Below are positions 1-33,841 of a DNA stretch of 33,841 nt, piece after piece. Under the pieces are notes generated by a model. That model was not told the DNA's origin and did not search any database. It saw nothing but the letters and a program-made list of their open reading frames with translations. A program made the translations under genes and the position numbers. This stretch comes from Chloroflexota bacterium (GTDB lineage: Bacteria; Chloroflexota; Anaerolineae; Aggregatilineales; Phototrophicaceae): positions 1 through 33,841 of the forward strand of contig JAPPFH010000019.1 in NCBI GenBank assembly GCA_028875185.1, in the 5' to 3' direction. Position 1 is the first letter of the stretch, and every line of letters begins with the position of its first letter.

Positions 1-36
1 CTATCGTATTGATGTTCAGACCTTTCAACAATCAAG

Positions 37-318
37 TCATTTCACATAAAGCGTACCATATATTACACCGCAGAACAGCATTGCCGGAATTAGCAACGTT
101 GTCAGTCGCCGATAGAATCCGCTACTGAAATCCGAAATCGTAGATTTCTCAATTTCATTCCTGGTCGAAGCAAGCAATACCAGTGAAAGCATGTATAGCT
201 CTGTGCCACCAAGGATATTCTGAAATTGTATTGTCTCACCTTTCATAATGGACAAGAGGAACGCGATTGAAATGGGAAAGAGAGGAACGATGATAGAGTA
301 ACTAATCCAAGTGGTCAT
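37..318 (-). CDS. small hypothetical membrane protein (93 aa)
   Basis: I do not recognise this protein. It has three hydrophobic stretches that could cross the membrane, at about residues 5-24, 38-50 and 72-91. A short charged loop (about 52-62) lies between the second and third. It would be a small integral membrane protein. The start is ATG with only a weak AAGAG about 11 bases upstream. The DNA is clearly richer in A+T than the genes that follow, which suggests a different origin. It lies downstream of the dihydrouridine synthase gene on the same strand, across about 105 bases with no evident gene. The coding call rests on the hydrophobic pattern and a clean reading frame, not on homology. 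Confidence 0.5.
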   Translation of the reverse strand: MTTWISYSIIVPLFPISIAFLLSIMKGETIQFQNILGGTELYMLSLVLLASTRNEIEKSTISDFSSGFYRRLTTLLIPAMLFCGVIYGTLYVK

Positions 319-423
319 GCGCCATTGCTCTTAAGATTGCAGTTTCATCGATTGATATGTTTGCAAAGACCAGTATGACACAGGCTGTCTTCGAACACAA
401 TTGCGCCCATTTGGCATTGCCGG

Positions 424-1431
424 TCACTTGGTTTCGCAGGCAACACCAAGCAAAATCGACTCCAACTCGGCGAATGATTCAATCCGCACCAGCCGATTGC
501 GGATGCGCCGCGAACCGGGCGGATCAAGCTGGTACGTGCTGATCTGCCCGCGCATTTCGAGCAGGGCGACGTGCTCGGGCAAGTGGGTGGTCTCCAGCGT
601 CAGTTTGGCATGGCGCAGCGCGATCAAAGCGCGTTCGGATCGCGAGGGCTCCGGGAGCGCGACGCCAGTGTCCATATAGTGGGCGATGTGCTGAAATAGC
701 CAGGGACGTCCCAAAGCGGCGCGCCCAATCATCACGCCGTCGCAGCAGGTGCATTCGAGCATGCGGCGGGCGTCCGCGCCCGAATGCACATCGCCATTGC
801 CGATGATAGGCATCTGGCATACAACGTCTTTGACAGCGGCGATCACATCCCAGTCAGCCTCGCCGCTGTGCCCTTGCCCGGCGAAACGCGCGTGAACGGC
901 GACTGCCTGCGCGCCGACCGCCTCGGCTGCTACAGCAAAGGGGACCGCCGTGACCACGCCATCTTCAAAGCCGCTGCGGACTTTGACGGTCACCGGCACA
1001 GCAACCGCCTTCACCACCGCCTCGACCACCGCGGTCGCCGCCTTGACATCGCGCAGCAGCGCCGCCCCACCGCCTTTCTTGGCGATCTTCGGCACCCAGC
1101 AGCCCATGTTGATATCGACGATATCAGCGCCGTGATCAACCACGACGCGCGCCGCTTCGGCGACAATCTGCGGCTCTACGCCAAATAGCTGAACAGCGAC
1201 CGGATGCTCGTCGGCGCGCCAGTCAAAGCGCTGGAGGGCGCGCTCGCGCGAGTTCTTGACGATATTGCTGCTGATGAGCTCCGTACAAACGAGCCCGCAG
1301 CCGCCCAACTCACGGCAGAGGCGGCGCAAGGCATAGTTGGTATGGCCAGCCATCGGCGCCAAGAATAGCGGCGTCGAAATGGTGATGTCGCCAATGGGCA
1401 GGGGTTTGAGCGCCGTTCCTGTCGCCAGCAT
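424..1431 (-). CDS. dus: tRNA-dihydrouridine synthase (DUS family)
   Basis: This is a flavin enzyme that reduces uridine to dihydrouridine in the D-loop of tRNA, using FMN and NADPH. Family motifs appear in order: an N-terminal PLFLAPMAG, the loop DINMGC with the catalytic Cys, then VKVRSGF, the FMN-binding HARF...GEADW, PIIGNGDV and GVMIGRAALGRPW. A C-terminal helical tRNA-binding segment follows. The residue after the catalytic Cys, normally Pro (GCPV), is Trp here (GCWVPK). The frame is open further upstream, but I place the start at the ATG before LATGTALKP. That start has a GAGAG ribosome site and lies 10 bases after the stop of the LLM oxidoreductase gene, so the two are probably co-transcribed. 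The first 22 codons of the longer frame would overlap that gene. The DusA/B/C subclass is not resolved. Confidence 0.9.
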   Translation of the reverse strand: MLATGTALKPLPIGDITISTPLFLAPMAGHTNYALRRLCRELGGCGLVCTELISSNIVKNSRERALQRFDWRADEHPVAVQLFGVEPQIVAEAARVVVDHGADIVDINMGCWVPKIAKKGGGAALLRDVKAATAVVEAVVKAVAVPVTVKVRSGFEDGVVTAVPFAVAAEAVGAQAVAVHARFAGQGHSGEADWDVIAAVKDVVCQMPIIGNGDVHSGADARRMLECTCCDGVMIGRAALGRPWLFQHIAHYMDTGVALPEPSRSERALIALRHAKLTLETTHLPEHVALLEMRGQISTYQLDPPGSRRIRNRLVRIESFAELESILLGVACETK

Positions 1432-1441
1432 TTGTCTCTCG

Positions 1442-2473
1442 TCAAAGCAATTCTTCGGCCAGGAAGCGCAGAGCGTCGCGCGAAAAGACGCTGACATTTA
1501 GCGTTGTGATCGACGAATCGCGCCAGAGTTGCAGGCGGTCGCGGATCCGCGCCTTCGAGCCAACCAAGGCGACCGCATCCACCAGCGCGTCCGGCACTCG
1601 GGCGATCGCCTCGCCCTTTCGCCCTTGCAAATACAATTGCTGAATCGTATCGGCGGCGGCATCGAAGCCGTATCGGCAAGCGAGATCATGGTAGAAATTC
1701 CGGCCTTTGGCGCCCATGCCGCCGATGTAAAGCGCCAGCGCCGGCTTGATCTGATTGTAGGCGGCCTCCAACTCATCGTCGATCACGACCGTGACTGAAG
1801 CGGCGATGTCGAAATCGCGCGCGGTCTTGCCAGCCACCGCCTTGGCGAGTCCGGCTTCGACCGCCGCCCCGTAGGTGATCTGATAATGCGCCGGCGAAAA
1901 CAGCATCGGCAGCCAGCCGTCGGCGATTTCGGCAGTTAGCTCAACATTTTTGGGTCCAATCGCCGCCAAATAAATGGGCATATCGGCGCGTCCATGGATG
2001 ATGCTCTTCAGCGGTTTGCCTAAACCGGTCGCATCGCTGCCGGCGTAAGGAATCTGATAGTGCTCGCCCTGGTGCGCCAGTGGCGCTTCGCGTTCGAGTA
2101 TCTGGCGCAGGATCGCGACGTACTCGCGCGTTTTCGCCAGCGGCTTGCCGTATGGGCGCCCATGCCAGCCTTCGACCACTTGCGGGCCGGAGAGACCCAG
2201 CCCGAGCAGGACGCGCCCGCCGGAGAGTTGATCCAGCGTCATCGCGGTCATCGCGGTCATCGCCGGGCTGCGCGCTGGCATTTGCATGATGCCGCTTCCC
2301 AGTTGGATGCGCTTGGTCAAGGCGCCGATCCAGGCCAGGGGCGTGATGCAATCCGAGCCGTATGCCTCCGAGGTCCAGACGGCGTGATAACCAAGACGAT
2401 CAGCTTCGAGGATCAGTTCCAGCGGCAGGTCAACGCGCCCGCCGGAGTAACCGAGGTTCAGTCCCAAGCGCAT
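1442..2473 (-). CDS. LLM-class flavin-dependent oxidoreductase (F420/FMN type)
   Basis: This is a luciferase-like monooxygenase-family TIM-barrel oxidoreductase of 343 residues, the usual length. The N-terminus (MRLGLNLGY...), [19 protein letters not shown], the [13 protein letters not shown] segment and [23 protein letters not shown] are typical of F420-dependent members such as methylene-tetrahydromethanopterin-reductase-like and glucose-6-phosphate-dehydrogenase-like proteins. The substrate cannot be read from sequence. The ATG start has a strong AGGAGG ribosome site 7 bases upstream. A short tandem triplication of GTCATCGCG at 2238-2264 encodes the repeated AMT in the [11 protein letters not shown] segment. 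The gene is first in an apparent two-gene operon with dus. F420 use is inferred from the family. An FMN-dependent monooxygenase remains possible. Confidence 0.87.
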
Positions 2474-2547
2474 CGCAGGCCTCCTCGCTCCGATTCCTGC
2501 GATTTATCTTGCATGACCTTTGCCCGAGCGGCTAGAGCGGAAGCAAT

Positions 2548-2775
2548 TCACTTGCCGCGCCGCCGCGCCTGTACCCACTTCCGCGCCCAGCTGACCACCG
2601 ACCGCATCCCAATTATCATGGTTGTGGCGCTAGAATTGAAGGCGACATCGATGAGCTCGAAGACCCGATTGGGAAGCAGCGACTGTATACCCTCATCGAG
2701 CCAACCCAAAGAAATAAAAACGACCAGCGCGAGCAGGTCCGGCGCTCCCGCTTGGAAGCAAAGTAAGGCATCATC
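2548..2775 (-). pseudogene. VanZ-like protein, C-terminal remnant
   Basis: An open frame of about 75 codons on the minus strand has no plausible start. An in-frame stop lies just upstream at 2776-2778. It translates to a hydrophobic stretch followed by GWLDEGIQSLLPNRVFELIDV, a further hydrophobic segment and a basic tail. The D-E-x-x-Q...P-x-R...D-V pattern is the hallmark of the C-terminal half of VanZ-family membrane proteins. The N-terminal half is absent upstream in any frame I checked. I read this as a truncated, decayed gene. It occupies about half of the roughly 500-base gap between the LLM oxidoreductase and the aldolase gene. A plus-strand ORF covering the same bases is mostly antisense to the LLM gene and is not credible. 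Confidence 0.5.
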
Positions 2776-2795
2776 TTAACCAAGTCGCTGAATGA

Positions 2796-2948
2796 AACAG
2801 CTTAAGGAAGATTCTAGTTGGAATTGCTGTATTTACCAGATTGTTGAGTGGCGCGACCGATACTCAGACAGAATGGTGGGTAATTCAAGCGGCGATTGAC
2901 TTCGCGGCTTTGACTTATCCCGCCGCTAAAGCTAATATCCTCTACTGA
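2796..2948 (+). pseudogene. possible degraded short ORF (frameshifted start)
   Basis: The frame ending at the stop at 2946 reads like a real protein end: a hydrophobic ILVGIAVFTRLLSG, then DTQTEWW and FAALTYPAAKANILY. It has no start codon in frame. An ATG at 2792 opens with MKQL but in a different frame, so a one-base indel near 2800 would join the two. I cannot assign a family. It may be the end of a small membrane protein disrupted by decay, or chance. It continues the degraded stretch that holds the VanZ-like remnant, and no other gene is visible up to the aldolase start at 2980. Confidence 0.25.
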
Positions 2949-2979
2949 CTGACAGCCGGAATGGACAAGAGAATACAGG

Positions 2980-3789
2980 ATGAATGGAAAAGAACTGATA
3001 GGCGCCTTGCGCGCCGGGCAGCGCGTCTACGGCACGGCGATTTACTCGCCCTCGCCGATCTGGCCGCGCGTGGTGCAGAACCTCGATCTTGATATGGTCT
3101 TCATCGATACCGAGCATACCCCGCAAGATCGCAATATGATCTCCTGGATGTGCAACGCCTTCGCCGCGCTCAACCTGGCGCCGGTGGTGCGCATTCCGGA
3201 GCCCGATCCCTATCTGGCGCAGATGACGGTCGATGGCGGCGCGCACGGCATCATCGCGCCCTATGTCGAGCGTCCGGAGCAGGTCAAGGAACTGGGCGGC
3301 GCGGTTAAGTTCGGTCCCCTCAAGGGAGACAAGCTGCGGGCGGCGCTGGATGGCGAGGCGGCGCTGGAACCGGAACTGGCTGATTATCTGGCGGCGCGCA
3401 ATGCCAACAAGGCGCTCTTCATCAATATCGAGAGCGTGCCGGCGCTGGAGCGGCTGGATGAGATTTTGCAGTCGCCCTGGATCGATTGTGTGCTCGTGGG
3501 ACCGCATGATCTGTCTTGCAGTCTGGGGCTGCCGGAACAATACGACCACCCGGTTTTTGCTGACGCGATCCGAACCATCATCAGCAAATCGCGCGCGGCC
3601 GGCGTCGGCATCGGCATCCATCACAACTTCGTCCACCACGAGATCGAATGGGTCAATGCGGGCGCCAATCTGGTGATGCACAGCTCCGATATTTCTTCAT
3701 TCAATCGCGCGCTGACCGCCGAGTTCAAACGCATCCGCGAAGAGACGGACGATGTCGGGCAGATTGTCGACGAGAACGTGCACTTCTAA
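2980..3789 (+). CDS. HpcH/HpaI family aldolase
   Basis: This is a class II, metal-dependent pyruvate-type aldolase of 269 residues, related to 4-hydroxy-2-oxoheptanedioate and 2-dehydro-3-deoxyglucarate aldolases. It would cleave a 2-oxo-4-hydroxy acid to pyruvate (or glyoxylate) and an aldehyde. Motifs seen are FIDTEH near the N-terminus, PVVRIPEPDP, GAHGIIAPYVE, FINIES (metal-binding Glu) and VLVGPHDLS (metal-binding Asp). The ribosome site is weak (GAGAAT). The hydroxyacid dehydrogenase starts 30 bases downstream and the cupin follows, so the three form an operon. The pairing with a 2-hydroxyacid dehydrogenase suggests sugar-acid or aromatic-acid breakdown, but the actual substrate is unknown. 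Confidence 0.88.
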   Translation: MNGKELIGALRAGQRVYGTAIYSPSPIWPRVVQNLDLDMVFIDTEHTPQDRNMISWMCNAFAALNLAPVVRIPEPDPYLAQMTVDGGAHGIIAPYVERPEQVKELGGAVKFGPLKGDKLRAALDGEAALEPELADYLAARNANKALFINIESVPALERLDEILQSPWIDCVLVGPHDLSCSLGLPEQYDHPVFADAIRTIISKSRAAGVGIGIHHNFVHHEIEWVNAGANLVMHSSDISSFNRALTAEFKRIREETDDVGQIVDENVHF

Positions 3790-3819
3790 TCCGATTGATC
3801 CCTGAGGGAAAACTGCAAT

Positions 3820-4824
3820 ATGTACAAGATCTGGTTTGAAAAGACGGTGCCGGACGCGTACCGGCATATGTTTGAGGATATCGCCGAAGGCATCTGCCCG
3901 GGCGCTGAGGCCAAGAGTGATCCGTACCATCGCTTGGCGCAAGCGCACGCTGCAGTTGGTGGCGGGGCCACGTATGACGGTCCCGCCTTGGATGGCGCGC
4001 CCAATTTGCTGATTATCGCCCGCACCGGCGTCGGTTATGACACGGTGGACGTGCCCGCCTGCACCGCCCGCGATATCGCCGTGGTCAACGCGCCAGACGC
4101 GCCCACTATCTCGACAGCCGAACAGGCGATCACCTTGATGATGACCGTGGCGCGGGACATCAAAGGGATAAGTAATGAGCTCCACCGCATGCTTGAGAGC
4201 GGCGTGCGGAAAGACATCTGGGGCGCCTATGTGGCTTGGGAGATGAACAATACCCAGCTCGGCCTCGTCGGCTTGGGGCGGATCGGCGGGCGCGTCAGCG
4301 GCATCGCCAAAGCCATCGGCATGAAGGTGGTCGCTTATGATCCCTATGTGAGCGATGAGCGCTTCGCTGAGCTGGGCGTGGAAAAGGCGAATTCGCTGGA
4401 GGAACTGCTGGCTGGCTCGGACTTTGTGTCGCTGCATTTGCCGCTGAATGACGAGACTTACCAACTGATGAATGCCGAGCGCTTCGCCCAGATGAAGCCG
4501 GGCGCGGTTTTCATCAATGTCTCGCGCGGCGGGCATGTTGATGAAGCCGCTTTGACGGCTGCGCTCGATAAGGGGCATTTATTCGGCGCGGGCTTGGATG
4601 TGACCGATCCGGAGCCACCGCTGGCCGGCAATCCCCTGCTGGGGCGCGATAATGTTGTGATCACGCCGCATGTCGCCAGCGCCACCGTGGCGGGCCGACC
4701 GCGCCTCACCATTCATGCGCTGGAGCAGGTGGTGCAGGTGCTGCGCGGGGAGCGGCCGCCGCATCTGCTCAATCCCGAAGTGTGGGAAGCGGTGCGGGCG
4801 CGCTGGGAGGCGCTGCAAGGGTGA
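3820..4824 (+). CDS. D-isomer-specific 2-hydroxyacid dehydrogenase
   Basis: This is an NAD-dependent dehydrogenase interconverting a 2-oxo acid and a D-2-hydroxy acid, as in the phosphoglycerate dehydrogenase/glyoxylate reductase group (334 residues, usual length). The Rossmann motif GLGRIG is at 151-156. An acidic residue in AYDPY (Asp174) ends the second strand and favours NAD over NADP. The catalytic triad is present: Arg236 (NVSRGG), Glu265 (DPEPP) and His284 (TPHVAS). There is no C-terminal ACT domain, so it is not a full-length SerA. A GAGGG ribosome site lies about 11 bases before the ATG. It is the middle gene of the aldolase-dehydrogenase-cupin operon, probably handling the oxo or hydroxy acid of the same pathway. 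Confidence 0.9.
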   Translation: MYKIWFEKTVPDAYRHMFEDIAEGICPGAEAKSDPYHRLAQAHAAVGGGATYDGPALDGAPNLLIIARTGVGYDTVDVPACTARDIAVVNAPDAPTISTAEQAITLMMTVARDIKGISNELHRMLESGVRKDIWGAYVAWEMNNTQLGLVGLGRIGGRVSGIAKAIGMKVVAYDPYVSDERFAELGVEKANSLEELLAGSDFVSLHLPLNDETYQLMNAERFAQMKPGAVFINVSRGGHVDEAALTAALDKGHLFGAGLDVTDPEPPLAGNPLLGRDNVVITPHVASATVAGRPRLTIHALEQVVQVLRGERPPHLLNPEVWEAVRARWEALQG

Positions 4825-4830
4825 TGGATT

Positions 4831-5220
4831 ATGCCCGCCTTTGAATCCAAGCGCGTCCCGACGGACTACGACCTGCTGGCGCCTGATGGTTCCGAGATCC
4901 GGCTGCTGCACAATTTGTCCGGCGCGAGCGTTGTGCACTGCTCACTGCCGGCCGGCGCGGTCTCGACGCCGGTGACGCATCGCACGGTCGAGGAAGTCTG
5001 GGTTTTCCTGATCGGGGAAGGGCAGGTCTGGCGGAAGCAAGGCGAGCGCGAGCTTGTGCTTGACGCGCATGCGGGCCTCAGCTTGACGATTCCTCTGGGC
5101 ACACAGTTTCAATTCCGCAATACGGGCGATGTTCCGCTGGAATTCATCATCGCGACCACGCCGCCCTGGCCCGGCGCGGACGAGGCGATTGTGCTGGATG
5201 GGGGGCGGTGGGCATTCTGA
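4831..5220 (+). CDS. cupin-domain protein
   Basis: This is a single-domain cupin of 129 residues, 6 bases after the dehydrogenase stop and so translationally linked to it. Cupin motif 1 is recognisable at THRTVEEVWVFLIGEGQVW and motif 2 at IPLGTQFQFRNTGDVPLEF. The usual metal ligands are incomplete. Motif 1 has only one of the two His of HxH, although the Glu remains. The motif 2 His is Gln. It may bind metal weakly, or act as a non-enzymatic sugar or acid sensor or a mutarotase-like helper. Its role is inferred only from operon membership. It is the last gene of the operon. Confidence 0.82.
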   Translation: MPAFESKRVPTDYDLLAPDGSEIRLLHNLSGASVVHCSLPAGAVSTPVTHRTVEEVWVFLIGEGQVWRKQGERELVLDAHAGLSLTIPLGTQFQFRNTGDVPLEFIIATTPPWPGADEAIVLDGGRWAF

Positions 5221-5241
5221 AAACCGCTCGCAAAATAGGGC

Positions 5242-5268
5242 GAAGCACGAGATTCGCACCCGTGCTTC
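5242..5268 (-). terminator. hairpin, probable terminator of the secreted-repeat gene
   Basis: An 8-bp perfect stem (GAAGCACG/CGTGCTTC) with an 11-base loop lies 27 bases beyond the stop of the minus-strand gene ending at 5296. Read on the minus strand, it is followed by a T-rich TATTTTG. It could also serve the converging cupin operon, but there is no T-run in that direction. Confidence 0.45.
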
Positions 5269-5295
5269 ACTTGTCAGGCAAGATGCGCGGCGTAG

Positions 5296-6057
5296 CTAGT
5301 TGCCGCCGGTCTCGCTGGTCGCCGGCTCTGCCTCGTGCTGATAGCCCCAGAAGCCGAAGAATCCGCGTTGACGCGGACGCCACTTGCGCCACGGTCTCGA
5401 GGCGTCGCTGAGGTCCATATCGAAAGCCTCTGCGATCATCGCTTCATAGCGCTGATTGCGGTCGACGGCCGCCCCATTTATCCCCTCTGTCGCTTGCGCC
5501 GCCAAGGTTGATACAACCGAAGCGACATCGCCGTCGTTGGCTTCGATCAATTCCGCCAGCGTCGAGCCATTGAGCAGCGCCCGGTTCAATTCTGCCATGC
5601 CCAAGCCCGTCGCCGCCGTAATGGTCTCGTCCATATTCCAGGCGCCAAAGCGTTCGCGAATCGGGTTTCGCCGCCGCCACCAGGGGAAGCGCCGGCGGCG
5701 CCCTTCGTTCATGGCTTCCTCGAAGCTTTCTTCCAGGCTGTCTATTTGGGCTGCCGCCCGCTCATTGATCTCGTCGGCCGCTTGCGCCACCAGATCGGCG
5801 GTTACGGCATCGACATCGCCGCCGTTGCCGCTAATCAGTTCGCCCAGGGTTGCGCCTTCGCGCAGGGCATCACGCAGCGCTTCGGGCTCCAATCCAGTCG
5901 CTTCCTGGACGATTGGCTCGTAGAGCAAAGCCTCTGGACCGCTGAGCCAACGACCAAAGACGGCGAAACCCTTGGGGGCTTGCGCGTCATTGGCGCTGAC
6001 GGCGGCGGTAAACAGAGCCAGCAACGCGAGGACTAGGGTGAATCGTTTGACAATCAT
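5296..6057 (-). CDS. secreted protein with two internal repeats
   Basis: I do not recognise a named family. The protein has a clear signal peptide (MIVKRFTLVLALLALFTAAVSA, cleavage near residue 21-24). Two homologous units of about 70 residues follow, at roughly 46-117 and 141-214. Each carries ATGL...L..AL..G.TL.ELI..N.GDV followed by a helix with AQA..IN. Each unit is followed by a basic, Trp/Arg-rich segment (FPWWRRR and RPWRKW), so the mature protein could bind polyanions or surfaces. I chose the ATG at 6057 because GGAGG lies 8 bases upstream and the signal peptide begins there. The frame runs 21 codons further. The repeat unit resembles short TLAEI-type helical repeats seen in secreted proteins of several phyla. 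The function is unknown. Export is inferred. Confidence 0.75.
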   Translation of the reverse strand: MIVKRFTLVLALLALFTAAVSANDAQAPKGFAVFGRWLSGPEALLYEPIVQEATGLEPEALRDALREGATLGELISGNGGDVDAVTADLVAQAADEINERAAAQIDSLEESFEEAMNEGRRRRFPWWRRRNPIRERFGAWNMDETITAATGLGMAELNRALLNGSTLAELIEANDGDVASVVSTLAAQATEGINGAAVDRNQRYEAMIAEAFDMDLSDASRPWRKWRPRQRGFFGFWGYQHEAEPATSETGGN

Positions 6058-6200
6058 TTTGGACACCTCCTCAGTGTTCTGGTCGATGGGCGCGGGATTG
6101 CGCTCACAGACGAACAGCATTGTTATGGAGGCTTGTTTTCAGAGTTTGGCGTCATTGTAAATTGTGTGTAATTTGGCTGTAAAGCGTGTTTGGCGGCGGG

Positions 6201-6235
6201 AAAAGCAAAGGCGAGAGCAATCGTCGCCCTCGCCT
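6201..6235 (-). terminator. probable rho-independent terminator of the solute-binding gene
   Basis: A 7-bp perfect stem (AGGCGAG/CTCGCCT) lies about 40 bases after the stop of the solute-binding gene. Read on the minus strand it is followed by TTGCTTTTC. The placement and T-rich tail fit a terminator. The stem also resembles the GGGCGAG/CTCGCCC palindromes elsewhere in the window, so it may be a repeat reused as a terminator. Confidence 0.5.
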
Positions 6236-6273
6236 AGATGCTGCTTATGCGGGCAAACTGGGAGCGACGCGGC

Positions 6274-8772
6274 TTAGTCGTCGTGTTGCGCGGCAACCTT
6301 CTCGGCACACTCGTATGAACGAGCGGATGAAGAATCGCCAATACACTCGCGATAACTGTCGATTTTAGCCTGCGCGCTCTCAAGTGCGGCTTCCAGTGGC
6401 ATATCTTTGACCACAACATTGTCGAAAGCTTCATTCAGCCAGCGTATCGCCGACCAGACATCCGCTTCTGGGAAGACGATCCTGTCCTCGTCAACCAATT
6501 GCCGGACTAAATCTTGGAAGAATTCCGGTCCGTTCGGCGCGATGGCGCTGGTAACCTCGTCGCGGTTTTCCAGATCGGTGCGCGCTGGCATGCCGCCGAA
6601 GATATCAGGCCGTCTTGACAAGGATCTAATCCAGTCGTAGCAAGCCTGTGGATAGGCGGTCTTGGCGTTGATATAACCAAGCCCGACAGAATAAGACAGG
6701 AGCGCGGTCTCGCCATAGTTGGGAAAACTGACCAGATTGTAGCCCGAGTCCTTTTGAAGAAAGTGGTCGCCTAAGTCATCAATGAAGATGGGATGATCGA
6801 CTTGCCTTATGCTCGAGGTCATGTGCAAACCGAGATTCGCGTAATCGCTGATGCCTTGACGGGCGTAGTCCAAGACTTTGCGCATCGCCGCAATGGTTTG
6901 TTCCGATGATAGGTCGAAGGATGTCGGTCTGGCGCTGAGATCCAGCGGGAAGCCGCCGTTGGCAGCGATTAGCAGCAGGAGATACTGGTTTCCCGAGCTG
7001 GGGCGAAGGACCGCCTTTTCGTCTTCGCTGCTGCTCCAGAGCGTGCGCAAAGTCCGGTCGAAGTCATCGGCTTGCCAGCCCGTCGACGGGAGCGGCAAGC
7101 CCTGCTCCTCGAAGGCGGCGCGATCGTAACGCAGCGCCAACGGATATATCGCGAGTGGATATCCCCACAAGACATCCTGATACTGCGCCTTCTCGAGCGC
7201 TGCCGGGACGAAGTCGCCCAGGTCAAAGGCCTCATCCGATTCTGTGAAGGGTTCAAGCCGGATGAGGCTGGAAATCGCCATCTGCGCCAGCCCCTTGTCA
7301 TCGCCGTAAAGGCAGTCAAATTCGTCCTCATATAGATTCCAGGAACCGGCCAGCGAGCCGATTTTGACGCGGCCGATATCGGGATGCTCCCGTACGAACG
7401 CCTTCGCATATTGCTTAATTGGTCGTTCCAGGCGCGATGGCGAGCTGTCCGTCAAACCAAAGCGGATGGTGATGCCGTCTATCGGGGCGAAATCAGACGG
7501 CGGCTTCTCGATGGTGATTCGCGCGTCGTAGGCGGCGGCCTCTTCAAGAGCGGCGCGAATGGATTGCTGGGATTCTCGCAGAATTTGCTCGATACTTTCG
7601 TCTTCAATTTGCGCAAAGTCGTAGGGCAGGCGATTGATGTAAAGGCTTTCCATCGGATCGAAGGCCTGAGGCAGCAACGCTTCATGGACCTGGCGAAAAT
7701 TGACGAAGTGGTCTTCGTAGCCGAAACTGCCGAGAGCTTGATCATAAATATCTTGACGCGCTGGCATCCCGCCACCGTATTCGCTGACCAGTTCAAATCG
7801 CCCTGTCAGGAACTTGGTCAAGGCATAAGACAGTTCCGGGTGCGTCGTCGCGCTGCTGACGGCGAAGCCATCAATTTGCAGAATCGTATGCCCGCCCGGC
7901 AGCGCCGTATACTCGAACTCGTGGCGCTCGCCCGACGACCAGGAGCCCCAATAGCTGGTGAGCAGCCCGGCGTAATCTTGATCCCAAAGATGGTCTTCAG
8001 ATTGGGCATACCAACCGTCCGCCCGCGCGGATTTCAATTGCTCATAGGCGGCGCGCAGACCGGCGTGGTCAAGTAAAGGCATTGATTCGCTATCGATTGA
8101 AGGAAGGCCCGCGAGGCTAGCGGCGAAATACGGCGCATGCGCATAGGGAGATTGCAGCGGCGCGACCCCCGTTTTCCTCATCAAGTTTTCCATAGTCTCG
8201 GCGAAAGTTCCCCAGGTCCAGTCCGCCTGAGGATAGGGCAGGCTCGCGCGGTCAAATACGTCTGGCTTGTAGCCCAACAGTCCCAGCCGCCAACTGGCCG
8301 GCATCGCCCAGGCGCCGCCGTCCCACTGAAATGCGTCGCGCACCTTGGGATAAATGGTCTCCGCCATATTAAATTCGGCATCGGCAGCGATGTAGGGCGC
8401 CAAATCCAATACAAGCCCGGCGCGCGTGTCAATCGGCGAAAGCCCTGAAATAGCGAAAACATCAGCGGCGCCCGCGAAGGATGCCAGATACGCGAAAGGA
8501 TCGGCATCTTCGCCTGCATGCTCATAGGGCAATGTCGGCGGATCAACCACCACCACATCCACATTGGGGTATGCTTCTTCAAAGGGGCGAAAGAAGCTCG
8601 TGGTCAACAGATCCGGCATTGGCCAGGTTGGCGCGAAAGCGATAACGATCTTTTCGGCGGCTTCCGCTGTTTGCGCCGCCGCTCCGGGCGCGCTCAGGCA
8701 GAGGAGAATGAGCGCAAGACAAAGGCTGAAGATCTTGATTTGGGGCTGTTTCTTTCCGCGAGCGATTAACAT
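6274..8772 (-). CDS. secreted protein with two tandem extracellular solute-binding domains
   Basis: The product (832 residues from this start) is about twice the length of an ABC-importer sugar-binding protein. A signal peptide (basic n-region, LALILLCLSA core, cleavage near AAAQ) is followed by two homologous type-1 solute-binding domains at about 38-420 and 430-800. Matching landmarks appear in both halves: WAMPASWRLGLLGY and WGYPLAIYPLALRY, then GGGMPARQDIYD and FGGMPARTDLEN. Their spacing suggests an ancient internal duplication. There is no lipobox Cys, so membrane anchoring is not evident. No permease or ATPase gene is adjacent. I chose the ATG at 8772 because GGAAGG lies 6 bases upstream; the frame is open to 8805. 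The ligand is unknown, and carbohydrate is inferred from the family. Confidence 0.85.
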   Translation of the reverse strand: MLIARGKKQPQIKIFSLCLALILLCLSAPGAAAQTAEAAEKIVIAFAPTWPMPDLLTTSFFRPFEEAYPNVDVVVVDPPTLPYEHAGEDADPFAYLASFAGAADVFAISGLSPIDTRAGLVLDLAPYIAADAEFNMAETIYPKVRDAFQWDGGAWAMPASWRLGLLGYKPDVFDRASLPYPQADWTWGTFAETMENLMRKTGVAPLQSPYAHAPYFAASLAGLPSIDSESMPLLDHAGLRAAYEQLKSARADGWYAQSEDHLWDQDYAGLLTSYWGSWSSGERHEFEYTALPGGHTILQIDGFAVSSATTHPELSYALTKFLTGRFELVSEYGGGMPARQDIYDQALGSFGYEDHFVNFRQVHEALLPQAFDPMESLYINRLPYDFAQIEDESIEQILRESQQSIRAALEEAAAYDARITIEKPPSDFAPIDGITIRFGLTDSSPSRLERPIKQYAKAFVREHPDIGRVKIGSLAGSWNLYEDEFDCLYGDDKGLAQMAISSLIRLEPFTESDEAFDLGDFVPAALEKAQYQDVLWGYPLAIYPLALRYDRAAFEEQGLPLPSTGWQADDFDRTLRTLWSSSEDEKAVLRPSSGNQYLLLLIAANGGFPLDLSARPTSFDLSSEQTIAAMRKVLDYARQGISDYANLGLHMTSSIRQVDHPIFIDDLGDHFLQKDSGYNLVSFPNYGETALLSYSVGLGYINAKTAYPQACYDWIRSLSRRPDIFGGMPARTDLENRDEVTSAIAPNGPEFFQDLVRQLVDEDRIVFPEADVWSAIRWLNEAFDNVVVKDMPLEAALESAQAKIDSYRECIGDSSSARSYECAEKVAAQHDD

Positions 8773-8860
8773 GAGCGTCCTTCCCATTGCTTTCATCTTC
8801 ATCATAGGCGAGATTACTGGGAATGCTCACTAAGTCTGGCTATTATGCACAAGTCAATTG

Positions 8861-8887
8861 CTGATATTATCAGTTATTTCTGAGAAA
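8861..8887. promoter_or_regulatory. two short palindromes upstream of the solute-binding gene
   Basis: CTGATATTATCAG (8861-8873) and TTTCTGAGAAA (8877-8887) are perfect dyads in the AT-rich gap of about 190 bases between the M20 peptidase stop and the solute-binding gene start. Their position about 90-115 bases upstream of the minus-strand gene suits an operator. No convincing -10/-35 pair could be fixed, and no known regulator motif is claimed. Confidence 0.3.
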
Positions 8888-8964
8888 TCCTGATCTTCAC
8901 TGAGCGCTTAACAGCCAAGCCGCTTGGGCGCACGCTCCTAAATTGACCGCTTGCAATTGCGCCC

Positions 8965-10350
8965 TTAGCCTCGCCGCCCCCCAAGCAAATCAATGAACTT
9001 GATCGTCGCCTGTATCCCGTTGTAGAAGTTCTGCAAGACGATATTCTCGTTGGGTCCGTGCGCGCGGCCGCTCTTCAGCCCGTAGCTCATGATCACGACT
9101 TCCTTCGCCACTTTCATGCATTCGAAAGTTATTGGCACACTGCCGCCGGCGCGCTCGAATACCGGCTCGACGCCCCAAGCGTAGGCGTAAGCCGCGGCCG
9201 CCGATTGCATCGCCAAGCCGTCGACATCCAGCAGTACGGCTTCGGCGCCCATGCCACCGAACTTGAAGTCGATAGTCACCGTATCCGGAGCGATGCGCTT
9301 TATATGCTCGACCACGCAGTTGAGCGCGCGCTCGGGATCCTGACGCGGAACGAGACGGCAGGTAATCTTGGCGAAGGCGCGCGCGGGCAGCACCGTTTTC
9401 ATGCCATCGCCGGTGTAACCGCCATGGATGCCATTGATCTCTAGCGTCGGGCGCGCTCCCAGCCGCTCGGGCAAGCTATATTCCGATTCACCCCAAAGCG
9501 CCGGCGCGCTAACGACATCGTCCCATTCCGCTTGCATGTAAGGCTCGACCTTTTCCAGCAGGGCGCGGTCTTGCGCCGTTACCGCCGCCACATCATCGTG
9601 AAAGCCAGGCACGGTTACTGCGCCGTTTCCATCATGCAGCTGCGCCAGGATCTCGCATAGCGCTTGAATCGGATTGTGCACCGAGCCGCCCCAATGCCCG
9701 CTGTGCAAATCGCTGACCGGCGCGGAAACATGCAATTCAAGCGCGGTGACCCCACGCAAGCCATAGGTGAGGCTCGGCTGATCTGGCGCCAGGATCGCGC
9801 CATCGGAGATCATGGCGATATCGGCCGCCAGGCGCTCGGGATGCGCCGCGATGAAGGCGTTGATGTTTTCGGAACCGGACTCTTCCTCGCCTTCCAGCAC
9901 AACTCTGATATTGACCTTGGGCTTGGCATCGCTAGCCAGCCACGATTCCACCGCCTTCAAGTTGGACATAACGTGCAGCTTGCTATCGACCGCGCCGCGG
10001 CAATACAGTTTCCCGTCTTTGATGGTGGGCTCGAAGGGCTCAGTGACCCAGCCGTCAGCGACTTCGGCCGGCTGCACATCATAATGGCAGTAGATCAAAA
10101 TCGTTGGCGCGTCGGCGCCAGCGCCATCCCATTCGCCCAGCACCAGCGGGCAGCGCCCCTCCGGCATCAAGATGACTTCGGCGCGATCCATGCCGATACG
10201 CAGCATCATCTCGCGCAGCCACTCGGCGGCGCGCGCCACGTCTTTCGCGTGCTGCGGCTGTGTGCTGATCGTGCGGATGCGCAGCAGCTCCTGATACTCG
10301 TCGAGGAAGCGTTCCTGATTCGATTTCGCGTATTGATATGGATTTACCAT
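8965..10350 (-). CDS. M20 family metallopeptidase / dipeptidase
   Basis: This is a zinc-dependent exopeptidase or amidohydrolase (461 residues) of the M20 family, the PepV/CNDP-like group that hydrolyses dipeptides or acylated amino acids in the cytoplasm. Metal ligands can be followed: His89-x-Asp91 in CHYDVQP, Asp122 in RGAVDSK (bridging), the Glu pair near 155 in LEGEEESGS, an Asp in MISDG, and the C-terminal His in RAHGPNE. The lid domain carries DLHSGHWGG and GYTGDGMKTVLPA. The bridging motif is DSKLH instead of the common DDKGQ. No signal peptide is present. The start is ATG with a modest AAGGCGG about 10 bases upstream. It is divergent from the DEAD-box helicase across 161 bases. The exact substrate is not determined. 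Confidence 0.92.
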   Translation of the reverse strand: MVNPYQYAKSNQERFLDEYQELLRIRTISTQPQHAKDVARAAEWLREMMLRIGMDRAEVILMPEGRCPLVLGEWDGAGADAPTILIYCHYDVQPAEVADGWVTEPFEPTIKDGKLYCRGAVDSKLHVMSNLKAVESWLASDAKPKVNIRVVLEGEEESGSENINAFIAAHPERLAADIAMISDGAILAPDQPSLTYGLRGVTALELHVSAPVSDLHSGHWGGSVHNPIQALCEILAQLHDGNGAVTVPGFHDDVAAVTAQDRALLEKVEPYMQAEWDDVVSAPALWGESEYSLPERLGARPTLEINGIHGGYTGDGMKTVLPARAFAKITCRLVPRQDPERALNCVVEHIKRIAPDTVTIDFKFGGMGAEAVLLDVDGLAMQSAAAAYAYAWGVEPVFERAGGSVPITFECMKVAKEVVIMSYGLKSGRAHGPNENIVLQNFYNGIQATIKFIDLLGGRRG

Positions 10351-10511
10351 AGTCCCGTTCCGCCTTGGCGCATTTACTGGCTAATGCCCGCATCATACAC
10401 CAGACAAGTGAGGATTCGTATGCGCTGGATTGTCGGTCTAGTAAAATCGGCGGAAGTGTTAGAAACTCTATTGTTGCCCCCATAGTTTGACATCGAGAAA
10501 CCCATACCAAC

Positions 10512-11756
10512 ATGACATTCAAAAACCTGCAATTAAACAGCGCCATGCTGCGCGCGGTTAAACGCGTCGGGTATAGCGAACCAACACCGATTCAGCGGCG
10601 GACCATCCCTCATATCCTGAACGGTCAGGATATTGTTGGCTGTGCCCAAACGGGCTCCGGCAAAACAGCCGCTTTTGCTTTGCCTATCGTACAGATGCTG
10701 GAGCCGGAACGCGGCAAACGGCGTATCCGCGTTCTTGTGCTGGCGCCCACCCGCGAATTAGCCGCTCAAATTGATGAAGAATTCGGTAAATTCAGCCACG
10801 AGAGCTCCTTACGCCACGTGGCGATCTTTGGCGGCGTCGGCCAGCAGCCGCAAGTCGATTCCTTACGGCGCGGCGTCGATATCGTCGTGGCGACGCCTGG
10901 ACGCTTGCAAGATCTGATTGACCAGGGCTACGTCCGGCTGGATCAAGTTGAATACTTCGTGCTGGATGAAGCCGACCGCATGCTGGATATGGGCTTCATC
11001 AATGATGTCAAGCGCATCATCAAACGCTTGCCGAAAGCGCGCCAGACCATGCTGTTTTCAGCAACGATGCCGCAGGCGATTCAAGACTTGAGCAAGAGTA
11101 TTCTGACGGATCCCGTCAAAGTAGAAGCCAATCCACATTCGACCACGGTCGAGAATGTCGCGCAGTCCATCTATTTTGTAGAAGGGGGAGACAAGCGCGC
11201 TCTGCTCAAACATATCTTGCAAGATCCGGCTTCCGTGCGCGTTCTGGTTTTTACGCGCACCAAGCATCGCGCGAACAGGCTGGCGCAGCAATTGAACCGC
11301 GCCCGCATTCCCGCCGAAGCGATCCACGGAAACAAATCGCAGACGGCGCGCACAAAGGCTTTAGCCAGGTTCAAGTCGGGCCAAACCGCCGTCCTGGTCG
11401 CGACTGATATCGCCGCGCGGGGCTTGGATATCGAATCCGTGTCCCACGTCATCAATTTCGATTTGCCCAATATCCCGGAAAGTTATGTGCATCGCATCGG
11501 CCGAACCGCGCGCGCCGGCGCATCTGGTATCGCGTATTCATTCTGCGATGTCAACGAACGGAAGTTCTTGCGCGATATCGAATCCCTAATCCGCCAGCCA
11601 ATCGCGGTGGTCGGCGAGCATCCGTACATGTCAACGATCAAACCGCCACAAGCGCCGACCGCCGAACGCAAAGCGCCGAACGGAAACCGCAGCCGGCGAG
11701 GACGGCGTTCACGGGCAAGAGACCGTTCCCGCGTTTCGCATCACCGCGCGAGTTAA
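10512..11756 (+). CDS. rhlE: DEAD-box ATP-dependent RNA helicase (RhlE-like)
   Basis: This is an RNA-unwinding ATPase that likely acts in ribosome assembly or RNA decay. Helicase motifs are complete and in order: the Q motif (GYSEPTPIQ), Walker A AQTGSGKT at 45-52, PTRELA, GG, TPGR, DEAD, SAT, then RecA domain 2 with VFTRTK, ATDIAARGLDI and HRIGRTARAG. The length (414) and the short Arg-rich tail (SRRGRRSRARDRSR) fit the RhlE subgroup. The basic tail would help RNA binding. The ATG has no strong ribosome site. The gene stands alone on the plus strand, 49 bases before the GH4 gene. The RhlE subclass is an inference from overall pattern. Confidence 0.93.
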   Translation: MTFKNLQLNSAMLRAVKRVGYSEPTPIQRRTIPHILNGQDIVGCAQTGSGKTAAFALPIVQMLEPERGKRRIRVLVLAPTRELAAQIDEEFGKFSHESSLRHVAIFGGVGQQPQVDSLRRGVDIVVATPGRLQDLIDQGYVRLDQVEYFVLDEADRMLDMGFINDVKRIIKRLPKARQTMLFSATMPQAIQDLSKSILTDPVKVEANPHSTTVENVAQSIYFVEGGDKRALLKHILQDPASVRVLVFTRTKHRANRLAQQLNRARIPAEAIHGNKSQTARTKALARFKSGQTAVLVATDIAARGLDIESVSHVINFDLPNIPESYVHRIGRTARAGASGIAYSFCDVNERKFLRDIESLIRQPIAVVGEHPYMSTIKPPQAPTAERKAPNGNRSRRGRRSRARDRSRVSHHRAS

Positions 11757-11805
11757 CAGAGCCGGGCATACAGCCTAGCTCGACTGCCAAGCGGAGGAGC
11801 AAGAC

Positions 11806-13215
11806 ATGAGCGACTTGCAGCAGCCCAAGGTCGTCGTCATCGGCGCGGGCAGCCTATTCTTTGGCCGGCAAGCGATTTGGCAGATGACGACTTCGCCGCA
11901 TCTCAATGGCGGTACGCTGGCGCTTGTCGATAAAGACCCGGCGCGCATCGAGAAGATGGGGCGGCTGGCGGAAATGGCAGTTGCGGAAACCGGCGTTTCA
12001 TTGCAGTTGGAGACGGCTTCCGATTGGCGCGATGCGCTCCCCGGCGCCGATTTTGTCGTGCTCAGCTTTGCCGCCGATACCGTGCGATATCGCGGGCTGG
12101 ATTGCCGGATCAGCGAAAAATACGGTGTGCGCATGTGCAGCGGCGATACGATTGGTCCTGGCGGCATATTCCGCGCCATGCGAGAATTGCCGCTGATCAT
12201 GGATTGCATCTCCGATATCGAGCGCCTCTGCCCCGAGGCTTGGGTCATCAACTACATCAATCCGAGCGCGGTCCATGGCATGGCGATCGCGCGATACGCG
12301 CCAGAGGTCAAGAGCTTCGCCCTTTGCGATTCTCTGCACATGCCCCATATCAAGATGCGTTATGCGCAATACGCCGGTCTCATCAGCGAGGCTTCGGAAT
12401 GGAATGCCGCGCTAGACGCCGACTTCGACCTGCGCATCGCCGGCGTCAACCACTTCACCTGGATGTTGCAGGCGGAATATCGGGGCCGCGATATTACCGC
12501 GCCAATCGCCGAGCGCCTGCGCCGCGGCACGGCGCATCAATCGATGGATGGCGACCTTAGCGCGAAGGCGCTGCATAACGATGCCATCGGCTATCAGCTC
12601 TACGAGATATTTGGCTTCGTACCCGTCTGCGTCTCGCATACCAAGGAATACGTCCGCTTCTATCAAGGGCATGGCCTGCTGCCCGATGAGATTCCGCCGC
12701 TGCTGATTTGGGAGACGGATACGCGTTATGCGCGCCATGAGGCTATGTGGCAGCAGGTCGATGACTTCATCAGCGGCGCCAGGCCGATAAGCGAATTCAT
12801 GACGGCGCTCGGTCCGGACCATGCCACTGACATTATCGAGAACATGGTCGGCGGGCTTGATCGTCCCTTCTACATCAACACCGCTAATCGCGGCGCGGTA
12901 GACAATATGGCGGACGACGCCTTTCTCGAATTGCTCTGCGATGTCGATATGGGCGGACCGCGCCCGCGCCCGGTCGGCGAGATGCCGCGGGGATTGCGGG
13001 GCATGCAGGAAGTCGTGCTCGATACGCATGAACTCACGGCGGAAGCCATCGTCAAAGCCGATTATGGCTTGCTCCGCCGGGCGCTGATGACCGACCCGCT
13101 GACCAATTCAATCGCCGATGCCGATGCGATTCTGCGCGAGCTGCTGGCGGCTGAACGCGATGCCTTGCCCGATCAATGGTACATCGGGGGCTTATCGCCG
13201 GCATTCGTCGGCTGA
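11806..13215 (+). CDS. glycoside hydrolase family 4 (alpha-galactosidase/alpha-glucosidase type)
   Basis: Family 4 enzymes cleave glycosides by an NAD- and Mn-dependent oxidation-elimination mechanism. The N-terminal Rossmann motif VVVIGAGSLFFG, the VDKDPAR segment, the NYINPS motif with a downstream Cys (ALCDSLH) and the metal His in GVNHFTW are all present. The length (469) is typical. A strong GGAGGAG ribosome site precedes the ATG. The sugar (galactose, glucose or uronic acid) cannot be decided from sequence. The last 43 bases overlap the end of the convergent Gfo/Idh/MocA gene, and both reading frames look genuine. Neighbouring sugar-type genes suggest carbohydrate use, but no transporter is next to it. 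Confidence 0.9.
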   Translation: MSDLQQPKVVVIGAGSLFFGRQAIWQMTTSPHLNGGTLALVDKDPARIEKMGRLAEMAVAETGVSLQLETASDWRDALPGADFVVLSFAADTVRYRGLDCRISEKYGVRMCSGDTIGPGGIFRAMRELPLIMDCISDIERLCPEAWVINYINPSAVHGMAIARYAPEVKSFALCDSLHMPHIKMRYAQYAGLISEASEWNAALDADFDLRIAGVNHFTWMLQAEYRGRDITAPIAERLRRGTAHQSMDGDLSAKALHNDAIGYQLYEIFGFVPVCVSHTKEYVRFYQGHGLLPDEIPPLLIWETDTRYARHEAMWQQVDDFISGARPISEFMTALGPDHATDIIENMVGGLDRPFYINTANRGAVDNMADDAFLELLCDVDMGGPRPRPVGEMPRGLRGMQEVVLDTHELTAEAIVKADYGLLRRALMTDPLTNSIADADAILRELLAAERDALPDQWYIGGLSPAFVG

Positions 13216-14186
13216 GGTTTCCCCGTCTCCGCCGAGCGTATCGCTGCTTGGGCGACGACCAGCGACATATAACCATCCCAAGCCGAGGGACCGGTCGCTT
13301 CATTCCGCCGTATCGCGTCGATCCAATCTTGTACTTCATCAACGTAGGCTTGGGGGAAGCGCTCGGGCCAATTTGGCGTAATAGCGCGGGAAAGCGTCCC
13401 CGATTGGCGCAAAGCCGGGCTCGGGTGGCTGGCGGTCGTCAAGCGTCCCGTTTCGCCCGTCACCTCAACAGTCACTTCGTAGCCATAACCGGAGTCGCCG
13501 TTGTATTCCAGGCTGCCGATGGCGCCACTCTCGAAGATCACCTGAATATCAGCCAGGCGCGCGCTTCGCGGACGGGCGGGGTCGGCCGGCGCCCACTGCA
13601 CATAGGCGCTGCGGATCTCGTCGCCCATAATCCAACGCGCCGAGTGAATATCGTGGATCAGCGAATTGGTGATCACCGATTCGATCGTCAATTTGCGGCG
13701 GAAGACGGGATTGATATGTACGCCGCGGAACTTCAGCGCCGCGCCGATTGCGCCGCCCTGCAGCAAGTCGACCAGGTCTCGGTGGGCATGGTCATACTCA
13801 CGCATAAAGCCGACCTGCAGCAGGCGCCGCCCGACAGCCAGCTCGGCTCGGACGACGCGCTCGGCATCGATCATAGTCGTCGCCAGCGGCTTTTCACAGA
13901 GCACTGGCTTGCCCGCTTCCAGGCAGGCGATGGCGAAGTCGGCATGGGTGTGGTCGGTCGAGGCGATTAGAACGGCGTCCACAGTTGGGTCGCTGATTAA
14001 TTCGCCGGCGTCGGCATAGACGCGCGCGCCACCGCAGCCGGCCGCCACCGCATTCGCCCGCTCCTGGTCGATATCCATCACGGCGACTACCGTCGCGCCG
14101 AGCGTGCGCCGCATCAGATTCTCGGTGTGCACGCCCCCGATAGCGCCGGTCCCGATCACGCCGACCTTAGTATTCTCGCTGCCCAT
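13173..14186 (-). CDS. Gfo/Idh/MocA family oxidoreductase (inositol/sugar dehydrogenase-like)
   Basis: This is an NAD(P)-dependent dehydrogenase acting on a sugar, inositol or sugar-derived substrate. The N-terminal VGVIGTGAIGGVH is the dinucleotide site. ASTDHTH and CEKPLA supply the conserved Lys of the family. SLIHDIHSARWIMGD carries the D-x-x-H pair typical of inositol-dehydrogenase-like members. The frame opens with a TTG 18 bases earlier, but I prefer the ATG at 14186 (337 residues), which has GGAGAGG at a proper distance. The gene converges with the GH4 gene and overlaps its end by 43 bases. The substrate is unassigned; a GH4 neighbour is consistent with sugar metabolism. Confidence 0.9.
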   Translation of the reverse strand: MGSENTKVGVIGTGAIGGVHTENLMRRTLGATVVAVMDIDQERANAVAAGCGGARVYADAGELISDPTVDAVLIASTDHTHADFAIACLEAGKPVLCEKPLATTMIDAERVVRAELAVGRRLLQVGFMREYDHAHRDLVDLLQGGAIGAALKFRGVHINPVFRRKLTIESVITNSLIHDIHSARWIMGDEIRSAYVQWAPADPARPRSARLADIQVIFESGAIGSLEYNGDSGYGYEVTVEVTGETGRLTTASHPSPALRQSGTLSRAITPNWPERFPQAYVDEVQDWIDAIRRNEATGPSAWDGYMSLVVAQAAIRSAETGKPQPTNAGDKPPMYH

Positions 14187-14342
14187 GCCGATTGTCCTCT
14201 CCAACTGTCCGATTTTCTCGGCTGCAATAGTCCGCGGATTCTAACAGCGTAGCCCTCCAACGCAAAACCGGGCGCCGTACATGACCGAAGTGGTTGTCTT
14301 ATCGATGAACGTGCCAGACTCCAAATTCAATCGTAGCGAAAC

Positions 14343-14420
14343 CTGTAGGGGCGACTCTGTGAGTCGCCCTAAAGCGCGCATAATGACATGAGCGGGCGAG
14401 TCACCGCCTCGCCCCTACAG
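14343..14420. repeat. palindromic repeat element, GTAGGGGCGA type (78 bp)
   Basis: The element is bounded by 12-bp perfect inverted ends (CTGTAGGGGCGA at 14343 and TCGCCCCTACAG ending at 14420). Two inner hairpins lie within: GGGCGACT/AGTCGCCC with a 5-base loop, and GGGCGAG/CTCGCCC with a 7-base loop. The same architecture recurs at 19972-20102 and 33728-33801. It lies in the 395-base gap between the Gfo/Idh/MocA start and hyuA. The rest of that gap holds the hyuA promoter and no gene. Confidence 0.8.
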
Positions 14421-14508
14421 AGTCTTATATTTTCGGATTGGTTTCTTTGTACAATCTTCGCCAACCGCGTATCGCCTTAAACTGCGCCATTCTTGTTTCC
14501 CCGCCTGC

Positions 14509-14537
14509 TTGACAGCCACCAGCGCAACTCTTATGAT
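14509..14537 (+). promoter_or_regulatory. sigma70-type promoter for hyuA operon
   Basis: The -35 box TTGACA (14509-14514) and the -10 box TATGAT (14532-14537) are separated by exactly 17 bases. Transcription would start near 14544, giving a leader of about 38 bases before the hyuA ATG. This is the best consensus promoter in the window. Confidence 0.65.
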
Positions 14538-14581
14538 GATGCGCGAAATTATTTGCCATCCAGCCCGAGGATCCTGCGCCT

Positions 14582-16672
14582 ATGTCCGCGCCGCCAGTTT
14601 TGTTGGCAGTCGATATTGGCGGCACCTTCACCGACATTGTCGCCCTCGATCAGTCTAGCGGGCGCGTCACGGTCGAAAAGCTGCTCACGACCTATCCCGA
14701 TCCGTCGGGGGCGGTGCTGGACGGCCTCGCCGGCTTGCTGGAAAAATCAAGCCTTGCGCCCGAATCCATCCGCTATGTCGTGCATGGGACGACGCTGATC
14801 ACCAATACCCTGATAGAACGCAAGGGCGCGAAAACCGCGCTATTGGCGACCGCCGGTTTCCGCGATGCGGTCGAGATCGGCAACGAGGGCCGCTACGATA
14901 TGTACGACCTGGCGCTGAAGAAGCCGCCACCGCTGGCGGAGCGCCGCCTTCGCTTCAATGTGCCCGAGCGCATGCTGGCTGATGGTCGCGTCTGGCTCGC
15001 GCTGGATGAAAGCCGTCTGCGCGAAATCTGCGCGACCTTGCGCGCGGAAGCGATAGAAGCGGTCGCCATCTGCTTCCTGCACGCCTATACCAACCCGGCG
15101 CATGAGTTGGCGGCGCTTGCGATCGTCCGCGAAGAGTTGCCCGCGGTTTCAATTTCAGCCTCGCATCAAGTGGCGCCCGGCATGCGCGAATTTCCGCGCG
15201 CCTCCACCACCATCGCCAACGCCTACGTCCAGCCCATCACCGAGCGTTATTTGGAGCGCGTCGCTGAAGGCTTGAAGGCGAGCGGCATCGAGGCGCCCTT
15301 GAACATCATGTTGAGCAGCGGCGGCACGACCACAGTAGCAGCGGCGCGCGCTTTACCCGTTCGGCTGGTGGAGAGCGGACCTGCCGGTGGCGCGTTGGCA
15401 GGCTTGTATTGGGGTCGCTTGCTGGGGCAGAAGGATGTGCTCGCCTTCGACATGGGCGGCACGACGGCCAAAGCGGCGCTGACACGCGATGGCGAGTTGA
15501 CGATAAGCCATCAATCGGAAGTCGCGCAGGTTTATCGCTTCAAGCGCGGCAGCGGCTTGCCCTTGATGGTGCCGATGATCGAAATGATCGAGATTGGCGC
15601 CGGCGGCGGCAGCATCGCCCATTTGAATCCGCTGGGCTTGCCGGCTGTCGGTCCACAGAGCGCCGGCTCCGCGCCGGGTCCAGCTTCTTATGGCCGGGGC
15701 GGAACGGAACCGACCGTCACCGATGCGGACCTGCTGCTCGGCTATCTCAACCGCGATTATTTCGCTGGCGGGAGCATCAAGCTGGATGCCGCAGCGGCGC
15801 GCGCGTCTTTTGCCGATTTGGCGGCGGCGCTGGGTCTCTCGCTGGAACGCATGGCTTGGGGCGTACACCAATTGGTCAATGAGAATATGGCGGCGGCCGC
15901 GCGCGTCCATGCGGCTGAACGCGGGCTGGAAATACGCCGCTACTGCATGGTCGCCACTGGCGGCGCCGGACCAGTGCATGCCTGCGGCGTGGCTGCCGGG
16001 CTGGGCATCAGCCGCATCATCATCCCGCCGCTGGCCGGCGTCGGCTCGGCTTTTGGATTCCTAACCGCGCCCATCGCCTTCGACTTCACGCGCAGCTATG
16101 TCGCCAAACTGAGCGAGCTGAATTTGACCGAGCTCAACGGCATCCTGGCTGACTTAAGGCGCGAGGGCGGACGCATCGTCGAGGCGGCAGGTGTACCAGC
16201 GGCGGAGATCAATGTGCGCCTCAATATCGACATGCGCTATGTCGGGCAGGGTTACGAAGTGCGCGTGCCCTTTCCGATGGAGACGCTGACCGAGCGGCAC
16301 ATCGGCCAAATGCGAAGCGCATTCGAAGACGAATATCGCGCCTTTTACGGTCAGCTGGCTGACGGAGTGCCGATCGAAGCCGTGAATTGGCGTGTGCTGA
16401 TAAGCGGTCCCAATCCGCGTATCGAATTCGAGCCGCCGCAGGCAAAGGTGATGAGGGATGAGGCCGTCATCGATCGCCCGGTGCGATTCGCGCTGGATCA
16501 GGCGCCGCAGCACACGCCGGTATTCCGCCGCGAGCAGCTTGGCAATTCTTGGTCGGCGCAAGGTCCCATGATCATCGAAGAGGCGGCTTCGACCACAGTC
16601 GTCGCGCCCGGCTGGTCCGCGCGGGTGGCTGAAGGTGGCTGCTTGCTGTTGACGCGGGGACAAATATCATGA
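14582..16672 (+). CDS. hyuA: hydantoinase/oxoprolinase subunit A (HyuA)
   Basis: This is the ATP-binding subunit of an ATP-dependent amidohydrolase of the N-methylhydantoinase / 5-oxoprolinase family, which opens a five-membered cyclic imide or lactam. The N-terminal phosphate loop DIGGTFTDIV and the second actin-like phosphate loop FDMGGTTAKAAL are clear. VHGTTLITNTLIERKG, GAGGGSIA and GGAGPVHACG are also family signatures. The 696 residues match the usual subunit length. GAGGA lies 10 bases before the ATG, and a consensus promoter lies upstream. Its partner, subunit B, follows after an unusual 412-base gap filled by a palindromic element. The substrate is not fixed by sequence; the downstream sarcosine-oxidase-like gene hints at N-methylhydantoin. 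Confidence 0.92.
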   Translation: MSAPPVLLAVDIGGTFTDIVALDQSSGRVTVEKLLTTYPDPSGAVLDGLAGLLEKSSLAPESIRYVVHGTTLITNTLIERKGAKTALLATAGFRDAVEIGNEGRYDMYDLALKKPPPLAERRLRFNVPERMLADGRVWLALDESRLREICATLRAEAIEAVAICFLHAYTNPAHELAALAIVREELPAVSISASHQVAPGMREFPRASTTIANAYVQPITERYLERVAEGLKASGIEAPLNIMLSSGGTTTVAAARALPVRLVESGPAGGALAGLYWGRLLGQKDVLAFDMGGTTAKAALTRDGELTISHQSEVAQVYRFKRGSGLPLMVPMIEMIEIGAGGGSIAHLNPLGLPAVGPQSAGSAPGPASYGRGGTEPTVTDADLLLGYLNRDYFAGGSIKLDAAAARASFADLAAALGLSLERMAWGVHQLVNENMAAAARVHAAERGLEIRRYCMVATGGAGPVHACGVAAGLGISRIIIPPLAGVGSAFGFLTAPIAFDFTRSYVAKLSELNLTELNGILADLRREGGRIVEAAGVPAAEINVRLNIDMRYVGQGYEVRVPFPMETLTERHIGQMRSAFEDEYRAFYGQLADGVPIEAVNWRVLISGPNPRIEFEPPQAKVMRDEAVIDRPVRFALDQAPQHTPVFRREQLGNSWSAQGPMIIEEAASTTVVAPGWSARVAEGGCLLLTRGQIS

Positions 16673-16715
16673 TGACAGCGATCTGGGTTTCCCTTGCGCA
16701 ACAAAGTAGATTTGT

Positions 16716-17045
16716 AAGGGCGATCCGGCGGGGAGTAACAGAATAGTGTGGAGATTCTCCTTTTGGCAAACACTGTACAGTCTTTACCACAGAGGACACC
16801 GAGGAAACACAGAGAGCACAGAGTTTTCTGTTCGCCTAGAAGAGTTCTCAAATTGTCGGAAGTAGCGCTTCTGCGGGAGAGAGTGGATGTGAATCGACAC
16901 AAAGCACAGAGAATAATGGCTGAGTCCTCTGTGTTGGAGGTCAGTGTCCACGCGACCCTCTGTGTTGCCTCCTTTCCTCTGTGGTGAAAATATGCGCGGT
17001 TCTCGACATAGGGCGATTCTCAGCGGATTCCGGCGGATCGCCCTT
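16716..17045. repeat. nested palindromic element (330 bp) between hyuA and hyuB
   Basis: The outer ends are 12-bp perfect inverted repeats (AAGGGCGATCCG at 16716-16727, CGGATCGCCCTT at 17034-17045). Inside lies a second inverted pair of 11 bp (ACCACAGAGGA at 16786-16796, TCCTCTGTGGT at 16975-16985). Within that is AACACAGAG/CTCTGTGTT at 16806-16814 and 16958-16966. No credible gene is encoded. The element fills nearly all of the 412-base gap and would fold as a long cruciform or a structured intergenic RNA. It may be a non-autonomous mobile element inserted in the operon. Confidence 0.7.
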
Positions 17046-17084
17046 GCGGACTAAATTGATTAGGTAGATATCGGTTCATCTTAC

Positions 17085-18782
17085 ATGATCGATCCCATCA
17101 CCCTTGAAGTCATCTGGAGCCGCCTGATCTCGGTGGTCGATGAACAGGCGGCGGCGCTGATTCACTCATCCTTCACCACAGTCGTGCGCGAGGCGGGCGA
17201 TCTATCGGCGGGCGTCTTCGACCGCGAAGGCAATATGATCGCCCAATCAGTCACCGGCACGCCGGGGCATATCAATACAATGGCGAATTGCGTGCGCAAG
17301 TATGTCGCGCCCAATTATCCCATCGATAGCTTGGACCCGGGCGACACGCTGGTCACGAACGACCCTTGGGAAGCGTCTGGTCATCTCTTTGATTTGACCA
17401 TCGTCTCGCCGGTGTTTTATCGCGGACGCGGCGTCGCCTGGTTTGCAAATACCTGCCACGCGGTCGATATCGGCGGCGCCACAATGGGCGGCGACGCACG
17501 CTCGCTCTATGAAGAAGGGCTGGCCATCCCGCTCATGAAGCTCTTCAAAGCGGGTGAAGCGAATAACGAGCTCTTCGACATCATCCGCGCCAACGTGCGC
17601 GTGCCCGATCAAGTCATCGGCGATATTTACGCTCAAGAGGTCGGCAATCAAGTGGGCGCGCGAAAGCTGCTCGAAATGCTGGAAGAATACAACCTGCCTG
17701 ATATCGAGGTGGTTTCGGACCTAATCCTCGACCGCACGGAAAAGGCGGTGCGCGCCGCAATCCGCGTCTTGCCCGATGGCACATATAGAAACACGATAAC
17801 GATTGACGGATTCGACGAGCCGCTGACCATCGCCAGCGCCATCATAGTCGACGGCGACGAGTTGACAGTCGACTACGACGGCTCGTCGCCGCAAGTCGAT
17901 CGTGGCATCAACGTCGTGCTGAATTACACCCACGCCTACACCACCTATACGCTGATGGCGGCTTTAGCGCCTGGCATCCCGAATAACGAAGGCGCGTTTC
18001 GCCCCATCCATGTGCGCGCGCCGCTGGGCTCTATCCTCAACTGCGCGCGTCCGGCGCCGGTCAGCGCCCGTCATCTGATAGGCCACTTCGTCAGTCAACC
18101 GCTGCTGACGGCTTTGGCGGAGATCGTGCCGGAGCAAGTGATCGCCAACGGCTCGGCCGGGCTTTGGAATACCATGATGGATGGCTCGGACGAGAAGGGT
18201 GACGAATTCGCCTATGTCTTTTTCTCGGCTGGGGGCATGGGCGCCGCCTATGATCGCGATGGGCTATCGGCGACGGCTTTCCCCAGCGGCATCATGGGTG
18301 TGCCGGTGGAAGCGATTGAGACAGCCGCGCCCCTCTTGATGCGCCGGCGCGAGCTGCGGCCCGACTCTGGCGGTCCCGGGCGTTTTCGCGGCGGCTTGGG
18401 GCAAGAGATGGAGATGGAGATCATCACCGGCGCGCCCGCCAACCACTCCTGCATGTACGATCGCACGGGCAACCCGGCGCTGGGTTTGCTCGGCGGGGCG
18501 CCCGGCGCGGCCGGCGAAGTGCGGCTCTCGGATGGCGGCCAGCCCCATCCCAAGAGCCACTACGTCTTGCAGCCGGGGCAACGCGTGATCCTCAAGTTGC
18601 CGGGCGGCGGCGGTTTCGGTCCGCCCAATGAGCGTGACCCGGCGCGCGTCTTGGCTGATGTCCGCGGGGGTTATGTATCGGTCGCGGCGGCCGAACGCGA
18701 CTATCGCGTCGCCATCGACCCGGCATCGATGACCATTGACGAAAGGGCGACGTCCGCGCTGCGGCAGGAGCGGGAGGCATAA
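17085..18782 (+). CDS. hyuB: hydantoinase/oxoprolinase subunit B (HyuB)
   Basis: This is the second subunit of the ATP-dependent hydantoinase/oxoprolinase (565 residues). Family landmarks are the N-terminal IDPITLEVIWSRL, the EAGDLSAGVFD segment, TGTPGHINTMA, the LVTNDPWEASGHLFDLTIV motif with likely metal-binding Asp/His, CHAVDIGG, and a C-terminal LPGGGGFGPPNERDP. It forms the active enzyme with HyuA. No strong ribosome site precedes the ATG, perhaps because the upstream palindromic element has replaced the native spacer. The TAA stop overlaps the ATG of the flavoprotein gene by one base (TAATG), so those two are translationally coupled. Confidence 0.93.
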   Translation: MIDPITLEVIWSRLISVVDEQAAALIHSSFTTVVREAGDLSAGVFDREGNMIAQSVTGTPGHINTMANCVRKYVAPNYPIDSLDPGDTLVTNDPWEASGHLFDLTIVSPVFYRGRGVAWFANTCHAVDIGGATMGGDARSLYEEGLAIPLMKLFKAGEANNELFDIIRANVRVPDQVIGDIYAQEVGNQVGARKLLEMLEEYNLPDIEVVSDLILDRTEKAVRAAIRVLPDGTYRNTITIDGFDEPLTIASAIIVDGDELTVDYDGSSPQVDRGINVVLNYTHAYTTYTLMAALAPGIPNNEGAFRPIHVRAPLGSILNCARPAPVSARHLIGHFVSQPLLTALAEIVPEQVIANGSAGLWNTMMDGSDEKGDEFAYVFFSAGGMGAAYDRDGLSATAFPSGIMGVPVEAIETAAPLLMRRRELRPDSGGPGRFRGGLGQEMEMEIITGAPANHSCMYDRTGNPALGLLGGAPGAAGEVRLSDGGQPHPKSHYVLQPGQRVILKLPGGGGFGPPNERDPARVLADVRGGYVSVAAAERDYRVAIDPASMTIDERATSALRQEREA

Positions 18783-19963
18783 TGTCGGGACCCTACGATG
18801 TGATCGTGGTTGGCTTGGGCGCCATGGGCTCGGCCGCGCTATACCAGGCGAGCGCGCGCGGCGCCAGGGCGCTCGGCATTGACCGCTACCAGCCACCGCA
18901 TACGCTTGGCTCCAGCCACGGCGATACCCGCATCACGCGCGCGGCTATCGGCGAAGGCGAGTTCTATGTGCCGCTGGTTCGACGTTCGGACGAGATCTGG
19001 CGTGAACTGGAATCAGGCAGCGGGCTCACGTTATTTCATCGCAGCGGCGGCCTCATCATCGCGCCGCCGAGCGCAAGCGCGACCTTCCATGGCGAAGAAG
19101 ACTTTGTAGAAGCATCGGCTCGGGTGGCGCGGCGGCACGGCATCGCCCACGAGGTCATCGACGCGGAGGCGATCAAGCGGCGCCATCCCATGCTCAAGCC
19201 GCGCGCCAACGACCGCGTCTACTTTGAGCCGGGCGCCGGCGTCCTGCGTCCCGAGCGCTGCATTACGGCGCAGCTTGACCTGGCGCGTCGAGCAGGCGCG
19301 GCCATCCACACTGGTGAAACTGTGACGAGTTATCAGGTGGATGCCGCTGGCGTGACGGTTACGACTGAGCGAGGCGCATATCGCGCCGAAAAGCTAATCT
19401 TGTCGGCGGGCGCCTGGATGGCCGATCTGGCGCCGGAAGCGTATCGCGCTGGCATGCGCGTCTGCCGTCAGGTGATTTATTGGTTCCAGGCGGAAGAAAT
19501 CAGTCAATTCGATCCGGAGGTCTTTCCATGGGTGATCTGGATTGGCGATACACTGGAAGAGTTTTGGAGCGCCTTTCCGGCGCCGCGCGATGGGGTGGCG
19601 GGCGTCAAACTTGTGACCGAGCAGTACCATACAGCGACTCACCCGGATGAGGTCAGCCGCGAAGTGACGGCGGAAGAACGCGATGACATGTACTATCGGC
19701 TAACCCAGCCGCGTCTCGCCGGCTTGCGCGATATGCTGATCCAGGCGGAGGTTTGCTTGTATACCGTCACGCCCGATGAACATTTCGTCATCGACTTTCA
19801 TCCGGCCTCCGAGCGCGTGGCAGTCGCCTCGCCTTGTTCCGGGCACGGCTTCAAGCATTCGGCGGCCATCGGCGAAACCCTGGCGCAGTTGGCGCTGGAC
19901 GGGGAGACGGAGTTTGATATTTCGGCATTTCAACTGGCTCGCCTAATCGACGAGCGGGAATAG
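18782..19963 (+). CDS. solA: sarcosine oxidase / N-methyl amino acid oxidase (FAD)
   Basis: This is an FAD-dependent amine oxidase of the monomeric sarcosine oxidase / N-methyltryptophan oxidase family (393 residues), removing the N-methyl group of a secondary amino acid with release of formaldehyde and H2O2. The N-terminal VVGLGAMGSAA binds the ADP part of FAD. SSHGDTRITR is typical near the flavin. The C-terminal CLYTVTPDEHFVID contains the Cys that carries covalent FAD in this family, and SGHGFKHSAAIG completes the site. It is coupled to hyuB by a one-base stop/start overlap. The pair suggests that the hydantoinase product is converted to sarcosine and then glycine. Other N-methyl substrates are possible. 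Confidence 0.9.
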   Translation: MSGPYDVIVVGLGAMGSAALYQASARGARALGIDRYQPPHTLGSSHGDTRITRAAIGEGEFYVPLVRRSDEIWRELESGSGLTLFHRSGGLIIAPPSASATFHGEEDFVEASARVARRHGIAHEVIDAEAIKRRHPMLKPRANDRVYFEPGAGVLRPERCITAQLDLARRAGAAIHTGETVTSYQVDAAGVTVTTERGAYRAEKLILSAGAWMADLAPEAYRAGMRVCRQVIYWFQAEEISQFDPEVFPWVIWIGDTLEEFWSAFPAPRDGVAGVKLVTEQYHTATHPDEVSREVTAEERDDMYYRLTQPRLAGLRDMLIQAEVCLYTVTPDEHFVIDFHPASERVAVASPCSGHGFKHSAAIGETLAQLALDGETEFDISAFQLARLIDERE

Positions 19964-19971
19964 TTTTGTAC

Positions 19972-20102
19972 GGGCGAGCCGGTGGCTCGCCCTTTGGAAC
20001 GCGGCGTGTGTGATGGCTCTTACATGGGTCAGCCACCGCCGACACTGCGGGTCGATCGCCCGCCTATAAGCAGGAACGTAGGGGCGACCTATCAGGTCGC
20101 CC
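19972..20102. repeat. palindromic repeats between solA and the SDR gene
   Basis: The 169-base gap holds at least two strong hairpins: GGGCGAGCC/GGCTCGCCC with a 3-base loop (19972-19992), and GGGCGACC/GGTCGCCC with a 5-base loop (20082-20102). A weaker GCGGG/CCCGC dyad lies at 20047-20063. The second hairpin is preceded by GTAG, as in the elements at 14343 and 33728. The first may act as a terminator or attenuator after solA, though no T-run follows. Confidence 0.75.
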
Positions 20103-20132
20103 ACAGAACCAACGACACAAGGAAAATTGAAC

Positions 20133-20927
20133 ATGCGACTCAAAGGCAAAACCGCAATCGTGACCGGCGGCGCGAACGGCATCGGCGCCGGCTGCGTCCA
20201 GCGCTTGGCGGATGATGGCGCCAAAGTCGTCATCGCCGATATCGACGATGCGGCCGGGACCGCGCTCGCGACAGCGTTGGGCGATCGGGTCATTTACGTC
20301 CGCTGCGATGTCGCCGAACGCGCGTCGGTCGAGGCGCTGTTTGACGCGGGCATCGCAGCCTTCGGCGCTGTCGATATCCTGGTCAATAATGCCGCCTTTG
20401 TGCACAAACCGGGCGTCATCGCCAACTTTCTCGAATACAGCGAAGAATCCTGGCGTAAGACGCTGGCGGTGAATCTGACCGGCATGTTCAATTGCTCGCA
20501 GGTTGCCGCTCGGCTGATGGCGAAGCGGGGGCAAGGCGGCGTCATCATCAATATGAGCAGCGGCGGCGCCTCGCGCGCCCATCGCCATATGTTCGGTTAC
20601 GACGCCAGCAAGGGCGGCATTGAAGCGGCCACGCGGGCAATGGCGCTCGATCTGGCCGGGCTGAACATACGGGTGAACGCCATCGTGCCGGGCAGCACAC
20701 GCGTCGAGCACGGCACATCGGTCGGTGATTCGCCGAACCCGCCGGAGGCAGTCATCCCGCTGCCGCGCCAAGGGACGCCAGCTGATATCGCGGCCGCGAT
20801 CGCGTTTCTGGCTTCCGATGACGCCGCTTATATTACGGGGACGCGCATCGTGGTCGACGGCGGCATGGATGCGCAACTGCGCAGCCCGGCGGTGGATTAC
20901 AGCAGCGATTTCAGCGAGTATCTATAA
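20133..20927 (+). CDS. short-chain dehydrogenase/reductase (SDR)
   Basis: This is a classical SDR of 264 residues, an NAD(P)-dependent oxidoreductase of unknown substrate. It has the cofactor motif TGGANGIG, an acidic residue at the end of the second strand (IADIDD, favouring NAD), the NNAA motif, a catalytic Ser in INMSSGG and a YDASK catalytic tetrad segment. NAIVPGSTRVEHG and the C-terminal ITGTRIVVDGGMD are typical. I chose the ATG at 20133 with AAGGA upstream; the frame extends to a TTG 6 bases earlier. It follows the hydantoinase/flavoprotein genes but is separated by palindromic repeats. Its stop overlaps the convergent moeA-PBP gene by 6 bases. Confidence 0.9.
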   Translation: MRLKGKTAIVTGGANGIGAGCVQRLADDGAKVVIADIDDAAGTALATALGDRVIYVRCDVAERASVEALFDAGIAAFGAVDILVNNAAFVHKPGVIANFLEYSEESWRKTLAVNLTGMFNCSQVAARLMAKRGQGGVIINMSSGGASRAHRHMFGYDASKGGIEAATRAMALDLAGLNIRVNAIVPGSTRVEHGTSVGDSPNPPEAVIPLPRQGTPADIAAAIAFLASDDAAYITGTRIVVDGGMDAQLRSPAVDYSSDFSEYL

Positions 20928-22844
20928 GGTTGCGACAACGCGCCCGGTATCATCGCTGCGATAGCCGCTCTGCGCCCCCAATTCCCGCTTGAAATCATCG
21001 TCTCGCAGCAGGTCTAGCAATGCCTGAATACCTGCATTCTCCAGGCGCCGCTTTGGAATCGCTAGGTCGAAGCGTTCCCAGGTCACCCCGATGAATTCCA
21101 GCCCCATCGCCTCGGCCGCGCTGCGCAAGCCCATGCCGCAATCGCCGATGCCATCAGCCACCGCCGCCGCCACCGCCAGGTGCGTATATTCTTCATGCTC
21201 ATAACCGGAGATGTCAGCGGGCGCTAGCTGATGCTGTGCCAGGAGATGATCGAAGAGCACGCGCGTGCCCGCGCCCCGCTGCCGATTGATATAGCGCAGG
21301 CCTCTAAGGTCGGCGACGGACCTGATGCCTTTGGGGTTGCCAGTGGGCAAGATCAAACCCTGCTCGCGCTGGGCGAAGGTCACCAACTCGATCGGCTCGT
21401 CCGGCAAATAGCGCTGAATATAGGGGACGTTGTAGCGCTTGGATTCGGGGTGGAAGAGATGACAGCCGGCGATATGCGCTTCGCCGCGCCGCAGCGCAAT
21501 CAATCCGCCGACTGAGCCGACATTGATCGATACAAGCCGCCGGCTTGAGGCGCGGAGGCGGATATGCGTCGCCAGCAGGTCCAGCATCGGGTCGTGGCTG
21601 CCCATGATCAGCAGCGTATGCTTGATGAGAGACAGAGACCGATAAAGAGAGACCATCAGCGTACCGCCGCGATCGACTCCTTCGTGGAAGCGCGGGATAT
21701 GCGCCAGCCCGTCAGCCTCGACCAGCGAGGTGATGACGCCAGCGCCGCGCTGCAATGGCGTCGCTTGAAGACTCCCGTCAATTTCAGCCAGCGCCACGCG
21801 CAGGAAATCGTCATCGCCGATCGGCGAGGCGATCTTTTGCGTCGCCACAGCATCGACAGTGGCCGCTGCCGGCGGCGTGAGACCCAGCCATTGCCGTATC
21901 AGCGGGATGATGAACAACTCGCCGGTGAGCGCAGCGCTGACGGGGTAACCGGGCACGCCGATGATGGGAATTCCTGAGGCAATGCCGATGATTACCGGAT
22001 GCCCCGGGCGCACGGCGATGCCATGCGCTAGCGCCTCGCCCAGCGCCTTGATCGCGTTTGCGGTGAAGTCGTGGCTGCCCGCCGATGAGCCAGAGAGGAT
22101 CAAGATCAGATCCGGGTTTGAAGCGGTCGCGTTGGATAATGCGGCGCTCAACGCGGATTCATCATCGGGGACGATTGCCGTTGCGCGCGCGTCGCCGCCC
22201 GCGTCGCGGATCTGGCTACTGAGAATCAAGCTGTTGTATTCGATCAGTTGCCCGCGCTCCGGCTGCTGCTGAATTGGGACGAGCTCGCCTCCAGTCGGGA
22301 TAATCAGGACGCGCGGTTTGCGCCGCACGTTCACCTGCTGATGGCCGCAGCCAGCTAAGGCGCCCAAGTCCACCGGGCGCAATTCATGGTTGACCTGCAA
22401 TACCGTTTCGCTGGCGACCATGTCTTCGCCCATCAAGCGCACATGCTGCCAGGGCGCGGCGGCGGCGTAAATCATTATGGTCGATTCGTCAGCTTGGTTG
22501 ACATTCTCGATCATGATGACGGCATTGGTGTCGTCAGGCAGCGGATCGCCCGTGTTGACCGGGAACGCTTCCGACCCAAGGCGCAAGGGCAGCGCCCGCG
22601 TCTCGCGCGCCGATATGGTAGAAGCTGCGGACACCGCGTAACCGTCCATGGCGGCGCAGTGAAAATGCGGCGACGACAAGCGCGCCCGGGCCGGCGCCGC
22701 TGTCACGCGGCCCAGCGCCTCGTCCAGCGGGACGGGCTCGCCTGGCAGCGGCGCCGCTTTTCCGGCGCTGGCCAAAGCCGCTTGCAGCTTCGCTCGCGCT
22801 TCGTCCAGGGGAATGTCTTCGAGAAAAATTCGCCGCTTCGCCAT
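20922..22844 (-). CDS. moeA: MoeA fused to a PBP-like (periplasmic-binding-protein-type) domain
   Basis: This is a molybdopterin molybdenumtransferase with an added sensor-like domain, 640 residues against about 400 for plain MoeA. Residues 1-405 are MoeA: SPHFHCAAMDGYAV, GDPLPDDTNAVIMIE, the IPTGGELV...EYNS segment, ILSGSSAGSHDF and VPGYPVSAAL. From about 415 a second domain (LLIMGSHDPMLDLLA..., VGSVGGLIALRRGEAHIAGCHL, RGAGTRVLFDHLL, DCGMGLRSAAEAM) matches the PBP-like domain found with MoeA and ModE-type proteins in other bacteria. The last step of molybdenum (or tungsten) cofactor synthesis is the likely role of the first half. AAAGGA lies just before the ATG. It follows the shorter moeA by 66 bases on the same strand, so the two are probably co-expressed. 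Confidence 0.92.
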   Translation of the reverse strand: MAKRRIFLEDIPLDEARAKLQAALASAGKAAPLPGEPVPLDEALGRVTAAPARARLSSPHFHCAAMDGYAVSAASTISARETRALPLRLGSEAFPVNTGDPLPDDTNAVIMIENVNQADESTIMIYAAAAPWQHVRLMGEDMVASETVLQVNHELRPVDLGALAGCGHQQVNVRRKPRVLIIPTGGELVPIQQQPERGQLIEYNSLILSSQIRDAGGDARATAIVPDDESALSAALSNATASNPDLILILSGSSAGSHDFTANAIKALGEALAHGIAVRPGHPVIIGIASGIPIIGVPGYPVSAALTGELFIIPLIRQWLGLTPPAAATVDAVATQKIASPIGDDDFLRVALAEIDGSLQATPLQRGAGVITSLVEADGLAHIPRFHEGVDRGGTLMVSLYRSLSLIKHTLLIMGSHDPMLDLLATHIRLRASSRRLVSINVGSVGGLIALRRGEAHIAGCHLFHPESKRYNVPYIQRYLPDEPIELVTFAQREQGLILPTGNPKGIRSVADLRGLRYINRQRGAGTRVLFDHLLAQHQLAPADISGYEHEEYTHLAVAAAVADGIGDCGMGLRSAAEAMGLEFIGVTWERFDLAIPKRRLENAGIQALLDLLRDDDFKRELGAQSGYRSDDTGRVVATL

Positions 22845-22910
22845 TGGTCCTTTACCAGAATATAGGAACGATTCGTCAAAAGACCCGATCGCTCAGCGCC
22901 AGGCAGACGC

Positions 22911-24149
22911 TCATAAAAGCCGCGCCTCAATTATGGCGCCCGCTTCAATGCCGCCAGTATTCAGCGGCACGCGCAGCAAGCCATCGGCGCCGATCAGCGT
23001 GAAAATCAGATTGGATTTGCCGAATATTGGTTCAGCCATTGTCCCGCCATCTTCGGCGAGCGTCAACTTGACTGGCAGCCAGTCTTCGCGGCCCGTCACC
23101 GAAGCGACGCGTTGTGACAATCTGGCTGTGCGGGTGGCGGGCGGATGTGGCTTCCGCCCCAGGTGGCGGGCGATCAGATGGGGCAAGAGCTGCCATGCCA
23201 CCAGCAGCGCCGAGGCCGGATTGCCCGGCAAGCCAATGACCGGCTTATTGTCGCAGACGGCGATGATGGTCGGTTTGCCTGGTTTGGTCGCCAAGCCATG
23301 CTGCAAGACGCCGGGCTCACCCAATCCATTGATGACATCGCGCGTGTAATCGCGCGCCGAAACGGAACTGCCGGCGCTCAAAAGCAGGATATCGCAGCGG
23401 GCAAAGCCGGCCTTCGCGCGCTGACGATAATCCGTCAAGGAATCAGAGGCGATGCCCAGCCGCAGCGGCGCGCCATCATGCTTTTCCGCCAAGGCGCTCA
23501 GGGTGTAGGCGTTGATGTCGCGCACCATCCCCGGCGTCAAAGTCGCGTCCGGCGGCGTCAATTCGTCGCCGCAACTGAGGATGCCCACACGCGGCATCGC
23601 CAAAACATTGACTTCGTGAAGGCCGACCGCGAGCAAGCCGCCGATATCCTGGGCGCGCAGCCGATGCTGGCGCGGCAAGACCAAGGCGCCCGCGATGATA
23701 TCTTCGCCGGCTTGGATGACATTCTCGCCGGGCGCGGCGGCGCGCAAGATTTCAACTTCGTCCTCATCGATGGCTTGCGCGTATTCGACCATGACGACAG
23801 CATCCGCGCTCGCCGGCAGCATGCCGCCGGTATGGATGAGCAGGGCGTCGCCGCCAGCGATGTCGACCGGCGGCGCTTCGCCCATCTTCAACTCGCCGCG
23901 CAGCCGCAGAATTGCCGGCAGCGATTGGCTCGCGCCGAAGGTATCGGCGGCGCGCAGGGCATAACCATCAACCGCGCTCTTGCGAAAAGCGGGAATCGGC
24001 TCGGGCGAAAACGCGTCGGCGGCGAGGACGCGGTCCAACGCGGCGGCGGTCGCCATGATCTCCCTGCGGGGCTGCGGCTGCCAGCGCCTGTCCAAGAGCG
24101 CTAGCGCATCGGCGACTGGAAGGACTTGGAAGAACTCGGGAGAGGGCAT
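22911..24149 (-). CDS. moeA: molybdopterin molybdenumtransferase MoeA
   Basis: This is a standard-length MoeA (412 residues) that inserts molybdenum, or possibly tungsten, into adenylated molybdopterin. Motifs in order: KSAVDGYALRAADT, an IHTGGMLPASADAVVMVE segment, GENVIQAGEDI, GILSCGDEL, RDINAYTLSALAEKHD, LLLSAGSSVSARDYTRDVI and IGLPGNPASALLV. A modest AGGA lies about 11 bases before the ATG. Two MoeA paralogues in one operon is a pattern linked in other organisms to separate handling of Mo and W. That link is inference here. The genes lie next to the formate dehydrogenase cluster that needs this cofactor. Confidence 0.93.
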   Translation of the reverse strand: MPSPEFFQVLPVADALALLDRRWQPQPRREIMATAAALDRVLAADAFSPEPIPAFRKSAVDGYALRAADTFGASQSLPAILRLRGELKMGEAPPVDIAGGDALLIHTGGMLPASADAVVMVEYAQAIDEDEVEILRAAAPGENVIQAGEDIIAGALVLPRQHRLRAQDIGGLLAVGLHEVNVLAMPRVGILSCGDELTPPDATLTPGMVRDINAYTLSALAEKHDGAPLRLGIASDSLTDYRQRAKAGFARCDILLLSAGSSVSARDYTRDVINGLGEPGVLQHGLATKPGKPTIIAVCDNKPVIGLPGNPASALLVAWQLLPHLIARHLGRKPHPPATRTARLSQRVASVTGREDWLPVKLTLAEDGGTMAEPIFGKSNLIFTLIGADGLLRVPLNTGGIEAGAIIEARLL

Positions 24150-24207
24150 GGCGTTCTGATCCTGTCCAAACCACTTACAACCGAAAGCCTGATAACAATA
24201 TTACCAC

Positions 24208-24234
24208 GAGGGCGGGCAGCAAGGCTCGCCCGCA
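24208..24234. repeat. degenerate GGGCGAG-type palindrome upstream of moeA
   Basis: A GCGGGC/GCCCGC dyad with the GGCTCGCC core seen at 19984-19992 lies in the 222-base gap between moeA and the secreted hypothetical. It appears to be an imperfect copy of the same palindrome family. The rest of this gap is AT-rich and holds no gene. Confidence 0.5.
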
Positions 24235-24371
24235 ACAATCGCAAGGATATTTATATGCAAGAGCATTTATTGTGCAGTATGACTGAACTTATTTGACTAT
24301 TATAGTAGATTATGCCACACTGATTTTGCAGTTGCATTTCACATCGTTATAGTCTTAAAGGAGAAAGTATC

Positions 24372-24923
24372 ATGTTCAGTCGCACGATTCGCATCTTCTT
24401 TGCAGCGCTCTTTGTGTTCTGTGTTGTGCCAATGGCTGCTTTTGCTCAGGACGATGGCAGTCCTCCCGCTAATCAACCGACTAGCGTCGAGCAGATGATC
24501 CCCTTTAACGTCTCTGATGTTCGTCAGAATAATCCTACAGCGATACAATCGCTTCGGGAAGCGGGTCTGTCAGACGCAGAGATAAATGACATAAGAAGTA
24601 ACGTAGCGGCTTCATCCGCTAGTATAGGTGAGTATACTCAAGCTCAATCAGACATGACGCGCTGGTTCCTTCGTCAGTGTGATGTTGGGCGGAGGTCTTG
24701 GATTGTCTTTGATATCGGTCCTGGTGGGCTTGGAACGCTGACGACTTACCAGCAATTTTCGAATCTCACCACGATAGTCGTAGATAAGGAAGAAAATGCC
24801 TGTCCTGTTGATGCAATCTGTGGGTTTATTTCATGGGTGCAAAGACCGGGCTTGGCGCCGTACCTATGGGGAATACGCTACAACGGTCCTGTCGCGGCTC
24901 GCTACTCATGGTGTTCGCGTTAA
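24372..24923 (+). CDS. secreted hypothetical protein (183 aa)
   Basis: I do not recognise this family. A signal peptide is clear (MFSRTIRIFFAALFVFCVVPMAAFA, cleavage after AFA near residue 25). The mature part starts acidic and Pro/Asn-rich (QDDGSPPANQPT), contains a helical region with LREAGLSDAEINDIRSNV, and ends with a Cys- and aromatic-rich portion. Three late Cys (ENACPVDAIC, WCSR) and one at about residue 104 could form disulfides. A strong AAAGGAG ribosome site lies 8 bases before the ATG. TTGCAG-N16-TATAGT at 24326-24353 resembles a promoter but would start transcription inside the ribosome site, so the real promoter is probably further upstream in the AT-rich DNA. G+C is lower than in the neighbours, suggesting acquisition. 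Confidence 0.7.
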   Translation: MFSRTIRIFFAALFVFCVVPMAAFAQDDGSPPANQPTSVEQMIPFNVSDVRQNNPTAIQSLREAGLSDAEINDIRSNVAASSASIGEYTQAQSDMTRWFLRQCDVGRRSWIVFDIGPGGLGTLTTYQQFSNLTTIVVDKEENACPVDAICGFISWVQRPGLAPYLWGIRYNGPVAARYSWCSR

Positions 24924-24938
24924 TTGAGGAGTGCAGCA

Positions 24939-25022
24939 TTGCATCGTAAATCAAGGTGCTAGAGAAGTTGTTGTGCCCGTCCTGGCGTACTATCTTAGAG
25001 TCGCTGGACGGGCACGATGCAA
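24939..25022. terminator. nested inverted repeat after the secreted hypothetical, possible terminator
   Basis: A perfect 10-bp stem (GTGCCCGTCC at 24973-24982, GGACGGGCAC at 25006-25015) has a 23-base loop. It is embraced by a 9-bp pair, TTGCATCGT (24939-24947) and ACGATGCAA (25014-25022). It lies between the two hypothetical genes. There is no T-run, so termination is uncertain. It could instead be a protein-binding site or an insertion scar. Confidence 0.45.
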
Positions 25023-25037
25023 GTTAGAGGTCGCAGT

Positions 25038-25532
25038 ATGTCGATAACCACAGGCTACATGGACGATGATGAAGATCCCTTCATTTATTTCAATAAGGCG
25101 GAAAGGAAGCGCTTGCCGGTTTCGGATGAAGCGCTCAACATCCTAATTTCCGTTGCCAAGCAATGCTACCGAGTCCTGCATCCGATAAAATCAGGGATGA
25201 GTGTGCAGGATTGCTGGACGCAATTCGTGCGCAGCAACTACTGCGCTTTTTTAGTTGTACAACGGATTGACCGTGTCGGTAATGGGGATCTCGCTGCCTT
25301 ATACACTAAGTTCGATATTCCGCATCTTGAAGATACGCTGCCCGCCTTGGTTACGGCATACGAACAGTGCCGCTCAATCTGGACCAATACCGATTTCGAT
25401 GATGTCATAGAGGTGCATGCTGTGTTGGACGACATCGGCGACAAAATGTATCCCGATTGTTTCGATCGGGATGTCTATCAGCAGTTAAACGACTTCTTTG
25501 CGGATTTTTTGTCTGGCGGAGAATTCTCCTGA
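25038..25532 (+). CDS. hypothetical protein (164 aa)
   Basis: I do not recognise this protein. It looks soluble, mostly helical and acidic, with an N-terminal acidic cluster (DDDEDPF) followed by a basic KAERKR and then long amphipathic segments. There is no signal peptide or membrane segment. I place the start at the ATG before SITTGYM, where AGAGG lies 7 bases upstream. The frame opens 7 codons earlier inside the preceding hairpin. Its last 55 bases overlap the 3' end of fdhD on the other strand. It shares the lower G+C and plus orientation of the secreted hypothetical upstream, and the two may form one inserted unit. Confidence 0.65.
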   Translation: MSITTGYMDDDEDPFIYFNKAERKRLPVSDEALNILISVAKQCYRVLHPIKSGMSVQDCWTQFVRSNYCAFLVVQRIDRVGNGDLAALYTKFDIPHLEDTLPALVTAYEQCRSIWTNTDFDDVIEVHAVLDDIGDKMYPDCFDRDVYQQLNDFFADFLSGGEFS

Positions 25533-26341
25533 CCGCTGAGATCTCGCTTCGCCAAGCCCAGCCGCCAGCCGTGGGTATAGACGCGCATGCCGCCGCTGCG
25601 CGCGTAACCGACGACGCAGATGTTCCAGGCTTGCGCCAATTCCAGCGTGACGCTAGTAGGCGCTGTGCGGCTCGCCACCAGCGGGATGCCCATGCGCCGC
25701 GCCTTGCCCAGCATCTCCGAGCTGATGCGCCCGCTCGTCAGCAGAATCCGGTCGCGCGTGTCGATGCCATCCAGCAGCGCTTGACCGGCCACCTTGTCGA
25801 CGGCGTTATGCCGCCCGACATCTTCGCCGCTAAGCAACAGCCCGCCCTCGCCGCCGAGAGCCGCTGTATGCACGCCGCGCACGGCATTGTACAAGCGCGC
25901 CGCGCCCTGCAGCTGCCGCATCAAGCGGAGGATGCGCGCGGGCTCGGATTGGAAGGCGGAATCGAGCGCGGGAAAATCCTTGGAAAGTTCTTGCCCGGTC
26001 ACGCCGCCGCCGCAGCCGGTCGTCAGGATCATGCGGCGCGGGAGCTTAACTTCGCCGCGCGTCAGCATCACATCGGCAACCGCGTTCGTGCGGTTGAGTT
26101 GCAGCAAAGCGATCTCAACGGCGGAATCAATTACCGCTTCGTTGTAAAGGAAGCCGACCGTCAGCGCTTCCAACTGCACTGGGCTGCACATCATGGTCGC
26201 CAGCGATTCGCCATTGACGTAGATCGATAGCAATTGCTCGTCAATCACGCCGCCTTCGATCTGGCGGATCTGGTCGCCTTCGACAACTTGATAGGTGAAG
26301 GGCAGCGCGCCGTCGAGTTTTTCCCTCGCTTTAGTCGCCAT
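25478..26341 (-). CDS. fdhD: formate dehydrogenase accessory sulfurtransferase FdhD
   Basis: FdhD transfers sulfur from a cysteine desulfurase to the molybdenum cofactor of formate dehydrogenase, which activates the enzyme. Recognisable segments are VNGESLATMMCSPVQLEALTVGF, the TTGCGGG loop with the conserved catalytic Cys (Cys110), LTGEDVGRHNAVDKV-like SGEDVGRHNAVDKVAG, and LTSGRISSEML...ASRTAPT. The second Cys of the E. coli CxxC loop is Gly here. The start is the ATG at 26341, which overlaps the 3' end of the HoxU-like gene by 11 bases and has AGGTGAAGG just upstream. The C-terminus runs about 25 residues past the usual end (YTHGWRL), as a charged tail overlapping the convergent hypothetical gene. 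Confidence 0.93.
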   Translation of the reverse strand: MATKAREKLDGALPFTYQVVEGDQIRQIEGGVIDEQLLSIYVNGESLATMMCSPVQLEALTVGFLYNEAVIDSAVEIALLQLNRTNAVADVMLTRGEVKLPRRMILTTGCGGGVTGQELSKDFPALDSAFQSEPARILRLMRQLQGAARLYNAVRGVHTAALGGEGGLLLSGEDVGRHNAVDKVAGQALLDGIDTRDRILLTSGRISSEMLGKARRMGIPLVASRTAPTSVTLELAQAWNICVVGYARSGGMRVYTHGWRLGLAKRDLSGQENSPPDKKSAKKSFNC

Positions 26342-27047
26342 CGCCTTCACCTGATTTGCGCTTCTTTCCGCGCCGCGTCTTCTGGCGCATCTCATCGGCG
26401 CTCCAACCTTGCTCCATACCCCATTGCGCCTTTGGCTTGAGGGCGCCAGTCGGGCAGACGCCGATGCACTGGCCGCAGAAGACGCAGGGCGAGTCGGTCA
26501 TGGCGATATCAAAAGCGGTGGCGACCGATGTTTCATGTCCGCGATTCTTAAGCGTCAGAGCGAAGGTGTATTGCGCGTCTTCGGCGCAGACTTGCACGCA
26601 GCGCCAGCAAAGGACGCATTGCTCGTAGTCACGCACATAAAAGGGATTGTCGTCAATTAACGTATGTTCACGTAAATGCGCATCAGGGAAGCGCGCTTCG
26701 TCAGCGGCGTAATCGCCCATCATCTGCTGGATCTCCGGCGCTTCGTCCAGATTCACCGAAGCGTTCAGCATTTCGAGGATGGTGCGCCGGCTGCGCTCGA
26801 CCCGTTCATTGCGCGTTTCCACTTTGGAATCGGCTTGGCATTCGGCGACGCAAGCTGGCTGCAAGACGCGCCCGCCATCGACATCGACGACGCAAATGCG
26901 GCAGAGGCCGTTGGGCGTGGTCGCTTCGTGGTAACAGATGACCGGGATGTCGACGCCGGCTTGGTTTGCCGCGTCGAGGAGGGTGGCGCCTTTGGGGATC
27001 TCAAGCTCGGTTCCATCGAGCGTTAGCTTAATCACGTTTTCAGCCAT
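26331..27047 (-). CDS. HoxU/NuoG-N-like 2Fe-2S and 4Fe-4S electron-transfer subunit
   Basis: This is a 238-residue iron-sulfur protein resembling the N-terminal part of NuoG and the HoxU subunit of NAD-linked hydrogenases and formate dehydrogenases. The first domain binds a 2Fe-2S cluster through Cys38, Cys49, Cys52 and Cys66. A linker with RSRRTILEML follows. Two 4Fe-4S motifs come next: Cys144, 147, 150 and 154 (CVLCWRCVQVC), and Cys188, 191, 194 and 198 (CVFCGQCIGVC). It would pass electrons between FdhA and the NuoEF-type diaphorase. The chosen ATG overlaps the nuoEF stop by 8 bases (ATGGCTGA); an ATG 12 bases earlier, with AAGG close by, is an alternative. The tail is strongly basic (KTRRGKKRK). 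Confidence 0.9.
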   Translation of the reverse strand: MAENVIKLTLDGTELEIPKGATLLDAANQAGVDIPVICYHEATTPNGLCRICVVDVDGGRVLQPACVAECQADSKVETRNERVERSRRTILEMLNASVNLDEAPEIQQMMGDYAADEARFPDAHLREHTLIDDNPFYVRDYEQCVLCWRCVQVCAEDAQYTFALTLKNRGHETSVATAFDIAMTDSPCVFCGQCIGVCPTGALKPKAQWGMEQGWSADEMRQKTRRGKKRKSGEGDGD

Positions 27048-28758
27048 GCTGTTGTCCATTCGCCTTAAACAACTCCGGAAACTGCTCAATCGCGCTCATG
27101 ACGGCGATGCCGGCGGTATGCCCCAAGCCGCAGATGGACGCTTCCGTCATCGTCAAGCCGATATCCATCAGCCGCTCGGCATCGCCCGCTTGTGGCGCAT
27201 CCAGCCGCTCGAGGATTTCGACTTGGCGTTGCGTGCCTAGCTGACAAGGGAAGCATTTGCCGCAGCTCTCGTGCTGGAAAAAGCGTCCCAGCCGCTTCAA
27301 CATATCGCGCAGGTCGGTCGTTTGATTGAAGACCATGATCGCGCCCGAGCCGAAGGTGCTGCCGGCTTCCCGCAGATCCTCGAAGGTCAGGCGCACATCA
27401 CTGTCTTCGGGCTTCAAGAACGTGCCGGCCGCGCCGCCCATGAGAACCGCCTGCAATTCACCGATGACCCCGCCGCAGACCTCGTCGAGGAAGTGGCGCA
27501 AGCTGATGCCCGGTTTGATCTCGTAAACGCCCGGGCGCGCCACGTGCCCGCTGACCGATACCAGCTTGGGTCCGGCGCTGCCGTCGCTGCCGATTCCCCT
27601 GAACCAGTCGGCGCCCTTCGATATGATGCTGGGCACAGCGCAGAGCGTCTCGACATTGTTGACCGCGGTCGGCTTTCCGAAGAGACCGAATGTCGTGGGG
27701 TAGGGTGGTTTCATGCGGGGGAAGCCGCGCTTGCCTTCGATCGCTTCAAATAGCGCTGTTTCTTCGCCACAGATGTAGGCGCCGGCGCCGCGCCGCAATT
27801 CAATGTCTAGCTCGTCATCATCGCCCATGCTCGCTCCCCCAAGCAAACCGGCCGCTTGCGCTTCGCGAATCGCGTCCGCCAGAATCGCGGTCGCCTTGGG
27901 ATATTCGCCGCGGATGAAGATGATGGCTTTGTCCGTGCCCACGGCATAAGCCGCCAGCGCGATGCCCTCAAGCAGCAGATGCGGGCGATGCTCCATCAAC
28001 ACACGGTCTTTGAAGGTGCCTGGCTCGCTCTCATCGGCGTTGCAGACGATATACTTGATATTGCCGTCCGCGCCGCGGGTGAACTTCCATTTCAAGCCCG
28101 TAGGGAAGGCGGCCCCCCCACGCCCGATCAGTCCGGAGGCTTCGACCTGCGCGATCACCTCTTCCGGCGACATTTCTGAAATAGCCCGCCGCAGCGCTTT
28201 GTAGTCGCCATACTCGGCTAGCGTCTCCGGCGCGGCTCTAAGCCTAGGATTGAGCAGCGCCGAGCGATTGTCGCCCGCCGGCCTGAAATACTCGCCCGTC
28301 CATTCGCCGAGCAGCGCATCCACCGTTACATTTGGCAGCGCGACATCGACCTCGCCGCGCGCGCTCGCCAGCGCGGCCGGCGCGTAATCGCACATGCCGA
28401 GGCAAGGCGAGCGCTCTACGGTGTATTCGCAATCGGCGGTCGTCTCGTCCGGCGCGATGTCGAGGCGGGCGCAAGTTTCGCGCAAGACGTCGTCAGCGCC
28501 CTTAAGCGCGCAGGTCGGGTCGGTACAAATGCGGATAATGCGGCGGCCGGTTGGCTGATCGTGGAAGAGCGTATAAAAGCCTATCACGCCGAAGATATCG
28601 GCTTCCGGCACACGCAGCAGGTGCGAAATTTCGTGTACATGTTCGGGGCTGATGCTGCCGAAAGCGCCTTGCACATCCCAGAGGACTGGCAGCAACGCTT
28701 CGCGTCCGCGGCTTTGGTACTTCGTAAGAAGCGTATCGACGCTGGATTGAATCGTCAT
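27040..28758 (-). CDS. NuoE-NuoF fusion, NADH-oxidising (diaphorase) subunit
   Basis: This is a fusion of the 24-kDa-like and 51-kDa-like subunits of NAD-linked complexes, 572 residues from the ATG. The NuoE part (about 1-150) has the 2Fe-2S Cys at 78, 83, 119 and 123, with spacing identical to E. coli NuoE. The NuoF part has the NADH/FMN site GRGGAAFPTGLKW, NADESEPGTFKDR, GAGAYICGEETAL, and the 4Fe-4S loop SCGKCFPC with a later Cys in SICGLGH. It would exchange electrons between FMN/NAD and the HoxU-like subunit. A GTG six bases before the ATG is an alternative start. No ribosome site is seen, and a TACAAT box sits 6 bases upstream of the ATG. The HoxU-like gene overlaps its end. Confidence 0.93.
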   Translation of the reverse strand: MTIQSSVDTLLTKYQSRGREALLPVLWDVQGAFGSISPEHVHEISHLLRVPEADIFGVIGFYTLFHDQPTGRRIIRICTDPTCALKGADDVLRETCARLDIAPDETTADCEYTVERSPCLGMCDYAPAALASARGEVDVALPNVTVDALLGEWTGEYFRPAGDNRSALLNPRLRAAPETLAEYGDYKALRRAISEMSPEEVIAQVEASGLIGRGGAAFPTGLKWKFTRGADGNIKYIVCNADESEPGTFKDRVLMEHRPHLLLEGIALAAYAVGTDKAIIFIRGEYPKATAILADAIREAQAAGLLGGASMGDDDELDIELRRGAGAYICGEETALFEAIEGKRGFPRMKPPYPTTFGLFGKPTAVNNVETLCAVPSIISKGADWFRGIGSDGSAGPKLVSVSGHVARPGVYEIKPGISLRHFLDEVCGGVIGELQAVLMGGAAGTFLKPEDSDVRLTFEDLREAGSTFGSGAIMVFNQTTDLRDMLKRLGRFFQHESCGKCFPCQLGTQRQVEILERLDAPQAGDAERLMDIGLTMTEASICGLGHTAGIAVMSAIEQFPELFKANGQQHG

Positions 28759-28764
28759 AGCCAC

Positions 28765-28770
28765 ATTGTA
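28765..28770 (-). promoter_or_regulatory. possible -10 box giving a leaderless nuoEF transcript
   Basis: On the minus strand TACAAT lies six bases before the nuoEF ATG, so transcription would begin at or next to the A of the start codon. No ribosome site is present. A -35 partner is weak (TTGCAG at a spacing of only 14), so this is tentative. Confidence 0.3.
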
Positions 28771-28799
28771 ACAGATTGTGGTGGCTGCAATCTTGGCGG

Positions 28800-29423
28800 C
28801 TAATCTGCCGCACGGAGCAGAAGCTCCGCTTCCGCAAGTTCTTCGGGCGTGTTGAGATTGACGAAGGAGCGCCCCAACGGGTCAAAGGCGGCGTAGTCGG
28901 TCTCGTCAAGATAACGCACACGCATCTGGCCATAAAAGCGGATGATCTTCAGCCGGTCCGCCGCCAACTGTCGCGCGATGGGTTCGATGCAGGTTTTCTT
29001 GTAGATTGCGTGCAAACCTTGCGGATAACCGTCGACGGTCGGCACGACGATGTCGATGTCTTCGTCCATTTGCTCGACCATGTAGCGGAGCAGGCTGATA
29101 TTGACGAAGGGCATGTCGCAGGCCAGGACCAGCACGTCAGGTCTCTTCGCGCTAAGGAGCGCGGTATAGATGCCGCCGAGCGAGCCCTTGTTCGGCAAGA
29201 TATCCTGGCGCATTGGCAAACCCAGGCGGGCATACTGCGCAGGCTTGTTCGTTATAAGGATCGTGTCGGCTTGGGCCAGGTCAGCGCTGCGCCTGATGAC
29301 ATGCTCGATGAGCGCTTTGCCGCCGAGCTCGACGAAGGCTTTGTCGCGCCCCATGCGCCGGCTTTGCCCGCCGGCGATGATGGCGAGGGAGAAGCTTAGG
29401 CCTAGCCAAGTGGCAGGCTTCAT
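28800..29423 (-). CDS. mobA: molybdenum cofactor guanylyltransferase MobA
   Basis: MobA attaches GMP to molybdopterin to form the guanine dinucleotide cofactor used by formate dehydrogenases. The N-terminal IIAGGQSRRMGRDKAFVELGG is the GTP-binding signature, and ACDMPF (metal-binding Asp) and VVPTVDGYPQGLHAIYKK are also typical. The length (207) is normal. It begins three bases after the stop of the third HEPN gene (TAG, GTT, ATG) and ends about 41 bases before nuoEF, so it is probably transcribed with both. Its position ties cofactor supply to the formate dehydrogenase. Confidence 0.93.
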   Translation of the reverse strand: MKPATWLGLSFSLAIIAGGQSRRMGRDKAFVELGGKALIEHVIRRSADLAQADTILITNKPAQYARLGLPMRQDILPNKGSLGGIYTALLSAKRPDVLVLACDMPFVNISLLRYMVEQMDEDIDIVVPTVDGYPQGLHAIYKKTCIEPIARQLAADRLKIIRFYGQMRVRYLDETDYAAFDPLGRSFVNLNTPEELAEAELLLRAAD

Positions 29424-29426
29424 AAC

Positions 29427-29777
29427 CTAGACTTCAGGCCCGACAATCGCTTCCAATTGCCCAATAAGCGGTGGAATGTGTTCAGTCACAGTTTCCCAAA
29501 GGACATCGTGGTCGATTTCATCATATCTATGTGCGATGATCAGCCGTATACCCTTAATTTCTCTCCAAGGAATCTCGGGAGTTTCCGCCTGTAATTCGTC
29601 CGAAATCTTGCAGGCAGCTTCACCTACAATTTCTACAGCTCGGTCAAGAGCGAGACGAAATTGATCGTCGGAATCAATGTCATCGCGAGTTCTTCCTTCA
29701 GCGAATTGACACGCGAGTCTCGCGTGATCCAACATATGCTGAAGACGAGCCTGGTCGTTTTCACGGCTCTTTTTCAT
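29427..29777 (-). CDS. hepT: HEPN toxin, HepT-like (module 3)
   Basis: This is a 116-residue helical HEPN-domain protein of the HepT/MntA (type VII) toxin-antitoxin class, a probable RNase. The active motif RX4HXY is intact at Arg78, His83 and Tyr85 (RLIIAHRY). Shared landmarks with the other two toxins are NDQARLQHMLDHA near the start, RLAL, VGEAA and EIPWREI. I place the start at the ATG at 29777, which overlaps the end of the partner antitoxin gene by 17 bases exactly as in module 2. The open frame runs 29 codons further but only through the antitoxin gene. mobA follows three bases after the stop. Confidence 0.85.
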   Translation of the reverse strand: MKKSRENDQARLQHMLDHARLACQFAEGRTRDDIDSDDQFRLALDRAVEIVGEAACKISDELQAETPEIPWREIKGIRLIIAHRYDEIDHDVLWETVTEHIPPLIGQLEAIVGPEV

Positions 29778-30072
29778 AAATAGGCAATGCGCTATCAATA
29801 ACATCTTGGCGAAAATAGCGGCTAAGCGACTTGGGTGTACACAAGTCAACGCGTCGGCCAACAATCTCTATCAGGTCGGTTACATGTCGACCCATATCAA
29901 AATAGCTGATACGCGCATCGGGCATGTATTCGACCAGCAAGTCAATGTCACTCTCGTCTGTCAGTTCGCCACGCGCGGCCGAGCCAAAGACCGACAGGCG
30001 GCGTATTGGCTGCGTCTCGCAATACGCGCGAATCTTTTCCAGCGGCAGGTTAATCGTGACGGTTTCGCTCAC
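29761..30072 (-). CDS. mntA: MNT-domain antitoxin, MntA-like (module 3)
   Basis: This is a 103-residue minimal nucleotidyltransferase, the antitoxin partner of the downstream HEPN gene. In characterised MntA/HepT pairs the antitoxin AMPylates the Tyr of the RX4HXY motif. The catalytic signature FGSAARGELTDESDIDLLVE is complete (Gly-Ser and the Asp-x-Asp), and a later VDLC supplies the third acid. I place the start at the GTG at 30072, because the sequence from there (MSETVTINLP) aligns end to end with module 2 and gives the same 103-residue length. The open frame could begin at a TTG 21 bases earlier. It begins 26 bases after the stop of the module 2 toxin. Confidence 0.85.
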   Translation of the reverse strand: MSETVTINLPLEKIRAYCETQPIRRLSVFGSAARGELTDESDIDLLVEYMPDARISYFDMGRHVTDLIEIVGRRVDLCTPKSLSRYFRQDVIDSALPIYEKEP

Positions 30073-30098
30073 GGTTACATTCTCTTCAGTCAATGGAG

Positions 30099-30452
30099 TC
30101 AGCGCTTGTCATCTACTAGAATGCGCTGCAATTCGGCGATGAGATCTGGGATATCAACGACGACTGTATCCCAAACTACCTCAAGTACGACATCGCGATA
30201 GTTGTGAATCAACCGATTGCGCATGCCTACAATTTTCGCCCACGGAATCTGTGGATTTGCCGTCCTACATTCAACGGTCACCTTGCTGGCTGCTTCTCCT
30301 ACAGTTGCAAGTACATGCAATAACGCCAATTGCAATCGCCGGTCGCGCTCAAGGGAAAGACGAGTTTCTCCGCCTGACTGTTCCCGCGCTTCCAAAGCCC
30401 AATCCAACATATCCCGCAAGTGGATAGGATCGTTTTCAGGACTTCTCTTCAT
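30099..30452 (-). CDS. hepT: HEPN toxin, HepT-like (module 2)
   Basis: This is a 117-residue HEPN protein of the HepT/MntA class. RX4HXY is intact at Arg78, His83 and Tyr85 (RNRLIHNY). It aligns without gaps to the module 1 toxin over the full length and to module 3 up to the active site (NDPIHLRDMLDWA, VGEAASKVT, IPWAKIVGMR). The ATG start overlaps the end of the module 2 antitoxin gene by 17 bases, so the pair is translationally coupled. Predicted to be an RNA-cleaving toxin kept in check by AMPylation. The cellular target is not known from sequence. Confidence 0.87.
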   Translation of the reverse strand: MKRSPENDPIHLRDMLDWALEAREQSGGETRLSLERDRRLQLALLHVLATVGEAASKVTVECRTANPQIPWAKIVGMRNRLIHNYRDVVLEVVWDTVVVDIPDLIAELQRILVDDKR

Positions 30453-30747
30453 AAATCGGTCTTGCGCAGTCTATCACCTGTTGACGAAAGGTCTTGCGCA
30501 ATTCTTCTTTCATGCGGAGATCTACCTTCCGCCCAATTAGATTGCCAAGGTCAATTTCATGCCCCGCAAGTGTCAAAAGCGTAACTGTTGTCCCAGGACG
30601 ATATTCTATGAGCAAATCAATATCGCTCTCATCTCTGAGTTCGCCTCGCATCGCAGAGCCAAACAGCGACAACCGCGCTATCGGCTGCGTCTCGCAATAC
30701 GCGCGAATGGCTTGCACCGGCAGGTCGATAGCGACGGGCTCGCTCAT
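30436..30747 (-). CDS. mntA: MNT-domain antitoxin, MntA-like (module 2)
   Basis: This is a 103-residue minimal nucleotidyltransferase with the complete signature LFGSAMRGELRDESDIDLLIE: Gly30-Ser31 and the catalytic pair Asp42/Asp44. The N-terminal IRAYCETQPIARLS is nearly identical to that of the other two antitoxins. The start is ATG; no strong ribosome site is seen. It begins 26 bases after the stop of the module 1 toxin and overlaps its own toxin gene by 17 bases. Predicted to AMPylate and silence the HEPN partner. Confidence 0.87.
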   Translation of the reverse strand: MSEPVAIDLPVQAIRAYCETQPIARLSLFGSAMRGELRDESDIDLLIEYRPGTTVTLLTLAGHEIDLGNLIGRKVDLRMKEELRKTFRQQVIDCARPIYEEKS

Positions 30748-30773
30748 GGTTTCAGGTTATCCAATCGCTTGTG

Positions 30774-31127
30774 TCAGTGATTTTCATCTTCAAGTATGCG
30801 TTGCAATTCGGCAAGCAGCGGTGGAATATATTCGGAGACCGTAGTCCAGACTATGTTCAAATCTACCGCATAATAGACATGAACCAATTTGTGCCGCATA
30901 CTTATGATTTCAGTCCAAGGAATGGCGGAATACGCTCGTCTTGATTCCGCCGTTACGTTGTTCGCCGCTTCGCCTATGACTTGTAAAGTTCTGGTCAACG
31001 CCAAACGCAGGGCTACATTTTCGTCGAGGGAAAGGCGCGATTGACCGGAGGCGATGCGCTCAGAGGTTTGCGCCCAATCCAACATATGACGAAGACGGGT
31101 CGGATCATTCGCCAGCGTCTTCGGCAA
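30774..31127 (-). CDS. hepT: HEPN toxin, HepT-like (module 1, TTG start)
   Basis: This is a 117-residue HEPN protein when read from a TTG at 31127. That start is chosen because the product then aligns without gaps to the module 2 toxin from the first residue (NDPTRLRHMLDWA, VIGEAANNVT, IPWTEIISMR). It also places the start inside the end of the antitoxin gene, as in the other modules. The frame is open upstream to an ATG at 31199, but that part is simply the antitoxin gene in another frame. RX4HXY is intact at Arg78, His83 and Tyr85 (RHKLVHVY). The weak start codon would lower its expression, which matters because its antitoxin appears inactive. Confidence 0.8.
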   Translation of the reverse strand: MPKTLANDPTRLRHMLDWAQTSERIASGQSRLSLDENVALRLALTRTLQVIGEAANNVTAESRRAYSAIPWTEIISMRHKLVHVYYAVDLNIVWTTVSEYIPPLLAELQRILEDENH

Positions 31128-31425
31128 AGACAACTGTCGCTCCGGCAAGGATCTGCTGTTTACTAGTTGGTTCAAGCTCGTTTGGCGTACGCAAGTCAAC
31201 TGCGCCGCCCAGAATCTCGCTCAATATGCGTTCTTGCCGCGCCATATCTATATATGTTACGGACGCATTAGGAAGATACTCTACCAGCATTCCGGTTTCC
31301 GTTTCCGGTCGCAACCAGGCATCAAAGCCCGATCCTAGCAGTGACAACCGCGCAATTGGCTGCGTTTCGCAGTAAGCGCAGATTTCTTCGACCGGCAAAG
31401 CAAGGGGAGCCACTAGGTCGCTCAT
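31105..31425 (-). CDS. degenerate MNT-domain antitoxin (module 1), catalytic Asp pair lost
   Basis: This 106-residue protein is homologous to the module 2 and 3 antitoxins (CETQPIARLS, LVEYLP, VDLRTPNEL). The nucleotidyltransferase signature is damaged. GSAxRGE has become GSGFDAW, and the catalytic Asp-x-Asp has become Glu43-Thr-Gly45. The later Asp in VDLR remains. It should not AMPylate, so it could work only as a binding antitoxin or be a decaying gene. The ATG has a good AAGGGAAG ribosome site. It starts 56 bases after the fdhA stop and overlaps the module 1 toxin gene by 23 bases. Confidence 0.82.
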   Translation of the reverse strand: MSDLVAPLALPVEEICAYCETQPIARLSLLGSGFDAWLRPETETGMLVEYLPNASVTYIDMARQERILSEILGGAVDLRTPNELEPTSKQQILAGATVVFAEDAGE

Positions 31426-31481
31426 GATCTTCCCTTAACATCAACTAAACAAACGCTTGGCTATTCTAGCGTAAAACAAGC

Positions 31482-33623
31482 TCAATGCACATAGCGCACG
31501 GGGTCTTTGATCGCGCCTTGCTCTTCAAGCGCGGTCGCCGCCCGCTCCACCTTCTCGAGCTTGACCGCTGCCATCTTGAAGTCGGGGATCTTGGCGCGCG
31601 GGTCGATCTTGTCCAGCGTTAGCAAATTGGCGGCCGCCTCGACGAAGTGGAAGGGCAGGAAGAGCGTGCCGGCCGGCGAACGACCGGTGACCATGACTTG
31701 GCACTCGACCGAGCCGCGGCGCGAGGTGATGCGCAGCCAATCACCGGAGACGACCTTCAGCGCGCCAGCGTCGGCCGAGTGCATCTCGACGACTGGCGCC
31801 GGGAAAGCCTCTTCCAGCCGCGAGCTGCGCGTCATCGTGCCGCCATGCCAGTGGAAGAGCACGCGCCCGGTCGTCAGATGATAGGGATACTCGTCATCGG
31901 GCAGTTCGCTTTCCGTGCCGTATTCCAACTCCCAGAATTTGCCTTTGCCGCGCGGGAATTCATCTTCGAACAGGTAAGGCGTGCCTGGATGTTCGGCCGC
32001 TGGGCAGGGCCAATGCACGCCGCCTTCTTCATCCAGCCGGGCGTAACTGATGCCTTGGAAATCGGGCGTCAGCGCGCGCATCTCTTCCCAGATCGCTTCT
32101 GGATCGCGATATTCAAAGCCGGCGCTTTCCTCGACGCCGAGCTCGGCTTCCATGCGCTTGGCGAGCGCGCAGATGATCTGCCAATCAGGCAATGACTCGC
32201 CGACCGCCGGCAATGCCTGACGGACGCGCTGTACGCGCCGGTCGCTGTTGGTGAAGGTGCCTTCTTTCTCGGCGAAGCTGGCTGAAGGCAAAATCACATC
32301 GGCCATTTCACCGGTTTCGTTCAAGAAGATATCGATGCAGACCAATAGATCCAATTCTTCAAGGGCGTGCCGCGCGTGCGATAGGTTCGGCTCGCTCATC
32401 ATCGGGTTCTCGCCCATGACGATCATGGCTTTAATCTGCCCCATGAGCGCGGCATCAACCATCTCGGTGACGGTCAAGCCCGGCTGGGGATTCAGGTCCG
32501 CGCGCCAGGTCGTTTCAAACTTCCGCCGGATATCTGGATCGGCCACCGACTGATAAGCGGTGTAGACATTGGGCAAGCCGCCGCTGTCGGAGCAGCCTTG
32601 CACATTGTTCTGCCCGCGCAGGGGATTCAGACCCGTGCCCGGCTTGCCTGCGTGGCCGCACATTAGCGCCAGATTCGTCAGCGAAAGCGCGTTATCGGTG
32701 CCATGCGTGCTTTGGCTGATGCCCATGCCCCAGTAGAAGGCGGCGCGCTCGGCGGTGGCGTACATGCGCGCAGCTTGACGGATATCGTCGGCGGGCACGC
32801 CACTGATCGTCTCCGCCCACTCCGGCGTGCAGCGCTCCAACGATTCGATATAAGTTTCGAAGCCTTCGGTGCGCGCCTCAATGAATTCGGGATTGAAGAG
32901 ATTCTCGGTAACGATGACATTCGCCATCGCTTGAAAAACGGCAACATCAGTGCCCGGCTTTTGCCGCAGCCAGAGCGTCGCGAAGTCGGTCAATTCGATT
33001 TGGCGCGGATCAATCACGATGAGCTTGGCGCCGTTCGCTCGAACCGCCTTCTTCAAGAACAGGCTGATGACCGGATGCGTCTCGGTGGTGTTGCTGCCGG
33101 TGACGATGAAGGTGTCGAGGTGTTCCATCTCGGCGATGCTGTTGCTCATGGCGCTTGAGCCGATCGCCAGCTGCAAGCCGGTCACGCTGCCGGCGTGGCA
33201 GAGGCGCGCGCAATGATCGACATTGTTGGTCTTCATCACCGCGCGCACCCATTTCTGAAAGACGTAATTGTCTTCGTTGGTCGCTTTTGCGCAGGCGTAT
33301 GTCGCGATGCTGTCGCCGCCATGCTCGCGTACAATCGCGGACAGCTTGTCGCTGATGGCGCCGAGCGCTTCATCCCAAGTTGCCTCGCGGAAATTCCCGC
33401 GCGCGCCATCGCGGATCAGCGGTTTCTTCAGGCGGCGGGGATGCGTGGCGAAGTCGAGCCCGAAGCGCCCTTTGACACAGAGATTGCCGAAATTCGGCGC
33501 GGCCTCAAATGGCGCCTCGACGCGGTAGATCTGTTCGTCCTTAATGTGGAGATTCATCTGACAGCCAACGCCGCAATAGGGGCAGGTCGTCCGGACGATG
33601 GAATCAGGTCGCAGTTTGTTCAT
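31482..33623 (-). CDS. fdhA: formate dehydrogenase catalytic (molybdopterin) subunit FdhA
   Basis: This is a 713-residue molybdopterin oxidoreductase that oxidises formate to CO2, or the reverse. The N-terminal 4Fe-4S ligands are Cys14, Cys17, Cys21 and Cys49 (CPYCGVGC...NLCVKG). The active site HCARLCH has the Mo-ligating Cys142 (Cys, not selenocysteine) and His143, at positions close to U140 and H141 of E. coli FdhF. The C-terminal dinucleotide-binding domain follows (YHLTTGR...HGGTMTRSS). It lacks the N-terminal 2Fe-2S/4Fe-4S extension of long NAD-linked forms, which is supplied here by the separate HoxU-like subunit. The ATG at 33623 has GGAGGGG 4-5 bases upstream; the frame is open for 16 more codons. 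Confidence 0.95.
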   Translation of the reverse strand: MNKLRPDSIVRTTCPYCGVGCQMNLHIKDEQIYRVEAPFEAAPNFGNLCVKGRFGLDFATHPRRLKKPLIRDGARGNFREATWDEALGAISDKLSAIVREHGGDSIATYACAKATNEDNYVFQKWVRAVMKTNNVDHCARLCHAGSVTGLQLAIGSSAMSNSIAEMEHLDTFIVTGSNTTETHPVISLFLKKAVRANGAKLIVIDPRQIELTDFATLWLRQKPGTDVAVFQAMANVIVTENLFNPEFIEARTEGFETYIESLERCTPEWAETISGVPADDIRQAARMYATAERAAFYWGMGISQSTHGTDNALSLTNLALMCGHAGKPGTGLNPLRGQNNVQGCSDSGGLPNVYTAYQSVADPDIRRKFETTWRADLNPQPGLTVTEMVDAALMGQIKAMIVMGENPMMSEPNLSHARHALEELDLLVCIDIFLNETGEMADVILPSASFAEKEGTFTNSDRRVQRVRQALPAVGESLPDWQIICALAKRMEAELGVEESAGFEYRDPEAIWEEMRALTPDFQGISYARLDEEGGVHWPCPAAEHPGTPYLFEDEFPRGKGKFWELEYGTESELPDDEYPYHLTTGRVLFHWHGGTMTRSSRLEEAFPAPVVEMHSADAGALKVVSGDWLRITSRRGSVECQVMVTGRSPAGTLFLPFHFVEAAANLLTLDKIDPRAKIPDFKMAAVKLEKVERAATALEEQGAIKDPVRYVH

Positions 33624-33642
33624 AAGTCCCCTCCCCAAGCCA

Positions 33643-33671
33643 ATTGTAATCGCAACGGCCGCTTTGACCAA
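33643..33671 (-). promoter_or_regulatory. promoter of fdhA
   Basis: Read on the minus strand, the -35 box TTGGTC (33666-33671) and the -10 box TACAAT (33643-33648) are separated by 17 bases. Transcription would start about 13 bases upstream of the fdhA ATG, just ahead of its ribosome site. The -35 box lies inside a palindrome. Confidence 0.55.
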
Positions 33672-33682
33672 ATGCGGTCAAA
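33663..33682. promoter_or_regulatory. palindromic operator TTTGACC-N6-GGTCAAA upstream of fdhA
   Basis: A 20-bp perfect dyad with 7-bp arms and a 6-base centre overlaps the -35 box of the fdhA promoter. It is centred about 49 bases upstream of the fdhA ATG. The form suits a dimeric repressor or activator. It resembles FNR/CRP-type half sites (TTGAC/GTCAA), but the spacing is not that of classical FNR sites, so the regulator is unknown. Confidence 0.5.
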
Positions 33683-33727
33683 CGGGGTAGTGGCGAAAGC
33701 AGTGGATGCGCCAACATCGCCTGGCAA

Positions 33728-33801
33728 TGTAGGGGCGACTTATAAAGTCGCCAGAAAACTTTACTATGGAAAGGCGGGCGACCTGTTAGGTCGCCCCTAC
33801 A
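33728..33801. repeat. palindromic repeat element, GTAGGGGCGA type (74 bp)
   Basis: The element is bounded by 12-bp perfect inverted ends (TGTAGGGGCGAC at 33728-33739, GTCGCCCCTACA at 33790-33801). Two inner hairpins lie within: GGCGACT/AGTCGCC and GGGCGACC/GGTCGCCC, each with a 5-base loop. It has the same design and nearly the same size as the element at 14343. It lies upstream of the fdhA promoter. No gene is seen from here to the window end. Confidence 0.8.
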
Positions 33802-33841
33802 AGGCTTGATTGGTATTAGCAGATGAGCGTCTCCATAGCTC

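Follow-up and report, generated by a model that had tools for sequence, protein, structure and literature searches.

A conserved clade of MNT-type antitoxins without the catalytic Asp-x-Asp in a formate dehydrogenase operon of Chloroflexota

Three MNT-HEPN modules behind fdhF

The window, that is, the whole stretch of 33,841 nucleotides analysed here, corresponds to contig C59 in a draft genome of 4.37 Mb; among named records, its close relatives are Chloroflexi/Anaerolineae genomes assembled from metagenomes. On the minus strand, fdhF is followed by three MNT-HEPN modules (29427-31425 within 25478-33671), and the neighbours of this array are formate dehydrogenase genes, namely fdhF, a mobA-like, a NuoE/F-like and a HoxU/NuoG-like gene and fdhD. 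The features discussed below are:

31482..33671, minus strand: fdhF, formate dehydrogenase alpha subunit, upstream gene (TIGR01591, above cut-off)
31105..31425, minus strand: MNT1, antitoxin-type minimal nucleotidyltransferase without DxD, 106 amino acids, clade A
31315..31335, minus strand: GSGFDAW, residues 31-37 of MNT1, at the position of GSAxRGE (alignment)
31291..31299, minus strand: codons E43-T44-G45 of MNT1, at the position of the catalytic Asp-x-Asp (alignment with MNT2 and MNT3)
30774..31127, minus strand: HEPN1, HepT-like toxin, RX4HXY intact (Pfam and motif)
30436..30747, minus strand: MNT2, antitoxin, GSX10DXD intact (Pfam and motif)
30099..30452, minus strand: HEPN2, toxin, RX4HXY intact (Pfam and motif)
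29761..30093, minus strand: MNT3, antitoxin, GSX10DXD intact (Pfam and motif)
29427..29777, minus strand: HEPN3, toxin, RX4HXY intact (start ATG at 29777; 29427-29864 in the list of open reading frames)
28800..29423, minus strand: mobA-like molybdenum cofactor guanylyltransferase, downstream gene (below the cut-offs of the MobA models)
27040..28764, minus strand: NuoE/NuoF-like fused subunit, next gene downstream

The gaps amount to 56 nt between fdhF and MNT1, 26 nt between HEPN1 and MNT2, 5 nt between HEPN2 and MNT3 and 3 nt between HEPN3 and mobA. A scan of positions 29300-31700 returned two promoter-like sites, where 2.1 are expected, and four terminator-like sites, where 2.5 are expected (sd 1.7), none of which lies on the minus strand. 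Elsewhere in the window, two adjacent MoeA-like genes are found on the minus strand (20922-24149), one of which has a C-terminal PBP-like domain, and two open reading frames of 183 and 171 amino acids on the plus strand (24372-24923 and 25017-25532) have no Pfam match at E<=1e-5 and may not be genes.

MNT1 lies directly upstream of the HepT-like gene HEPN1 and overlaps it by 23 nt when the toxin is read from a TTG at 31127, its likely start codon, which is present at the toxin start in all 11 loci of the clade A described below. The resulting protein of 117 amino acids contains R78, H83 and Y85 and thus the RX4HXY motif, and it matches PF01934 with 68.9 bits (cut-off 23.5). Pfam recognizes all three HEPN proteins of the window as HepT-like, and HEPN2 and HEPN3 possess RX4HXY with the arginine likewise at position 78. 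Scores against the NCBIfam HepT model are below its cut-off of 60 for HEPN1 (24 bits), HEPN2 (30.7 bits) and HEPN3 (28 bits), and a sequence search with HEPN1 against solved structures gave no match at E<=0.01. Judged by its family and motif, HEPN1 would be an active, toxic RNase.

MNT1 is an MNT without the catalytic motif

MNT1 shares 46% identity with MNT2 and 42% with MNT3. In the alignment, the DID of these two proteins falls on E43-T-G45 of MNT1, and GSGFDAW stands where MNT2 and MNT3 have GSAMRGE and GSAARGE; the GSX10DXD motif is therefore incomplete in MNT1, with GS present and E-T-G in place of DxD. The third carboxylate, D77 (31195-31197), is retained. These differences had been described in an earlier note made from the DNA alone, and the alignment confirms them, as it does the note's Arg78, His83 and Tyr85 of HEPN1, whose numbering holds from the TTG at 31127. 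Since the second metal-binding Asp is a Gly, the first a Glu and the GS/R loop is rebuilt, MNT1 should not transfer AMP; its lack of AMPylation activity is predicted from the motif.

Family models hardly recognize MNT1: no Pfam family was found at E<=1, NTP_transf_2 being detected in MNT2 and MNT3, and there was no match to the NCBIfam MntA model, to which MNT2 and MNT3 score 44.3 and 47.1 bits, below the cut-off of 60. Searched against solved structures, the MNT1 sequence matched 1wot with no better than E 0.034, and a profile of the MNTs without an intact DxD, hereafter called dead MNTs, also found 1wot (E 1e-5), with weaker rows that are not MNTs. PADLOC assigns MNT1 to the candidate family PDC-S09 (1e-7), which was not counted as evidence for phage defence. 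The AlphaFold2 model of MNT1 has the MNT (Pol beta-like) fold (pLDDT 87.5, pTM 0.81). By Z score, its 12 best structure matches (8.9 to 6.9) are all MNT or HEPN-MNT entries and are followed by ribosomal proteins at Z 5.7; Foldseek gives TM values of 0.61-0.65 across its first eleven rows. Among the best fold matches is 6m6u, the complex of the Shewanella D39E,D41E variant. The long C-terminal helix alpha4 is absent from the model.

The loss of DxD is conserved

A total of 61 genomes including that of the window were searched, of which 42 gave matches. Orthologues of MNT1 occur in ten further genomes of the genus with 56-97% identity; all are open and none has DxD. Together with MNT1 they form clade A (11 rows), in which Gly (ten proteins) or Ala (one protein) replaces the second Asp, ten members have Asp or Glu at the first position and the remaining one has Ile, and D77 is retained in 11/11. 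Invariant stretches persist down to 56% identity. The median omega is 0.26 for the clade A antitoxins (MNT-A), 0.14 for their partner toxins (HEPN-A) and 0.12-0.14 for active MNTs, indicating purifying selection; for MNT-A, the value is about twice that of active MNTs, so that constraint is relaxed, with single pairs reaching 0.53, and 1.51 in the short motif stretch. Sequencing error, chance or a lone pseudogene were considered as explanations for the missing DxD and are ruled out by the ten orthologues without DxD and by omega.

Within clade A, helix 58-72 is better conserved (0.84) than the active-site stretch (0.62), the difference of motif minus helix being -0.22 [-0.35, -0.09]; the interval spans zero in four groups of active MNTs, and for the second dead clade, clade B, the difference is not clear (-0.10 [-0.25, 0.05]). 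Helix 58-72 is taken as the alpha2 of published structures, as it directly precedes the third strand.

The survey comprised 169 distinct MNT domains, left after removal of four rows identical in DNA from 173: 147 with DxD, 20 dead and two fragments. Its loci were selected for similarity to MNT1 or to the dead profile, and its counts are therefore not frequencies in nature; as the rows are related, a Fisher p of 5e-5, calculated before that removal, serves only as a guide. The 20 dead MNTs are the 11 rows of clade A, seven rows of clade B, G019_4546 and a lone protein of genome G008. In a tree built without the motif columns, clade A has a support of 100/98 and clade B of 100/95, and G019_4546 and G008 stand separately. 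A single origin of both clades is not rejected (p-AU 0.675; 0.645 with G019_4546 included), and the tree forcing A and B together even surpassed the quick unconstrained tree in likelihood; the dead MNTs may thus have one or more origins. Clades A and B and G019_4546 mostly have a stretch F-x-x-W-[LIV]-R-P in common, and Trp occupies the position of W37 in 18/20 dead MNTs, the exceptions being G024 of clade A and G008; Asp or Glu is found there in 134 of 151 active rows, identical rows included. Gly or Ala occupies the second metal-binding position in 19/20 dead MNTs, Asp or Glu the first in 17/20, and the GS pair is broken in 13/20. G008, the exception at the second position, is an otherwise ordinary MNT with a lone Asp-to-Ala change, by which only the first Asp is lost.

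Outside the genus, none of 56 distinct surveyed MNTs (59 before removal of identical rows) is dead, and none was seen at the 23 loci looked at in a phylum-wide search of 400 genomes, 21 of which matched at E<=1e-15; both sets were capped as well as picked by similarity and are no census. A plasmid search returned five records, each below 60% identity and all presumably cyanobacterial, judging from their names.

Partner toxins and the acceptor tyrosine

By the pairing rule used, 123 of the 169 MNTs have a downstream HEPN and 46 do not. The HEPN motif was readable in 106 of the 123 pairs, and the other 17 (15 with active, two with dead MNTs) stand outside the Tyr counts. Beside active MNTs, 89 of 91 toxins read RHY, one RHN and one RRY, and none RHF; the odd motifs RRY and RHN belong to L153 (G000:C43) and L192 (G125). 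The 15 toxins beside dead MNTs comprise 11 RHY, all clade A, and four RHF, all clade B. The acceptor Tyr is hence kept in 11/11 clade A toxins and replaced by Phe in 4/4 clade B toxins, and those clade B pairs cannot use that Tyr. In these four toxins, profile columns 50, 68, 75, 80 and 91 still carry E, W, R, H and W, and a few other well-conserved columns are also variable in clade B; the 90 comparison rows were chosen as RHY, so that their 100% Tyr is by choice. HEPN-A retains most of the columns that are best conserved among ordinary HEPN toxins. On the HEPN tree, in which the Tyr column was left in and the split G019 gene left out, Tyr changed to Phe twice, both times beside dead MNTs; the omitted HEPN gene, which follows G019_4546, is distributed over two frames, and the motif in its second part is RHF.

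In G032 and G016, HEPN and clade B MNT are joined in one open reading frame with the motif R-R-F, i.e. with His and Tyr both changed. In a similar HEPN-MNT reading frame of G029 the motif is RHY and the HEPN part lies behind an active MNT; in the model of this fusion the HEPN part is good, and the MNT part, for which the input contained almost no MNT rows, lies mostly below 50 pLDDT. Single frames in which HEPN precedes a dead MNT of clade B, opposite to the common gene order, were seen at L040:4980-5645, L062:4383-5486 and L063:5051-6505; two of these three have neither the His nor the Tyr of the HEPN motif. The clade A toxin gene of G028 (L045) has an in-frame stop near its start (1/11), and its antitoxin gene is open. 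Toxin genes split over two frames occur within arrays of G004, G005, G012 and G019, and active MNTs with no HEPN directly behind them in genomes such as G006, G010, G013, G018 and G023; both point to gain and loss of modules.

A constant place between fdhF and mobA

The order fdhF, array, mobA is found in 30 of the 34 genomes of the genus (in G003, mobA sits at a contig end). Each array has between one and four MNTs, in almost all cases accompanied by HEPNs. G027 has fdhF and mobA and neither MNT nor HEPN, and in G014, G031 and G033 no fdhF match was found at E<=1e-30. For other genera of the family, 20 of 23 fdhF matches were looked at: fdhF is followed by mobA without an array at 11 loci of ten genomes, and a single active pair stands between the two genes in G127 and G128. 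All 20 dead MNTs occupy the fdhF-mobA place, alongside 50 active ones, and of the 41 distinct MNTs surveyed elsewhere in the genus, all are active. Among the 18 arrays with a dead MNT, a dead one is the first of the MNTs behind fdhF in 16. At least one active MNT accompanies the dead one in ten of the 11 arrays of clade A. The clade A pair of G024 is the sole module of its array, an active MNT-HEPN pair being present on another contig, and the dead fused frame of G032 is likewise alone in its array. A second fdhF-matching piece lies inside the array of G019 (L043), just before the clade A module, and fdhF of G004 (L060) is in two pieces; these extra or broken pieces reflect either a partial duplication or frame breaks.

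Proposed neutralization by binding and its alternatives

MNT1 is kept and its likely docking side is best conserved, and we therefore read it as a former AMP-transferase that may now act as a pseudoenzyme and neutralize HEPN1 by binding, with a probability of roughly 0.52. According to this proposal, the ancestor of MNT1 would have AMPylated its HEPN toxin and the present protein, its catalytic site lost, would be unable to do so; it would have been retained for still folding as an MNT and still docking on HEPN1 via the helix before the third strand and its C-terminal part, and once docked it would block the toxin as a type II antitoxin does. Both the binding of MNT1 to HEPN1 and its sufficiency for neutralization are inferred here from conservation. 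In favor of this reading are the conserved loss of DxD, omega, the higher conservation of the helix compared to the motif, the Phe of the clade B toxins and the sole module of G024. The available text of PMC11586414 names alpha2 as the MNT surface common to three solved HEPN-MNT complexes. For Shewanella, the accessible part of PMC7641770 reports that the change of both Asp to Glu alone abolishes modification and that the hetero-octamer still forms, and that the Tyr which receives the AMPs is not needed for toxicity.

Several observations speak against binding. It does not by itself explain why the acceptor Tyr is kept in 11/11 HEPN-A: if AMPylation were irrelevant, this Tyr could have drifted as in clade B. 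The predicted MNT1 model lacks alpha4, which is said to plug the HEPN cleft, and MNTs without it are reported as non-inhibitory, Legionella excepted (PMC11586414, in excerpt, through which the steric model of Jia 2018 is also taken). The inactive Shewanella MntA is said to neutralize less well than the wild type, and the MntA-HepT interaction is described as weaker than that of a type II pair (both PMC7641770, in excerpt). The doubled omega, the unclear motif/helix difference of clade B and the toxin stop of G028 also count against it.

The kept Tyr of HEPN1 makes AMPylation in trans the main rival: MNT2 or MNT3 would modify Tyr85, and MNT1 would serve as an adaptor or scaffold with no need of catalysis. 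The active MNTs in ten of 11 clade A arrays fit this, as does the tight spacing of the genes on a single strand, which makes joint production of the proteins probable. However, the sole module of G024 speaks against strict dependence on a neighbor, and the four clade B toxins with Phe sit in arrays with active MNTs, so that an active neighbor does not hold the Tyr in place; we regard modification in trans as rather unlikely. It is also tempting to speculate that MNT1-HEPN1 was repurposed from a toxin-antitoxin pair to a regulator, for instance an RNA-binding or RNase switch on its own formate dehydrogenase transcript, as most genomes of the genus have an array between fdhF and mobA and the dead MNTs found lie only there, mostly as the first MNT behind fdhF. 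Active modules share this place, however, which may be only a tolerated insertion site, and HEPN-A mostly keeps the best-conserved columns of ordinary toxins, which makes such a role unlikely. Slow decay, in which MNT1 would be a relic losing its function and HEPN1 harmless or held by the neighbors' antitoxins without modification, could account for the raised omega, the stop in G028 and the frame-broken HEPN genes of several arrays; given an omega well below 1 in MNT-A overall and lower still in HEPN-A, 11/11 open MNT-A frames and the invariant stretches among distant orthologues, it appears very unlikely. Least probable, and hardly to be expected, is a different catalytic activity of MNT1 with E43 and D77 as remaining acidic residues: the first position is mostly acidic in dead MNTs and D77 is kept throughout clade A, but the second position is Gly or Ala in nearly all of them, the GS pair is broken in most, and the Asp-to-Glu double change in Shewanella already ends modification (PMC7641770, in excerpt).

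Neutralization by binding thus fits best among the three readings of the earlier note (binding alone, protection in trans, repurposing), protection in trans being weakened by G024 although the Tyr is kept in all clade A toxins. The homologue survey that the note had proposed showed the loss of DxD to be shared by orthologues in ten other genomes of the genus. Random decay accompanied by frameshifts in close relatives, which the note named as a refutation of its claim, fails for the antitoxin, since all 11 genes of clade A have open frames and evolve under purifying selection. The conserved clade, the second dead clade with Tyr-less toxins and the location of the array in a formate dehydrogenase operon go beyond that note. 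Taken together, one clade of dead modules would have lost the AMP donor and the other both donor and acceptor with the RNase site kept; that both neutralize by binding and are fixed parts of the formate dehydrogenase operon, which they may guard or tune, is a tentative picture that we consider doubtful as a whole.

HEPN-MNT systems owe the name type VII to the enzymatic action of their antitoxin. Naturally occurring dead enzymes beside toxins with an intact motif, together with a Tyr-less clade, offer a ready-made test of whether chemistry is needed or binding is enough, and suggest how an enzymatic antitoxin could turn into a binding one. Their fixed location in the formate dehydrogenase operon prompts one to ask what use the modules are to the cell. 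Among open-licence PubMed Central papers, no report was found that describes inactive MNT antitoxins as a natural clade, nor one that places MNT-HEPN arrays within a formate dehydrogenase operon.

Comparison with known systems

In the available text of PMC7641770, GSX10DXD is called highly conserved, and a motif scan of 15,094 MntA and HepT homologues is described. Excerpts of PMC3710099 describe crenarchaeal clusters of several MNT and HEPN genes as well as fused HEPN domains which lack the RNase motif and are joined to nucleotidyltransferases; in those fusions the nucleotidyltransferase is the active part, whereas in the reading frames of G032 and G016 it is dead and the H and Y of the HEPN motif are changed. 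The MNT of Legionella pneumophila has no alpha4 helix and docks by alpha2 (PMC11586414, in excerpt), and the MNT1 model likewise lacks alpha4; the Legionella protein, however, is reported in the same source to AMPylate its toxin, which MNT1 should not do.

The MntA/HepT system (type VII) of Shewanella oneidensis resembles MNT1-HEPN1 in fold, gene order and partner family, including RX4HXY in HEPN1, and its structures 7bxo, 6m6u and 6m6v are matched by the MNT1 model. Unlike Shewanella MntA, MNT1 is without GSX10DXD and is not expected to transfer AMP, and its model shows no long C-terminal helix. In 6m6u, MntA(D39E,D41E)-HepT, the catalytic Asp residues were lost by engineering and the complex forms; clade A is the natural counterpart. 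In 7ae2, HEPN(H107A-Y109F)-MNT, presumably from Aphanizomenon, the acceptor Tyr was lost by engineering and the complex also forms; here, clade B is the natural counterpart.
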